Under the pieces are notes generated by a model. It did no database searches, had not been told where the DNA came from, and saw nothing but the letters and a program-made list of their open reading frames with translations. This document shows positions 1 through 64,000 of a DNA stretch of 64,000 nucleotides, piece by piece; the stretch's first letter is position 1; the number at the start of each line of letters is the position of its first letter. The translations under genes were made by a program, and so were the position numbers. The stretch is from positions 1 to 64,000 of the forward strand of contig CAJQLA010000015.1 of NCBI GenBank assembly GCA_905479075.1, given 5' to 3'. The stretch comes from an uncultured Gammaproteobacteria bacterium. Lineage in GTDB: Bacteria > Pseudomonadota > Gammaproteobacteria > Nitrosococcales > Methylophagaceae.

Positions 1-2394
1 ATTGGTGGTGATGCCTTAGCGGGTAGTAATACCGCGAGTGTGACAATTACAGCGAGTGGCAGTGCTGAAGATGCTGACTTTGAAAGCATGACAGGTAATG
101 ACACGGCGGAAATCATAGCGGCGATCAAGACAGCGGCGGAAGCGGCTGGCTTAACCGTGACCGGTGATGACGGCGATAGTTTAGTTGTGACCTGGGCTGC
201 TGGAGATAGCACAAGCTTTGATGTTGACTTAACGGCCTTTAATGATGCGTTAACGGATTCACCGGAAGCGTTGACCTTAACGTTGAGTGCACCAGCGATC
301 GACAATGGTCCGACACCGACATTAACCAATACAGCAGCAACCTTGAACATTGTTGATATTGATCAAGCTGTAACGTTTGCTTTAACCGTTGTTTCTGAAG
401 ATGCAGCTGATGACACACCAATGCAGCAAGCTACCATTACTGAAGAAAATGATGCTGATGATTTAGCAACATTTACGATTACTTTGGGGGGTGTGCCATT
501 AAATGCAGGTAATACAGCATCGGTGAATATTGCCTTTACGGGTTCGACTGCCGATGCTGACTTTGTGACAGCAGCTCTTACTTCATTGCAAACAGTTGCA
601 GATGCGACAACAGGTGTAAGCCTCACAGGCAATACACTGACATTTGATAGTACTTTTGTGGGAACAACATTAAACTTCAGTGTTGAAGCGTTTGATGATG
701 GCGATGATGAAGGTCCAGAAGATCTAATCGCAACATTAAGTACAGCAACTATTGATGAAGGTTCTGCATCGATTACGGGTGGCAAAGATGTAGCAACGGT
801 TGATTTACTTGATAATGATGCAGATTTCCCAGCTGGTCTTGCCTACTCAATCGCCGGTGGTGGCGGTACAGGTGCATTTTTATACGGTCTTGACCTTGCT
901 ACAGGAGCAACATTCCAAATTGGAGCAGTTGTTGTAGATGGCAATGATAAAGCACAGTTCTCATCATTAACTTTAAACCCTGATGATGGGTTCCTATATG
1001 GCTTGGCCGATCAGGGAAATTTAAACGGATTTGCACGAGTGAACCCTGCGACTGGTGAAGCTCAGTTGTTATTTAGTAATTCATTATTCAATACCAGCAC
1101 TTCAGGTATGTCATTTGATGTAAATGGTGACTTGTATATTGGTATTGATGATGAAATCTACCTTGTGGATGCAGCAGATGTTGATGAGAATATGGTCTTC
1201 ACTGATTTATCGCTTGTAGCCAGCTTCAATAATGGTGGTGTAGCAATTGATTCGATGGCTTTTGATGGTGTAGACACTATTTTCTTTGTATCAGGTTCTC
1301 AGGTGTATACAATGACGGTAAGTGGCGGTACAGGCCAAACTGCAACTGCATTACCAAATCCTGTTGGTGACACCATTGATGGTTTGTCATTTGATGAGAA
1401 TGGTACGTTATGGGGTGCTGATAACCTCGGTACAATCTACAGTATCGATACAACAACCGGTATAGGTACCTTGGTAGCGACTATAAGTAACTCTGATGTA
1501 ACTAACTCTGGTATCCATTCCTTAGCGATTAGTCAGCTGTTACCTGGTACCTATGTGACCATCGCTGAAGATGGCGAGAGTCATACCGAATTCTATCCAT
1601 TTGATGCTGTTTTACAAAGTGATAGCTTCAATTCAGCCCAGATAGAAGGTTTGCTCGGTGGTAGTGCTTCAGTTGATAGTGCGATTAATATTGATATCAC
1701 AGGTCGAACAATTTCAGTTACCCAGACTGACACTTCTGATCCCGTTGATTCGGTGGCAGTTAGAGTGGATGCGTCTGCTGATATCACAGTTGATGGTTTT
1801 GACCAAACGGATGTATTTACTCGTGATGGTGATCCATCGAATGTTATTATTACCAATGCAGAAGGCGGTACCATTCAAACGGGTGAAGCGGCTGATACTG
1901 TGGATATAACTGCAGCAACGCCAGGAGGAGTAGTTCCTACTGGTGAAACCTTCACCGTTGATACTGATGGTGGTGATGACATTATTACTCTTCATGACTT
2001 GGTTGATAGTTCGTATATCATCAATGCAGGTGAAGCACTAGATGGCGATGGTAATTTGGCCCAAGATGCTATTGACGTCGACACTGTAGTTATTGATGGC
2101 AGTATTGACCTTGGTTCAGGTCCATTAGACTTGAGTAATGTTGAAATTGTCGATATTACAGGGACTGGTGATAATACCTTAACTTTATCTGCTGCAGATG
2201 TATTAGATGCATCAGATGATACTAATACTTTGATTGTTCAAGGTGATAGTGGGGACGCATTAGATTCTTCTGATGCATGGGCTGCTAATGGTACAGCACA
2301 AGGTGTTGATGGTGTGACTTATGATGTTTATGAGTCAGGACTTGCTACTATATTAGTAGACTCAAGCGCTGTAGATGTGAGTGGCTTATCATAG
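1..2394 (+). CDS. C-terminal part of a giant repeat-containing surface/secreted protein (5' end outside the window)
   Basis: The frame is open from base 1, so the true start lies upstream; about 797 residues are visible. The sequence is acidic, rich in Asp, Thr, Gly and Ala, and has no Cys. Two consecutive Calx-beta-like units are seen (roughly bases 1-360 and 370-830), each with an ADF motif and ending in a PEAL/PED-type strand before a DIDQ or DNDAD junction. A beta-propeller-like region follows (about 840-1550, repeated FLYGL, DLYIGI, TLWGAD blades). The tail (about 2120-2390) has the IVDITGTGDNTLTLSAADVL pattern seen in large type I-secreted adhesins, then a VDGVTYDVY segment. By analogy with LapA/Bap-like proteins it is probably exported by a type I system and acts in attachment. 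The exact family and the secretion route are inference. Confidence 0.7.
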   Translation: MGGDALAGSNTASVTITASGSAEDADFESMTGNDTAEIIAAIKTAAEAAGLTVTGDDGDSLVVTWAAGDSTSFDVDLTAFNDALTDSPEALTLTLSAPAIDNGPTPTLTNTAATLNIVDIDQAVTFALTVVSEDAADDTPMQQATITEENDADDLATFTITLGGVPLNAGNTASVNIAFTGSTADADFVTAALTSLQTVADATTGVSLTGNTLTFDSTFVGTTLNFSVEAFDDGDDEGPEDLIATLSTATIDEGSASITGGKDVATVDLLDNDADFPAGLAYSIAGGGGTGAFLYGLDLATGATFQIGAVVVDGNDKAQFSSLTLNPDDGFLYGLADQGNLNGFARVNPATGEAQLLFSNSLFNTSTSGMSFDVNGDLYIGIDDEIYLVDAADVDENMVFTDLSLVASFNNGGVAIDSMAFDGVDTIFFVSGSQVYTMTVSGGTGQTATALPNPVGDTIDGLSFDENGTLWGADNLGTIYSIDTTTGIGTLVATISNSDVTNSGIHSLAISQLLPGTYVTIAEDGESHTEFYPFDAVLQSDSFNSAQIEGLLGGSASVDSAINIDITGRTISVTQTDTSDPVDSVAVRVDASADITVDGFDQTDVFTRDGDPSNVIITNAEGGTIQTGEAADTVDITAATPGGVVPTGETFTVDTDGGDDIITLHDLVDSSYIINAGEALDGDGNLAQDAIDVDTVVIDGSIDLGSGPLDLSNVEIVDITGTGDNTLTLSAADVLDASDDTNTLIVQGDSGDALDSSDAWAANGTAQGVDGVTYDVYESGLATILVDSSAVDVSGLS

Positions 2395-2411
2395 GCTCAG
2401 TTTGAAAGTAG

Positions 2412-2443
2412 AAAAAAGCCCCGATTTATCGGGGCTTTTTTTT
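2412..2443 (+). terminator. Rho-independent terminator after the giant surface protein
   Basis: A 14-bp stem with left arm AAAAAAGCCCCGAT, a two-base loop and a right arm ending in an uninterrupted T run. It starts 18 bases after the TAG stop. A-tract plus T-tract symmetry lets it work in both directions, so it can also stop the leftward DUF2927 gene. Confidence 0.92.
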
Positions 2444-2485
2444 GCACATTATTTTTAAAATTAATTCCTGCTAGGCAATAATTAG

Positions 2486-3250
2486 TTAGTTAACTAATGT
2501 GTTCAATCCACTTTGTTTGACGGATAGACTGGCTCCATAAATATGATGTTGATAGGATTTTTCTTTTATAATTGATGATATTAACTGTCTAATACGCTGG
2601 CTATTCATACCAGGTTTAATACGCCTGTCATAAAGCAACTTCAACATGACATAATCTAATCCAGTCAAATAACGATCGGCAGCACGGTGGTTAAAAATGG
2701 AAGGGAAGACATCCACACTTTGATATTGCATCCCTACTGATTTTGTTAGCATTTCTGCAAAGGTAGTTAGTAACCGACCATATGCCCTTGCACGATCTGT
2801 GGGGATAATAACGATAGATTGCTTTATCGACCCTGTTTTAGTGGCACTAATACTCGTAGCGCCAATATTCTTGCCTGCTATTGCCCGAATTGTATTTAGG
2901 TCACGTAACTTGAAGTATTTTTTTATATCACTTCTGAATTGATTTTCGCTAGTTAATACGATAGTTAGATTTGCTTTGTGAGAGGCGTCTGCAGGCCTAA
3001 TTTTCAAGCCAGTAATTTGTTGGAGTTGAGACAGGTGTGTGTCAACTATCTTTTCATGCAGAGCAATATCATCAATATGGTGTGTTATCTGATAGTAGAT
3101 GGGTGTTTGCCATTTTTTTACTTTGGTGCCATTAAGGGCAATTTTATTAAAACTAGTCAGAATATAATGATCGGATTGCCAATTTTCAGCATGTAGCTGA
3201 GTGGCAAAGAAGAGGGAAACAAATGAAAGAAAACTGAGTAATATGCGCAT
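2486..3250 (-). CDS. Exported DUF2927-type protein
   Basis: A 254-residue protein with a clear Sec signal peptide: a positively charged start, a hydrophobic core to about residue 19, and cleavage likely after LHA (residue 21). The C-terminal half carries the hallmark block of DUF2927 proteins: SIFNHRAADRYLTGLDYVML followed by KLLYDRRIKPGM (about residues 183-214). The function of that family is not established; an envelope or periplasmic role is inferred from the signal peptide. It lies between the giant secreted protein and the flagellar genes, transcribed away from flgB, so it is probably a separate unit. Confidence 0.7.
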   Translation of the reverse strand: MRILLSFLSFVSLFFATQLHAENWQSDHYILTSFNKIALNGTKVKKWQTPIYYQITHHIDDIALHEKIVDTHLSQLQQITGLKIRPADASHKANLTIVLTSENQFRSDIKKYFKLRDLNTIRAIAGKNIGATSISATKTGSIKQSIVIIPTDRARAYGRLLTTFAEMLTKSVGMQYQSVDVFPSIFNHRAADRYLTGLDYVMLKLLYDRRIKPGMNSQRIRQLISSIIKEKSYQHHIYGASLSVKQSGLNTLVN

Positions 3251-3324
3251 AATTTAATTAAGCCCCATGATCATTATTCAGTAAAAGAATGGCAAAACTC
3301 AGGCCAAATGACTCTAATCGCGCG

Positions 3325-3354
3325 ACTATAGATTGTTTTGTACTTTAAAGTCAA
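3325..3354 (-). promoter_or_regulatory. Candidate sigma70 promoter for the DUF2927 gene
   Basis: Read on the minus strand, TTGACT (3354-3349) is followed after 18 bases by TATAGT (3330-3325), five of six consensus matches in each box. It points at the gene that starts at 3250. The 300-base gap 3251-3550 holds this promoter and the flgB promoter; I see nothing else in it. Confidence 0.5.
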
Positions 3355-3497
3355 TGACTTGAGTTGTTAGCGAATAAGAAGGTTATTTTATTTAAGCAAT
3401 AAAATGTCCTTTGCCAAGGTGGCAATCGTCTGCCGCTATTTTTTGATATTAAAGCAGGATAATTCGTAACTATATGAATTAAAACATAATAAATTGT

Positions 3498-3513
3498 TGG
3501 CATATTTGATGCT
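3498..3513 (+). promoter_or_regulatory. Sigma54 (RpoN) promoter for the flgB operon
   Basis: TGGCATATTTGATGCT matches the -24/-12 element: GG at 3499-3500 and GC at 3511-3512, exactly 12 bases apart, with TGGCA and TGCT intact. Transcription should start near 3525, giving a leader of about 26 bases before flgB. This agrees with FleQ/FleR-type control, both regulators being encoded downstream in this window. Confidence 0.75.
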
Positions 3514-3550
3514 AACTCTAACTTAAATAAGATTAAAGTTGGAGCTAGAT

Positions 3551-3952
3551 ATGTCAATAAATTTCGATTCTGCCTTAGGAATCCATGCCCAAGCACTACA
3601 AGTCCGTTCGCAACGAGCGGAAATGTTGGCTGAAAATTTAGCTAATGCTAATACGCCGGGTTTTAAGGCGCGTGATATCAACTTCCAAGATGCTTTGAAA
3701 ATGGCAGCAAGTCAGCAATCTGTTGCTGATATGAAAACAACGCACGTTAATCATTTTCAACCTAATTCTGCTCAATCATTTTCTCCAGCGGTTCAATATC
3801 GGACAACGATTCAAGATTCGCTTGATGGCAACACGGTTGATGAACAAATTGAGCAAGCTCAGTTTATGCAAAATTCCATTCAATATCAGGCGAGCCTTGA
3901 TTTTTTGGGTGGCAAGTTTAATGGAATGATTAAAGCGCTCAGGGGGGAATAA
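3551..3952 (+). CDS. flgB: Flagellar basal-body proximal rod protein FlgB
   Basis: A 133-residue rod subunit, the usual length. The N-terminal helix holds the rod/hook family signature ENLANANTPGFKARDINFQ (about residues 27-45), and the C-terminal helix ends near GGKFNGMIKALRG. The ATG at 3551 is preferred over an in-frame TTG at 3539 because GGAG at 3541-3544 is spaced correctly for it. It is the first gene of the flgBCDEFGHIJKL series, three bases ahead of flgC, and forms the inner rod of the flagellar motor after export by the flagellar type III system. Confidence 0.95.
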   Translation: MSINFDSALGIHAQALQVRSQRAEMLAENLANANTPGFKARDINFQDALKMAASQQSVADMKTTHVNHFQPNSAQSFSPAVQYRTTIQDSLDGNTVDEQIEQAQFMQNSIQYQASLDFLGGKFNGMIKALRGE

Positions 3953-3955
3953 GCG

Positions 3956-4369
3956 ATGTCTTTATTTAATATTTTCGATATTGCAGGTAGTGGAATGAGT
4001 GCTCAGTCTGTTCGCTTGAATGTGACAGCGAGTAACTTAGCCAATGCAGACAGTGTCAGCAGCAGTAGTGGCGAAACCTATAAGTCTCGTCAGCCCATAT
4101 TTCAAGCTATTTTAGATGATGCTCAGAAAGGTTATGTAAAAGGTAGTGTGCAAGTCGTGGGTATTGTTGAAAACAACACAATAGGTAGAAAAGAATATAA
4201 CCCAAGCCATCCAATGGCAGATAAAGAAGGCTATATCTTTCATTCTAACGTCGACCCAATGGCAGAAATGGCCAATATGATGTCGGCATCACGTTCTTAT
4301 CAAAATAATGTAGAGATTGCGAATACATCGAAGCAGTTGTTGATGCGTACTTTGCAGATGGGTAAATAA
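3956..4369 (+). CDS. flgC: Flagellar basal-body rod protein FlgC
   Basis: A 137-residue proximal rod protein. The N-terminus has the family motif MSAQSVRLNVTASNLANADS. The middle carries the FlgC-type block YNPSHPMADKEGYIFHSNVD, and the C-terminal coil ends SRSYQNNVEIANTSKQLLMR, which packs against the other rod subunits. It starts three bases after flgB with a G-rich ribosome site overlapping the flgB end, so the two are surely co-transcribed. Confidence 0.96.
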   Translation: MSLFNIFDIAGSGMSAQSVRLNVTASNLANADSVSSSSGETYKSRQPIFQAILDDAQKGYVKGSVQVVGIVENNTIGRKEYNPSHPMADKEGYIFHSNVDPMAEMANMMSASRSYQNNVEIANTSKQLLMRTLQMGK

Positions 4370-4384
4370 GTTTAGGAGTTAATT

Positions 4385-5062
4385 ATGGCGATAAGTGGCA
4401 TTAATGATAATTCATTCGCATTTTTGAATGCCCCTCCGGCAGGTCAGGATACTAATAAGGATTCTGGTGCGTTGGCAATGGAAGATTTTATGTCTTTAAT
4501 GACGACGCAATTGAAAAACCAAGATCCGTTAAAACCATTGGAAAGTGGTGATTTTCTTGGTCAGATTGCCGCTTTTGGTACGGTGAGTGGGATTTCAGAT
4601 TTACAAAATTCGTTTTCGAGTTTTGCTCAAGCGATGCAATCCGATCAGGCGCTTCAAGGTTCGGCTTTAGTGGGTCGTTCAGTTTTAGTGCCTTCTTCAA
4701 TCGGGACGTTAACAGCAGAGGATGGTTTGAAAGGTCAGATTAACGTTGCTGAACCAGTCACAGATTTGAAATTGAAGATTTATAACCAAAGTGGCGTGCC
4801 GGTTAGAACAATCGAGATGGGCAGCGCTTCTGGCTATACCAATTTTGCTTGGGATGGATTTGATGAAAATGGGCAAGCATTGCCACCGGGTGTTTATGAA
4901 TTTAAAGCATCGGGAACGATTGATGGAAATAACACATTATTTGCCACTGCGACTGTTGCCAAAGTCGAAAGTGTTTTAGTGGGAAGTGGTAATCAAGGTT
5001 TAACAATAAATTTAGCTGGCATTGGCTCTGTGCCATTCAGTGAAGCACAAGAAATTATCTAG
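4385..5062 (+). CDS. flgD: Flagellar hook assembly (capping) protein FlgD
   Basis: A 225-residue hook-cap scaffold. The conserved N-terminal motif DFMSLMTTQLKNQDPLKPLE (about residues 34-53) is diagnostic. The C-terminal half has the FlgD Ig-like fold with FAWDGFDENGQALPPGVYEF (about residues 152-171). The protein sits at the growing hook tip while FlgE polymerises and is then discarded. A TAGGAG ribosome site precedes the start; flgE follows after 10 bases. Confidence 0.96.
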   Translation: MAISGINDNSFAFLNAPPAGQDTNKDSGALAMEDFMSLMTTQLKNQDPLKPLESGDFLGQIAAFGTVSGISDLQNSFSSFAQAMQSDQALQGSALVGRSVLVPSSIGTLTAEDGLKGQINVAEPVTDLKLKIYNQSGVPVRTIEMGSASGYTNFAWDGFDENGQALPPGVYEFKASGTIDGNNTLFATATVAKVESVLVGSGNQGLTINLAGIGSVPFSEAQEII

Positions 5063-5072
5063 GAGATTTGCT

Positions 5073-6359
5073 ATGTCTTTTAATACAGCACTAAGTGGTT
5101 TGAATGCGGCGTCAGCTGATTTGAACGTAAAATCAAATAATATTGCCAATGTGAGTACCACAGGGTTTAAGGAATCACGTGCAGAGTTTGCAGATGTGTT
5201 TGCACTGTCAGCTTTTGGTAGTAGTGATACCGCAATTGGTAACGGCGTTGTTCTTAACAATGTAGCCCAACAGTTTTCACAAGGTAATCTTGAGCTGACC
5301 AATAATGCATTGGATTTAGGGATTAGTGGTCAAGGCTTTTTCGCTTTAGCACCTAATGAAAATAATGATGATATTGTTTATTCAAGAGCGGGTGCATTTA
5401 ATGTCGATAAAGATGGCTTTATCGTTAATAGCTCAGGCCAGTTCTTACGTGCATTCCCTGTGAACGCTGATGGTACGGTGACTTCTACAAGTATGTCGAG
5501 CACAACAACTGTTCAATTGCCGAGTTCGGCCGGTATACCGCAAGCAACAGCCAATGTTGATCTTGCAACTAATCTACCTTCTACAGCGGTGGGAATTGAT
5601 CCTTTAGTCACCGCAATTGATCCGACTGATCCAACGACTTATTCTAATTCAACGTCATTCACCATGTTTGATTCATTAGGTAATGAACATATCGTAACGA
5701 TGTATTATCAAAAAACGACGACACCTAATGAATGGAATGTAGAAGCTTATATTGCAGGTGATGAGATAAACCCTGTGGGGACAACGACACCGTTTCAACT
5801 GGGTGGAACAGAAACATTGAATTTTGATCCTGCAGCAGGCGGTGCGTTAGCAGCCTTAAGTACAACTGACTTATCGTTTAGTTTGTTAGGCACTGATTAT
5901 GTGAGTGGTGCAGCAGCGCAATCTGTCACTGTTAGCTTTACAGGAACTACCCAAAACTCAGCAGGGTTTAACGTGACTAGCCTATCGCAAGATGGTTTCC
6001 CTACCGGCCGATTAAGTGGCTTGGATATTAGTGATGATGGTTTGATCAGAGCAACGTTTACCAATGGTCAAGCGACACCATTGGGTAAAATTGCCTTGGC
6101 TAACTTTGCTAACCCACAAGGTTTAAAACAAATTGGTAATACCTCATGGAGTGAAACTATCGATTCGGGTCAAGTATTAGGTGGTGAAGCGGGAACTGGT
6201 GTTCTTGGTCTGATTCAGTCAGGTGCACTCGAAGCCTCTAATGTTGATTTGACGGCAGAATTAGTCGGGTTGATTACAGCTCAACGTAATTTCCAAGCTA
6301 ACTCAAAAGCCATTGAGACCAATAACGCCATCACTCAGACCATTATTAACTTACGTTAA
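5073..6359 (+). CDS. flgE: Flagellar hook protein FlgE
   Basis: A 428-residue hook subunit. The N-terminal D0 region contains SNNIANVSTTGFKESRAEF, and the C-terminal D0 helix ends with LITAQRNFQANSKAIETNNA. Between them is a long variable, beta-rich outer domain, making it slightly longer than the enterobacterial protein. A longer in-frame start at 5022 would lie inside flgD; ATG 5073 has AGGAG at 5061-5065 and gives the standard MSFNTALSGLNAAS terminus. The hook is the universal joint between rod and filament. Confidence 0.96.
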   Translation: MSFNTALSGLNAASADLNVKSNNIANVSTTGFKESRAEFADVFALSAFGSSDTAIGNGVVLNNVAQQFSQGNLELTNNALDLGISGQGFFALAPNENNDDIVYSRAGAFNVDKDGFIVNSSGQFLRAFPVNADGTVTSTSMSSTTTVQLPSSAGIPQATANVDLATNLPSTAVGIDPLVTAIDPTDPTTYSNSTSFTMFDSLGNEHIVTMYYQKTTTPNEWNVEAYIAGDEINPVGTTTPFQLGGTETLNFDPAAGGALAALSTTDLSFSLLGTDYVSGAAAQSVTVSFTGTTQNSAGFNVTSLSQDGFPTGRLSGLDISDDGLIRATFTNGQATPLGKIALANFANPQGLKQIGNTSWSETIDSGQVLGGEAGTGVLGLIQSGALEASNVDLTAELVGLITAQRNFQANSKAIETNNAITQTIINLR

Positions 6360-6395
6360 TAATGCTCAAAAAAGCGTGACTGAGAGGACTTAATC

Positions 6396-7139
6396 ATGGA
6401 CAAAATGCTTTATATCTCGATGAATGCAGCTCAGCAAACGATGCTGGCTCAGGCGACTAATAGTAATAACTTAGCTAATGTTAATACGACAGGATTCCGT
6501 CAAGATTTTGAGCAATTTCGTAGTTTACCAGTCCTTGGTGATGGTCTGCCCAGTCGAGTTTATTCAGCCAGCGAGCGTGTAGCGACTAATTTTGAGACGG
6601 GTTCAATCCATTCAACGGGACGTGAACTTGATATTGCGATCAACGGCGAAGGATTTATTGCTGTTGTTGGTAAAGATGGTCGTGAAGGCTATACACGCGC
6701 TGGTGATTTGCGAATATCGCCATCTGGACAGCTTCTCACAGGAACAGGTTTAGCTGTACTTGGTGAAGGCGGGCCTATCGCTATTCCTCAAGCAGAGAAA
6801 ATTGAAATAGGCTCGGATGGCACAATTTCAATAAGACCTGTTGGCAGTGAAGCTAACGCGTTAGCACAATTAGACAGGATTAAATTAGTTAATCCTGCAT
6901 TAACCGAACTCCAAAAAGAAACAGATGGCTTGATACGCTTAAAAGATGGCACCACAGCAGCAGCCGATGTATCAGTTAAAGTTGCCTCAGGGAATTTGGA
7001 AAGCAGTAATGTTAATGCCGTGAGTGCTTTAGTCAAAATGATTGGTCTGCAAAGACAGTATGAGATGCAAGTGAAAATGATGTCGACAGCACAAGAAAAT
7101 AGTGCGTCATCGGCACGTTTGTTGCAGCTAGCTAATTAG
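6396..7139 (+). CDS. flgF: Flagellar basal-body rod protein FlgF
   Basis: A 247-residue proximal rod protein. The N-terminus contains [20 protein letters not shown], the middle ELDIAINGEGFIAV, and the C-terminal coil ends MIGLQRQYEMQVKMMSTAQE. It resembles the downstream flgG but is shorter and lacks the FlgG-specific ending. It is preceded by GAGAGGA and lies 36 bases after flgE in the same operon. Confidence 0.95.
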   Translation: MDKMLYISMNAAQQTMLAQATNSNNLANVNTTGFRQDFEQFRSLPVLGDGLPSRVYSASERVATNFETGSIHSTGRELDIAINGEGFIAVVGKDGREGYTRAGDLRISPSGQLLTGTGLAVLGEGGPIAIPQAEKIEIGSDGTISIRPVGSEANALAQLDRIKLVNPALTELQKETDGLIRLKDGTTAAADVSVKVASGNLESSNVNAVSALVKMIGLQRQYEMQVKMMSTAQENSASSARLLQLAN

Positions 7140-7176
7140 ATTAATGAAACGTCAAAATAACGTAGGAGGCTAAGAC

Positions 7177-7962
7177 ATGAACCAAGCTTTATGGATTGCC
7201 AAAACAGGCTTAGATGCCCAACAAACTAGAATGTCAGTTATTTCAAATAACTTGGCTAACGTCAATACAACGGGCTTTAAGCAAGATCGCGCGGTATTTG
7301 AAGACTTACTTTATCAAACTATCCGTCAACCGGGAGCGCAGTCTTCTACAAGTACACAATTACCGTCAGGTTTGATGCTAGGTACAGGTGTTAGAACTGT
7401 CGCCACAGAAAAACAGCATACTCAAGGTAATATTATCTCGACGGGTAATGCCTTAGATATAGCTGTACAAGGTCGTGGTTTTTTCCAAGTTCTATTGCCT
7501 GAAGGTGATATTGCATATACACGTGATGGTACATTTCAGCTTGATTCAGATGGTCAGGTTGTTATGTCAAATGGCTATCCTCTTGAGCCTTCAATCACAG
7601 TTCCAACTGAAACAACCAGTATTACAGTGGGTACGGATGGGACTGTCAGTGTGCAACAAGCAGGTCAAACATCAGCTTCTGTCATTGGCAATATTGAGTT
7701 GGCTGACTTTATCAACCCAACAGGATTACAAGCAATTGGTGAAAACTTGTTTAAAGAAACCTCAGCAAGTGGAACAGTGACGACTGCGACGCCAGGTACA
7801 ACAGGTGTTGGTACTGTTTTTGGTGGTGCTTTAGAAACATCAAATGTCAATGTGGTGACAGAGCTTATCAATATGATTGAAACGCAGCGTGCTTATGAGA
7901 TGAATTCAAAAGCGATTTCTACTGCAGACCAAATGTTGCAATTTGCTAGTCAGAATCTTTAA
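7177..7962 (+). CDS. flgG: Flagellar distal rod protein FlgG
   Basis: A 261-residue distal rod subunit, almost exactly the usual length. It begins with the typical [20 protein letters not shown], followed by [20 protein letters not shown], with [14 protein letters not shown] in the core. The C-terminal helix ends [26 protein letters not shown] precedes the ATG. The distal rod passes through the P and L rings encoded immediately downstream. Confidence 0.97.
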
Positions 7963-7993
7963 TGAGACATAGCCCTTTTATGGGGTAATGATG

Positions 7994-8701
7994 ATGAAAA
8001 AATTGATTCGATTATTTATTTTAGCTACGGCATTATTGTTGACAGCTTGTATGTCAACAACAGCTAAGCGTGATCCTGCTTATGCTGCAGTTCGCCCCGT
8101 GGCTATACAAGAGCAGCCTCGGCATGATGGTGCTATTTTTAATGTTTCTAATAACATTTCATTATTTGAAGATTATCGTGCCCGTAGACCAGGCGATATT
8201 TTAACTGTTCAACTGGATGAAAAAACTGACGCAGAAAAAGAAACAGAAACAACGATCAGTAAGGATAATGAAAACAATATTGCCAACCCAACAGTTTTCG
8301 GTACCAACCCTCAATTTAATTTACCAGGCTTCTTACCTTTAGTTAGCAATAAGGATAACAATCTTAATTTTGGTCTTTCTTCAAATAGTGATTTTTCTGG
8401 CCAAGGTGATAGCGATCAAAGTAATAAGTTGACGGGTGATATTAGTGTGTCAGTCGTTGAAGTGTTAGCCAATGGTAACTTGCTTATTCGTGGTGAAAAA
8501 GTGATTACTATTAATCAAGGCAATGAATACATTCGAATTGCTGGCATGATTAACCCACGTGATATTGATGCTAATAATTCAATTTCATCTAAACGTGTTG
8601 CAGACGCTCAAATTTCCTATGTCGGTGATGGGCCCACTAATGAGGCTAATGTTATGGGTTGGTTAAGTCGCTTCTTTATTAGTGCATTGATGCCGTTTTA
8701 G
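7994..8701 (+). CDS. flgH: Flagellar L-ring lipoprotein FlgH
   Basis: About 235 residues. The N-terminus [20 protein letters not shown] is a lipoprotein signal with an LTAC lipobox, so the mature Cys is lipidated and the protein sits in the outer membrane. The body shows the FlgH markers [20 protein letters not shown] and [20 protein letters not shown]. Three consecutive ATGs occur at 7988, 7991 and 7994; the last is best spaced from GGGG at 7982-7985, but an earlier start would change little. Confidence 0.95.
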
Positions 8702-8712
8702 GGGTGATGACA

Positions 8713-9810
8713 ATGATAATTAGATTAATTTTATTGAGTTTATTAAGCCTTAGTTTCTTTCCTGTAAACGCACAGGCTGAACGTATTAAAGACTTAGCAT
8801 CTATAGCAGGTGTTCGGAGTAATCAGCTGGTTGGCTATGGTCTTGTTGTTGGCCTGAATGGCACGGGAGATAAAACAGAATTTACCGGCCAGAGCTTACG
8901 TAGCATGCTTCGTGAATTAGGCGTCACTATTCCACCTGGGACAGATCCTGGGAGTAAAAATGTGGCTGCTGTGTCGATTCATGCTGATTTACCGCCGTTT
9001 GCGAAACCAGGACAAAGAATAGATATAACGGTGTCATCTTTAGGTGATGCTAAAAGCTTACGTGGTGGGACCTTATTGATGTCGCCATTAAAAGGGGCAG
9101 ATGGCCAAATTTATGTGATGGCACAAGGTAACCTTGTTGTTGGTGGGTTTGGTGCTGAAGCAGGTGACGGTTCAAGAGTGACAGTCAATATCCCAAGTGC
9201 TGGTCGAGTGCCTAATGGTGGTACCGTTGAGCGTACAGTCAAAAATGCATTTAATGTCGGCGATCATATTATTCTCAACTTACATCAACCAGACTTCACT
9301 ACTTCAAGCCGTTTAACAGACTCTATTAATCATACTTTAGGTAAAGGGTCTGCAAGAGCTATAGATGCTTCATCTATTAAGGTGAATGCACCTCGAGATC
9401 CTAGCCAACGCGTTCCTTTTCTAGCTTTAGTTGAAAATTTGCAATTAGTGCCGGGAGAAGCGGCAGCAAAAATTGTGGTTAACTCTCGCACGGGCACAAT
9501 CGTAATCGGTCGACATGTTCGTGTAAGTCCTGCGGCAGTTACGCATGGTAATTTATCGGTCACGATTTCTGCCAATGCTGAGGTCAGTCAACCTAATGCA
9601 TTTTCCGATGGCGAAACAGTGATCACACCTAATTTTGGTGTTGAAATCACTGAGGAAGACAGCCGTATGTTTGTCTTCAATCCGGGCGTTTCTTTGGATG
9701 ATATAGTACAAGCAGTCAATCAGGTTGGTGCAGCCCCGGGTGATTTAGTGGCTATTCTCGAAGCGTTAAAACAAGCAGGTGCTTTACGTGCTGACTTGGT
9801 GGTTATTTAA
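8713..9810 (+). CDS. flgI: Flagellar P-ring protein FlgI
   Basis: About 365 residues, the normal size. It has an N-terminal Sec signal peptide (cleavage likely after VNAQA) and is periplasmic. FlgI signatures are [20 protein letters not shown] at the mature N-terminus and [18 protein letters not shown] in the C-terminal half. Candidate starts are GTG 8704, ATG 8707 and ATG 8713; AGGGG at 8700-8704 favours the last. The P ring is the rod bushing in the peptidoglycan layer. The gene follows flgH almost without gap. Confidence 0.95.
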
Positions 9811-9812
9811 CG

Positions 9813-10832
9813 ATGAGCACCTCTAGTCCTATCGCGCATACAGCGCTCGACTTTCGCGGTTTAGCAGAGCTACGTCGTAATGCCAATGAAGAAAGTGATG
9901 AGCAAGAAACATTGAGAGAAGTGGCCGGACAGTTTGAAGCTTTATTTCTCAATATGATGCTAAAAAGTATGCGTCAGGCTAAATTATCTGATGGCATTTT
10001 TGATAGTTCTCAAAGTGAAATGTACCGCGATATGTCGGATCAACAATTAGCCATGGATCTTTCAAAACGAGGAGGCTTAGGTCTTCAGGAAGTCATTATC
10101 AGACAACTAGGCGGTCATCTGGCTGAAAAACTAGATATTTCTACACTATCTGAATCTCAGAAATTACGAACCTTCAATATAGAGACCGTAGATAGACGAC
10201 AAGCTTTGCCAGTGATTGATAAGGCAGCATTGATGGATCAGCTTGATACATTTAAAGCCATGGGTAAAGAAGCTTCCGATCCTATTTCACCTAAAGTGAT
10301 TAACTTTAATTCGCCAGCTGGCTTTGTCCGACAGCTATGGGCGATGGCTGAGCAAGCAGCAGCAAAAATTGGGGTTAAACCAGAGGCTATTTTATCGCAA
10401 GCAGCGTTAGAGACAGGTTGGGGTAAACATGTGCTTACTCAAAAAAATGGTGATTCCAGCCATAACTTATTCAATATAAAAGCACACTCTAGCTGGCGGG
10501 GCGATACCGTATCTGTCGGTACCCTTGAGTATCATGATGGTGTTGCTGTTAAAGAACAGGCGAAATTCAGAGTCTATGATTCATACCAAGATAGCTTTAA
10601 TGATTATGTCGAATTTTTGCAAACGCAACCAAGGTATCGACGAGCTTTAGAACAAGCAACTGATCCTGAATTGTTTATTGAGAGCCTTCATAAAGCAGGT
10701 TATGCAACGGATCCGGATTATGCTGACAAGATAAAACGAATTATGAACAGTGACACTTTGGCACAAATTTCTATGCCAATAGAGCGTTCATCAATGATAA
10801 GTGAAAGTGAATTCACAGGGGCGAGGTCATGA
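9813..10832 (+). CDS. flgJ: Flagellar rod assembly protein / peptidoglycan hydrolase FlgJ
   Basis: A 339-residue two-domain FlgJ. The N-terminal rod-capping domain (about residues 25-100) has EVAGQFEALFLNMMLKSMRQ. The C-terminal glucosaminidase domain (about residues 165-325) has ILSQAALETGWGKHVL with the predicted catalytic Glu, then NLFNIKAHSSW. It guides rod growth and opens the cell wall for the rod. Single-domain FlgJ occurs in some bacteria, so the fused form is informative. Its last four bases overlap the start of flgK. Confidence 0.95.
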   Translation: MSTSSPIAHTALDFRGLAELRRNANEESDEQETLREVAGQFEALFLNMMLKSMRQAKLSDGIFDSSQSEMYRDMSDQQLAMDLSKRGGLGLQEVIIRQLGGHLAEKLDISTLSESQKLRTFNIETVDRRQALPVIDKAALMDQLDTFKAMGKEASDPISPKVINFNSPAGFVRQLWAMAEQAAAKIGVKPEAILSQAALETGWGKHVLTQKNGDSSHNLFNIKAHSSWRGDTVSVGTLEYHDGVAVKEQAKFRVYDSYQDSFNDYVEFLQTQPRYRRALEQATDPELFIESLHKAGYATDPDYADKIKRIMNSDTLAQISMPIERSSMISESEFTGARS

Positions 10833-12508
10833 GTTTATTATCGACAGGGCTTTCTGCTCTCACTACGAACCAGACTTCATTAGCTACGACGAGCCATAAC
10901 ATTAGCAATGTCAATACCGAAGGCTATAGTCGCCAGCGTGTAGATCAAGTGACAACGCTGCCGAATTTAGAAGGCTCGTATTATGTTGGTACTGGCGTCA
11001 CTGTTGGTGGTATTGAACGTCTCTATGACGAGTTTTTAGCGACGCAGATCCGTACTTATACATCACAGCAAGCGCAGAGCGATGCTTTTGCTCAACTCGC
11101 TGGACAAATAAGTGATATTTTGGGTTCTCCAACATCAAGTTTGTCATCGGGATTGGAATCATTTTTCAATGCTGCTGATGCGGTGGCTAATGACCCGACT
11201 TCGATCGCTGCGCGCCAAGTATTATTGTCAGAAGCCGAATCCTTGGTAAATCGGTTTAGTGCTATTGATCAACGCTTACTGCAACTTGATAGCCAGTTAG
11301 ATGGTCAGTTGAATATTGCTGTAGACGAAATAAACGTTATTTCAAGAGGAATTGCAGAGCTCAATATCGCAATTTCTGAAGCATCCAGTGATGTTGGGTC
11401 ACAACCTAATGACCTGCTTGATCAACGAGATCAATTGATTAATAGACTATCAGAATTTGTCTCAGTTTCTACGGTTAAAGAAGATAGTGGTGCAATCAGT
11501 GTTTTCATTGGTAATGGCCAAGCTTTAGTGGTTGGACAAACCCAAGTTGATTTAACTGTTATACCTGATAATTCGACCGACCCAGCGAGATTAGCGATAG
11601 GGTATGGCAGCACGGGAATAGATATTTCCAGACAACTTTCCGGGGGTAGCCTAGGTGGCATACTGCAAGTTCGTGGTGATGTCATTGATTCTGCCCGAAC
11701 CGAATTAAATGCATTAGCAACTGGACTTATTGACAACGTCAATACTATTCATCAACAAGGCGTCACATTAGATGGCAATATCGGTGGTAACTTATTTGGC
11801 CCGGTTCCGCCTTCAACCCTTGTTGCAGGCGCTTCAAATATTTTTGTTGCCATTACTGATCCACGCGATGTGGCTGCAGCCTTTCCTGCCAAAGTGAGCA
11901 CCAGTGTGACGACATCGGGAACGGGTGCCGTTGAAATAAGCAGCATAGATATAACACCACCATTGACGTTACCAGTTTTTGCTGTGGGTGCTGACATTCA
12001 AATTACTTTTGATGCTGCAACAAATCAATATACCGTTACAGATGGCGTAAATAACACCACGTTTGCATATGATCCGGCGGTTGATAGCGGTAAAACAGTT
12101 AACTTAACTGCACCTTTTGTCGAGCTAACACTCACATTAACGGGGGTGCCTGTTGATGGGGATCAATTTACCATTGGTAATAATTCTGCTGTTGGTGATA
12201 ATAGAAACGCGCTGGCTTTAGCCGATTTAAGAGCAGAAAAAGTGTTGGCAGGTGGTACGCAGTCTTTGGCAGATGCGTATGATATTTTGATTGCCGATGT
12301 GGCAACACGAACTAACAGAGCCGATATTAATAGACAAACGCAACAAGGCTTACTCGACCAAGTTGAGTCGAGGTTTAGCAGTATTTCTGGTGTAAACTTA
12401 GATGAAGAAGCGGCTAATTTGATTCGTTTTCAACAGGCTTATCAGGCGGCATCACAGATTATTACCGTTTCAAATACTGTATTTAATTCATTGCTGTCAG
12501 CCATATAA
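10829..12508 (+). CDS. flgK: Flagellar hook-associated protein 1 FlgK
   Basis: A 559-residue hook-filament junction protein. The N-terminus has SHNISNVNTEGYSRQRVDQV and the C-terminus the conserved GVNLDEEAANLIRFQQAYQA. A beta-rich insertion near bases 11990-12180, ending in GDQFTIGNN, resembles one in the neighbouring FlgL. The start overlaps the flgJ stop as ATGA, so translation is probably coupled. Confidence 0.96.
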   Translation: MSLLSTGLSALTTNQTSLATTSHNISNVNTEGYSRQRVDQVTTLPNLEGSYYVGTGVTVGGIERLYDEFLATQIRTYTSQQAQSDAFAQLAGQISDILGSPTSSLSSGLESFFNAADAVANDPTSIAARQVLLSEAESLVNRFSAIDQRLLQLDSQLDGQLNIAVDEINVISRGIAELNIAISEASSDVGSQPNDLLDQRDQLINRLSEFVSVSTVKEDSGAISVFIGNGQALVVGQTQVDLTVIPDNSTDPARLAIGYGSTGIDISRQLSGGSLGGILQVRGDVIDSARTELNALATGLIDNVNTIHQQGVTLDGNIGGNLFGPVPPSTLVAGASNIFVAITDPRDVAAAFPAKVSTSVTTSGTGAVEISSIDITPPLTLPVFAVGADIQITFDAATNQYTVTDGVNNTTFAYDPAVDSGKTVNLTAPFVELTLTLTGVPVDGDQFTIGNNSAVGDNRNALALADLRAEKVLAGGTQSLADAYDILIADVATRTNRADINRQTQQGLLDQVESRFSSISGVNLDEEAANLIRFQQAYQAASQIITVSNTVFNSLLSAI

Positions 12509-12517
12509 GGGGGCGAC

Positions 12518-13699
12518 ATGCGTATTTCAACAGCCCAGATTTTCCAGCAAGGCTTAACTGCCATGCTTAATCAACAAAGTGCATTGGCTAAGACGCAACA
12601 GCAATTGGCGACAGGACAAAAACTAGCTTCACCATCAGATGATCCCGTGGCTGCTGTGCAGATCCTGACTTTTGAGCGAGAGTTCAATTTACTGGGACAA
12701 TATATAGGTAATGCCAATGTAGCGAATAATAAATTAAGCTTGGAAGAAGGTGTTCTAGACGGTGCTACAAATGTGTTGCAACGGATTAGAGAATTGGCAG
12801 TACAAGGTTTAAACGCAACTAATTCGCAAAGTGATAGATCCGATATAGCCCAAGAAATTCTAGTGCTTAATGATGAGCTTCTATCCTTATCTAATACCAA
12901 AGATGCCAGTGGAAATTACCTGTTTTCAGGCTTTAGTACCAATACGAAACCTTATGACTCTACCGGAGCTGCTTATGCAGGTGATGAAGGCCAGAGAAAT
13001 ATTCAAGTAGGGCCAGATGTCTTAGTCGAGACTAATGATCCAGGCAGTTCAATATTTGAAGCCGAACATGGCGAACTTGTCGTGACAGACAACGTAGGTC
13101 CTAGCTCAGCTTCATTGAATATAACCTCATTGGGTTCTAATGCTATAACGCCGGCTGTTACGGTGAGTTTCACTGCGCCAGATACATTAACGGTGGATGA
13201 TGGCACCAACAATGTGGTTGTGAGCCCTTATATTGCAGGTCAATCTATTGTGTTGAGTGATCTCAATAATAATTTTCCAGACATTACTCTGCAATTAGAT
13301 GGCACCTTGGCAGATGGCGATTCGTATACATTAGAAACACAGACAACATTGAGTAAAACTGTTTTTAGTACAGTGAATGAATTTGCCAATGCATTGATTA
13401 GTAACACTGTGAGTAGTAATGACTCGCCGAATAATGGTGAATTTTTAACCAATATCTCGAGTGTTCTAGATACGGTTATTGACACTAAAGCAAAAATCGG
13501 GGCACGAATTAATGTCATTGAACAGCAAGAAGAAATTAACCAAAGTCTTTCTCTGAGCGTGCAAGAAACCTTATCCGAAATTCGTGATCTGGATTATGCA
13601 GAAGCAATCTCGAGGTTAACTGCACAATCAACGGCTTTGCAGGCTGCCCAGCAAACTTTTGCAAGGGTTCAAAACCTAACCTTATTTAATTTTTTATAA
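12518..13699 (+). CDS. flgL: Flagellar hook-associated protein 3 FlgL
   Basis: A 393-residue flagellin-like junction protein. The N-terminus is MRISTAQIFQQGLTAMLNQQ with LATGQKLASPSDDPVAA, and the C-terminus has DYAEAISRLTAQSTALQAAQ followed by FARVQNLTLFNFL. It is longer than the enterobacterial protein (about 317 residues); the extra length is a beta-rich central region (about bases 13160-13335) with a GDSYTLE strand like that of FlgK. It starts nine bases after flgK and is the last gene of the flg series. Confidence 0.95.
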   Translation: MRISTAQIFQQGLTAMLNQQSALAKTQQQLATGQKLASPSDDPVAAVQILTFEREFNLLGQYIGNANVANNKLSLEEGVLDGATNVLQRIRELAVQGLNATNSQSDRSDIAQEILVLNDELLSLSNTKDASGNYLFSGFSTNTKPYDSTGAAYAGDEGQRNIQVGPDVLVETNDPGSSIFEAEHGELVVTDNVGPSSASLNITSLGSNAITPAVTVSFTAPDTLTVDDGTNNVVVSPYIAGQSIVLSDLNNNFPDITLQLDGTLADGDSYTLETQTTLSKTVFSTVNEFANALISNTVSSNDSPNNGEFLTNISSVLDTVIDTKAKIGARINVIEQQEEINQSLSLSVQETLSEIRDLDYAEAISRLTAQSTALQAAQQTFARVQNLTLFNFL

Positions 13700-13746
13700 A
13701 GTATTTAGAGGGTATAAAAGAATTTTGTCGGGGCCTGTGTGAAAAG

Positions 13747-13762
13747 TGTGATCAAGATCACA
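13747..13762. promoter_or_regulatory. CRP-type palindrome upstream of fliC
   Basis: TGTGATCAAGATCACA has both perfect CRP half-sites (TGTGA-N6-TCACA), and 15 of 16 core bases match the symmetrical CRP consensus. The centre is nine bases outside the fliC sigma28 -35 box end and about 50 bases before the predicted start point. The palindrome includes two GATC sites. Whether a CRP/Vfr-family protein binds is inference. Confidence 0.6.
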
Positions 13763-13771
13763 AAATAGTCT

Positions 13772-13798
13772 TAAAGTTCTCCTATTTAGGGCCGTTAA
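13772..13798 (+). promoter_or_regulatory. Sigma28 (FliA) promoter of fliC
   Basis: TAAAGTTC (13772-13779), an 11-base spacer, then GCCGTTAA (13791-13798); this is 14 of 16 matches to the sigma28 consensus with the exact spacing. The start point should fall near 13804, leaving an untranslated leader of about 80 bases with potential hairpins at 13808-13839 and 13851-13866. Confidence 0.88.
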
Positions 13799-13886
13799 CC
13801 ATTGCGGAGACAGTAAATACATCATTTGAATGTATGTCTGTTAATTATAATCGGACTGGCATCCGACCAAAGAAAGGAGAATAGCC

Positions 13887-15395
13887 ATGCCTCAGGTCAT
13901 TAATACCAATATTTCATCTCTTACAGCACAGAGAAACTTAGATACATCACAGTCTTCATTAGCTACTTCATTACAAAGACTTTCTTCTGGTTTACGAATC
14001 AATAGTGCAAAAGATGATGCTGCTGGCTTAGCAATTACTGATAGATTTACTACTCAAATTCGTGGTTTGAATCAAGCAGCACGAAATGCTAACGATGGTG
14101 TTTCACTAGCTCAAACAGGTGAAGGTGCACTTGCTGAAATCACTAATAACTTACAACGTATTCGTGAGCTAGCTGTACAGTCAGCTAACGCAACCAATAA
14201 TGCAAGTGACCGAGCAGCCTTGGATTTAGAGGTTCAACAGCGATTAGCGGAAATAGATCGTGTTTCTAGTACAACTTCATTTAACGGTACTAAAATACTG
14301 GATGGTACATTCGGTACAGCTGCTTTCCAAGTGGGTGCCAATGTAGGTGAAACTATTGATCTTACAATTAGTTCGGGTACTAGAACTAGCCAAATCGGTC
14401 AAATCGCAACTGGTACATCTTCGGTTGAAGTAACAACAGCAGCCTTAACAGGTTCTGGAACGATTCAAGTCGGTTCGGCCTCTGCGGTTACCGTCGGCGT
14501 TTCGACAGCAGGCTCTGAAGCTGGCCAATCTATTGGTAGTGCTTTCTCTAAAGTAGAAGCCATTAACGCTGCCAGTGTCCCAGGTTTAACAGCAACTGCA
14601 ACGAATACAGTTGAGTTAACGATTGCTGCTTTTGCTGGCACAGGTGACGCATCGGATGCTTATGATCTTCGTATCAATGGTGTTGATGTTTTCTCTGGTT
14701 TTGACTTGGAAACAGGTGCTTTGACACAGCAACAAGTCACAGATGCAATTAATGCACAAAGTGATAACACTGGTGTGTCGGCGGTATTAAATGGTGCTGA
14801 TTTACAACTAACGGCAGCAGATGGTCGTGATATTGCGATTGGTCAAACGTTAACTGGCGTAACAGGTGGTTTATCAGCCGGTGCGGGTACTGTTGTTGAT
14901 GGAGTCACTTATCGTGCAGGTACAATTGGTACGCTTGCTAATGCAACTAGTAACTCTACCGATGCGACAGCAGTAAATGGCGGTACAGTGACCTTGACTG
15001 CAAACGAAAATATTGTACTAACTGGTGATGGTGCAATTTTAGGGTTTGGTGGTGCTAATGTGACGCTTGCTGTAGACACTACAACATTGAATAGTGTTGA
15101 TGTTGCTACTGTAGCTAATTCAAATGATGCTATTTCTCGTATCGATGCTGCATTGAAATCAGTAAGTGATTTAAGAAGTACGTTTGGTGCGATTCAAAAT
15201 CGTTTTGAATCTACAGTAACAAACCTGGCTACAACTGCAGAAAATTTATCTGCTGCTCGTAGTCGTATCCTTGATGCTGACTTTGCAGCAGAAACTGCAA
15301 ACTTAACACGTGCGCAAATATTGCAACAAGCGGGTACAGCCATTTTGGCCCAAGCCAATGCAATACCGCAGAATGTATTATCATTGTTGGGATAA
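13887..15395 (+). CDS. fliC: Flagellin FliC
   Basis: A 502-residue filament subunit. The N-terminal D0/D1 region (residues 1 to about 165) has the flagellin signature SGLRINSAKDDAAGLAITDR. The C-terminal D1/D0 region (about 415-502) has ARSRILDADFAAETANLTRA and ends IPQNVLSLLG. The central part is variable, Thr/Ala/Gly rich and Cys-free, as expected for the exposed domain. AAAGGAG precedes the ATG. It is a monocistronic-looking unit with its own sigma28 promoter and a strong hairpin behind it. Only one flagellin gene is present in the window. Confidence 0.97.
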   Translation: MPQVINTNISSLTAQRNLDTSQSSLATSLQRLSSGLRINSAKDDAAGLAITDRFTTQIRGLNQAARNANDGVSLAQTGEGALAEITNNLQRIRELAVQSANATNNASDRAALDLEVQQRLAEIDRVSSTTSFNGTKILDGTFGTAAFQVGANVGETIDLTISSGTRTSQIGQIATGTSSVEVTTAALTGSGTIQVGSASAVTVGVSTAGSEAGQSIGSAFSKVEAINAASVPGLTATATNTVELTIAAFAGTGDASDAYDLRINGVDVFSGFDLETGALTQQQVTDAINAQSDNTGVSAVLNGADLQLTAADGRDIAIGQTLTGVTGGLSAGAGTVVDGVTYRAGTIGTLANATSNSTDATAVNGGTVTLTANENIVLTGDGAILGFGGANVTLAVDTTTLNSVDVATVANSNDAISRIDAALKSVSDLRSTFGAIQNRFESTVTNLATTAENLSAARSRILDADFAAETANLTRAQILQQAGTAILAQANAIPQNVLSLLG

Positions 15396-15403
15396 TCTTA
15401 AGT

Positions 15404-15437
15404 ATTATAGTGGGCCTGTTTTCAGGCTCACTATAAT
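15404..15437 (+). terminator. Long hairpin after fliC (terminator or mRNA-stabilising structure)
   Basis: A 15-bp stem (15404-15418 with 15423-15437) with a TTTT loop and a single G-T wobble. The tail GTTACTTAG lacks a solid T run, so it may be a partial terminator that lets some transcript reach flaG, or an end that protects flagellin mRNA. Confidence 0.6.
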
Positions 15438-15465
15438 GTTACTTAGTTATAAATAGGATAGCGTT

Positions 15466-15852
15466 ATGGATATTACAAACCAAGTAAAAACGCTGACGAC
15501 TCAAGATTTAGGCATAAGCAGAACAGCTTCTGTTAACAATAATAACAATACGTCTGATGCATCAGTGGAAGTCATTGAGGTTGCTCCGGTTGTCAATGAA
15601 ACACTCCAAGAACCGACGGAAGAAGCATTAGCGTCGGCAGTGAGTGACATTAATGATTACATTCAAAATGTGCAAAGAAGCTTGCAATTTACAGTAGATG
15701 AAGCCAGTGGCAAGGATGTTGTAACTGTATTAGATAAAGATACTGAGGAAGTGATTAGACAGTTCCCTTCTGATGAAGTATTGGTTATCGCAAGACAATT
15801 GGCAGAACAAAAGGGAGATGATCTTATTCAACTCTTTAATTCTAAAGCGTGA
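15466..15852 (+). CDS. flaG: Flagellar protein FlaG
   Basis: A 128-residue FlaG family protein. The first half is low-complexity (NNNNNTSDAS) and poorly conserved. The second half has the family block QFTVDEASGKDVVTVLDKDT followed by EEVIRQFPSDEVLVIARQLA. In polar-flagellated gammaproteobacteria FlaG affects filament length, but its mechanism is unclear. It sits between fliC and fliD, its usual place. Confidence 0.9.
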   Translation: MDITNQVKTLTTQDLGISRTASVNNNNNTSDASVEVIEVAPVVNETLQEPTEEALASAVSDINDYIQNVQRSLQFTVDEASGKDVVTVLDKDTEEVIRQFPSDEVLVIARQLAEQKGDDLIQLFNSKA

Positions 15853-15886
15853 TCTGGCAAATCAGAATTAGTTAGGAATTATTGAT

Positions 15887-17263
15887 ATGGCGATTACAGT
15901 TAGTGGGATAGGCTCAGGTATTGATATTGAAGGTTTGGTATCACAGCTTGTCGCTGCCGAAGGACAGCCTACATCTGTACGATTGGCACAAAAAGAAGCC
16001 GGCTTTCAAGCAGATTTGTCGGCTATAGGAACACTAAAAAGTGTATTGAGTAGTCTTCAAGATACCGTTTCGGCATTACAAGACTCCGATGATTTTTTAA
16101 AAAGGTCAGCGATATCAAGTAATGATGAATTATTTGCAGCGGCTGCGAGTAGTTCAGCTGTAGCGGGTAAGTATAAGGTGGAAGTATCGCAGCTTGCTCA
16201 AGCAGCAAGAATTAGAAGTAATGATTTTACTTCAGAAACGGAAATTATTGGTACAGGGACACTTGATATAAGCTTGGGTTCAGATAGCTTTAGTCTAACG
16301 ATTGATTCTGGTAATCAAACATTAGCAGGCATTCGTGATGCTATTAATGCGGCAGAGGATAATCCTGGTATTACAGCCTCAATTATTAATGTTGATTCGG
16401 GTACACGTTTGGTCTTGTCCTCCGACAAAATTGGTGCTGCTAATGCAATTACTGTGACGGCGACAGATGATGCGCCTCTTGATGGCTTCGATTTGACGCG
16501 TCTTGATAGTGCGAACTTAACAGCCATTCAACCTGCGCAAGATGCAATTGTGTTCATAGATTCACAACAAGTCACTCGAGATAGTAATAGTTTTTCGGAT
16601 GTGATTACGGGTGTCACCTTTACTTTGCTTGAAGCAGATGTTGGCACAATAGAAACGCTGACTGTAGGTCTAGATAGTGCATCCATTACAGGTAAAGTGA
16701 ATGATTTTGTTGAAGCGTATAACTCAGTCAGTGAAACCGTTAATCAATTATCTGCCTTTGATGCAGAAACGGGTATAGCTGGGACCTTGCAGGGTGATGC
16801 TGGACTACGAAATTTACAAGGCCAATTGCGGCAGGCTTTATCAGATTCTGTTAGTGGGCTTGATGCGTCTACCTTGGCCTCTATAGGTATTACCACAGAT
16901 GAAAACGGTCAATTAGAAGTTGATTCTGAAGATTTAAACGCGGTTATCAGTAATGACTTTACTGCCGTATCAAAACTCTTTACCAATGAAAATGGCTTGG
17001 CGAATAGATTTGATAATCTATTAGACCGCTACGTAGGTTCAGCTGGGATTCTCGATTCACGTACTGAAGGGCTTGAATCACAAATTGATGGGATAGGGGA
17101 TGATCGCGAAAGGCTAGAGAGTCGTCTAGTAGTGATAGAAGCACGTCTTCGATCACAATTTATAGCCTTAGATGCATTTGTTAGCCAATTCCAATCAATT
17201 GGTAACTTTTTAACACAACAATTAGCCAGTTTACCTGAGCCAAATTCTATTAATCGTAATTAA
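15887..17263 (+). CDS. fliD: Flagellar filament cap protein FliD (HAP2)
   Basis: A 458-residue filament cap. The N-terminus carries the FliD signature GIGSGIDIEGLVSQLVAAEG. The C-terminal part has VNDFVEAYNSVSETVNQLSA (about residues 270-290) and a final coiled coil, ERLESRLVVIEARLRSQFIA, typical of the cap leg domains. It caps the filament tip and promotes flagellin insertion. It lies 34 bases after flaG, probably in the same transcript. Confidence 0.95.
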   Translation: MAITVSGIGSGIDIEGLVSQLVAAEGQPTSVRLAQKEAGFQADLSAIGTLKSVLSSLQDTVSALQDSDDFLKRSAISSNDELFAAAASSSAVAGKYKVEVSQLAQAARIRSNDFTSETEIIGTGTLDISLGSDSFSLTIDSGNQTLAGIRDAINAAEDNPGITASIINVDSGTRLVLSSDKIGAANAITVTATDDAPLDGFDLTRLDSANLTAIQPAQDAIVFIDSQQVTRDSNSFSDVITGVTFTLLEADVGTIETLTVGLDSASITGKVNDFVEAYNSVSETVNQLSAFDAETGIAGTLQGDAGLRNLQGQLRQALSDSVSGLDASTLASIGITTDENGQLEVDSEDLNAVISNDFTAVSKLFTNENGLANRFDNLLDRYVGSAGILDSRTEGLESQIDGIGDDRERLESRLVVIEARLRSQFIALDAFVSQFQSIGNFLTQQLASLPEPNSINRN

Positions 17264-17292
17264 GATTTTGTTCTGAAAGCACTACTATGGAA

Positions 17293-17317
17293 ACAGTTTT
17301 TACAAGCCTAAAACTGT
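17293..17317 (+). terminator. Weak hairpin after fliD
   Basis: ACAGTTTT and AAAACTGT form an 8-bp stem around a 9-base loop, followed by ATTTTTC. The stem is AT-rich, so termination would be weak. Its position before the fliS sigma28 promoter is consistent with a unit boundary. Confidence 0.4.
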
Positions 17318-17352
17318 ATTTTTCTCACTTTAATTTTTTTCAATAAAATCCC

Positions 17353-17379
17353 TAAAGTTTAGACCTGTCTTGACGATAA
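17353..17379 (+). promoter_or_regulatory. Sigma28 (FliA) promoter of fliS-fliT
   Basis: TAAAGTTT (17353-17360), an 11-base spacer and GACGATAA (17372-17379), 15 of 16 matches to the sigma28 consensus. Transcription should start near 17385, about 50 bases ahead of fliS. The flagellin chaperone therefore appears to be made in the same late class as flagellin. Confidence 0.88.
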
Positions 17380-17433
17380 TCTATACAAGAGCAATACCTT
17401 TATTACAGTGTGAAGGCCAATAAGGAACGTATA

Positions 17434-17841
17434 ATGAATGCAAGTATAGCAATGCAGGAATATCGCCAAAATCATGTGCAAGGCGGCATAGAAACCGCTT
17501 CCCCTCATCGATTAGTACAAATGTTGATGGAAGGGGCACTCGAAAAGATTATGGCTGCAAAAGGCTTTCTGGCTGCAGACGAAGTTGCGAAAAAAGGCGA
17601 ACATATCAGTTGGGCTATTTCAATTATCGATAGCTTACGGTCATGTTTAAACCTTGAAGTTGGTGGTGAATTCGCTGAAAATCTTTTTGATTTATATGGC
17701 TATATGGAAAAGCGTTTATTAGAAGCTAATTTGAATAATGATCCAGCATTGCTTGACGAAGTGGCACAGTTAATACTTCAAGTTAAAGCCGGATGGGATG
17801 CAATCCCTGCTGAATACCATAATGCAACATCGACTACCTAA
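17434..17841 (+). CDS. fliS: Flagellin export chaperone FliS
   Basis: A 135-residue, all-helical chaperone that keeps flagellin unfolded and unpolymerised before export. Family features are the early EYRQNHVQGGIETASPHRLV and the core MLMEGALEKIMAAKGFL; the length is standard. ATG 17434 is chosen over an in-frame GTG at 17410 because AAGGA at 17422-17426 is well placed for it and the shorter product has the typical FliS start. fliT follows six bases after the stop. Confidence 0.94.
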   Translation: MNASIAMQEYRQNHVQGGIETASPHRLVQMLMEGALEKIMAAKGFLAADEVAKKGEHISWAISIIDSLRSCLNLEVGGEFAENLFDLYGYMEKRLLEANLNNDPALLDEVAQLILQVKAGWDAIPAEYHNATSTT

Positions 17842-17847
17842 TTATTA

Positions 17848-18171
17848 ATGTCATCTCAAATTGAGCTTATTGTCAAAGGAATTGACATGAGTAAAGCATT
17901 ATTACAATTAGCAGAACAACAAGAGTGGCAACAGTTTCTAGAGTTGACACAACAACGTCAAGAGACTTTATCCAAGCTTGATCTTCAGTCGGCATCAGTC
18001 AATGCAAGCCAGTATGATGAGATACAACAAAAAATGGCTTTATTGATGAAGTTAAACGATCAGATAGAAACTGTTTGCAAGCAACAACGTAACGAAATAG
18101 TAGATAATTTAAAGCAGCTTGATAAAGGCAAAAATGCTAAAAATGCCTATTCCGACATAAGTGAGAACTAG
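17848..18171 (+). CDS. fliT: FliT-like flagellar chaperone
   Basis: A 107-residue, strongly helical, Gln/Leu-rich protein immediately after fliS. The pattern of two amphipathic helices (EQQEWQQFLELTQQRQETL, then KMALLMKLNDQIETVCKQQR) is as in FliT, the export chaperone for the FliD cap. Sequence conservation in this family is low, so size, helix pattern and position carry the call. Possible coupling with fliS: the gap is only six bases and no clear ribosome site is seen. Confidence 0.78.
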   Translation: MSSQIELIVKGIDMSKALLQLAEQQEWQQFLELTQQRQETLSKLDLQSASVNASQYDEIQQKMALLMKLNDQIETVCKQQRNEIVDNLKQLDKGKNAKNAYSDISEN

Positions 18172-18196
18172 TTCACATTTTCCTTCCGTCATTTTT

Positions 18197-18225
18197 TTGA
18201 CAATCAAGTGTAAAGATGGTTAACT
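18197..18225 (+). promoter_or_regulatory. Candidate sigma70 promoter of fleQ
   Basis: A perfect TTGACA (18197-18202) and, after 17 bases, TTAACT (18220-18225), which matches only three of six -10 positions. No -24/-12 box is seen here, as expected for the top regulator. The weak -10 keeps this tentative. Confidence 0.35.
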
Positions 18226-18291
18226 CCTGTTTTATTAATAACTTATATTGATTTCTTCAATTGAGTGTTAGTTGACCTATCTGGAGTGAAT

Positions 18292-19755
18292 ATGAGTTCA
18301 AACAATGTGTTGGTAATCGATGTCGATGTGCAAAGACGCGATCTATTATCAACGATAATTGAGTTCATTAACTGTAAAGCGGTCATAGCCGATGAGCCTG
18401 ATATGTGGTTCGATGCAATAGAGTCACTTGATGATGTGGCGATGGTTATTATTGGTGAATGCCAAGATAAACATCAGTGTAAGCAAGTGTTGCGCGAAGT
18501 GGTTAATCACGAAGCGAGATTACCTGTTTTTACGCTCGAACTAGCAGAATCAGAATGGCTTGATTTCCCCGGGATACTAGGTTCGCTTAGACTACCCGTT
18601 AAATACCCTCAACTCAGTAATGCCTTACAGCAAGCGACTATTTACAAAGGGACACCAGAAACTCGGCATCAGAGTGAATCTGAAGTCAGAAGCCTGATAG
18701 GGAATAGTCAAAAAATGAAGAGTGTGGTCAAGATGATTGATCAAGTATCCGATTCGGAAGCTAATGTTCTTATATTGGGTGAATCGGGGACAGGTAAAGA
18801 AGTTGTTGCTCGAAATCTGCATCATTCCTCGTCACGCCGAAACAAACCTTTGGTGCCTGTTAATTGTGGTGCTATTCCGGGAGAACTTCTGGAGAGTGAG
18901 TTATTTGGTCATGAAAAAGGGGCTTTTACAGGCGCTATTACAACAAGAAAAGGCCGTTTTGAAATGGCTGAAGGCGGAACGCTGTTTTTAGATGAAATCG
19001 GTGATATGCCATTACCCATGCAAGTTAAATTATTGCGTGTTCTTCAAGAGCGAACCTATGAACGTGTGGGTAGTAATAAGCCAATGACAACTAACGTTCG
19101 TGTTATCGCTGCAACCCATCGTAACCTAGATGAGCATATCGCTGATGGTCGTTTTCGTGAAGATTTGTATTATCGTTTGAATGTATTTCCCATTGAGATG
19201 CCATCACTCAGACAGCGGCCAGAAGATATTCCGCTTTTAATCAATGAACTGATCACGCGAATTGAGCATGAAAATAGAGGAACGGTCAGGTTAACAGCCC
19301 AAGCCATCGCTTCATTATGCCGGTATGAGTGGCCCGGAAATGTGCGAGAGCTGGCTAACGTAATTGAACGTTTAGTGATTCTATTTCCCTATAGCACGGT
19401 GGATTTTGATGACTTACCTGAGAAGTATCAAATTGCTACTGGTGATTTGCCAGAAGCGGTCACTCAAGTTATCGAACAAGCGCCTGAGCAACAAATGCCG
19501 ATTAAACCTGTGTCAGAAAAAGGCAATCAAGCCAATGAGCCCGCGCAAAATAACGGTGCATTGGAAGCAGATGAATTACCTGAAGATGGTTTAGATCTTA
19601 AACAGCATCTAGCTAATTTAGAGTTTTTATTGATCAAACAAGCATTAGAAGAGTCTGTGGGTGTCGTAGCTCACGCAGCGACTAAATTAAAAATGCGTCG
19701 GACAACACTCGTTGAAAAAATGAGAAAGTACGGCATACAGCGAGAAGGTGAGTAA
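18292..19755 (+). CDS. fleQ: Flagellar master regulator FleQ (sigma54-dependent activator)
   Basis: A 487-residue enhancer-binding protein. The N-terminal FleQ domain (about 1-120) is receiver-like but has no phosphoacceptor Asp at the expected strand end (MVIIGE). The AAA+ domain (about 132-365) has Walker A GESGTGKE, the sigma54-contact loop GAFTGA and Walker B LFLDEIGD. The C-terminus is a Fis-type helix-turn-helix ([16 protein letters not shown]). The linker has VRSLIG, similar to the RSL segment used for cyclic-di-GMP binding in Pseudomonas FleQ. It likely switches on the sigma54 promoters at flgB, fleS, fliE and fliK. The start follows TGGAG at 18282-18286. Confidence 0.94.
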
Positions 19756-19826
19756 CCCAGCTGTCATAACTTTGACTTTTTAGATTTAATTTTTATAACT
19801 TGTTGAAGTTTATCGTTTTGTTGTGG

Positions 19827-19842
19827 AGGCATGATTTTTGCT
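19827..19842 (+). promoter_or_regulatory. Sigma54 promoter of fleS-fleR
   Basis: AGGCATGATTTTTGCT has GG (19828-19829) and GC (19840-19841) 12 bases apart and an intact TTGCT; only the first T of the consensus is missing. The predicted start near 19853 is about 30 bases before fleS. This fits FleQ-dependent expression of the two-component pair. Confidence 0.72.
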
Positions 19843-19883
19843 CTAGTCAAATATAGTAATTATTTGATATCGGAGTGATATTC

Positions 19884-21065
19884 ATGAGCCTAAAGCAGAA
19901 TATTAGGACCGCCTCAACACATACACCACAGCATCCTTTTATCGAACAGGCGGGCTGGGATGAAATCGTAGTTGATGAAGCACCGCTGACTAAAGGGCTA
20001 AAACTCAACCGTCGAAAGCAAGATAGAAAGATAGAACAAGCACATCGTCTCGCTAATCGAATGGCACGCTTGTTGGAAGTATTGCCGGGTGGCGTTGTTG
20101 TTTTAAATGGGAAAGGTATCGTACAACAATGTAATGCGGCTGCCATTAAACTACTAGGTGAACCGCTACATGGTGAGTATTGGACCGATGTTATTAAGCG
20201 ATCTTTTTCATCTAAAACTGATAATAGTCAGGATTTAGCACTAACGAATGGACGTTTAGTTCATATCTCAACAAGTCCGTTAGAGGACGAGCCAGGTCAA
20301 ATCGTTTTACTTAACGATGTTACAGAAACACGCCAGCTGCAATTAAAGGTTTCTCATTTACAACGCTTATCAGCCATGGGTGAAGTCGCTGCTCGCTTAG
20401 CCCATCAAATACGAACACCGCTTTCATCAGCCTTACTGTATTTGTCACCGCTATTAAAAGAAAATACTGATCCTAAGCTCAAACATAGCTTTGCCAAAAA
20501 ACTACACAATAGTATCAAACATATGGAAAGCTTGATTAAGGATATGTTGGCTTATTCGCGTGGCGATATGGCGAATACCGCACCAGTTGAAATTACCGAT
20601 TTATGCCAAGCAGTAGAACAACAATTTCATGCTCAACCCGAAGCCAATAACTACAAGTTAAAAATGAATAATACCGTTCCTGACGCAGTGGTTTTTGGCA
20701 GTAAAGATGCACTTAGTAGCGCCTTGAATAATCTATTAACCAATGCTCGTTTGGCTTGTGGTGATCAAGGGGAACTATCGGTCTTTATTGATAGTGTTCA
20801 AGACGAACAAGCTGTTAAGTGGGTTGAAATCAGCGTTACAGATAATGGTGCAGGAATAGCAAGAGAAGACCAAGATAATATCCTAGTTCCCTTTTTTACA
20901 ACTCGTTCATCAGGAACAGGCCTTGGCTTACCTGTTGTGCAATCTATTGCTAAAGCACACCGAGGCTCATTGTCATTTATTAGCGAATTAGGGAAGGGAA
21001 GTACTTTTTACTTACGCCTTCCACACTACATAGTAGCGAACAAGCATAAGGAAATTGGATTATGA
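19884..21065 (+). CDS. fleS: Flagellar sensor histidine kinase FleS (FlrB)
   Basis: A 393-residue soluble kinase with no membrane segment. A PAS-like domain (about 55-150) begins LEVLPGGVVVLNGKGI. The dimerisation/phosphoacceptor helix has MGEVAARLAHQIRTPLSSAL with the substrate His. The ATPase domain has the N box LNNLLTNARLA, the G1 box DNGAGI and the G2 box GTGLGLPVV. It phosphorylates FleR, whose gene overlaps its last four bases. ATG 19884 is set by GGAG at 19872-19875. Confidence 0.93.
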   Translation: MSLKQNIRTASTHTPQHPFIEQAGWDEIVVDEAPLTKGLKLNRRKQDRKIEQAHRLANRMARLLEVLPGGVVVLNGKGIVQQCNAAAIKLLGEPLHGEYWTDVIKRSFSSKTDNSQDLALTNGRLVHISTSPLEDEPGQIVLLNDVTETRQLQLKVSHLQRLSAMGEVAARLAHQIRTPLSSALLYLSPLLKENTDPKLKHSFAKKLHNSIKHMESLIKDMLAYSRGDMANTAPVEITDLCQAVEQQFHAQPEANNYKLKMNNTVPDAVVFGSKDALSSALNNLLTNARLACGDQGELSVFIDSVQDEQAVKWVEISVTDNGAGIAREDQDNILVPFFTTRSSGTGLGLPVVQSIAKAHRGSLSFISELGKGSTFYLRLPHYIVANKHKEIGL

Positions 21066-22432
21066 GTCAAGCAACTATTCTAGTCGTAGAAGATGATAGC
21101 GATCTACGTGGGGCACTTTGCGACACACTTGAGTTAGCGGGCTACAAAGTCACTGCAACAGATAAAGGGCAAAGTGCACTGGATAAACTGGCTAATGAAG
21201 AGATTGGTTTGTTATTGAGCGATCTACAAATGCGCCCTATGGATGGACATACTTTACTAAAAAAAGCCAAAGCAATGATGCCAGAGTTACCGGTGGTGAT
21301 CATGACGGCATTTGGCACGGTGCAAGGTGCAGTTGATGCCTTACATGAAGGTGCCAGTGACTACCTAATTAAGCCTTTTGAAGCAGATGACTTACTCGAT
21401 CGGGTACAGCGGTATGTGAGAACAATCGCTCTGAATGAAGACATGATTGCGGTTGATCCATCGTCACGGGATTTAGTTTCGCTGGCTAAACGTGTTGCAG
21501 ATACAGAAGCCACAGTTTTAATGAGTGGAGAAAGTGGAACGGGGAAAGAAGTTTTAGCACGATTTTTACACAATAACTCATCGAGAAATGATAAACCTTT
21601 TGTGGCTATCAACTGTGCCGCTATTCCTGAAAACATGCTGGAAGCGACATTATTTGGTTATGAAAAAGGTGCTTTCACAGGCGCTAGTCAGGCTTACGCG
21701 GGCAAGTTTGAACAGGCAAATCAAGGCACCATTTTATTAGACGAAATTTCAGAGATGGATCTCAACTTACAAGCCAAATTACTACGCGTTATTCAAGAGA
21801 GAGAAGTTGAGCGAATTGGTGGTAGAAAAACGCTGCCGTTAGATGTGCGAGTCTTGGCAACAACCAATAGACTGTTAAAGGATGAAGTAACAGCTGGAAA
21901 CTTTCGAGAAGATCTGTTCTATCGTTTGAATGTGTTTCCTCTCAAATTGTTGCCACTTCGAGAAAGAATCGCAGATATTATGCCTTTATCAAAACATATT
22001 CTTCATCGCCATTGTGAGCTATTGAACCGTACGGTTCCTATGTTTAGTGATTGTGCTGAAAACAGCATGATTCAACACCCTTGGCTAGGCAATGTGCGTG
22101 AGTTGGATAATGTGTTGCAACGTGCCTTGATTTTACAAGCAGGACAAACTATCAGAGCCAAAGATTTGGCGTTTGAAACGATGACTGAGTCCTCTTCGGT
22201 ATCAGACCCTCAGGGAGAACCCCTCGCAACAAATAATTTAGGAGATGATTTACGCAGCCATGAGCAACGTCATATTTTGGATGCTTTGGAGCGTAACAAC
22301 TGTAGCAGAAGGGTGACAGCAAAAGAACTCGGTATTAGTGAACGCACATTGAGATATAAAATTTCGAGTTTTAGAGAACAAGGTATCGCTATTCCCGAGA
22401 AGGTTGGCAAGAATTCTGCTAGCTTAAGCTAA
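21062..22432 (+). CDS. fleR: Flagellar response regulator FleR (FlrC), sigma54 activator
   Basis: A 456-residue NtrC-type regulator. The receiver domain (1 to about 120) has the acidic pocket VVEDDSD and the phosphoacceptor Asp in LLLSDLQM, with the conserved Lys in LIKPFE. The AAA+ domain has Walker [15 protein letters not shown] and ILLDEISEM. The C-terminus is a Fis-type helix-turn-helix (TAKELGISERTLRYKI). It drives the mid-class hook and basal-body genes. Its 3' end contains the -24/-12 promoter for fliE. Confidence 0.94.
   Translation: MSQATILVVEDDSDLRGALCDTLELAGYKVTATDKGQSALDKLANEEIGLLLSDLQMRPMDGHTLLKKAKAMMPELPVVIMTAFGTVQGAVDALHEGASDYLIKPFEADDLLDRVQRYVRTIALNEDMIAVDPSSRDLVSLAKRVADTEATVLMSGESGTGKEVLARFLHNNSSRNDKPFVAINCAAIPENMLEATLFGYEKGAFTGASQAYAGKFEQANQGTILLDEISEMDLNLQAKLLRVIQEREVERIGGRKTLPLDVRVLATTNRLLKDEVTAGNFREDLFYRLNVFPLKLLPLRERIADIMPLSKHILHRHCELLNRTVPMFSDCAENSMIQHPWLGNVRELDNVLQRALILQAGQTIRAKDLAFETMTESSSVSDPQGEPLATNNLGDDLRSHEQRHILDALERNNCSRRVTAKELGISERTLRYKISSFREQGIAIPEKVGKNSASLS
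22405..22420 (+). promoter_or_regulatory. Sigma54 promoter of the fliE operon, inside the fleR 3' end
   Basis: TGGCAAGAATTCTGCT has GG at 22406-22407 and GC at 22418-22419, the required 12-base offset, with TGGCA, the following G and TGCT matching. The start should fall near 22432, the fleR stop codon, some 25 bases before fliE. Confidence 0.72.
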
Positions 22433-22457
22433 ACATCAAAAATGTGGAGATACACTT

Positions 22458-22790
22458 ATGATTAATGCTATCGATCCAAACCAATTACTTGCACAGATGA
22501 AGGCATTACAGGCACAAGCATCACAGCAGCCAATTGCAACTGAAGTACTGGAAAAACCAGGTGGAGTTACTGATTTTTCTAAATTAATGAAAACTGCAGT
22601 TGATCAAGTTAATGAAACGCAACAAGCCTCAAGTCAATTAAAAACAGCATTTGAAATGGGTGATCCGAATGTGTCATTAGCCGATGCAATGATTGCATCA
22701 CAAAAAGCATCAGTGGCATTTGAGGCGACAGTACAAGTCCGCAATAAATTAATAAAAGCCTATGAAGAAGTGATGAGGATGAGTATTTAG
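22458..22790 (+). CDS. fliE: Flagellar hook-basal body complex protein FliE
   Basis: A 110-residue MS-ring/rod adaptor. The conserved C-terminal half reads MIASQKASVAFEATVQVRNK and ends YEEVMRMSI, the family hallmark. The N-terminal part is variable and Gln/Ala rich. It joins the FliF ring to the FlgB rod and is the first gene of the fliEFGHIJ series. GTGGAG lies 5' of the ATG. Confidence 0.94.
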   Translation: MINAIDPNQLLAQMKALQAQASQQPIATEVLEKPGGVTDFSKLMKTAVDQVNETQQASSQLKTAFEMGDPNVSLADAMIASQKASVAFEATVQVRNKLIKAYEEVMRMSI

Positions 22791-22839
22791 TGAGTTTAAA
22801 CTCAACATCATTTAATGACTAAAGACATCGAGTAGTACT

Positions 22840-24501
22840 ATGGAAAATGCACCTACAACAACCCCGTCAGCCGCCACAACTATTGCTACAATGCAAGGTA
22901 ATGTTTCTCGCCAGCCGATTATGAAACAAATTGGTTTTTTATTGGCGATAGCTGCCAGCATTGCGCTTGGTGGTTTCATTTTGATGTGGGCTCAATCACC
23001 TAATTATCAAGTACTGTTCAATGGGTTGGAAGCGAAAGAATCATCGGAGATCGTTGCTGCTCTCCAGCAAACGGATACAGACTATAAATTGGACCCAAGT
23101 TCTGGCGCAGTATTGGTTCCTGCTTCTAAACTACAAAGTATAAGAATGACGTTAGCTGCAGAAGGGCTACCTCGAAGCGTGTCTCCTGGGATGGAGATGT
23201 TAAGTGAAGAGCAAGGTTTTGGTACTAGCCAATTTATTGAGCGTGCGCGTTATCAGCATGCAATGGAAGAAGAATTATCACGCTCTATTTCAGAACTCTA
23301 CAATGTGAAGAGTGCGCGTGTTCATCTTGCCATTCCAAAGCAATCAGTTTTTGTCCGAGATAGAAAACCAGCGAGTGCGTCTGTTGTTGTCAACTTATAC
23401 GCGGGTCGTAATTTAGAACCAGGACAAGTAAGTGCTGTGACTCATATGGTCGCTTCAAGTGTGCCAAATATGTCTAATAGTAATGTCACTATTGTTGATC
23501 AAAAAGGTAGTTTACTAACCCAAGTCGATAGAAGTGATAGCTTGGCCATGAGTGATAGTCAACTGAAATATACCCAAAAGCTAGAACGAAATTATATTCA
23601 GAGAATTGAAAATATTTTGGCTCCGATTGTTGGTTCAAATGGTGTTAGAGCACAGGTTGTAGCTGTGGTGGATTTCACGGTCACAGAACAAACACATGAA
23701 AGCTATAACCCTGATATGACGGTAATGCGTAGTGAGCAAGTTCAAGAAGAAAATCGAGTAGGTAGCATGGGTGCGATAGGAATTCCTGGCGCATTAAGTA
23801 ATCAGCCTTCTCTACAAGGTACTGCACCCGAAACGCTTACTGATGAGGAAGGTGGTGGGTCAGCAACGCCATCTGCTATACCAACGACGTCAAGTAAACA
23901 AAGCACAAGGAATTTTGAGTTAGATCGGACTATTAGCCATACCCGTGTGGCACCAGGGTCTATCAGAAAATTAAGTGTAGCGGTATTAGTCGATGAGCGT
24001 CGTGAAGCAGGTAGCACAGAATCAACGCCATTATCTGAAGCTGAAATGACAAGAATTAATGCGCTTATTATGGATGCCATAGGCTTTAATAAAGCACGTG
24101 GTGATAGTTTGAATATTGTTAATGCCGCATTCTTAATACCCGCAGAAGCTGAACCGTTACCGGAACTTGCTATCTGGGAACAGGTTTGGGTATGGGATGT
24201 TGCTAAACAAGCCTTAGGCGGCTTGTTAGTCTTGTTCTTAATCTTTGGTGTCATTAGACCTGCATTTAAAGACTTGAATAAGGTTGATCAGGCTAGCGCA
24301 GGAATGCAAGCGAATATAGCAGCAGGCATGAATCCAGAAGCAGCATTGGCACTAGCGAATACAGGTCAGGCTGAGGGTGCTAAAATAACGACAGGTTCAG
24401 AGGATGTAGAAGGCCAACTTACTAATGTTCGTAGTCTTGTACAACAAGATCCAGCATTAGTGGCGCAAGTGGTTAAGAATTGGACAATGAGTGAATCATA
24501 A
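22840..24501 (+). CDS. fliF: Flagellar MS-ring protein FliF
   Basis: A 553-residue inner-membrane ring protein of normal length. Two membrane segments bracket the periplasmic part: IGFLLAIAASIALGGFILMW (about residues 31-50) and ALGGLLVLFLIFGVI near residue 460. The ring-building domains include QGFGTSQFIERARYQHAMEE and SARVHLAIPKQSVFVRDRKP. The cytoplasmic tail, which holds FliG, ends with the Trp-containing VAQVVKNWTMSES. Its stop overlaps the start of fliG by one base (TAATG). Confidence 0.96.
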   Translation: MENAPTTTPSAATTIATMQGNVSRQPIMKQIGFLLAIAASIALGGFILMWAQSPNYQVLFNGLEAKESSEIVAALQQTDTDYKLDPSSGAVLVPASKLQSIRMTLAAEGLPRSVSPGMEMLSEEQGFGTSQFIERARYQHAMEEELSRSISELYNVKSARVHLAIPKQSVFVRDRKPASASVVVNLYAGRNLEPGQVSAVTHMVASSVPNMSNSNVTIVDQKGSLLTQVDRSDSLAMSDSQLKYTQKLERNYIQRIENILAPIVGSNGVRAQVVAVVDFTVTEQTHESYNPDMTVMRSEQVQEENRVGSMGAIGIPGALSNQPSLQGTAPETLTDEEGGGSATPSAIPTTSSKQSTRNFELDRTISHTRVAPGSIRKLSVAVLVDERREAGSTESTPLSEAEMTRINALIMDAIGFNKARGDSLNIVNAAFLIPAEAEPLPELAIWEQVWVWDVAKQALGGLLVLFLIFGVIRPAFKDLNKVDQASAGMQANIAAGMNPEAALALANTGQAEGAKITTGSEDVEGQLTNVRSLVQQDPALVAQVVKNWTMSES

Positions 24502-25514
24502 TGGCTGAACAAGCAGCAAGAACATTATCAGGTACTGAAAAAGCAGCTGTCTTTTTACGCTCTATAGGCGAGACAGAAGCAGCACAAGTGCTTAAGCATA
24601 TGAATCCGAAAGAGGTTCAAAAAGTCGGCCAAGCGATGGCAATGCTGACCAATGTATCAAGAGAAGAAGTGCAAGTTGTTATTGATAACTTTATTACGAC
24701 TGTCGAGGAACAGACGGGTTTGGGTATTGGCTCTCATGACTATGTTCGTACAATGCTGATAAACGCCTTGGGTGAAGAAAAAGCGGTCAATGTTCTCGAC
24801 AGGATAGTATCTGGTGGCAATACCACTGGCTTAGAACAGCTTAAGTGGATGGATGCTCGAGGTATTTATGAAGTTATTAAAATGGAGCATCCACAAATCA
24901 TAGCGATTGTGTGTTCATTTTTAGAAGCCGATCAAGCCGCTGAAGTGCTGAGTATGTTTGACGATGCTGAACAATCAAATATTTTACTGCGTGTTGCAAC
25001 GCTAGATGGTGTTCAGCCGACAGCACTGACCGAACTAAACAGCATTTTAGAAAAACAATTTAGTGGTACGACTGGTGGTCAAACGACAACAGTCGGTGGT
25101 TTAAAAACGGCAGCAGATATTCTCAACTTTGTAGAAACAGGTGTTGAGGCTTCCATAATGGAAAAAATCAAAGAGGCTGAACCTGATCTAGGGCAGAACA
25201 TTGAGGATCTGATGTTCGTCTTTGAAAACTTGATCGATGTCGATGACCGCGGATTCCAAACTTTGATGCGTGAAATTCAGACAGATCAACTGATGTTAGC
25301 TTTAAAAGGTGCTGACGATAATTTGAAAGAAAAATTCTTTTCTAATATGTCTCAGCGTGCAGCTGAAATGATGCGAGACGATCTAGAAGCCAGTGGGCCT
25401 GTACGGGTGAGTGATGTCGAAGCTGCACAGAAAGTTATTCTTGCGACTGCAAGAGAGCTATCAGATAAAGGCGAGATTATGCTAGGCGGGGGCGGGGGCG
25501 ATGACTTCCTCTGA
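24501..25514 (+). CDS. fliG: Flagellar motor switch protein FliG
   Basis: A 337-residue rotor protein. The N-terminal domain (KAAVFLRSIGETEAAQVLKH) binds FliF, the middle domain has MEHPQIIAIVCSFLEADQAA, and the C-terminal torque domain has the charged helix VDDRGFQTLMREIQTDQLML facing the stators. The tail ends in a Gly-rich GGGGGDD run. fliM and fliN are not in this window. The end overlaps fliH by 14 bases. Confidence 0.96.
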   Translation: MAEQAARTLSGTEKAAVFLRSIGETEAAQVLKHMNPKEVQKVGQAMAMLTNVSREEVQVVIDNFITTVEEQTGLGIGSHDYVRTMLINALGEEKAVNVLDRIVSGGNTTGLEQLKWMDARGIYEVIKMEHPQIIAIVCSFLEADQAAEVLSMFDDAEQSNILLRVATLDGVQPTALTELNSILEKQFSGTTGGQTTTVGGLKTAADILNFVETGVEASIMEKIKEAEPDLGQNIEDLMFVFENLIDVDDRGFQTLMREIQTDQLMLALKGADDNLKEKFFSNMSQRAAEMMRDDLEASGPVRVSDVEAAQKVILATARELSDKGEIMLGGGGGDDFL

Positions 25515-26193
25515 TGAGTTGATTACCGAGCAATCGGATACAGTCACTGCTGAGGAGTTAGCTGATTATCAAACATGGCAAGCACCTCACGTTGTGGCTG
25601 TAACTGATATTGGTAGCAAACAAAAAACTTTTTTAACCATTGATGATATTGATGAGTTACAAAAAGAAGCGCACAAAGAAGGTCATCAACTAGGCTTTGA
25701 ACAAGGTAAAACAGAAGGCTATCAAGCGGGTTTAAAATTAGCTCAGCAAGAAATGACGCAGCAGGTTGCCTACCTGAAACAAATCATGACCACACTCAAC
25801 ACGCCGTTGGAGGAACTCGACACTGAAATCGAGAATGACCTTGTTTCTTTGGTGACATCTGTGGCGAGACAGTTGGTAAGACGTGAGTTAAAAACAGATA
25901 GGGAACATGTCATTGGTGCTGTTAGAGCAGCTTTAGCGGTACTCCCTATTAATGATCGAAAGTTAAAAATATTTCTACATCCACAAGATGTTGAACTGGT
26001 TAAAAAAGGTTTATCAATCGACGGCGAAGAGACAACTTGGCAATGGATTGATGATCCTATGCTGACAAGAGGTGGCTGCAGATTAGAAACCGCAGACACT
26101 ATTATTGATGCCAGTGTCGAATCACGTTTAGAAAGTGTTATCAATAAATTACTAGGTGGAGAACGAGCTGAGGACAGCGAAGATGGCATCTGA
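25501..26193 (+). CDS. fliH: Flagellar export ATPase regulator FliH
   Basis: A 230-residue stator of the export ATPase. It contains the Gly-repeat helix typical of FliH ([20 protein letters not shown], about residues 60-80), where GxxxG spacing permits tight dimer packing. The C-terminal domain has [20 protein letters not shown] and binds FliI. The GTG/ATG region overlaps the end of fliG, and the end overlaps fliI by 11 bases, so the three are translationally linked. Confidence 0.92.
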
Positions 26194-27616
26194 GCTTGAT
26201 CTTTCAAAACTTGCTGACCGAACAGAAAAGTGGCGTTCCAAGCTAAAGGATTATCAGTACCGTTTAGATAATGATCAATCCGAGGTGTTGTCGATAGAAG
26301 GACGACTCACTCGCATGGTGGGTTTAACGTTAGAAGCGGTTGGTTTCCAAGCACCTGTTGGTAGTCGTTGTGAAATCCAAGGTGCAGCAAGTAAGCCGAT
26401 TGAAGCCGAAGTGGTTGGGTTTTCTGGTGAGACACTCTATTTGATGCCAACAGGCGATATAAGAGGCTTGGTTCCAAATGCACGTGTTAGACCGATTCAC
26501 AGTGATTCACAAGTGCCAGTCAGTGATGCTTTATTGGGTCGTGTTGTCGATGGTGCGGGCAAGCCATTGGATGGTAAAGGGCCGATAAAAGTCAAAGACA
26601 AAATGCCTTTGCATGGACAAGCAATGAATCCCTTATCAAGAGCACCTGTCAGGCAACAACTTGATGTAGGCGTACAGGCTATTAATGCATTAATGACAAT
26701 TGGTCGTGGCCAGCGAATGGGTTTATTCGCGGGTAGTGGTGTTGGCAAAAGTATCTTGCTCGGCATGATGACGCGATTTACTGAGGCTGATGTGATTGTT
26801 GTTGGTCTGATTGGTGAACGAGGTCGAGAAGTAAAAGAATTTATAGAAGATATTTTGGGTGAACAAGGCTTAGAGAGAGCTGTTGTCGTCGCTTCCCCTG
26901 CGGACCATTCACCATTGATGCGTTTACATGGCGCCATGTTGGCAACGAGTGTTGCTGAGTATTTTCGTGACCAAGGTAAACAAGTTTTATTGCTGATGGA
27001 TTCACTAACGCGCTATGCCCAGGCACAACGTGAAATAGCACTAGCGATTGGCGAGCCGCCGGCAACAAAAGGTTATCCACCCTCAGTATTTTCCTTGTTA
27101 CCGCAACTTGTAGAACGGGCCGGTAATGGTGTCAATGGTGGTGCGATTACAGCGATTTATACCGTGTTGACAGAGGGTGATGATCAACAAGATCCGGTTG
27201 CAGATGCCGCTCGCGCCATTTTAGATGGACATATCGTTTTATCCAGGCAGCTAGCAGAGTCGGGAGTTTATCCTGCTATAGATGTTGAATCATCTATTAG
27301 TCGAGTCATGCCTCAAGTTGTCTCGGAACAACAAATGGAACAGACGCAATTATTTAAACAAATTTACTCTACATATCGACAAAACCAAGATCTGATTAAC
27401 GTCGGGGCATATTCGCAAGGAACAGATCCTAAAATAGATCAGGCTATTGCCATGTTCCCAAATCTACAGGCCTTAATAAAACAAAATATGACAGAGGCTA
27501 TCAACTGGCAGCAAAGTATTGATAATTTGGCAGCAACGGTACACACTCCTATTAACCAAGCCGAAGGGATGATACAAACGCCAATGCCAGCGAATATAAG
27601 AGGTAATTTTTCTTAA
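26183..27616 (+). CDS. fliI: Flagellum-specific export ATPase FliI
   Basis: A 477-residue F1-beta-like ATPase. Walker A is [11 protein letters not shown] (near residue 180), followed by [20 protein letters not shown] and Walker [14 protein letters not shown]. The N-terminal 20-30 residues ([14 protein letters not shown]) form the FliH-binding helix. It powers substrate loading into the flagellar type III gate. ATG 26183 is chosen over GTG 26156 because it gives the family N-terminus and has GAGG at 26170-26173. Confidence 0.96.
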
Positions 27617-27696
27617 GCTTCAATAGTTGCTGGCGGTCAAAGGTGTCAGTGGAGATAGTGAGAGTGAATCAGTTAAATAAGGTAAATCATTAGATA

Positions 27697-28140
27697 ATGA
27701 AACGCTCACAGAGACTTAGTGTTGTGGTTGAACTGGCTGTTAAAGCAACGGAAGAAGCTTTGTACAAAGTGAGTCAAGCCAATGCTGCATGGAGTCAAGA
27801 TAAGCAGCAGTTAGCTGATTTAAATCAATATAAAGGCGAGTATTTAGTCAAGTTACGTCAGGGTGACCAAGCGACGGTGAGTGGACAAAAAGTGATGGAG
27901 TTGCGAGTATTTCTTGCTCAGTTGGATCAAGCGATCATAGCGCAAGAGCAACAGATTGCTCGGAGCCTAACCCATTTACAGAATATGCAGCAAGAATGGC
28001 GACAAGTCCGAATCAAAGAACAAGCCATGAATTCATTGTTAGCGCGCTACCAACGAGAAGAAAGTCACCAAATTTCAAGACAAGAGCAAAATGAAAGTGA
28101 TGAACACAATAATGCTCAGTGGTTGCGTAAGCAAAAATAA
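27697..28140 (+). CDS. fliJ: Flagellar export protein FliJ
   Basis: A 147-residue, almost entirely coiled-coil protein, rich in Gln, Lys and Glu and without long hydrophobic stretches. Family features are the early LAVKATEEALYKVSQANAAW and the basic central helices; the length equals the enterobacterial protein. FliJ is the gamma-like stalk of the FliI ring and escorts export chaperones. It is separated from fliI by 80 bases with no obvious promoter. Confidence 0.88.
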   Translation: MKRSQRLSVVVELAVKATEEALYKVSQANAAWSQDKQQLADLNQYKGEYLVKLRQGDQATVSGQKVMELRVFLAQLDQAIIAQEQQIARSLTHLQNMQQEWRQVRIKEQAMNSLLARYQREESHQISRQEQNESDEHNNAQWLRKQK

Positions 28141-28182
28141 GCCATTCTGTTATAGTCACATAAATAGAAAACAGAATGAGTG

Positions 28183-29925
28183 ATGATGTCGGTGTCAATT
28201 GAAACGATCAACTGTGGCGATTCTCTAAAGGCAGAAAATTTAGATACACTCTATGCCCGTTTGTTAGTGTCACTGGCTAACGGCGAACAGGTGGCATTAG
28301 ACTGTAGCGAACTTGACTATATTGATACACCTGCTTTGCAAATGTTAGCAGCGTTTTCACAAGAGGCTGCACTTCATGGACATACTGTCACATGGGATAA
28401 AACAAGCGTAGTGTTTCGAAAAAACGTGCGTTTATTAGGTTTGGAACATGACCTGAAAACCATTGATACAAAGTCGATTGCAAGTGAAGAGCAGTTGACG
28501 CAGGGATGGGATATCTCTTTTTCACCGCACATTAATTTTTTCCATGAAAGTATAAAAGATCCCCTCCAAATTTTTGCTGAATTAGCCAGTATGGGTGAGT
28601 CAGTTGTGGACGTGGATAATCGCCCTTTACCCTTATTTTCAGAAATTGAGCCAGACAATAGTTATTTATCATGGCAACTGACTTTGAAAGGTGATGCAGT
28701 AAAAGAAGATATCGAGACTATTTTTGCTTCCGTCGTTCAGTATTGTGAATTGGCTATAAAACGGATAGTTACAGACGTCGATCCAGAGACTGAAATAACA
28801 CCACAGTCACAGTCACAGTCAGCATTGGCTCAACCCAAAAACAAAGAAATTGAAACCTTACTTAGGGTGAATGATGAAAAGCTTGATCGCTTAACTGGTT
28901 TAATGGATCAAATGCTAGTTAAGCAGCATAAAGTTAGTCAGCAGTTTAATGATCAAATGTTACCCCAAACGAACGATGCGATAGTTGAATTAGAAAATAG
29001 TACCCGAGAAATGCAAGAAGCTGTTATGCAGCTACGCTACTTACCGATGGGATCTATTTTTAATGGTTTAGCTGAATACGTCACTGGTCTTGTAACCAAG
29101 TTGTCTAAAAAAATTGAGTTTAAATTATCTGGTGAGCAAATCGAACTTGATGTTGCTGCACTAGCAATCGTTGATGAATCGTTACGAATACTTTTACACG
29201 GCTGTGTTCAAAATAGCATAGTAACAAGTGATCTTCGCATAGCCGCAGAAAAGCCTGAGATAGCTTCACTTCAGCTTATTGTATTTCAACGTGATACAAG
29301 TATTATCATAGAGCTGACTGATGATGGTTGTGGTGAAATAGAGGAGCTTGAGACAGGCCTGGACACTGTCCGGAATAAGATAACAACTTTAGGTGGCAGT
29401 ATTGATATCAAGTCTCAAATAGATGAACAGACAACATACTCCATTCAGCTACCTATGCATTTAGGTGTGATAGATGGACAGCTTATTCGAGTAGCTGGAG
29501 AGACATACATTTTGCCCGTGAGCTTAGTAATTGAGTCTTTGGCAATCAATATCAATGATATTAGCGATATTGCTGGCAAAGGTGAATTATATAGATGGCA
29601 AGATGACTATATTCCTATTATTCGTCTTGCCCGTTTGCTATCAACACAGCCAACGACAACTGAGTTAGGACAAGGATTATTGGTGGTGGTCAATATCGAT
29701 GATCAGAAAGTGGGTTTATTACTTGATGATGTACTGGAGCAACAGCGTATTTACAGCCAGACTTTAGCAATACACTATAAGAATATTGCAGGTGTATCGG
29801 CTGCGGCAATAATGAATGATGCCTCTGTTGCTTTGATTTTAGACTTGCCAAACTTGATCGGACACTATCGAAATTCGACTAGTACTCATTTTGATTCTGC
29901 TAACAGTGGCAACAAGGTGGCCTGA
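28183..29925 (+). CDS. STAS-domain CheA-like protein without phosphotransfer domain (probable pseudokinase)
   Basis: About 580 residues. Residues 1 to about 95 form a STAS domain (ALDCSELDYIDTPALQML, with Thr where SpoIIAA has its phosphorylated Ser). Residues about 105-195 match the CheA segment before the dimerisation helices (GWDISFSPHINFF, YLSWQLTLKGD). P3 follows (LLRVNDEKLDRLTGLMDQML), then a P4 ATPase-like domain and a P5 CheW-like domain (GVIDGQLIRVAGETYILPVS). No Hpt His motif is present. The N box reads LLHGCVQNSI near residue 340 instead of the usual HLVRNAVDHGI, and the G2 glycines are absent; only DDGCG (near 380) remains of the ATP site. It is probably structural, not a kinase. 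Starts at 28180, 28183 and 28186 are all possible. Confidence 0.82.
   Translation: MMSVSIETINCGDSLKAENLDTLYARLLVSLANGEQVALDCSELDYIDTPALQMLAAFSQEAALHGHTVTWDKTSVVFRKNVRLLGLEHDLKTIDTKSIASEEQLTQGWDISFSPHINFFHESIKDPLQIFAELASMGESVVDVDNRPLPLFSEIEPDNSYLSWQLTLKGDAVKEDIETIFASVVQYCELAIKRIVTDVDPETEITPQSQSQSALAQPKNKEIETLLRVNDEKLDRLTGLMDQMLVKQHKVSQQFNDQMLPQTNDAIVELENSTREMQEAVMQLRYLPMGSIFNGLAEYVTGLVTKLSKKIEFKLSGEQIELDVAALAIVDESLRILLHGCVQNSIVTSDLRIAAEKPEIASLQLIVFQRDTSIIIELTDDGCGEIEELETGLDTVRNKITTLGGSIDIKSQIDEQTTYSIQLPMHLGVIDGQLIRVAGETYILPVSLVIESLAININDISDIAGKGELYRWQDDYIPIIRLARLLSTQPTTTELGQGLLVVVNIDDQKVGLLLDDVLEQQRIYSQTLAIHYKNIAGVSAAAIMNDASVALILDLPNLIGHYRNSTSTHFDSANSGNKVA
28802..28822 (+). repeat. CACAGT hexamer repeat in the CheA-like linker
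   Basis: Three and a half tandem copies of CACAGT encode Gln-Ser repeats in the flexible linker before the P3 helices. Changes in copy number would keep the reading frame. Confidence 0.7.
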
Positions 29926-29936
29926 GGTGTTATGAA

Positions 29937-30434
29937 ATGAATGGTTTACACCTATTAAGTAATTCGGTGGATCAGTTAGCAGGCCCACAGGAAAATATTA
30001 CACATTGTTTGATGTTTAGTTTGGCTGATGAAGAATATGCCGTTGATATGTTACGCGTTAGAGAAGTCAAAGTCTTGGATACAGTGACCACCTTACCCAA
30101 CACGCCAGATTATATCCGCGGTGTTTTTAACTTTCATGGTGACATTGTTCCAGTTATTGATTTGCGTCTTCTATTAGGCGCGGACGAACAGAAGCAGACA
30201 TCAAAATCTATTGCATTAGTATTGAGACTGGATAGCGCTAATAACAGGCTGGTCGCTGCGTTGGTAGATGATGTATTAGAACCACTGGATATAGCAGATG
30301 AGGATATAAAGGCTGTACCAGATTTTAATTCTAAAATAGACACCTCTTGTATACATGGCTTGGTCTCCATTAATGGTAAAGTGAAAGTAATTTTAAATGT
30401 AGAACAGCTATTAAGTCGGGAAGCCTTAGGCTAA
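29937..30434 (+). CDS. cheW: Chemotaxis coupling protein CheW
   Basis: A 165-residue CheW with the usual two beta-barrel halves: LMFSLADEEYAVDMLRVREV at residues 25-44, IVPVIDLRLLLG near 70, and a C-terminal HGLVSINGKVKVILNVEQLL. It links receptors to CheA. His67 (NFHG) stands where the receptor-binding Arg62 of the E. coli protein lies (NLRG), an unusual change. It starts 11 bases after the CheA-like gene and precedes a receptor gene, so it likely serves this local set rather than the main array. Confidence 0.92.
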   Translation: MNGLHLLSNSVDQLAGPQENITHCLMFSLADEEYAVDMLRVREVKVLDTVTTLPNTPDYIRGVFNFHGDIVPVIDLRLLLGADEQKQTSKSIALVLRLDSANNRLVAALVDDVLEPLDIADEDIKAVPDFNSKIDTSCIHGLVSINGKVKVILNVEQLLSREALG

Positions 30435-30486
30435 AACAGCATAGAAAGTTTTATCTTGTTTTCAGTGTGGCTTTTACTGATAAAAT

Positions 30487-30529
30487 GGCGATAAATTGTA
30501 CAAATAGATTTTATGATAAACGCTATAAT
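30487..30529 (+). promoter_or_regulatory. Possible promoter elements for the globin receptor gene
   Basis: GGCGATAA (30487-30494) is seven of eight with the sigma28 -10 box, but the -35 position at the right distance is poor (four of eight). A perfect TATAAT lies at 30524-30529 without a good -35. Either could start a transcript for the receptor; neither is convincing alone. Confidence 0.3.
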
Positions 30530-30619
30530 GTTGGTATCGAAGACTATTTTGACTCGCTCTATCTGTATGAGTGAAAGGGTGATGACAAATGACTAGAAAC
30601 ACTATCAGGTGAAGGCTTA

Positions 30620-32371
30620 ATGGCGATTAAATTGACCGAGATAAAAAGACAAGCAGGAGTTAGGTCTAATGTCGCCGAGTCAATCGATAGAGGTAAAACA
30701 CAAGTTGAACTGGTAAAAGATAGTTTTGCTGAACTATCAAAACAGGGTGAAGCTTTATCTACGCGGTTTTATGAACGTTTTTTCCTGCAATACCCACAAA
30801 TAGTCCCCCTATTTGAAGGTGTCTCTACCACAGGCCAACAAAAAAAATTCCTAGCTTCTCTTGTTTTGATAGTGCAAAGTCTGGATCAAAAAGAAATTTT
30901 CAATGATTACCTTTTAGGGCTTAGCGAAAGACACATTCATTATGGTGTGAAGAAAGAATACTATCCAATGATAGTGGAAAATCTGCTGGCGGTTTTTGCA
31001 GAATTTTCAGGGAAGAAATGGACGGCGCAGCTAAGCCAAGCTTGGGAAAATACACTTAATAGCATTACTGCCGTCATGCTAAGTGCCTACACGGAATCTG
31101 ATAATAGTGAAGTGGCGGGCGTTAGTGAAGATATACAAGCACCACAGTCGTGGGATGCATCATTATTAAACGCTGTAACAACAGCGGTGATGATGATTGA
31201 TCGAGATGGTAATATTACTTTTGCTAATCAATCAGCGATCGATAAGTTGACTCAATACCGTAGTGAGTTACAGCCAATTATTCCAGACTTGAATATTGAT
31301 AAATTAGTCGGCAGTAATGTCAATCATTTTCCTAAAACACTCTCAGTAAGATGGGCATCTCTTTCAGCGCCTGAGAGGCTACCTTATAAAACAGAGTTGG
31401 AAGTAGGCCCATTGCTCGTACATTTAACGATGACAGCTGTTATAGATGAACGAGGGAAATATATAGGCACTGCATTAGAATGGGAAGAACAGTCAGAGCT
31501 TGCTGATACTAATGAGTCTTCAAATAAGATGATGTCAGCATTGCTTGATAGTCTCGAGGCCATGTCTAAGGGCGATCTGACAAAAAGGTTGAGCGATTTT
31601 CATGACAACGATTTTACTTTATTACAGGCATCAATTAATAGCGAATTAGACAAAATAGCCCAGCAGATAACAGAAAGCAGTGATAACCCCTCAAGTACTG
31701 GACAAGCTTCTGTAGCAATCAGCGAAGCTAGCAAGCAGCTTGGTGAGGGGATAGAGGATCAATTATCCTTATTACGAGACAATGGTTCGATTCTCGAAGC
31801 ATTAACAAGTAGCTTGCAGCAAAATATCGCTAATGCGAACTCAGCAACACAGTTTAGTAGTGAGTTGCTTGAACAGGCTGAGAATGGCAGTCTGACGATG
31901 ACACAAGCGATTGAGTCTATAACCGTACTTAATACATCGACGCAAGGAATGGCTGACCTCATTACTAATATTGAGCAAATGGCATTTCAAACTAATTTAT
32001 TGGGTTTAAATGCTGCGGTTGAGGCGACACATGCTGGTGAACAGGGCCGTGGCATGGCTGTTATCGCAGCCGAAATTCGTAGTTTTGCTAAGCAAATAAC
32101 AGCACAAGCACAAGATATTAAAGATCTGATTAATGCCAATGAAGCGAGTATGCAACAGAGTTACCAGCTAGTTGATAAATCCGGCCATTCAATACTTGAT
32201 ATTGTGACTGGTTCCGAAAAAGTAAACGAAATCGCTTCCGAAATTGCAGCAGTCGCTACAGAGCAAACTCAGAAAATAGAACAAATAAATAAAGCATTGG
32301 CAAAAGTGAACGAGTTAGCGGAATCTAATACTGACATAGCCAAACAAATTTCAGATACTGATATAGCCTAA
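30620..32371 (+). CDS. Soluble chemoreceptor with flavohaemoglobin-type globin and PAS domains
   Basis: A 583-residue methyl-accepting chemotaxis protein with no membrane segment. Residues about 28-150 are a globin of the flavohaemoglobin class: Tyr51 (FYERF), Gln74 (GQQKKFL) and His105 (ERHIHYGV) align with the haem-pocket B10 Tyr, E7 Gln and F8 His of E. coli Hmp. A PAS domain follows (about 172-290, AVMMIDRDGNITFANQSA). The signalling domain has the hairpin tip QTNLLGLNAAVEATHAGEQG, where His471 replaces the normally invariant Arg (VEAAR). It probably senses oxygen, NO or redox state in the cytoplasm and signals through the adjacent CheW. It lacks a recognisable CheR-docking pentapeptide at the end. 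Confidence 0.88.
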   Translation: MAIKLTEIKRQAGVRSNVAESIDRGKTQVELVKDSFAELSKQGEALSTRFYERFFLQYPQIVPLFEGVSTTGQQKKFLASLVLIVQSLDQKEIFNDYLLGLSERHIHYGVKKEYYPMIVENLLAVFAEFSGKKWTAQLSQAWENTLNSITAVMLSAYTESDNSEVAGVSEDIQAPQSWDASLLNAVTTAVMMIDRDGNITFANQSAIDKLTQYRSELQPIIPDLNIDKLVGSNVNHFPKTLSVRWASLSAPERLPYKTELEVGPLLVHLTMTAVIDERGKYIGTALEWEEQSELADTNESSNKMMSALLDSLEAMSKGDLTKRLSDFHDNDFTLLQASINSELDKIAQQITESSDNPSSTGQASVAISEASKQLGEGIEDQLSLLRDNGSILEALTSSLQQNIANANSATQFSSELLEQAENGSLTMTQAIESITVLNTSTQGMADLITNIEQMAFQTNLLGLNAAVEATHAGEQGRGMAVIAAEIRSFAKQITAQAQDIKDLINANEASMQQSYQLVDKSGHSILDIVTGSEKVNEIASEIAAVATEQTQKIEQINKALAKVNELAESNTDIAKQISDTDIA

Positions 32372-32403
32372 GCGCTCTACTGTCTGACCCCTATCCCAAC
32401 CCT

Positions 32404-32419
32404 TGGCATACTGATTGCT
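32404..32419 (+). promoter_or_regulatory. Sigma54 promoter of fliK
   Basis: TGGCATACTGATTGCT is an excellent -24/-12 element: TGGCA and TTGCT intact, GG and GC 12 bases apart. The start point should be near 32431, about 40 bases before fliK. fliK can therefore be expressed independently of the chemosensory genes in front of it. Confidence 0.8.
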
Positions 32420-32472
32420 TTGTGAGTACTACAAGGTACTAACTAAAGTGATAACGCAAATAGGGATCGACT

Positions 32473-34119
32473 ATGAATCACGAGCTTTTATTAAATACAG
32501 AAACACCAAAAATAGATAATAAGCCCGTTGTTAAACCTGCATCTTCATTAGAGACAGATAAGCCGGAAAGTACATCACAGCGTGCATTCTCATCAGAGTT
32601 AAATGAGCAGGTCAGTCAACAATTCAATTCAAAAGACGAACATGTAGTTCCATCGAATAATCGATCAGACGTTGCTACGGTTGTAACTGGGTCCGATCGA
32701 AAAGCGGAAGCGAAAAATAAGGAAAACGGCAAGCCATTGCCGGAAAATGGGTTGGGTGAGTCGACGCTAGGTCAAGCCATTGCGCATATTGTTAAGCAAG
32801 TGCCGCCAGAAGATAAAGGCACGGTTAAAGAAGCTTTATTATCCGTTATAGAAGATTTTAAGAATCATGCTAAGGGTAAAGGTCAGGCAACAGAAGTCGC
32901 ACCGACAGAGAATATTCCCAAACTTATTGAACAATTTGCTGATATTGTTGCCGCTAGCCCCGCTTCACAAGCTAGTAAGACCATACCTGAGGATGGTTTA
33001 CAAACTGATAAACCTATACAAAATATAAACGCCGTAGCGGCAAGCAGCGACTTAGAAGAAATAGATAGTATTCAGAAACAATTACTGTCATCGCTGGGGA
33101 GCATTACCGACAATAAAGCTGATCAGTTCACTGATAAAGCTGCAGTCCCTCAACTGGTACAGCAGATCAAAGAACTCACTGCACAAGTAAAAGTAATAGT
33201 AGCGAATGAGCGATTATCAAACACAGAAAATAAGAATGATCTAGGAAAGACCATTGCTGATTGGATGAAGAAAATTGGTGAATTAGCTAAGACAGCATCA
33301 GGACAAACAGTAGTGACATCCGATACGGATGCAAAATTGAAAGAAAATATCCTGAGTACTGGGCAAGATACAAAAGAGTTAAAAATAAGGCCCGATATTC
33401 TTCAAGCTTTAGCCAATAAAGTGGCAGGTGATGAGTCAAAGCAAGGGCAAACGGCTTTGGGAGACAAAGTTATTCAAAAAGTGACTGATCAAGGCAGCGA
33501 GAGGGCTATAGAAAGAGTGACTCAGCTAGCTGGGTTAATAAAGCCAGAGAAGCAGGAATCACAGTCAACAAATCGTACGCCTAATGATAAAGGTAGAGTG
33601 CCAACATTTGGACCAGCACTCATCAATTCAGCACCTTTAACGACTGATACTGGGCCAAGAACGGCAGCAACGCTTGATATCCAACCTGCATTGCAGAGTC
33701 AAGCATGGAGTAAAGTCGTCGGTAGTCGCGTTATTTGGATGGCTAAAGAGGGTATACAGAAAGCATCATTGCAACTAAACCCTGCAAACTTAGGCCCTGT
33801 AGAAGTCCGGCTTAGTGTACAAAATGAACAGACCAATGTGATGTTTATTGCTCAGCAAGCAGCGACTAGAGATGCATTGGAACAAGCCTTACCGAGACTG
33901 CGTGAAAGTTTTGCCGAAAATGGCTTAGATTTGGCTGATGCGGATGTTATGGAACAGTTTCAAGGCAATGATGATAGTGAGCAAACTGATGCTGATCCGC
34001 AAAATCATGGTTTAAATGAAAATAATATCGCGATGGCAGTTGATGCCGTTGAAAATGGCGAAGTCGACGAGTTATTAAATCAACAAGAAGGCGCTGTTGG
34101 CCTGAGCGTGTACGCTTAA
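32473..34119 (+). CDS. fliK: Flagellar hook-length control protein FliK
   Basis: A 548-residue molecular ruler. The N-terminal two thirds are low-complexity, Lys/Glu/Gln/Thr rich and probably extended, as expected for a ruler. The C-terminal substrate-switch domain (about 410-500) has KASLQLNPANLGPVEVRLSV and ALPRLRESFAENGLDLADAD. It is longer than the Salmonella protein (about 405 residues). It is the last flagellar gene here; the next gene is convergent pyrF. Confidence 0.93.
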   Translation: MNHELLLNTETPKIDNKPVVKPASSLETDKPESTSQRAFSSELNEQVSQQFNSKDEHVVPSNNRSDVATVVTGSDRKAEAKNKENGKPLPENGLGESTLGQAIAHIVKQVPPEDKGTVKEALLSVIEDFKNHAKGKGQATEVAPTENIPKLIEQFADIVAASPASQASKTIPEDGLQTDKPIQNINAVAASSDLEEIDSIQKQLLSSLGSITDNKADQFTDKAAVPQLVQQIKELTAQVKVIVANERLSNTENKNDLGKTIADWMKKIGELAKTASGQTVVTSDTDAKLKENILSTGQDTKELKIRPDILQALANKVAGDESKQGQTALGDKVIQKVTDQGSERAIERVTQLAGLIKPEKQESQSTNRTPNDKGRVPTFGPALINSAPLTTDTGPRTAATLDIQPALQSQAWSKVVGSRVIWMAKEGIQKASLQLNPANLGPVEVRLSVQNEQTNVMFIAQQAATRDALEQALPRLRESFAENGLDLADADVMEQFQGNDDSEQTDADPQNHGLNENNIAMAVDAVENGEVDELLNQQEGAVGLSVYA

Positions 34120-34154
34120 AATCGGTGTGTGATGATACTCCTCACTGCTCTCGT

Positions 34155-34847
34155 TTATTTGAGGCTTTTTTCTATCGCATCTAAAGCTTTCATTGGATCT
34201 TCAGCCTCTGTTATCGGTCTACCAATAACAAGATAACTACTACCAGCATCTATGGCTTGCTTCGGTGTCATGGTTCTATGCTGGTCACCGTGAGCACTAT
34301 TAGCCGGACGTATCCCTGGAGTAATAAGTTGAAAGTCTTCGCCGTGAATTTGTCGTAGTTGGCTTGCTTCCTGTGCGGAACACACTACGCCGTCTAAGCC
34401 ACTGTCATCAGCTAATTGAGCTAACTTTAAGACGGTGTCACTGATCGAACCTGTTAAGCCTATTTGTTCAAATGTTTGTTGATCCATACTGGTTAACAAG
34501 GTGACGCCAATGAGTATGGGTGTATTGCTGTGGTTGGCGACTGCTTCTTTTGCGGAGACCATCATTTTTTGTCCGCCTAATGTATGGACATTCATCATCC
34601 ACACACCAAGATCAGCAGCGGCTAAACAGGCTTTTGCAACGGTATTTGGAATATCATGATATTTCAAATCAAGAAAAACATCGAAACCTTGTGAGACTAA
34701 TTTTTCAACTACTTGAGGGCCTGAACGTGTAAAGAGCTCTTTACCTACTTTGACGCGACATCGGCTAGGATCAAGCTGACTAGATAAGGCAAGTGCTGAT
34801 TCCATTGTTGGATAGTCAAGAGCAACAATAATGTTTGAGCTTGGCAT
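34155..34847 (-). CDS. pyrF: Orotidine-5'-phosphate decarboxylase
   Basis: A 230-residue enzyme for the last step of UMP synthesis. The catalytic charged network is visible as DLKYHDIPNT, giving Asp60, Lys62 and Asp65. The N-terminal strand ALDYP and the phosphate-binding TPGIR and YLVIGRPI are also present. The start is placed at 34847 (MPSSNIIVALDYP), with GGAAG just upstream; a longer in-frame extension to 34949 has no resemblance to the family. It converges with fliK and diverges from tgt. Confidence 0.95.
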   Translation of the reverse strand: MPSSNIIVALDYPTMESALALSSQLDPSRCRVKVGKELFTRSGPQVVEKLVSQGFDVFLDLKYHDIPNTVAKACLAAADLGVWMMNVHTLGGQKMMVSAKEAVANHSNTPILIGVTLLTSMDQQTFEQIGLTGSISDTVLKLAQLADDSGLDGVVCSAQEASQLRQIHGEDFQLITPGIRPANSAHGDQHRTMTPKQAIDAGSSYLVIGRPITEAEDPMKALDAIEKSLK

Positions 34848-34989
34848 GATAGCTTCCGGATAATAACAATGGCATGATCCTACATTAACTCCCTTGGTTT
34901 CGTCATAATTTCTGTTTTTAAAAATTAGAAAATCGATTCTATTCTGCAATTAACGCTGTTGATGCTATTCTGTGCCGGTATTTTTTTAG

Positions 34990-36099
<1,110 letters not shown>

Positions 36100-36186
36100 G
36101 GCCTGAGATAGTCTCAACTATCTTGGCATGCGGTGCTGTGTCATAATCTCGTTCTTTTATACAACTCTCCAGATTGAGGAATTATG

Positions 36187-36510
36187 ATGGACTTCTTTAT
36201 TTCGCCAGCCTATGCAGCAGGCGGGCAATCTTCACCAGGTTTATTAGACTTTGTTTTCCCTATTGCGCTACTTGTTTTGTTTTATTTCATGCTAGTGAGA
36301 CCACAAGCAAAAAGAGCAAAAGAACACAAATCAATGCAATCTGCATTGGCTAAGGGTGATGAAGTGGTAACGGATGGCGGTCTGATGGGAAAAATTCTGG
36401 ATATTGGTGAACATGCGATCCTCGTACAATTTGCTGATAACCTTGAGGTTAAAGTGCGCCGAGAATCAATCAGTGCTGTATTACCTAAAGGCACATTGAA
36501 AAAGCTGTAA
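36187..36510 (+). CDS. yajC: Sec translocon accessory protein YajC
   Basis: About 107 residues with one membrane helix (FVFPIALLVLFYFMLVRPQ, about residues 21-40), followed by the YajC motif RPQAKRAKEH and a small cytoplasmic domain (LAKGDEVVTDGGLMGKI). It associates with SecDF in the inner membrane. ATG 36187 is better spaced from GAGGA (36176-36180) than ATG 36184. It lies just upstream of secD as usual. Confidence 0.96.
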   Translation: MDFFISPAYAAGGQSSPGLLDFVFPIALLVLFYFMLVRPQAKRAKEHKSMQSALAKGDEVVTDGGLMGKILDIGEHAILVQFADNLEVKVRRESISAVLPKGTLKKL

Positions 36511-36562
36511 TTCATACCCATATATAGCTTGAACATAGCTTGCGACATTTAGGATACCTCAG

Positions 36563-38410
36563 ATGAATCATTACCCCATGTGGAAAAACTTGTTGGTGAT
36601 CGCAGTGATTGTGATCGGTGGTTTTTTCGCCTTACCTAATCTGTTCGGGGATAACCCAGCAGTGCAGGTTTCAGCAGGACGTTATGGCAAAGTAGATCTC
36701 GCTCTGATGAGTGATGTTGAGACGGCCTTGAAAGCCAATTCTATTGACTATATAGCAGCCGAATTAAATGATGATCGCTTACTCGTTCGTTTTGATAATG
36801 CCGATATACAATTAAAAGCAAAAGATGTGCTATCAACAGCGATTGATAGTAATTATATTGTGGCACTTAATTTAGCGCCTACTACCCCAGCATGGCTGGC
36901 AGCAGTTGGTGCTGAGCCGATGAATTTAGGCTTAGACTTGCGAGGCGGCGTTCACTTCTTGATGGAAGTGGATATGGATGCAGCGACTAAACTCGCATTA
37001 GAAAGCTTCGCTAGTGAGTTTAGAGTTTTATTACGTGATGAAAAATTACGTTATAGAAAAATAGATGTAGATGATTCGACAGTGACAATTGAGTTTCGTA
37101 GTGACGAACATCGTGATAAAGCGATCGTTAAACTTAATGATGAATACAATGACATCATAATCGAACCATTAGAAACGGCAGCATCACCTTCATTATTTGT
37201 TCAGTTAACCGAAGTAGCTGTTCGTGAAATACAAACAAATGCTCTGCAACAAAATATCATGACCTTACGGAATAGGATCAATGAGCTTGGTGTTGCTGAA
37301 CCTACTGTCCAGCAGCAAGGTGAAAATAGGATCGTTGTGCAGCTGCCTGGTGTACAAGATACGGCACAAGCTAAGAAAATTCTTGGTGCGACAGCGACGC
37401 TGGAATTTAGATTGCAAGACCATGAACATGATGTACGGGATGCGCTATCAGGTCGCCCACCTGCTGGTTCTAAGTTATTCAACCATAGAGATGGACAACA
37501 GTATTTATTACATAAGCGTATCATTTTAACGGGTGAACATATTATTAACTCAGCCGCGACATTTGATGAAAATGGCTCTCCTGCTGTTTCAATCACATTG
37601 GATGGTAAGGGTGCAGGTATTTTTAGTAACTTTACCCGTGACAATGTGGGTAACCGTTTAGCGGTTGTGTTTATCGAGTCAAAAACACTGACACGTAAAG
37701 TGGATGGCGAAATCGTTAAAGAACGGCGTCAAGTACCAGAAATAGTTAGTATTGCAACAATTAGAAGCCAGTTAAGTAAGAAGTTTCAGATAACAGGTTT
37801 AGAGTTATCAGAAGCGAACGATCTCGCCTTAATTCTTAGGGCAGGAGCACTAGCCGCACCCATAGAAATTGTTGAAGAACGTACTATTGGCCCAAGCTTA
37901 GGACAAGAAAATATCGATAAAGGTTTTCAATCAGTTGTGATTGGCTTTGTCTTTGTACTGGTATTTATGGCGCTGTGGTACAAGGTTTTTGGTGGTGTAG
38001 CTAACCTTGCTTTAGCAGCCAATCTAATTTTGATCGTGGCTTTATTATCGATGCTGCAAGCGACATTAACGCTGCCAGGTATTGCCGGTATCGTTTTAAC
38101 TGTCGGTATGGCGGTTGATGCCAATGTATTGATATTTGAACGTATAAAGGAAGAACTCCGCGTGGGTAACACACCACAAGCGAGTATTGATGCGGGTTAT
38201 GGCAAAGCATTTTCAACGATTGCTGATGCCAATATCACCACCCTAATAGCCGCTATTGTTTTATTCGGTTTTGGAACAGGTTCGATAAAAGGTTTTGCTA
38301 TCACACTCTCCTTGGGTATTTTGACTTCAATGTTTACAGCCATCATGGGAACGAGAGCGGTTGTTAATGCAATTTATGGCGGTAAGAGCCGTCCTAATCT
38401 ATCGATTTAG
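36563..38410 (+). CDS. secD: Protein translocase subunit SecD
   Basis: A 615-residue RND-type inner-membrane protein. It has an N-terminal membrane helix (residues 8-25), a large periplasmic part containing LGLDLRGGVHFLMEVDM and LRNRINELGVAEPTVQQQG, and a C-terminal five-helix bundle with GMAVDANVLIFERIKEEL, whose Asp takes part in proton transfer. It pulls exported proteins from the periplasmic side using the proton gradient. The partner SecF is encoded directly downstream. Confidence 0.97.
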   Translation: MNHYPMWKNLLVIAVIVIGGFFALPNLFGDNPAVQVSAGRYGKVDLALMSDVETALKANSIDYIAAELNDDRLLVRFDNADIQLKAKDVLSTAIDSNYIVALNLAPTTPAWLAAVGAEPMNLGLDLRGGVHFLMEVDMDAATKLALESFASEFRVLLRDEKLRYRKIDVDDSTVTIEFRSDEHRDKAIVKLNDEYNDIIIEPLETAASPSLFVQLTEVAVREIQTNALQQNIMTLRNRINELGVAEPTVQQQGENRIVVQLPGVQDTAQAKKILGATATLEFRLQDHEHDVRDALSGRPPAGSKLFNHRDGQQYLLHKRIILTGEHIINSAATFDENGSPAVSITLDGKGAGIFSNFTRDNVGNRLAVVFIESKTLTRKVDGEIVKERRQVPEIVSIATIRSQLSKKFQITGLELSEANDLALILRAGALAAPIEIVEERTIGPSLGQENIDKGFQSVVIGFVFVLVFMALWYKVFGGVANLALAANLILIVALLSMLQATLTLPGIAGIVLTVGMAVDANVLIFERIKEELRVGNTPQASIDAGYGKAFSTIADANITTLIAAIVLFGFGTGSIKGFAITLSLGILTSMFTAIMGTRAVVNAIYGGKSRPNLSI

Positions 38411-38419
38411 GGTGTAGTG

Positions 38420-39370
38420 ATGCAATTCTTAAATAAAAATATTGAATTGAATTTCATGTCAAAACGTAAAATTGCCGCTTTTGTTTCGGCAATTTTATTA
38501 TTGGTGTCAATTGGTTCTCTTATTGTTCAGGGTTTGAACTTTGGTATCGACTTTACCGGCGGTACTATGATTGAAGTCGCTTATCAGGAAGAGGCGAAGC
38601 TGGACGTTATTCGCAACACACTTAATCAGAATGGCTATGACGATGTTATCGTACAAAACTTTGGTTCTATACATGATGTGTTGATCCGCTTGCCTGTTAT
38701 TGAAACAGAAAACATGGCTGAACTCAGTAATAAAGTGTTGGCGGCGCTACAAGCAGAACACGAGACAACGATTGATGTCCGACGGGTTGAGTTTGTCGGT
38801 CCTCAGGTGGGTGAAGAGTTAACAGAGCAAGGTGGTTTAGCCATGCTTTATGCGCTTTTTGGTATTCTCATTTATGTATCGTTACGGTTTGAATATCGTT
38901 TTGCAATAGGTTCTATAATCGCATTAATACATGATGTTGTATTAACCTTAGGCTTTTTTTCGGTGCTCCAACTGGAGTTTGATCTGACAGTGTTAGCTGC
39001 GATATTAGCGATCATTGGTTATTCTTTGAATGATACGATTGTGGTCTTTGATCGCATCAGAGAAACCTTTCTTCGTATGAGGAAAGGGAGCTCGGAAGAG
39101 ATTATTAATAAAGCGCTTAATGATACATTGAGTAGAACTTTAATGACCTCTTTGACGACTTTATTGGTTGTCTTTTCGCTATACACTTTCGGTGGTGAAG
39201 TTATTCACGCTTTTGCAATCGCATTATTGTTAGGTATTGTTATTGGTACTTATTCATCGATCTATATTGCCAGTAATGCGGTCTTAACCATGGGTGTAAG
39301 TAAGGCTGATTTATTACCACCAGAGAAAGAGGGTGATCAGGATATCAATGAGGATGGTAGTCAAGTTTAG
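38420..39370 (+). CDS. secF: Protein translocase subunit SecF
   Basis: About 316 residues. The first membrane helix (FVSAILLLVSIGSLIVQGL) leads into FGIDFTGGTMIEV, the SecF signature. The helix bundle contains GYSLNDTIVVFDRIRE and LSRTLMTSLTTLLVVFSLY. ATG 38420 has AGGGTG at 38409-38414; a GTG at 38417 would add only one residue. A bidirectional terminator follows. Confidence 0.96.
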   Translation: MQFLNKNIELNFMSKRKIAAFVSAILLLVSIGSLIVQGLNFGIDFTGGTMIEVAYQEEAKLDVIRNTLNQNGYDDVIVQNFGSIHDVLIRLPVIETENMAELSNKVLAALQAEHETTIDVRRVEFVGPQVGEELTEQGGLAMLYALFGILIYVSLRFEYRFAIGSIIALIHDVVLTLGFFSVLQLEFDLTVLAAILAIIGYSLNDTIVVFDRIRETFLRMRKGSSEEIINKALNDTLSRTLMTSLTTLLVVFSLYTFGGEVIHAFAIALLLGIVIGTYSSIYIASNAVLTMGVSKADLLPPEKEGDQDINEDGSQV

Positions 39371-39389
39371 GTAGAACACGTTATGAATA

Positions 39390-39418
39390 AAAAAAGCCCG
39401 ATTAAATCGGGCTTTTTT
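39390..39418. terminator. Bidirectional Rho-independent terminator between secF and a convergent small gene
   Basis: A GC-rich stem (AGCCCGAT with ATCGGGCT) around TAA, flanked by an A run on the left and a T run on the right. It lies 20 bases after the secF stop and immediately after the minus-strand stop at 39421, so it ends both transcripts. Confidence 0.92.
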
Positions 39419-39420
39419 GT

Positions 39421-39672
39421 TTAATGCATGGTTCTATCAGAAAAAGACAATGATTTTCGCTTATGGTGTTGGTCACTCATCGTTAATACTTTCGATGAAG
39501 CACCTTGCTCCATTGGGGGATATGAAGAGGCTGCTCTATCGACCGTTTCAACGCTGATAATTCTCATATCACCGTTATGACCACTAAAACTCATGAAGGA
39601 AGCAAACTCCTCTAAGCCTTGCATAATGGTGCGAACATTCATTTCTTGCGATTTTTTATTTGTGTATGCCAT
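39421..39672 (-). CDS. Small protein of unknown function
   Basis: An 83-residue soluble protein. I do not recognise the family. The start at 39672 (MAYTNKKSQEMNV) is supported by GAGG five bases upstream; an in-frame ATG six codons earlier is less well placed. The N-terminal half may form a helix (VRTIMQGLEEFASFM); the C-terminal tail is polar and basic with an HHKRK stretch. Shared terminator usage with secF and a good ribosome site argue that it is a real gene. Confidence 0.55.
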   Translation of the reverse strand: MAYTNKKSQEMNVRTIMQGLEEFASFMSFSGHNGDMRIISVETVDRAASSYPPMEQGASSKVLTMSDQHHKRKSLSFSDRTMH

Positions 39673-39904
39673 AGTTACCTCATCTGTCATGATAGGTATC
39701 GGACGGGGTGAGTAATTCTTGAAGAAAATTAACGCAAGTTTGCTCGTTATTTTATATAGGGAAAAGTGTCAATTATTCAGCTACGAGCTAAGTGTCTGTT
39801 ATCACAGCTTTTTTGAAATAATATCGAAATTAATTTTCAATTTAAAAATTTAGTTTGCTAAATTAGCCTGAAATTATTTTGCCATGTCATAAACATCTTT
39901 CATT

Positions 39905-40423
39905 ATGCAAATCATATTACGTTTTATAGACATTTGTATGTTTAAAGCTGGTCCGGCTGATATACCTGCTTCTGCTTGGCTGATGAAGCTCAGCTTATTG
40001 TGTTATTTTATCCTGAGTCTGCTAATTAATACTTTTGAATATGGTTTTTTAGTTAGCTTTTTAGCGAGTATTATTGAAATTGTTTTTGTACTGTTTGTGG
40101 TCAATATCTTGCTGCAGTTTCGAGGGCTAACAAACCGATATTTTCAAACCGTTGCAGCCATTGCTGGTACATCGTCTTGTATTGGTATCGTTGCATTACC
40201 AGTGATGATGTTATTTCATTTTTTTGAAGGCAGTGAAGATGTACGTGTTACTGTACTGGCGGCATGGTTAATGATTTTACTGACACTTTGGAGTTTGGCT
40301 GTGACCGGTCATATTTTTAAGCAAGCCTTAGCAATAAAGCAAGGTACAGCGATAGTAATAGCCGTAGCTTATGTGATTCTATTAATGACGGTGATACGTT
40401 TCGTGATAACAGGGGTAGCGTAG
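39905..40423 (+). CDS. Small integral membrane protein of unknown function
   Basis: A 172-residue protein with about five hydrophobic segments (near residues 27-43, 46-69, 83-105, 118-134 and 147-169). I do not recognise a family with certainty; the layout is loosely like Yip1-type membrane proteins. No enzyme motif is visible. It ends directly against the GTG start of mpl, so the two are probably co-transcribed. The ribosome site upstream of 39905 is poor. The 232-base gap before it (39673-39904) shows no clear feature. Confidence 0.65.
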   Translation: MQIILRFIDICMFKAGPADIPASAWLMKLSLLCYFILSLLINTFEYGFLVSFLASIIEIVFVLFVVNILLQFRGLTNRYFQTVAAIAGTSSCIGIVALPVMMLFHFFEGSEDVRVTVLAAWLMILLTLWSLAVTGHIFKQALAIKQGTAIVIAVAYVILLMTVIRFVITGVA

Positions 40424-41779
40424 GTGCACATTCATATATTGGGTATTTGCGGTACTTTTATGGGCGGTGTTGCTTTATTAGCTCGATCATTAGGCATGAC
40501 AGTCTCAGGTTCAGATGCCAATGTCTACCCACCCATGAGTGATCAACTTCAAGCTGCAGGTATTGAATTACAAGAAGGTTACTTAGCGGAGCACTTGCAA
40601 CCAGCACCCGATTTAGTTGTGATGGGCAATGCCATGACACGGGGTAATCCAGCCGTTGAATATGTTTTGAATAAGGGGCTACCTTATGTTTCAGGGCCGC
40701 AGTGGTTAGCAGACTATGTATTAAAAGATCGCTGGGTACTCGCTGTATCGGGGACACACGGAAAAACAAGCACGAGCAGTATGCTCGCATGGATATTAGA
40801 AGATGCAGGTCTGTCACCCGGGTTTCTAATTGGTGGTGTACCAGCAAACTTTGGTGAAACAGCTCGCTTGGGCGAAACGCCTTTTTATGTCATTGAAGCA
40901 GATGAATATGACACGGCATTTTTTGATAAACGTTCTAAATTTGTTCATTATCATCCTCGAACATTAATTGTTAACAATATTGAATTTGATCATGCTGATA
41001 TTTTTGACGATTTGGCAGCGATACAAAAACAATTCCATCATCTGATTCGTACAGTGCCATCAGAGGGGTTAATTATTACGCCTAATACTGACAGCGTTGT
41101 TGACGATACGATAGCAATGGGATGTTGGACACCCATACAGAAAGTTGGCCTCGACGGTGGTGAAATACAAGCGGTTGACGTGCAAGCTGACGGTAGCGAA
41201 TTTGTTGTGCAAGACCAAGATGACAAATATGCTGTGAAATGGTCAATGTTGGGGCAACATAATGTCAGCAATGCATTGGCTGCAATAGCCGCAGCACATC
41301 ATGTTGGGGTGACTGTTGAACATGCTTGTCAGGCTTTAGGCCGTTTTAAGGGTATAAAGCGTCGAATGGAGTTATACGGTGAAGTAGCAGGAATACGTGT
41401 TTATGATGACTTTGCTCATCACCCTACCGCTGTTAAAACGACGGTCAATGGCCTTAAATCGAATATTGGTGATCGTAAATTAATAGCAATTTTAGAACCG
41501 CGTTCGAATACGATGAAAATGGGAATCCATAAAGATAGTTTAGCGGACTCATTACAAGCTGCCGATCAGGTGGTGTTATTTGAACAGGCGAATATGGGTT
41601 GGTCCTTAACTGCCTTAGTTGAGCAATTGGGTGACAAGGCTTCGGTTCAAAATGAAATTAATGCTATTGTAGATTTAGTTTGCCAACAAGCTCAGCCTGG
41701 TGATGAGATTTTGATCATGAGTAATGGTGGTTTTGGCGGGATTCATCAACGAATCTTAACGGCATTGGGACAACGATGA
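40424..41779 (+). CDS. mpl: UDP-N-acetylmuramate:L-alanyl-gamma-D-glutamyl-meso-diaminopimelate ligase
   Basis: A 451-residue Mur-type ligase that reattaches recycled murein tripeptide to UDP-MurNAc. The N-terminal nucleotide-binding motif is HILGICGTFMGGVALLARSL, the ATP loop is SGTHGKTSTSS (about residues 110-120), and the C-terminal domain has YDDFAHHPTAV. The GTGG-like early ICGTFMGG form separates Mpl from MurC. It starts with GTG immediately after the preceding stop and overlaps ubiX by four bases. Confidence 0.95.
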   Translation: MHIHILGICGTFMGGVALLARSLGMTVSGSDANVYPPMSDQLQAAGIELQEGYLAEHLQPAPDLVVMGNAMTRGNPAVEYVLNKGLPYVSGPQWLADYVLKDRWVLAVSGTHGKTSTSSMLAWILEDAGLSPGFLIGGVPANFGETARLGETPFYVIEADEYDTAFFDKRSKFVHYHPRTLIVNNIEFDHADIFDDLAAIQKQFHHLIRTVPSEGLIITPNTDSVVDDTIAMGCWTPIQKVGLDGGEIQAVDVQADGSEFVVQDQDDKYAVKWSMLGQHNVSNALAAIAAAHHVGVTVEHACQALGRFKGIKRRMELYGEVAGIRVYDDFAHHPTAVKTTVNGLKSNIGDRKLIAILEPRSNTMKMGIHKDSLADSLQAADQVVLFEQANMGWSLTALVEQLGDKASVQNEINAIVDLVCQQAQPGDEILIMSNGGFGGIHQRILTALGQR

Positions 41780-42387
41780 AAACAGATGAAACACATATTG
41801 CATTAGCACTGACTGGGGCTTCTGGAGCGTTATATAGCCAACGCTTACTAGAGATTCTTTTTGAGCAAGGTATTACCGTTCATTTAATGGTTTCAGCCGC
41901 CGCTAGAATCCTATTTTCAGATGAACTGGGCTGGACTTTGCCTTCTAGAGCAAGTGATGTCCATAAATTTATCGTTAATGAATTTAAGTGTGCCCCGGAA
42001 TCACTACAAGTTTACGGTGAACAGCAGTGGAGCTCACCTTTAGCCAGTGGCTCGCATAGAATAGCAACGATGATAGTTTGTCCATGTACGATGGGGACAT
42101 TGTCTTCTATTGCCTGTGGCAGCAGTGATAACTTAATTAATCGTGCAGCAGATGTCATGATAAAAGAGGGGCGAAAATTGATTATCGTGCCACGCGAGAC
42201 CCCTTTTTCAGCAATACATCTTGAGAATATGTTGAAGCTAGCAAGGTTAGGAGTGTGTCTTCTTCCCCCTAATCCAGGGTTTTATTACAGACCTACCAGC
42301 ATCGACGAAGTAGTCGATTTTGTTGTAGCCAAAATATTAGATCAGGCAAATATAGACCATGATATTCAGCCGAGGTGGGGTGAATAA
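41776..42387 (+). CDS. ubiX: Flavin prenyltransferase UbiX
   Basis: A 203-residue enzyme that makes prenylated FMN, the cofactor of the ubiquinone decarboxylase UbiD. It has the FMN-binding LALTGASGALYSQRLLEIL at the N-terminus, then IVCPCTMGTLSSIACGSSDN and LIIVPRETPFSAIHLENMLK. Its ATG overlaps the mpl stop (ATGA), so translation is coupled. Three other ubiquinone genes (ubiE, ubiJ, ubiB) lie on the opposite strand a few kilobases on. Confidence 0.95.
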   Translation: MKTDETHIALALTGASGALYSQRLLEILFEQGITVHLMVSAAARILFSDELGWTLPSRASDVHKFIVNEFKCAPESLQVYGEQQWSSPLASGSHRIATMIVCPCTMGTLSSIACGSSDNLINRAADVMIKEGRKLIIVPRETPFSAIHLENMLKLARLGVCLLPPNPGFYYRPTSIDEVVDFVVAKILDQANIDHDIQPRWGE

Positions 42388-42451
42388 AAAGGGTTGTAAA
42401 AAAGCAGTGATAAGTCACGTATAATTCCTAAATATTTCAGTCGGAAAATCT

Positions 42452-44122
42452 ATGTCGGATATCGAAATAGCACAGCAAGCGTCCATGAAAGAAGTCATTG
42501 GCTTAGCAGAAGATACATTAGGCTTGGACAGTCAAACACTTGAACCTTATGGTCGATATAAAGCTAAAGTATCTTTAGATGTCATGGACCAATTGGCGGA
42601 TAAAGAGGATGGCAAGCTCATTTTGGTGACGGCTATCAGTCCAACGCCCGCAGGTGAAGGAAAGACAACGACCACGATTGGATTGAGTGATGCATTAAAC
42701 CGCATCGGTAAAAAGTCGATGGTGTGCATTCGTGAACCTGCTATGGGACCTTGCTTTGGTATGAAGGGCGGTGCTGCTGGTGGCGGTTACGCTCAAGTTG
42801 TACCGATGGAAGATATCAACCTTCATTTTACAGGTGATTTACACGCTATTAGTGCAGCACACAACCTGCTTTCAGCCATGATTGACAATCATATTCATCA
42901 TGGTAATACCCTTGACCTAGACAGTCGCCGTATTACTTGGGGCAGGGTGATTGATATGAACGATCGGGCACTACGTGATATCACTGTTGGATTAGGCGGT
43001 ATTCCCAATGGGTTTCCTCGTCAGGATGGCTTCGATATTGTGGTGGCATCAGAGGTGATGGCAATTTTTTGTCTGTCGAATTCTTTAGTTGAGTTAAAAG
43101 ATAAGTTAAGTAATATCCTTATCGGTTATTCACGTGATGGTACGGCACGTTTCGCCAGAGATTTAAATGCACAAGGTGCTATGGCAACATTGCTTAAAGA
43201 TGCATTGAAACCAAATCTAGTACAGACATTAGAAAACAATCTTGCTTTTGTTCATGGCGGACCATTTGCCAATATTGCTCATGGTTGTAATTCAGTTATT
43301 GCGACTAAAATGGCGCTTAAGTTCAGTGATTACGTGGTGACTGAAGCTGGCTTTGGTGCTGACCTAGGTGCTGAAAAATTTATTAACATTAAGTGCCGTA
43401 AGTCTGGGTTAACCCCTGATATAGCGGTTCTTGTAGCAACTGTAAAAGCATTAAAATATCATGGTGGCGTAGAGGGAAAAGATCTAGCTAATGAAGATTT
43501 GATCGCTTTAGAAAAGGGCATGGATAACCTCAAGCGCCATTTAAATAATCTACAAGAACATTTTGGGCTTAGATGTGTTGTTGCAATAAATCATTTTATT
43601 CAAGATACCGACGATGAAGTGATGCTAATAAAGAATACGGTTGAAAGCCTCGGAGCAAAAGCCGTAATTGCCAGACACTGGGCCGAAGGTGGTGCGGGTG
43701 CTGAGGAATTAGCTCAGCAAGTGCTAGCGATGTTGGATGAAGACAAAGATTCTTTCCAATTTCTTTATGAAGATAGTCAGCCTTTATGGGAAAAAATCAC
43801 AACTGTAGCGACCAAAATTTATAAAGCATCAGAAGTCGTTGCTGATAAAAAAGTTCAGGACAAAATTACGGCATTTGGCGAAACACATAGTCATATTCCC
43901 GTTTGTATGGCAAAAACGCCGTATTCGTTTAGTGCTGATCCAAATTTACGAGGCGCGGCTTCGGATCACACGATCACCATACGTGATGTGCGATTATCAA
44001 GAGGAGCAGAATTCTTAGTCGTACTCTGTGGTGATATTATGACGATGCCTGGATTACCCAAAAAACCGGCGAGTGAACTAATTGATGTTGCTGGTGATGG
44101 TGTGATTACGGGTCTATTTTGA
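42452..44122 (+). CDS. fhs: Formate-tetrahydrofolate ligase
   Basis: A 556-residue enzyme that joins formate to tetrahydrofolate with ATP, giving 10-formyl-THF. The ATP loop is [20 protein letters not shown] (about residues 64-83), followed by [20 protein letters not shown], a family signature. In methylotrophs this step links formaldehyde/formate oxidation to C1 assimilation, which fits the proposed lifestyle but does not prove it. It appears to be transcribed alone, with TATAAT at 42411-42427 as a possible -10 region lacking a clear -35. Confidence 0.96.
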
Positions 44123-44135
44123 ATAGAGTATTTTC

Positions 44136-44414
44136 ATGAAAAGCATATTAAGAAGTTTATTTTCTCCAATTTTGATTATTTTTGAGAAAGGTGATGATGC
44201 TTATGCGTATAAGCCACTCAATAGAAAAATTCTTATTTTTATGGGTTTTATTTTTGCTGGGTTAACATTCTTAGTTTTAAAGTTCACACCCGAAGGTGCA
44301 GGCTTTGGGGCTGTGATCCCAGTGATAGTATTTGGACTTGTTGCCTTGGTCACGCTAGTCGTTGGTTTCTTGGGAAATGAACGTGCGGTGAGTAAAATTT
44401 GGGGTGTTCGGTGA
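44136..44414 (+). CDS. Small two-helix membrane protein of unknown function
   Basis: A 92-residue protein with two hydrophobic segments (about residues 31-49 and 59-79). I do not recognise the family. It starts 13 bases after fhs and is likely co-transcribed with it; its stop abuts the convergent djlA stop with no spacer or terminator, so the two transcripts must overlap. Confidence 0.6.
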   Translation: MKSILRSLFSPILIIFEKGDDAYAYKPLNRKILIFMGFIFAGLTFLVLKFTPEGAGFGAVIPVIVFGLVALVTLVVGFLGNERAVSKIWGVR

Positions 44415-45194
44415 TTAAGATTTATCCCGATGTTTTTTGATTAAATCATAGGCAACTTGGATTTCTTTCGCTTGCTCGGTGGCGACTTTGACCATATCTT
44501 CTGGTACACCTTGACCAATTAGCTTATCAGGGTGGTATTGGCTCATTAGTTTTCGATAAGCACGCTTAATTTCTTGATCTGATTGATCGGCAGTCACGCC
44601 AAGTGCTTTATAGGCATCATCTAATGATGAAGCTGATACGGGAGAGCCCTGACTAAAGTGTGATTGGTTAAGTACCATATCAAGCATTTGTCTGAACTCA
44701 ATATCGCTATAGCCCAAGCGGTTAGCAACTTGTTTTAGAAATGCTTCTTCTTGTGAATCGACTCGACCATCGGCAGCAGCCATCACGATCAAATACATCA
44801 ATAACACTTGTTTTAAATGTAATGTCTGCCCACAATGTTCCATGAAGGCATTGAGTGTGCTTTCAATGTTAAAGTCGGCAGCAGAACCGCGTTTAAATTG
44901 GCTAATAGCCTGTTGTCGATGTTCTGCTGACATGCCCATCTTTTGGATAAAATCTTCGACATGATTGATTTCATCTTTAGAAATATGACCATCTACTTTG
45001 GCTAATTTACCCATCAATACGAAAGTAGATTCAAGGAAGACTTGCTTACGTTGCCCAGCTGCTAAAGGATTGACTGCACCAAGGCCAAGCGTTCTGGCCC
45101 GGTCAATACCACCGCCGATAAAATAGCTTAAAATGGTGAGTATGATACTGCCAGTGAAGTAATAAGCGGCAAAGGCAAGAATATATTTAAACAC
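44415..45194 (-). CDS. djlA: DnaJ-like membrane co-chaperone DjlA
   Basis: A 259-residue protein with an N-terminal membrane anchor (ILAFAAYYFTGSIILTILSY), a central TerB-like helical domain with VDGHISKDEI and ADGRVDSQEEAF, and a C-terminal J domain (about 190-255) with the essential HPD in LMSQYHPDKLIG. It stimulates DnaK at the inner membrane. It follows ubiB on the minus strand with a 28-base gap. Confidence 0.94.
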   Translation of the reverse strand: MFKYILAFAAYYFTGSIILTILSYFIGGGIDRARTLGLGAVNPLAAGQRKQVFLESTFVLMGKLAKVDGHISKDEINHVEDFIQKMGMSAEHRQQAISQFKRGSAADFNIESTLNAFMEHCGQTLHLKQVLLMYLIVMAAADGRVDSQEEAFLKQVANRLGYSDIEFRQMLDMVLNQSHFSQGSPVSASSLDDAYKALGVTADQSDQEIKRAYRKLMSQYHPDKLIGQGVPEDMVKVATEQAKEIQVAYDLIKKHRDKS

Positions 45195-45222
45195 GATAAA
45201 ATCCGATGATTATTTTGAGCAG

Positions 45223-46887
45223 TTAACGTTTACTTAAACTGCTTATTAATAAAACGCCACCCCAAATACCTAATACCCAACTTAAGATAGGAAAGCCTGC
45301 CAACATAGTTGTGGCGTAACCATCTAGACCTTTGATAATCGCCGCACCGACGATGAGTGATGCACCAGCGATGGCACCACTTGTACGGTAACTGGCATGG
45401 CGAATTTCTTGCTTTATCTTGGCGAGGTCATCGGTGGAAAGTTGTGTTTTTAGTTTGCCTTCTTGAGCTTGTTGCCCCAATTCATGCATCAGCCTAGGCA
45501 GGGTAGGGAGAGTGTGTATCCAATTAGGTACTTCTTGCTGTAATGTTTTAACAGCTGCTTGCCAGCCCATACGCTCATGCATCCATTGTTCTAGGATGGG
45601 TTTAGCCGTTTTCCATAAATCAAGATCAGGATAAAGTTGGCGACCTAGACCTTCTATATTGAGTAACGTTTTCTGCAACAATACAAGTTGAGGTTGTACT
45701 TGCATATTAAATCGTCTGGCAGTTTGAAAAAGCCTTAGCAATAATTGACCAAAGGAAATTTCTTTCAGTGGTCGTGCAAAGATAGGTTCACACACACTAC
45801 GAATTGCAGATTCGAATTCATCAAGTCGAGTATCTGCTGGCACCCAGCCAGATTGAATATGTAATTCAGCAACACGACGATAATCATGATTAAAAAAGGC
45901 AAGGAAGTTATCTGCTAAATATCGCTGATCATCTGGGGCGAGTGTGCCCATAATGCCGAAATCAACAGCAACGTATTTTGGGTTTTCCGGATCAGTGGCA
46001 TCAACCATAATATTACCTGGATGCATATCCGCATGGAAAAAACTATGTTTGAATATTTGGGTGAAGAAAATTTCAACCCCGATTTCTGCGAGTCGTTCAA
46101 GGTTTACATTATTGGCTTTGAGTGAATCTAAGTCGCCAATAGGGATACCATAAACGCGTTCTTGTACCAGCAGTTTACTCTTAGTTAGTTGCCAATTAAC
46201 GTCTGGAACATAAAGCAGGTCAGTATTTTCAAAATTACGTTTAAGTTGTGATGCTGATGATGCTTCACGCAACATATCCAGTTCATCGAACAGGTTTTTT
46301 TCAACTTCAGCCACGACTTCTAAAGGACGTAAGCGTTTTCCTTCAGACCAATAACGTTCTGCAAGGCCAGCCATGGTATAGAGTAGTGCAACATCTTGTT
46401 TAATGGTTTTTTCTATATTAGGCCTGACTAACTTAAGGATGACATCACTGCCATCAAGCAATTTAGCTGCGTGGACTTGTGCAATGGAGGCTGAGGCAAG
46501 TGGTTGTTCATCAATATCAGCAAAATATTTTTTAACATTGTCTACGCCATAAGCTTTTTGGATAAGGATTAAAGCTTCTTCATTACTAAACGGTGCTACT
46601 TGATCTTGTAATTTAGCTAGTGAATCAGCGATATCTTCTGGCAGTAGATCACGTCGTGTTGACAGTAATTGACCAAATTTAACGAAGATAGGTCCTAAAT
46701 CTTGCAAAGCAAGGCGAAGGCGTTCGCCACGGGGTACGGCTTTGCTATGAGTCAGGCGATAAGGTGACAAATAACTTAGATAACGTATCGGGCGAATTAA
46801 GTGTGTGGCTTGAATGATGTCATCCAAACGATGTTTGGAGAGGACATGATTAATTTGGATAAGCCTGAAAAGCTGTTTTAAATTCAT
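45223..46887 (-). CDS. ubiB: Ubiquinone biosynthesis protein kinase-like UbiB
   Basis: A 554-residue ABC1/ADCK family protein. It has the N-terminal LGPIFVKFGQLLSTRRDLLP with the KxGQ motif, the Ala-rich nucleotide loop SIAQVHAAKLLDG, the catalytic-type FHADMHPGNIMV and VDFGIMG. Two C-terminal membrane helices (GASLIVGAAIIKGL and LGIWGGVLLISSL) anchor it. It is an ATPase needed for coenzyme Q synthesis. Its ATG overlaps the ubiJ stop by four bases. Confidence 0.96.
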   Translation of the reverse strand: MNLKQLFRLIQINHVLSKHRLDDIIQATHLIRPIRYLSYLSPYRLTHSKAVPRGERLRLALQDLGPIFVKFGQLLSTRRDLLPEDIADSLAKLQDQVAPFSNEEALILIQKAYGVDNVKKYFADIDEQPLASASIAQVHAAKLLDGSDVILKLVRPNIEKTIKQDVALLYTMAGLAERYWSEGKRLRPLEVVAEVEKNLFDELDMLREASSASQLKRNFENTDLLYVPDVNWQLTKSKLLVQERVYGIPIGDLDSLKANNVNLERLAEIGVEIFFTQIFKHSFFHADMHPGNIMVDATDPENPKYVAVDFGIMGTLAPDDQRYLADNFLAFFNHDYRRVAELHIQSGWVPADTRLDEFESAIRSVCEPIFARPLKEISFGQLLLRLFQTARRFNMQVQPQLVLLQKTLLNIEGLGRQLYPDLDLWKTAKPILEQWMHERMGWQAAVKTLQQEVPNWIHTLPTLPRLMHELGQQAQEGKLKTQLSTDDLAKIKQEIRHASYRTSGAIAGASLIVGAAIIKGLDGYATTMLAGFPILSWVLGIWGGVLLISSLSKR

Positions 46888-47477
46888 GACTTATTATTCT
46901 CTAGACGTTCAATGCGTGCGATTATACGGTCACAATCTGCACGTAGTGTATCAACGTCTGATAAATAGGTCTTTATCTGTGATTGGTCCGGCAATATTTG
47001 GGCTTCTTCTCTAAGATACTCTGAAATATTTTGTTGCATTGATGCGTGACTATTTTTAGCCCAAAAGGCGAAGTTACGTAAACCTTCAGCAATCGGATAG
47101 GCAAGCGTGTCGCCAGTGATTTTAGCAAGCTGGCGTTCCCAATCAAAATCAAAACCATCAAGAATATCTCTTAATTGCTTAGCAAATTGCACATTGCCGT
47201 GAATTTCAATTGCGGCAGAAAATAACGTGTCAGGTTCACTACCGACTTTAAGAAGATCGAAGGATGTACCCTTGATACTTAGATCACTTTCGTTACTATC
47301 ACTGGTCGATAATTGTATTTTTTGTTGGTCAAAAACAGCCAAGATGGTTAATTCAATATCGCTGACATTGATGGCAATACGGCGGCCATCAAACTGTTCA
47401 AGCTTTTCCTTAGTTTCTGGATCTTGTGCCAGTGCCGTATTCAATACGAATTCAAAAGGCTTTAAGAATGAACTCAT
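46884..47477 (-). CDS. ubiJ: Ubiquinone biosynthesis accessory factor UbiJ
   Basis: A 197-residue SCP2-domain protein that helps hold lipid intermediates in the Ubi complex. The N-terminal half carries the SCP2 fold (about residues 12-110) and the C-terminal part ends in a helical SDVDTLRADCDRIIARIERL. Its position between ubiE and ubiB is the conserved arrangement and supports the assignment more than sequence identity does. Confidence 0.88.
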   Translation of the reverse strand: MSSFLKPFEFVLNTALAQDPETKEKLEQFDGRRIAINVSDIELTILAVFDQQKIQLSTSDSNESDLSIKGTSFDLLKVGSEPDTLFSAAIEIHGNVQFAKQLRDILDGFDFDWERQLAKITGDTLAYPIAEGLRNFAFWAKNSHASMQQNISEYLREEAQILPDQSQIKTYLSDVDTLRADCDRIIARIERLENNKS

Positions 47478-47489
47478 TATAAAGTGGGT

Positions 47490-48236
47490 TTAAAATTTAT
47501 AACCAGAATGTAGGGCGACAATCCCCGCACTCATATTATGATAGTCACACCGCTCGAAGCCAGCTTCAACCATCATTGATTTCATGGTTTCTTGATCTGG
47601 GTGCATACGAATTGATTCAGCTAAATAGCGATAACTATCTTCATCATTTGAAACCACTTTGCCGATCTTAGGCAGTAATTTAAATGAATAAGTATCATAC
47701 ACAGGGGCTAGCCAATCAGCAGGTTTAGAAAACTCTAGGATGAGTAAGCGACCTCCGGGTTTTAAAACACGATACATAGATCGTAATGCGGCATTTTTGT
47801 CTGTGACATTACGCAAGCCAAAAGCAATGCTAATACAGTCAAAACTATTATCAGGGAAGGGTAAAGATTCAGCATTAGCTTGTACATAATCAATGTTATT
47901 GACGATGCCCTGGTCTGTGAGTCTATCTCGTCCGACATTGAGCATGCTGGCATTAATATCGGCTAGAATAACTTGGCCTGTACTACCCACTAATTTTGAG
48001 AACTTAAGCGTCAGATCGCCCGTTCCTCCAGCTATATCTAATACTTTAGAGCCCTTTTTGACACCACTTGAATGAATAGTAAAACGTTTCCATAATCGAT
48101 GAACACCCATCGACATTAAATCATTCATCAAATCATATTTATCTGCGACAGAATGGAAAACACCGGCAACACGCTGTACTTTGTCTTCAACAGGAACTTC
48201 CTGATAGCCAAAATGAGTTGTTTTTTTGTTATCCAA
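47490..48236 (-). CDS. ubiE: Ubiquinone/menaquinone C-methyltransferase UbiE
   Basis: A 248-residue SAM-dependent methyltransferase. It begins with [20 protein letters not shown] and [18 protein letters not shown], has the SAM loop [15 protein letters not shown], and the UbiE blocks [15 protein letters not shown] and LEFSKP. It methylates the benzoquinone ring in coenzyme Q synthesis. It lies 12 bases before ubiJ. Confidence 0.97.
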
Positions 48237-48246
48237 AATAATTCCT

Positions 48247-48606
48247 TTACGGTTGTCGCTGATAGCCAGCTTGTGAAAGCTTATCTATATAGTGTTGCCA
48301 ACGCTCTTTATATTCAGTAGATAATTGGTATAAATAATCCCAAGTAAACAAACCGCTATCATGACCATCATCAAAGAATATCTTGAGTGCATAGTGACCG
48401 ACAGGAGCGATTTGATCAATCGCTACGTGTTCTTTATGTACTTGTAAGGTCTGTTGACCTGGTCCATGGCCCTGTACTTCCGCAGAAGGTGACGATACAC
48501 GAAGATACTCTGCTGGCAAAGTATATGCCTTGTCTTCATATCTGAGTTCTAGACACTTCGATTGTTTGTGCAGGGTTATTTCTGTTGGGGGATTCTGGTT
48601 CGCCAT
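48247..48606 (-). CDS. DUF971 (gamma-butyrobetaine hydroxylase-like N-terminal domain) protein
   Basis: A 119-residue single-domain protein. The core reads [20 protein letters not shown], then [20 protein letters not shown] and [11 protein letters not shown], the pattern of the DUF971 family. It is commonly found between hslU and ubiE; its role is not established. Gaps to both neighbours are about 11 bases, so it belongs to this operon. Confidence 0.85.
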
Positions 48607-48617
48607 TTTATGTCGTT

Positions 48618-49943
48618 CTATAGAATATAACGTGATAGATCTTCATCTTGCACTAAATTTGATAATTGTTGATTGACATAATCAGCGTTAATCTCTATTT
48701 GGTGCTGTCCATCTTCGGCTGTGTTGTAAGAGACCTCTTCAAGTAATTTTTCTAGCATGGTATGCAAGCGACGAGCGCCAATATTCTCTGTTTGCTCATT
48801 GACTTGGCATGCGAGTTCAGCAATTTGTCTTAATCCGTCATCGCTAAAGGTTAATTGCGTATTCTCAGTGGCCAGTAATGCACTGTATTGTTCTGTGAGT
48901 GAGGCATCAGGCTCGGTTAAGATACGAACAAAATCATCAGCGCCAAGTGCATTTAACTCAACGCGAATAGGGAGTCGTCCTTGTAGCTCGGGGATGAGGT
49001 CAGAAGGTTTACTCAAATGGAATGCACCTGAAGCGATAAACAAAATATGATCTGTTTTTAACATGCCATATTTAGTAGACACCGTGCTGCCTTCGACTAA
49101 AGGTAATAAATCACGTTGCACGCCTGCACGGGAAACATCAGCGCCACCGCCTCCACCTTCACTACGATGAGTGATTTTATCGACCTCATCTAAAAAGACA
49201 ATACCGTTTTGTTCTACAGCTTCAATAACCTGTGCCTTAAGGTCTTCTTCATTAATAAGCTTGTCTGCCTCTTCTTCTACTAAGAGCCGTTTTGCTTTTT
49301 TGACCGTTATTTTACGGGTTGATTTACGTGATGACCCCATATTTTGGAACATGTCCTGTAATTGATTGGTCATTTCTTCCATACCAGGTGGTGACATGAT
49401 TTCAACGCCAACACTAGGTGAACTAAGCTCTAGTTCAATTTCGCGATCATCTAAGCTGCCTTCGCGTAACATTTTGCGAAAGCGTTGCCGTGTATTTGAT
49501 TGTTCATCACCATCCTCTTGACCACGAGCAGGGGGCAATAAACTATCTAAGATACGTTCTTCCGCAGAATCTTCAGCACTTATTTTTACTTTCTTGACAG
49601 CTTGTTCGCGTAACATCTTCATCGCCGTTTCAGCGAGATCACGGATAATCGATTCGACATCGCGTCCGACATAACCTACTTCAGTGAACTTGGTCGCCTC
49701 AACTTTGATAAAAGGGGCATTGGCTAGTTTTGCCAATCTGCGAGCAATTTCTGTTTTTCCCACACCTGTCGGGCCAATCATTAAAATATTTTTTGGTGTG
49801 ATTTCATGTTGGAATTCAGTAGAAAGTTGTTTACGACGCCAGCGGTTTCTGAGGGCGATTGCTACAGCTTTCTTAGCCGCTTGTTGACCGATGATATGTT
49901 TATCTAATTCTTGAACAATTTGTTTAGGTGTTAATGCGTGCAT
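48618..49943 (-). CDS. hslU: HslVU protease ATPase subunit HslU
   Basis: A 441-residue AAA+ unfoldase. It has [20 protein letters not shown] at the start, Walker [21 protein letters not shown], Walker [13 protein letters not shown] and the sensor region [20 protein letters not shown]. The final residues DEDLSRYIL insert into HslV and activate it. It is encoded seven bases after hslV. Confidence 0.97.
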
Positions 49944-49949
49944 AGTGTT

Positions 49950-50498
49950 TTATTCAGACTCGTTTTCTAAAGTTTCAATAGTAAGGTTGTGATTGGTGTA
50001 AATGCAGATATCAGCGGCTATATTAAGTCCTTTTTCGACAATATCACGGGCACTAAGATCAGTGTTTTCAACAAGTGCTGTTGCTGCAGATTGGGCAAAA
50101 GGGCCGCCAGAACCGATTGCCATCAGGCCACCTTCAGGCTCAATGACATCACCATTACCAGTAATGATCAAAGATTGTTCTTTGTCCGCTACAGCTAATA
50201 ATGCTTCAAGGCGGCGCATCATACGGTCGGTACGCCAGTCTTTGGCCAGCTCAAGGGCGCTTCGCGTTAAGTTGCCTTGATGTTTTTCAAGTTTGGCTTC
50301 AAATCGTTCAAATAAAGTAAACGCATCTGCTGTACCTCCAGCAAATCCAGCAATGACTTGATCGTTATACAGCCGACGTACTTTTCGCGCGTTGCCTTTC
50401 ATGACAGTATTGCCAAGACTAACTTGGCCATCGCCACCAATAACTACTTGCCCATTACGGCGATAAGATAGGATAGTAGTACCGCGGTACTGCTCCAT
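49950..50498 (-). CDS. hslV: HslVU protease proteolytic subunit HslV
   Basis: A 182-residue proteasome-beta-like peptidase. The start is [17 protein letters not shown]; the catalytic Thr is expected at the GTT junction (Thr7) after processing. Other family marks are [20 protein letters not shown] and [19 protein letters not shown]. It is the first gene of the leftward operon, with AGGAG upstream of the ATG. Confidence 0.96.
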
Positions 50499-50647
50499 AG
50501 AGAGACTCCTGTAGAATTCTGCTGGGTATAATTAAGCTTGATAGTATACTATGCGCTGTTTTATCGCGCAGTGATTATTAAGAATATTAAATAAAGAAGC
50601 CAGATTGAGCTACATAAAGATTATTTCTTTATATTCCTGTTTTGTAG

Positions 50648-50676
50648 TTGACAGCAGCCTTTAATTTACGAATAAT
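50648..50676 (+). promoter_or_regulatory. Sigma70 promoter of the tRNA-tuf operon
   Basis: A perfect TTGACA (50648-50653), a 17-base spacer and AATAAT (50671-50676, five of six). Transcription should begin near 50684, just before tRNA-Tyr. Confidence 0.82.
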
Positions 50677-50689
50677 GTCCTGTTTTCGT

Positions 50690-50774
50690 GGAGGGGTTCC
50701 CGAGTGGCCAAAGGGATCAGACTGTAAATCTGACGGCTCCGCCTTCGGAGGTTCGAATCCTCCCCCCTCCACCA
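50690..50774 (+). tRNA. tRNA-Tyr (GTA)
   Basis: A long-variable-arm tRNA. The acceptor stem is GGAGGGG with CCCCTCC, the anticodon GTA lies at 50724-50726 in an ACTGTAAAT loop, the T arm is GGTTCGAATCC, and CCA is encoded. The sequence closely follows the tyrU type. Confidence 0.97.
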
Positions 50775-50802
50775 GTAATATATAAAGAGTATGTAGTTAG
50801 AT

Positions 50803-50876
50803 GCGGGTGTAGTTCAATGGTAGAACTCCAGCCTTCCAAGCTGATCACGTGGGTTCGATTCCCATCACCCGCTCCA
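50803..50876 (+). tRNA. tRNA-Gly (TCC)
   Basis: The acceptor stem is GCGGGTG with CACCCGC, the anticodon TCC is at 50835-50837, the T loop is TTCGATT, and CCA is encoded. Its place between tRNA-Tyr and tRNA-Thr matches glyT of the tufB operon. Confidence 0.96.
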
Positions 50877-50895
50877 TAATTTGTTTGGAACCACG

Positions 50896-50971
50896 GCCCG
50901 CATAGCTCAGTCGGTAGAGCGCATCCATGGTAAGGATGAGGTCATCAGTTCGATTCTGATTGTGGGCTCCA
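50896..50971 (+). tRNA. tRNA-Thr (GGT)
   Basis: The acceptor stem is GCCCGCA with TGTGGGC (one G-T wobble), the D arm is AGCTCAGTCGGTAGAGC, and the anticodon GGT lies at 50929-50931 between CATCC and GGATG. CCA is encoded. It precedes tuf as in enterobacteria. Confidence 0.96.
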
Positions 50972-50998
50972 TACATACTTAGAGTAAGTATTTGATTT

Positions 50999-51018
50999 AG
51001 ACAGGGATTTTTCTGTCT
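50999..51018 (+). terminator. Terminator-like hairpin between tRNA-Thr and tuf
   Basis: AGACAG pairs with CTGTCT around an 8-base loop and is followed by TTTTTGTTTTTG. It could partly end the tRNA transcript or serve as a processing site ahead of tuf. The stem is short. Confidence 0.5.
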
Positions 51019-51066
51019 TTTTTGTTTTTGTTATAACTTGATAATATTGACGGGGAGACTCTAGTC

Positions 51067-52257
51067 ATGTCTAAAGAAAAATTTGAGAGAACGAAGCCAC
51101 ATGTCAATGTGGGCACGATAGGTCACGTAGATCATGGTAAGACTACGTTGACAGCGGCGATTACGAAAGTAATGGCAGACGCCCAAGGTGGCGAAACAAA
51201 ATCTTTCGCAGAGATTGATAACGCGCCAGAAGAAAGAGAGCGTGGTATTACAATTTCAACCTCACACGTAGAGTATGAAACAGCAAACCGTCACTATGCG
51301 CATGTAGATTGCCCAGGCCATGCTGATTATGTGAAAAACATGATCACCGGTGCAGCCCAAATGGACGGCGCTATCTTAGTTGTTAACGCAGCAGATGGTC
51401 CAATGCCACAAACACGTGAACATATCCTATTGTCACGTCAAGTAGGTGTTCCATACATCGTTGTGTTCTTAAACAAAGCCGACATGGTCGATGATGAAGA
51501 GCTTATCGAATTGGTAGAAATGGAAGTGCGTGAGTTGCTAGACAAATACGAGTTTCCTGGCGACGACACACCTATTATTGTAGGTAGTGCACTTAAAGCC
51601 TTAGAAGGTGACACTAGTGATATTGGCGTACCATCAATCATCAAGCTTGGTGAAGCGATGGACAGCTACTTCCCACAACCAGAACGTGCCGTAGACGGTT
51701 CATTCTTGATGCCGATTGAAGATGTATTCTCAATTTCAGGTCGTGGTACCGTTGTAACAGGTCGTGTAGAACGCGGTATTGTTAAAGTGGGTGAAGAGTT
51801 AGATATCGTTGGTATCAAAGACACTCAGAAGACGACCTGTACAGGTGTTGAAATGTTCCGTAAATTACTTGACGAAGGTCAAGCGGGCGACAACGTAGGT
51901 GTATTGCTACGTGGAACCAAGCGTGAAGATGTTGACCGTGGTCAAGTATTAGCACATCCGGGCACAATCAAGCCGCACACACAATTTGAAGCGGAAGTAT
52001 ATATTCTGTCTAAAGATGAAGGTGGCCGTCACACACCATTTTTTAATGGTTACCGCCCACAGTTTTACTTTAGAACAACCGACGTTACAGGTGCATGTGA
52101 ATTACCATCAGGCGTAGAGATGGTTATGCCTGGAGATAACGTTAAGATGGACGTAACCCTGATTGCACCGATTGCGATGGAAGAAGGATTACGTTTTGCT
52201 ATTCGTGAAGGCGGCCGTACCGTTGGTGCTGGTGTCGTTAGTAAAATTACTGAATAG
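51067..52257 (+). CDS. tuf: Elongation factor Tu
   Basis: A 396-residue GTPase that delivers aminoacyl-tRNA to the ribosome. The P loop is [15 protein letters not shown], switch and G3 are [13 protein letters not shown], and G4 is [10 protein letters not shown]. Domains 2 and 3 are complete, ending [14 protein letters not shown]. Position after tRNA-Tyr/Gly/Thr and before secE identifies this as the tufB-type copy. Confidence 0.98.
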
Positions 52258-52268
52258 AAAAGAATGCC

Positions 52269-52297
52269 TTAGCCGGGCACTTTGGAAGTCCGGCTAA
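52269..52297 (+). terminator. Terminator-like hairpin after tuf
   Basis: TTAGCCGG pairs with CCGGCTAA, with a further ACTT/AAGT inner stem, followed by ATTTT. It starts 11 bases after the tuf stop and lies before tRNA-Trp. Confidence 0.65.
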
Positions 52298-52315
52298 ATT
52301 TTCGGCATATATGTT

Positions 52316-52391
52316 AGGCCAGTAGCTCAATTGGCAGAGCGACGGTCTCCAAAACCGTAGGTTGGGGGTTCGATTCCCTCCTGGCCTGCCA
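52316..52391 (+). tRNA. tRNA-Trp (CCA)
   Basis: The acceptor stem is AGGCCAG with CTGGCCT, the anticodon CCA is at 52349-52351 between ACGGT and ACCGT, the T arm is GGTTCGATTCC, and the 3' CCA is encoded. It stands between tuf and secE. Confidence 0.97.
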
Positions 52392-52430
52392 TTTTGTCTT
52401 CTTCGAGATTAAATAAGATAACGAATAAGA

Positions 52431-52769
52431 ATGGCAGATAATATCAAGTTAATAATCGCAGTCATCATGATGGTGGTTGCGATTACTTTGTTTTACACCT
52501 ACTCAGAGTATTCAACGCTTCTGAGAGTACTTGGCTTGCTAGCAGTGGCAGGTTTAGCTGTGTTTATTGCATCAAGAACAGCTATTGGCTCAACTGTGTT
52601 GAGTTATGTTGGCGACACACAAGTTGAGGTCAGGAAAGTAGTTTGGCCGACACGACAAGAAACGCTGCAAACAACATTAATTGTTTTATTAATGGTGATG
52701 CTTGTTGCGTTGATGTTGTGGGCATTTGACTCACTATTGGGCTGGGCAGTTCGCTCCCTAATGCTATAA
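52431..52769 (+). CDS. secE: Preprotein translocase subunit SecE
   Basis: A 112-residue inner-membrane protein with three membrane helices, the gammaproteobacterial form. The amphipathic segment [19 protein letters not shown] before the last helix is the conserved SecY-clamping motif. It is paired with nusG, eight to fifteen bases downstream. Confidence 0.96.
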
Positions 52770-52783
52770 GGAAAAGATTGAAG

Positions 52784-53317
52784 ATGAGTAAGCGTTGGTA
52801 TGTGATTCAAGCTTTTTCTGGTTATGAAGGCCAAGTTAAGCGTTCTTTAGAAGAGCGTATTGTGCGTTTTGGTCTAGAAGATAAGTTTGGCGAAGTTTTA
52901 GTCCCGACTGAAGAAGTGGTTGAGATGCGTGAAGGACAAAAACGTAGAAGTGAACGTAAATTCTTTCCTGGCTATGTTTTAGTCAATATGGAAATGGATG
53001 ATGAAACTTGGCATGTGGTGAATGATTTACCGCGTGTTTTACGTTTTATTGGTGGTTCGGGCGATCGTCCTGCACCGATTACTGAAGCTGAAGCAAACCA
53101 GATATTACAGCGCGTACAAGAAGGTGTGGAAAGCCCACGCCCGAAAGTCTTATTTGAACCAGGTGAAGTTGTTCGCGTTACAGACGGACCATTTAATGAT
53201 TTCACTGGTGTTGTTGAAGAAGTGAATTACGAAAAAAGCAAAATTCGTGTTGAGGTCATTATATTTGGCCGTTCAACACCGGTTGAACTTGAGTTCAGCC
53301 AAGTTGCAAAAGGTTAG
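52784..53317 (+). CDS. nusG: Transcription termination/antitermination factor NusG
   Basis: A 177-residue factor. The NGN domain (1 to about 115) starts [20 protein letters not shown] and has [20 protein letters not shown]. The C-terminal KOW domain has [20 protein letters not shown] and binds Rho or S10. ATG 52784 gives the usual MSKRWYV start; a TTG two codons upstream (52778) is possible but less likely. Confidence 0.97.
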
Positions 53318-53347
53318 TATTTATCCAGCTTAGGCTGGTTTGTTATA

Positions 53348-53372
53348 GGGGAGCCGAGAGGCGCTTGTACCC
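53348..53372 (+). promoter_or_regulatory. Putative L1-binding leader of rplK-rplA
   Basis: GGG(G)A, then GCC-GAGA-GGC, then GCTTGTACCC: an outer GGG/CCC helix and an inner GCC/GGC hairpin with a GAGA cap, separated by an asymmetric loop. This resembles the L1 site on 23S rRNA used in feedback control of L11-L1 synthesis. It ends 15 bases before rplK. A small CCAGC/GCTGG hairpin lies just upstream at 53325-53338. Confidence 0.5.
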
Positions 53373-53387
53373 ATTGAGGAGAAAACG

Positions 53388-53822
53388 ATGGCTAAGAAAA
53401 TCGATGCCTATATCAAGTTGCAAGTAGCAGCTGGTTCGGCAAATCCAAGTCCTCCAGTTGGTCCTGCTTTAGGTCAACATGGTGTGAATATCATGGAGTT
53501 TTGTAAAGCATTTAATGCAAAGACTCAAAGCATGGAATCTGGCTTACCTGTTCCTGTTGTTATCACTGTCTACAATGATAAAAGTTTTACTTTCATCACT
53601 AAGACGCCACCAGCTGCAGTATTGCTTAAAAAAGCGGCGGGCTTGAAAAGTGGTAGTGGTCGACCTAACACAGAAAAAGTGGGTAAAGTAAATCGTGCTC
53701 AGTTAGAAGAAATCGCTACGATTAAAATGCCTGATCTATCAGCTAATGATATGGATGCGGCTGTTAAAACAATCGCTGGTACTGCACGTAGCATGGGCTT
53801 AGATACAGAGGGAGCAGAATAA
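53388..53822 (+). CDS. rplK: 50S ribosomal protein L11
   Basis: A 144-residue protein of the GTPase-associated centre. It has [20 protein letters not shown] and [19 protein letters not shown] at the N-terminus and [12 protein letters not shown] at the C-terminus. GAGGAG precedes the ATG. The stop and the rplA start share one base (TAATG). Confidence 0.98.
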
Positions 53823-54514
53823 TGGCTGCTATCGGAAAAAGAACACGAGCTATTCGTGAAAAATTGGAAGAAGGTAAGTTATACGCTATTGATGAAGCAT
53901 TAACATTTGTTAAAGATAATGCATCAGCAAAGTTTGTTGAATCAATTGATGTAGCCATCAACCTAGGTGTTGATCCTCGTAAATCAGACCAAGTTGTTCG
54001 TAGCTCGACAGTATTACCAAATGGTACGGGTAAAACAGTACGTGTAGCTGTATTTGCACAAGGCGCAAATGCTGATGCTGCTAAAGAAGCCGGTGCTGAT
54101 GTAGTTGGTTTTGATGATTTAGCTGAATCAATCAAAGCAGGCAATATGGATTTTGATGTCGTGATTGCTTCACCTGATGCAATGCGTGTTGTTGGTACGC
54201 TAGGTCAAGTATTAGGCCCTCGTGGTTTAATGCCTAACCCTAAAGTAGGTACTGTGACACCAAATGTAGCTGAAGCAGTTAAAAACGCAAAAGCGGGTCA
54301 AGTTCGTTACCGTACAGATAAAGCAGGTATCATTCACTGCCCAATTGGTAACGCAAGCTTTGAAGTAGCAGCTTTAGAGCAGAACTTAAAAGCTTTGCTG
54401 GAAGATTTAAATAAATTAAAACCTAGCTCTGCGAAAGGTATTTATCTAAAACGTATCAGTGTCTCTAGCACAATGGGTGCTGGTGTCACATTAGATAAGT
54501 CTTTCTTAGACTAG
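53822..54514 (+). CDS. rplA: 50S ribosomal protein L1
   Basis: A 230-residue L1-stalk protein and likely repressor of its own operon. It has [20 protein letters not shown], the central [20 protein letters not shown] signature, and [20 protein letters not shown]. It overlaps rplK by one base. Confidence 0.98.
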
Positions 54515-54524
54515 TAAAAATTTG

Positions 54525-54705
54525 GACCGCCCAGCTTTTAGCTGGGTCGTCTAAGACCGCAGGTATAACAATTTAATTGATCACCTTGAGTGATTGGCCT
54601 GCGCAGACGGGTTCAACTGCAGAATTTCTAATGTTGAACACCGTAAATGGTGGAAGAGGAAACTCTTCTTTGATAAGCAACATCACTATTTTTACGAATA
54701 GTGAC
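54525..54705 (+). promoter_or_regulatory. L10 leader of rplJ-rplL
   Basis: A structured 5' region between rplA and rplJ. It begins with a CCCAGCT/AGCTGGG hairpin (54530-54546). GTCTAAGACCGCAGGT (from 54550) pairs with GGCCTGCGCAGACGG (about 54597), the arrangement found in the E. coli rplJ leader where L10-L7/L12 binds. A CACTATT/AATAGTG hairpin (54684-54703) lies just before the perfect TAAGGAGGT ribosome site (54707-54715). Binding of L10 to shut translation is inference by homology. Confidence 0.75.
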
Positions 54706-54722
54706 CTAAGGAGGTAACTTAG

Positions 54723-55250
54723 GTGGCTCTAAATCTGGAAGGAAAAAAAGCTGTCGTTGCTGAGGTCGCTGAAATAGCGTCTACGGCTCACTCTGCAATT
54801 GCTGCAGAATACCGTGGATTATCTGTTTCTGACATGACTGCGCTACGTAATGCAGCACGTGAACAAAATGTTTACATTCGTGTTGTGAGAAATACGTTGG
54901 CACGTCGTGCTGTTGATGGAACTGATTTCGCCTGCATGCAGGAAGGAATGATTGGACCATTGGTATATGGGTTTTCAATGGAAGATCCAGGTGCTGTAGC
55001 ACGTGTCATGAGTGAGTTTTCGAAAGAAAACGATAAGTTCGAAGTCAAAATGGTTTCATTAGGGGGTAATTTATTACCTGCAACTGAGATTGACAGACTT
55101 GCCAAAATGCCTACTAAGGACCAAGCGATTGGCATTCTTATGGGTACGATGAAGGCACCAGTTGAGAAATTGGTTCGTACTTTGGTTGCACCGACTAGCA
55201 AGATGGTTCGTACATTCGCGGCTGTTCGCGATGCGAAAGAAGCAGCATAA
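54723..55250 (+). CDS. rplJ: 50S ribosomal protein L10
   Basis: A 175-residue stalk base protein. The N-terminal part has LEGKKAVVAEVAEIASTAHS and IAAEYRGLSVSDMTALRNAA, then VRNTLARRAV; the C-terminal helix that binds L7/L12 ends RTFAAVRDAKEAA. The start is GTG with a strong TAAGGAGGT upstream, so translation depends on a good ribosome site freed by the leader. Confidence 0.97.
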   Translation: MALNLEGKKAVVAEVAEIASTAHSAIAAEYRGLSVSDMTALRNAAREQNVYIRVVRNTLARRAVDGTDFACMQEGMIGPLVYGFSMEDPGAVARVMSEFSKENDKFEVKMVSLGGNLLPATEIDRLAKMPTKDQAIGILMGTMKAPVEKLVRTLVAPTSKMVRTFAAVRDAKEAA

Positions 55251-55309
55251 ATCACATTAGTGTGTTGCTGTAATTATTAATTCTGTAAGTTTGAATATAG
55301 GAAAAGAAA

Positions 55310-55690
55310 ATGGCTGTATCTAAAGATGATATTTTGGAAGCGATTTCAAATATGACAGTTGTTGAGGTCGTAGATTTGATCGAAGCAATGGAAGAAAAAT
55401 TTGGCGTAACTGCTGCTGCACCTGTTGCTGTAGCTGCTGCTGCCGGTGGTGATGCAGGTGGCGCAGCCGCTGCAGAACAAACTGAGTTTGACGTTGTAAT
55501 GACAAGCTTTGGTGATAACAAAGTAAGCGTTATCAAAGCTGTTCGTGGTATCACTGGTCTTGGCTTGAAAGAAGCTAAAGACATGGTTGAAGGTGTACCT
55601 GCAACAATTAAAGAAGGTGCAGAAAAAGCTGAAGCTGAAGAAGTTGTTAAAACACTTACTGATGCTGGTGCTGCCGCTGAACTTAAATAA
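55310..55690 (+). CDS. rplL: 50S ribosomal protein L7/L12
   Basis: A 126-residue acidic stalk protein. The N-terminal dimer domain has [20 protein letters not shown], the Ala/Gly-rich hinge runs about residues 38-58, and the C-terminal domain has [20 protein letters not shown]. It recruits translation factors. It is 59 bases after rplJ. Confidence 0.98.
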
Positions 55691-55701
55691 GTTGGCTCTT
55701 G

Positions 55702-55729
55702 ATCATGGTGGCTTTTGGGCCACCATGAT
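55702..55729 (+). promoter_or_regulatory. Stem-loop between rplL and rpoB (candidate RNase III site)
   Basis: An 11-bp perfect stem, ATCATGGTGGC with GCCACCATGAT, around TTTTGG and with no T tail. In E. coli this interval has an RNase III processing hairpin; the same role is inferred. Confidence 0.5.
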
Positions 55730-55738
55730 ATAGAAACT

Positions 55739-55766
55739 GGCTGGTGATTTTATCACCGGCCTTTTT
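55739..55766 (+). terminator. Attenuator/terminator between rplL and rpoB
   Basis: A 10-bp stem (GGCTGGTGAT with ATCACCGGCC, one wobble) with a TTT loop and a TTTTT tail. Such partial terminators lower rpoBC output relative to ribosomal proteins. Confidence 0.75.
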
Positions 55767-55869
55767 CCGTTACTGGTTAATGAGAAAACTTTTCATTAAC
55801 TAACTAAAAAAATATAACAATTCCTGCTAGCAATTACCTGCTATTAGGATGTTACTCGAGGTGTAATAA

Positions 55870-58800
55870 ATGGCTTATACGTTTACCGAGAAAAAACGGA
55901 TTCGTAAGGATTTTGGAAAGCGTCCAAGTGTCTTGAATGTTCCTAATTTGCTTGCAACCCAGGTTAATTCGTATCAGGACTTTTTACAACAAGGCGTCAT
56001 TGCTGATGAGCGTTCTGCTAAAGGCTTGCATGCTGCGTTTGATTCTGTCTTCCCAATCAAAAGTCATACTGGCATGGCTGAATTGCAGTATGTTAGTTAT
56101 CGCTTAGGAACACCCTCATTTGACGTGAAAGAATGTCAACTCCGTGGTGTGACTTACGCTGCACCTTTACGCGTAAAAATGCGTCTTGTTATTTATGACA
56201 AAGATGCCCCTGCAAAATCAAAAGTCGTAAAAGACATAAAAGAGCAGGAAGTTTACATGGGTGAAATCCCATTAATGACAGAGAAAGGCAACTTTGTCAT
56301 CAACGGTACTGAGCGTGTAATCGTGTCTCAGCTTCACCGTTCTCCTGGTGTGTTCTTTGATAGTGATAAAGGTAAAACACATTCATCAGGTAAAATTTTA
56401 TTTAATGCTCGTGTTATTCCTTACCGTGGCTCATGGTTAGATTTTGAGTTCGATCCTAAAGATTCAGTATTTGTTCGTATAGATCGTCGCCGTAAGTTAC
56501 CAGCGTCTATACTTCTTCGTGCATTGGACTATAACAATGAACAGATCCTTGAGATGTTCTTTGAGCGTGAAACATATAATAAGAAAGGCGATGGTTACGA
56601 GTTAGATTTAATTCCTTTGCGTCTTCGTGGACAAACAATCCCATTTGAGATTGCAACATCAGACGGTAAGGTGATTGTTGAAGCTGATCGCCAAGTTACT
56701 GGCCGTCATGTTCGTCAAATGGAAAAAGCAGGAATGGATAAACTAACCGTTCCAGCAAGCTATTTGATTGGTAAAGTCGTTGCTGTTGACATGATTGACA
56801 CTGATACTGGTGAACTTCTGGTATCCGCTAACGATGAAATTACTGAAGAAACTTTAGAAGCTTTCAATCAAATGGAAGCGACTACGATAGAAACTATTTA
56901 CTCAAATGACTTGGATAGTGGACCTTATATCTCAGATACTTTGCGTTTAGATGAAACAACGACAGCCTTAGAGGCAAAAATTGAAATCTATCGCATGATG
57001 CGTCCTGGTGAGCCACCAACACAAGACTCATCACAAAACTTGTTTAACAATTTATTCTTCACTAGCGAACGATATGATTTATCAGGCGTTGGTCGTATGA
57101 AGTTTAATCGTCGTCTAGGTCGTGAGGCGCTAGAAGGCGAAGGCATATTATCTAACGATGACATTATTGCCGTCTTAAAAGAACTGATTGGTATTCGCAA
57201 TGGCCATGGTGTGGTTGATGATATTGATCACCTAGGTAACCGCCGTGTAAGAAGCGTTGGTGAAATGGCAGAAAACCAATTCCGTGTCGGTTTGGTCCGT
57301 GTAGAACGTGCAGTACGTGAGCGTTTGAGTATTGCTGAGTCTGAAGGTTTAATGCCGCAACAATTAATTAATGCTAAACCAGTGGCTGCTGCAATCAAAG
57401 AATTCTTTGGTTCAAGTCAGCTATCTCAGTTTATGGATCAAAATAATCCATTATCGGAAGTAACGCACAAACGTCGTGTTTCAGCGTTAGGCCCTGGTGG
57501 CTTGACCCGTGAACGTGCTGGCTTTGAAGTTCGTGACGTACATCCAACGCATTATGGTCGTGTATGTCCTATCGAAACACCAGAGGGTCCAAACATTGGT
57601 TTGATTAACTCTTTGGCTGTTTATGCTCGCACTAATGAATATGGCTTTATCGAAACACCTTATCGTAAAGTGGTCGATGGCAAAGCAACATCAGATATCG
57701 AATATTTATCTGCGATTGATGAGGGTGAATATAAAATCGCTCAAGCAACTATCAATTTAAGTGATAAAGGCGAGATCCAAGATAATATGGTGCCTTGTCG
57801 TTATAAGAATGAATTTTCTTTGATGCCGTCAGATCAAGTTCAATATATGGATGTGTCGCCACGCCAAGTTGTTTCTGTCGCGGCTTCATTGATTCCATTC
57901 TTAGAACATGATGATGCTAACCGTGCCTTGATGGGCTCGAACATGCAACGTCAAGCAGTACCAACTTTACGTGCGGAAAAACCGATTGTTGGAACGGGCA
58001 TGGAACGTGTAGTTGCAATCGATTCTGGCGTAATGGTCACGGCTAATCGCGGCGGTACGGTTGATTCGGTTGATGCAAGTCGTGTCGTTATTCGTGTTAA
58101 TGATAATGAGGCGGGTGATGCTGAGTCAGGCGTTGATATTTATAACTTAATTAAATATGCGCGTTCTAATCAAAGTACCTGCATCAATCAAACGCCATTA
58201 GTTAAGCCAGGTGATGTCATTGCTAAAGGCGATGTCCTTGCTGATGGGCCATCAACAGATAAAGGTGAGTTGGCTTTAGGCCAGAATATCTTAATCGCAT
58301 TTATGCCTTGGAATGGTTATAACTATGAGGATTCAATTCTTGTATCAGAGCGCGTAGTTGAAGAAGATCGTTTCACTACCATTCATATTCAAGAGTTGAA
58401 CTGTCTGGCGCGTGATACGAAATTAGGTACCGAGGAAATCACTAGTGATATTCCAAATGTTAGTGAAAGTGCTTTATCTAAATTAGATGAATCAGGCATC
58501 GTTTATGTCGGCGCTGAAGTGAAACCAGGAGATATTTTGGTTGGTAAAGTGACACCAAAAGGTGAGTCACAACTGACACCAGAAGAAAAATTACTCCGTG
58601 CTATTTTTGGTGAAAAAGCAGCAGACGTAAAAGATTCATCTTTACGTGTACCTTCAAGCACTTTTGGTACAGTTATAGATGTACAAGTCTTTACCCGTGA
58701 CGGTGTGGATAAAGATGAACGTGCCCAAGCAATTGAGCATGCAGAGCTTGAAAAAGTGCGTGCTGATTTACTGGATCAACATCGTATTATTGTTGACGAT

Positions 58801-59946
58801 GTTTTTGCCCGTCTTGAAAAAGCATTGAACGGTAAAGTCGCAAAAAGTGGACCTGGTTTAGATAAAGGTGCAAAAGTTACTAAAGCCTATCTGAAGAAAT
58901 TAGAGCATGCCAAATGGTTTGAGCTCAATATGGAATCAGAAAGTTTAAATGCTCAGTTAGAACATGCTTCTGAGCAGGTTAAACAATGTCGTCAAGATAT
59001 GGATGATCAGTTCGAAGTTAAGAAACAAAAATTGACTTCAGGTCATGATCTTGCGCCAGGCGTTCAACGCATGGTTAAAGTTTTCTTGGCTGTGAAACGT
59101 CGTATCCAACCAGGTGACAAGATGGCGGGTCGTCATGGTAACAAAGGTGTTATTTCAAACATCGTACCTGTTGAAGATATGCCTTATACCGCTGATGGTC
59201 GTCCTGTAGATATCGTGTTAAACCCATTGGGCGTACCGTCTAGGATGAATATCGGTCAGGTACTGGAAATTCATCTTGGTTGGGCTGCTAAGGGCGTGGG
59301 TTATAAGATTGCTGAGATGTTAGAACAGCAAAAAGAAGTAGCTGAACTAAGAGAGTTCTTAGGTAAGGTTTATAACACCAGTGGTAAACAAGAAGATCTA
59401 GATTCATTATCTGATGATGAAATCATTGAGCTGGCAGGTAACCTGAAAGAAGGTGTGCCAATGGCAACACCTGTATTTGATGGTGCACAAGAAAGTGAAA
59501 TCAAAGATATGTTAGAGCTAGCGGGCCTACCACGTAGTGGACAAGCAACTTTAATTGATGGCCGAACTGGCGATGCATTTGAGCGTCCTGTCACAGTAGG
59601 TTACATGCATATGTTGAAACTGAATCACTTGGTTGATGACAAAATGCATGCACGTTCTACCGGTCCATATAGTCTTGTTACTCAACAGCCATTGGGTGGT
59701 AAAGCACAATTTGGTGGGCAAAGATTCGGTGAGATGGAGGTTTGGGCATTGCAAGCTTATGGTGCTGCTTATACCTTACAAGAAATGTTGACTGTGAAAT
59801 CAGATGATGTGAATGGCCGTACTCGGATCTATAAAAATATTGTGGATGGTGATTATCGAATGGATGCAGGTATGCCTGAATCCTTCAAAGTATTAACGAG
59901 AGAGATTCGTTCTCTTGGTATCGATATTGACTTGGTCGAAGACTAA
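55870..59946 (+). CDS. rpoB: RNA polymerase subunit beta
   Basis: A 1358-residue beta subunit, complete. The rifampicin-binding cluster is seen as [20 protein letters not shown] followed by [13 protein letters not shown], with the residues found in sensitive enzymes. The catalytic region includes [20 protein letters not shown] and the C-terminus [20 protein letters not shown]. It starts with GAGGTG upstream of the ATG and is followed by rpoC after 67 bases. Confidence 0.99.
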
Positions 59947-60013
59947 AGAAAGTCGTTAGTCGAACTTATTGATAATCGAATTATTAGCCTGATAAGGCAG
60001 CGGAGAAAGAAAC

Positions 60014-63000
60014 ATGAAAGATTTGCTTAATCTGTTAAAGCAACAATCTCAAACTGAAGAGTTTGATGCCATCCGAATCGGTTTGGCTTCACCTAAAATG
60101 GTCCGTTCATGGTCATTTGGTGAAGTTAAAAAGCCGGAAACAATTAACTACCGTACTTTTAAGCCGGAACGTGAAGGTTTATTCTGTTGTAAGATTTTTG
60201 GTCCTGTTAAAGATTACGAATGTCTATGTGGTAAATATAAGCGTTTAAAACATCGTGGCGTAATCTGTGAGAAATGTGGTGTTGAAGTGACGATTGCCAA
60301 AGTACGTCGTGAGCGTATGGCGCATATCGAACTTGCAAGTCCTGTGGCTCATATTTGGTTCTTGAAATCATTGCCATCACGTATTTCTTTGTTCTTAGAT
60401 ATGACACTGCGTGATCTTGAGCGTGTTCTATACTTCGAAGCATTTATTGTTGTTGATCCTGGTATGACACCCCTTGAAAAAGGTCAGTTGCTATCAGATG
60501 AAACATACTTAAATGTCGTTGAAGAATATGGCGACGAATTTGACGCTAGAATGGGTGCTGAAGCTGTTCAAGAATTACTACGTAACATTGACGTGACTCA
60601 AGAGATTGAGACGATTCGTGAAGATATTGATGGGACCAATTCTGAAACTAAAATTAAGAAACTGACTAAACGTTTGAAATTGATGGAAGCGTTCCTAGAT
60701 TCAGGTAACAAACCTGAATGGATGGTGATGGAAGTATTGCCTGTTCTACCACCAGATTTGCGTCCATTAGTACCGCTTGATGGTGGTCGTTTTGCGACAT
60801 CTGATTTGAATGATCTTTATCGCCGCGTCATTAACCGTAATAACCGTCTAAAACGCTTATTAGATTTGAATGCACCAGACATCATTGTTCGTAATGAAAA
60901 ACGGATGTTGCAAGAGTCTGTTGATGCCTTATTAGATAATGGTCGTCGTGGTCGTGCAATCACTGGTACTAATCGTATGCCGCTAAAATCTTTAGCAGAT
61001 ATGATTAAAGGTAAGCAAGGTCGTTTCCGCCAAAACTTACTAGGTAAACGTGTCGATTATTCTGGCCGTTCTGTTATCGTAGTTGGTCCTTACCTTAAAT
61101 TACACCAATGTGGTTTACCAAAGAAAATGGCTTTGGAACTCTTCAAACCATTTATCTACGGTAAGTTGGAGCGTGCCGGTTTAGCGACAACAATCAAAGC
61201 TGCTAAGAAGATGGTAGAACGTGAAGGTTCAGAAGTTTGGGATATTCTTGAAGAAGTTATTCGTGAACATCCAATCATGCTTAACCGTGCGCCAACACTT
61301 CATAGATTAGGTATTCAAGCATTTGAGCCATTATTGATTGAAGGTAAAGCGATCCAGCTTCATCCTTTAGTCTGTGGCGCTTTCAATGCTGACTTTGATG
61401 GTGACCAAATGGCGGTACACGTACCATTGTCATTAGAAGCTCAATTGGAAGCACGTTCATTAATGATGGCGACCAATAATATCTTGTCACCTGCTAATGG
61501 TGAGCCAGTCATCATTCCATCACAAGACGTGGTCTTAGGTCTTTATTATATGACCCGTGAACTCGTCAACGCTAAAGGTGAAGGTATTCGTTTCGCTGAT
61601 TTGGCTGAATTGAAACGGGCTTATGACAATAATGAAGTTGCGCTTCATGCCAAAATCACCGTACGTGTTGATGAAACAGATGTGACATTGCCAGAACCCG
61701 AGCAAAACCGCCGTATTCGTGTAGACACGACAGTAGGTCGAGCTTTGTTATTTGGCATTGTACCGAAAGGCTTACCATTCTCCGTCATTGATCGTTCAAT
61801 GACTAAGAAGGCGATTGGTGACTTAGTGAATGTTAGTTATCGCCGATTAGGTTTGAAAGACACGGTTATTTTTGCAGATCAACTAATGTATCTTGGTTTT
61901 TCTCAGGCAACTAAATCTGGTGCGTCTGTTGGCGTTGACGATATGGCTATTCCAGAGTCAAAAGCTGATATTTTGGCGAAAGCAGAAGCAGAAGTTGAAG
62001 AGATTGCGACGCAATATGCTCAAGGTTTAGTGACCGATGGTGAGCGCTACAATAAAATTATCGATATCTGGTCACGAACTAATGACCAAATTGCTAAGGC
62101 GATGATGGATGGTTTAGGTTCAGATACCGTTGTTGATGCTGAAGGTAAAGAAGTTGAACAGCAATCCATGAACTCTATCTATATGATGGCTGATTCTGGT
62201 GCTCGTGGTTCTGCAGCTCAGATTCGTCAGTTGGCAGGTATGCGTGGTTTGATGGCAAAACCAGATGGTTCTATCATCGAAACACCAATTACTGCGAACT
62301 TCCGTGAAGGTCTAGACGTACTTCAATACTTCATCTCAACGCATGGTGCTCGTAAAGGTCTAGCTGATACCGCTTTGAAAACTGCCAACTCAGGTTATTT
62401 GACACGTCGTTTGGTTGACGTTGCACAAGATCTGGTTGTAGTTGAAGAAGATTGTGGTACAACACAAGGTATTAATATGTCGCCTATCATTGATGGTGGT
62501 GATGTTGTTGAACCATTAGGTGAGCGTGTACTTGGTCGTGTTGTGGCTCAAGCTATTATGAGTAACGATGGTAGCGAAGTTATTCTAGAAGCTGGAACGC
62601 TAATGGACGAAGGCATGGTTATCATGCTTGAAGAGAAAGGCGTTGATGAAGTCATGGTGCGCTCTGCGATTACCTGTGAGTCGCGTTATGGTGTGTGTTC
62701 ATCTTGTTATGGACGTGACTTAGGGCGAGGACATCAAATTAACGTTGGTGAAGCAGTCGGTGTTATAGCAGCACAATCAATCGGTGAACCCGGTACACAG
62801 CTGACAATGCGTACTTTCCATATTGGTGGTGCGGCATCTAGAACAGCTGCTGATAACTCAGTTTCCTTGAAATACAAAGGTAATATCCGCTTTCACAATA
62901 TCAAGTCAGTGAAACATGCGAGTGGTAAATTTATTGCGGTATCTCGTTCAGGTGAATTGCATCTAATTGATGACAATGGCCGTGAGCGCGAACGTTATAA

Positions 63001-64000
63001 AATCCCATATGGTGCTGAAATTACAGTCGCTGATAATGATGCGGTAGATGCAGGTCAAATCATTGCAACATGGGATCCGCATACCCATCCAGTTGTGACG
63101 GAAATGGCGGGTAGAGTAGAAATTAAAGATCTTGTTGAAGGTGTCACAGCTGATAAACAAGTCGATGAAGTTACTGGTCTAACAAGCTTAATCGTTCGCG
63201 ATCCAAAACAGCGTAGTAGTGCTGCTAAAGATATGCGTCCGATGGTTAAACTGGTCGATAGTGATGGTAATGATATCTTTATCGTAGGGACAGATATTCC
63301 AGCTCAATACTTCTTACCGGGTGGTGCGATTGTCCGTGTCTCAGATGGTGAAGAAGTGAGTATAGGTGACGTATTAGCGCGTATCCCACAAGAAAGCAGT
63401 AAAACAAGGGATATCACCGGTGGTCTACCACGTGTTGCTGATTTATTCGAAGCACGTAAACCTAAAGATCCTGCATTGATGGCTGAAATTTCAGGCACAA
63501 TCAGTTTCGGTAAAGAAACTAAAGGTAAACAACGACTCATCATTACGCCTCAAGAAGGTGAACCTCATGAGGAATTAATTCCTAAATGGCGTCACGTTTC
63601 TGTGTTTGAAGGTGAGCACATTGAAAAAGGTGAAATGTTAGTAGACGGACCTGAAGACCCTCACGATATTTTACGCTTGAAAGGTGTGTTGGCATTAGCA
63701 AACTATATGTCGAGTGAAGTACAGGAAGTTTATCGCTTGCAAGGTGTAAAAATTAACGATAAACATATTGAGGTAATTGTTCGTCAAATGCTCCGTAAAG
63801 TTGAGATTGCATCAGCTGGAGAAACGCGATTCCTTAAAGGTGAGCAGATCGATCACGATCGTTTGCTTGATGCTAATGATGAAGCAACGGCAGCAGATAA
63901 GCTACCAGCAACATTCCAGCATTTGTTACTCGGTATTACTAAAGCATCACTAGCAACAGATTCGTTTATTTCTGCGGCATCGTTCCAGGAAACAACCCGC
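60014..64000 (+). CDS. rpoC: RNA polymerase subunit beta' (3' end outside the window)
   Basis: 1329 residues are visible and the frame is open at the right edge; about 70-80 residues should be missing. The start is the ATG at 60014 with GGAG 5' of it. Zinc ligands Cys70, Cys72, Cys85 and Cys88 and the catalytic NADFDGDQ (Asp460, Asp462, Asp464) fall at the same numbers as in E. coli. The second zinc site has [13 protein letters not shown]. The visible end is [10 protein letters not shown]. Confidence 0.98.

Follow-up and report, generated by a model that had tools for sequence, protein, structure and literature searches.

A STAS domain fused in frame to a predicted kinase-dead CheA in a reduced F7 chemotaxis cluster

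The fusion gene and its closest described relatives

Stage-1 F7 chemotaxis clusters have been described in Vibrio and Methylomicrobium (Ortega 2020, PMC7184735), with the ancestral F7 system described there as having an unknown role. A survey that covered thousands of CheA proteins found P1, P3, P4 and P5 always present and ascribed cases of missing Hpt to contig ends or a split gene, and the same source (PMC10782961) records that CheA3 and CheA4 of Rhodobacter sphaeroides, which lack canonical domains or have a degenerate P3-P4, still join cytoplasmic clusters. In Sinorhizobium meliloti the STAS protein CheS is reported to bind CheA (review PMC12654446); it is a separate protein and helps a live kinase sort two CheYs. 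Small STAS proteins of this kind are encoded in chemotaxis clusters of other Alphaproteobacteria as well.

The window, a stretch of 64,000 nucleotides, holds between fliJ and fliK a gene that joins a STAS domain to a P2-like domain and P3, P4 and P5 of CheA, followed by cheW and a receptor gene. At this locus, relatives display the STAS-cheY-cheA-cheW-receptor-cheR-cheD-cheB order of stage-1 F7. Unlike stage-1 F7, the window has lost cheY, cheR, cheD, cheB, parA and the second receptor along with the Hpt domain and the ATP site, and its receptor sensor consists of a globin and a PAS domain. Its STAS domain resembles CheS in belonging to a chemotaxis cluster, but it is fused to a predicted dead kinase and has no CheY. 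The degenerate P3-P4 recalls CheA3 and CheA4, but these two together make one working kinase, whereas no partner was seen for the window protein. We read the fusion protein as the probable CheA of a reduced stage-1 F7 (Aer2-type) system, with STAS joined in frame at the Hpt-P2 linker. No description of a STAS-CheA fusion was found in the literature searched. The protein does not obey the rule of the survey, although the genome that encodes it has a reported completeness of 99.99% and relatives display intermediate steps. The features are as follows.

27697..28140, + strand: fliJ, conserved left flank of the cluster
28183..29925, + strand: STAS::CheA(P2-P3-P4*-P5) fusion gene, 580 aa, without Hpt (open frame, Pfam, phmmer, alignment)
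28195..28470, + strand: STAS domain, about residues 5-96, best read as CheS-like (Pfam STAS_2, 4e-13)
28498..28770, + strand: P2-like domain of F7 CheA, about residues 106-196 (predicted ferredoxin-like)
28846..29040, + strand: P3 dimerisation helices, about residues 222-286, strongly diverged (H-kinase_dim, alignment)
29041..29460, + strand: P4, about residues 287-426, GHKL fold kept (alignment, predicted structure)
29188-29217, + strand: N box of P4, lost (alignment with relatives)
29320-29334, + strand: G1 box of P4, kept (alignment with relatives)
29461..29877, + strand: P5, CheW-like regulatory domain, about residues 427-565, fold intact (Pfam, predicted structure)
29937..30434, + strand: cheW, 11 bp 3' of the fusion gene (Pfam CheW, 2.8e-30)
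30620..32371, + strand: globin-PAS-MCP receptor with Aer2-like signalling domain (Pfam, comparison with relatives)
32473..34119, + strand: fliK, conserved right flank of the cluster

The fusion frame begins at 28180 (GTG) or 28183 (ATG) and ends at 29925. Besides the STAS_2 match, Pfam recovered CheW/P5 (4e-19), P3 (H-kinase_dim, 2.6e-4, slightly below the curated cut-off) and a weak HATPase_c match (E 0.02), and no Hpt model matched the protein. A phmmer search aligned residues 166-558 to CheA of E. coli and T. maritima (4e-48). These searches bear out the earlier note, made from the same DNA, in its description of a STAS domain fused to P3, P4 and P5 of CheA with no Hpt His motif; it left out the P2-like domain that separates STAS from P3. 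In an AlphaFold2 model of the fusion protein (mean pLDDT 79.7), P4 matched CheA P4 chains (Z about 22, rmsd 1.2-1.9 A) and P5 matched 4jpb_A (Z 20.1, rmsd 1.5 A over 131 residues). The P2-like domain, modelled by itself with a pLDDT of 88, had no Pfam model and no sequence match among solved structures, and in structural comparison gave matches only to generic ferredoxin-like folds. The globin of the receptor retains a proximal-type His.

Loss of kinase residues and origin of the fusion

Of the features that mark a CheA, the fusion protein has the CheW-like P5 domain and the GHKL fold of P4 and lacks the N box, the lid and F box, G2, and an Hpt domain with its His. The reference alignment comprised 17 relatives with full-length CheA, among them G024, itself altered in the N box and G2. 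Against the intact relatives, residues 336-345 read ILLHGCVQNS for HLVRNSLDHG, with His replaced by Ile, Arg by His, Asn by Gly, Asp by Gln, His by Asn and Gly by Ser, and both the ATP lid and the F box have been deleted. The G2 motif GRGVGMD has become ETGLD, so that the paired glycines are lost and one of three glycines is left. The earlier note was thus right about the degenerate N box and the missing G2 glycines, and it did not record the G1 box, DDGCG, which is retained. Judged from its residues, the protein is almost certainly unable to autophosphorylate. Its description as a pseudokinase agrees with these residues and with the loss of Hpt, CheY, CheR, CheB and CheD.

In the genus and in nearby genera, the fliJ-fliK locus carries STAS, cheY, cheA (about 700 aa), cheW, a gene for a ParA-like ATPase, a globin (PAS) receptor, cheR, cheD and cheB, together with a second receptor and, in some species, additional STAS genes. 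This is the published stage-1 F7 order (PMC7184735), but with a ParA gene in place of the second cheW; a Vibrio cluster has the matching order with two cheW genes, and the CheA of one relative, G017, is 49% identical to a Vibrio F7 CheA. The orthologous loci thus display the stage-1 order and an Aer2-like receptor of F7, and CheR, CheB, CheD and CheY are missing from the window copy.

In a tree of flagellar proteins the window species forms one clade with G010, G011 and G016 (support 99-100), all four of which lack CheY7, CheR, CheD, CheB and a working ATP site. Hpt persists as a decayed remnant in G010 and G016, is lost in G011, and has STAS in its place in the window. Across relatives, the spacing of STAS and CheA passes from a cheY-sized spacer to a gap of 11 bp (G016) or overlaps of 11 bp (G010) and 4 bp (G011) and then to one frame, a step that would have been a short deletion through the STAS stop. 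The fusion was found in one of 369 genomes sampled across the class; 76 of the 369 have a similar STAS, and none of these holds another fusion. A scan of a genome collection for named relatives returned no more than two distant CheA matches. The earlier note had asked whether the fusion is conserved beside fliJ and fliK: the position of the cluster is conserved, and the fusion itself was found only in this genome.

G035 and G015 are each sister to species with intact CheA, and their predicted loss of the kinase is independent of that in the window clade. In G035 the STAS gene is kept and overlaps by 4 bp a CheA of 301 aa that is reduced to P2 and P5 (G035:C3 8924-9829); the globin receptor next to it is short, and its tip is degraded. 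The CheA of G015 (G015:C44 8254-9945) lacks Hpt and has an altered G2 (GFGVDMGD), with CheY7 still present; its sister genome G005 is intact. In G032 (G032:C88 2419-4519) CheA lies in two frames with a break within P3/P4, possibly a frameshift or a sequencing error.

The STAS domain, constraint and competing explanations

The gene that precedes cheY-cheA is homologous to the window STAS, with a match of 1e-16 in Vibrio and a weak one (1e-5) in Ruegeria, where the cluster has the same STAS-cheY-cheA order as in relatives. The binding site of CheS on CheA reportedly lies between P1 and P3. In the fusion, STAS immediately precedes P2, an order that fits docking. In a mirror-tree test of 17 species with full-length CheA, with the flagellar signal removed and several comparisons made, P2 distances tracked STAS (0.60, Mantel p 0.001) more closely than CheY (0.32) or P3-P4 (0.10), and STAS also tracked P5 (0.72) and Hpt. 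The STAS domain is best read as CheS-like, with a predicted role in docking to CheA.

We compared amino-acid divergence within the dead-kinase clade with that in intact species. The ratio was 0.95 for the globin and 0.75-1.1 for flagellar controls; 1.6 for STAS, 2.0 for CheW and 2.1 for P2; and 3.3 for P5, 3.9 for P4, 8.0 for P3 and 9.9 for the receptor signalling domain. The globin sensor is thus constrained in dead-kinase species as in their intact relatives. In GY94 fits to the four-species clade, omega = 1 was rejected for every part (2dlnL 19-228), with distances saturated for several parts, the omega values themselves unreliable and some of the branches perhaps older than the death of the kinase. 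The receptor tip, to which CheW and P5 bind in model systems, retains 74% of the consensus residues, as against 41% in the remainder of the signalling domain. Together, the ratios and the conserved tip indicate that the sensor, STAS and the coupling parts are best held and that the phosphorelay core has slackened. Since P3 and the receptor signalling domain are needed for normal packing and are strongly relaxed, arrays may no longer form. The earlier placing of the protein with receptors remains supported by its linkage to cheW and the globin receptor, by the predicted P5 fold and by the relatively conserved tip.

With modest confidence we favour a model in which a reduced, kinase-dead F7 CheA acts as a scaffold that would hold the fused STAS on a complex of CheW and a haem-globin receptor. 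On the evidence of the sequences, the ancestral state was a small CheS-like STAS protein, CheY and full CheA as separate neighbours between fliJ and fliK; cheY, cheR, cheD, cheB and kinase activity were then lost before the in-frame join. P5 and CheW would still bind the receptor tip, and P2 may dock the covalently attached STAS. O2 or NO at the globin would alter the exposure or spacing of STAS, which would then bind or release a putative target, with no part played by phosphotransfer. Because all has been lost but the sensor, the coupling parts and STAS, it is STAS that is pointed to as the output. The stressosome protein RsbR, which combines a globin-like fold with STAS in a large complex, is similar in coupling a globin fold to a STAS output, but in the window the two lie in separate proteins, bridged by CheW and P5 in our proposal, and no RsbT-like kinase was found. 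Against the scaffold model stand the relaxed P3 and receptor signalling domain, the loss of parA and the presence of the fusion in a single genome. More tentatively, the arrangement of a haem-globin receptor acting through CheW and dead CheA on STAS without phosphotransfer may have arisen more than once following the loss of CheY, although we regard this general form as doubtful. The fused dead CheA hints that chemoreceptors may signal without any phosphate transfer.

The main rival to the scaffold is slow decay, in which the F7 genes have been drifting since the phosphorelay lost its job and the fusion is a by-product of deletion with no function or a residual one. It is a lesser but serious possibility. 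It suits P3, P4 and a receptor signalling domain that are all strongly relaxed, and also the further losses among relatives, where the CheA of G035 comprises only P2 and P5 and G007 keeps only parA; where a genome has no match to fliI, a strong match to the cluster is missing too, and the host has deleted its F6 genes as well. Decay accounts poorly, however, for 580-codon, cheW and receptor frames that are intact in a 1.9-Mb genome purged of other che genes, for the retention of the same dead set by four diverged species, and for the rejection of neutrality in every part with globin constraint unchanged. In G007 itself, the ParA-like gene (G007:C4 9690-10448) is the sole F7 remnant between fliJ and fliK.

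A partner switch would make STAS an anti-sigma-factor antagonist whose Thr49 is phosphorylated by a small GHKL kinase, in the style of SpoIIAA/RsbV or RsbR/RsbT. The Thr of YIDTPAL (28318-28338, within the STAS domain) does sit at the SpoIIAA-type site, as the earlier note had observed, and faces the Ser of TM1442 in the alignment. Genes called anti-sigma factor antagonists occur in stage-1 F7 clusters (PMC7184735), and Shewanella Che1 has been linked to CrsR/CrsA (PMC9855816). A count by eye over 26 family members, however, gave Ala at this position in 12, Thr in 12 and Gly in 2, and a scripted count gave 12, 11 and 2 with one row misread; Vibrio has Ala there and Ruegeria lacks the site, so that the conserved Ser/Thr after Asp of the SpoIIAA/RsbV family is lacking. 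A search of the host genome for a cognate small GHKL serine kinase (PF13581) gave matches only in frames that range from 352 to 1273 aa and never have the size of RsbW, and the sole SpoIIE-type match is a PP2C that shares one protein with a Ser/Thr kinase and is encoded next to nitrate-transport-like genes. With Ala at the site in half of the family and no small RsbW/SpoIIAB-type kinase, the proposal that STAS is tuned by phosphorylation loses its footing; we rejected such a switch as the main reading on the Ala or Gly at the site and the lack of an RsbW-sized kinase, and consider it very unlikely. It is also highly improbable that another CheA supplies P4 or Hpt, on the precedent of CheA3 and CheA4 (PMC10782961): the host does encode a ChpA-like CheA with several Hpt domains, but this belongs to the different, type IV pilus class, no F6- or F7-type CheY remains, and the fusion protein offers neither Hpt nor a working P4. 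Every Hpt match in the host genome falls elsewhere, within a long frame of 850-1080 aa, and none was a candidate for a separate Hpt partner. An assembly or consensus error that merged two genes would explain why the fusion is seen in one genome only, and yet it is scarcely credible, as an in-frame linker connects STAS to CheA with neither cheY nor Hpt remaining between them, and the overlapping or 11-bp-spaced STAS and cheA of sister species make the join a small step.

Chemotaxis genes in the host genome

The 1.9-Mb host genome keeps its flagella genes and encodes two receptors, the globin receptor of the window and one beside CheW-like and CheY-like genes that resemble pilG, pilH, pilI and pilJ. 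At the F6 locus the order is flhB-flhA-flhF-fleN-fliA, then 256 bp, then motC-motD; the F6 chemotaxis genes are gone, with a weak remnant of the cheB C-terminus between fliA and motC (G000:C2:28000-47000, 10255-10512), and the flagellar and motor genes around them are intact. Neither an F6-like CheY nor an F6 motility system elsewhere was found in the host genome. FliM (G000:C2:46000-51000) nevertheless retains the N-terminal segment ILSQDEVDALL, and its persistence without an F6-like CheY suggests that the loss of F6 may be recent.
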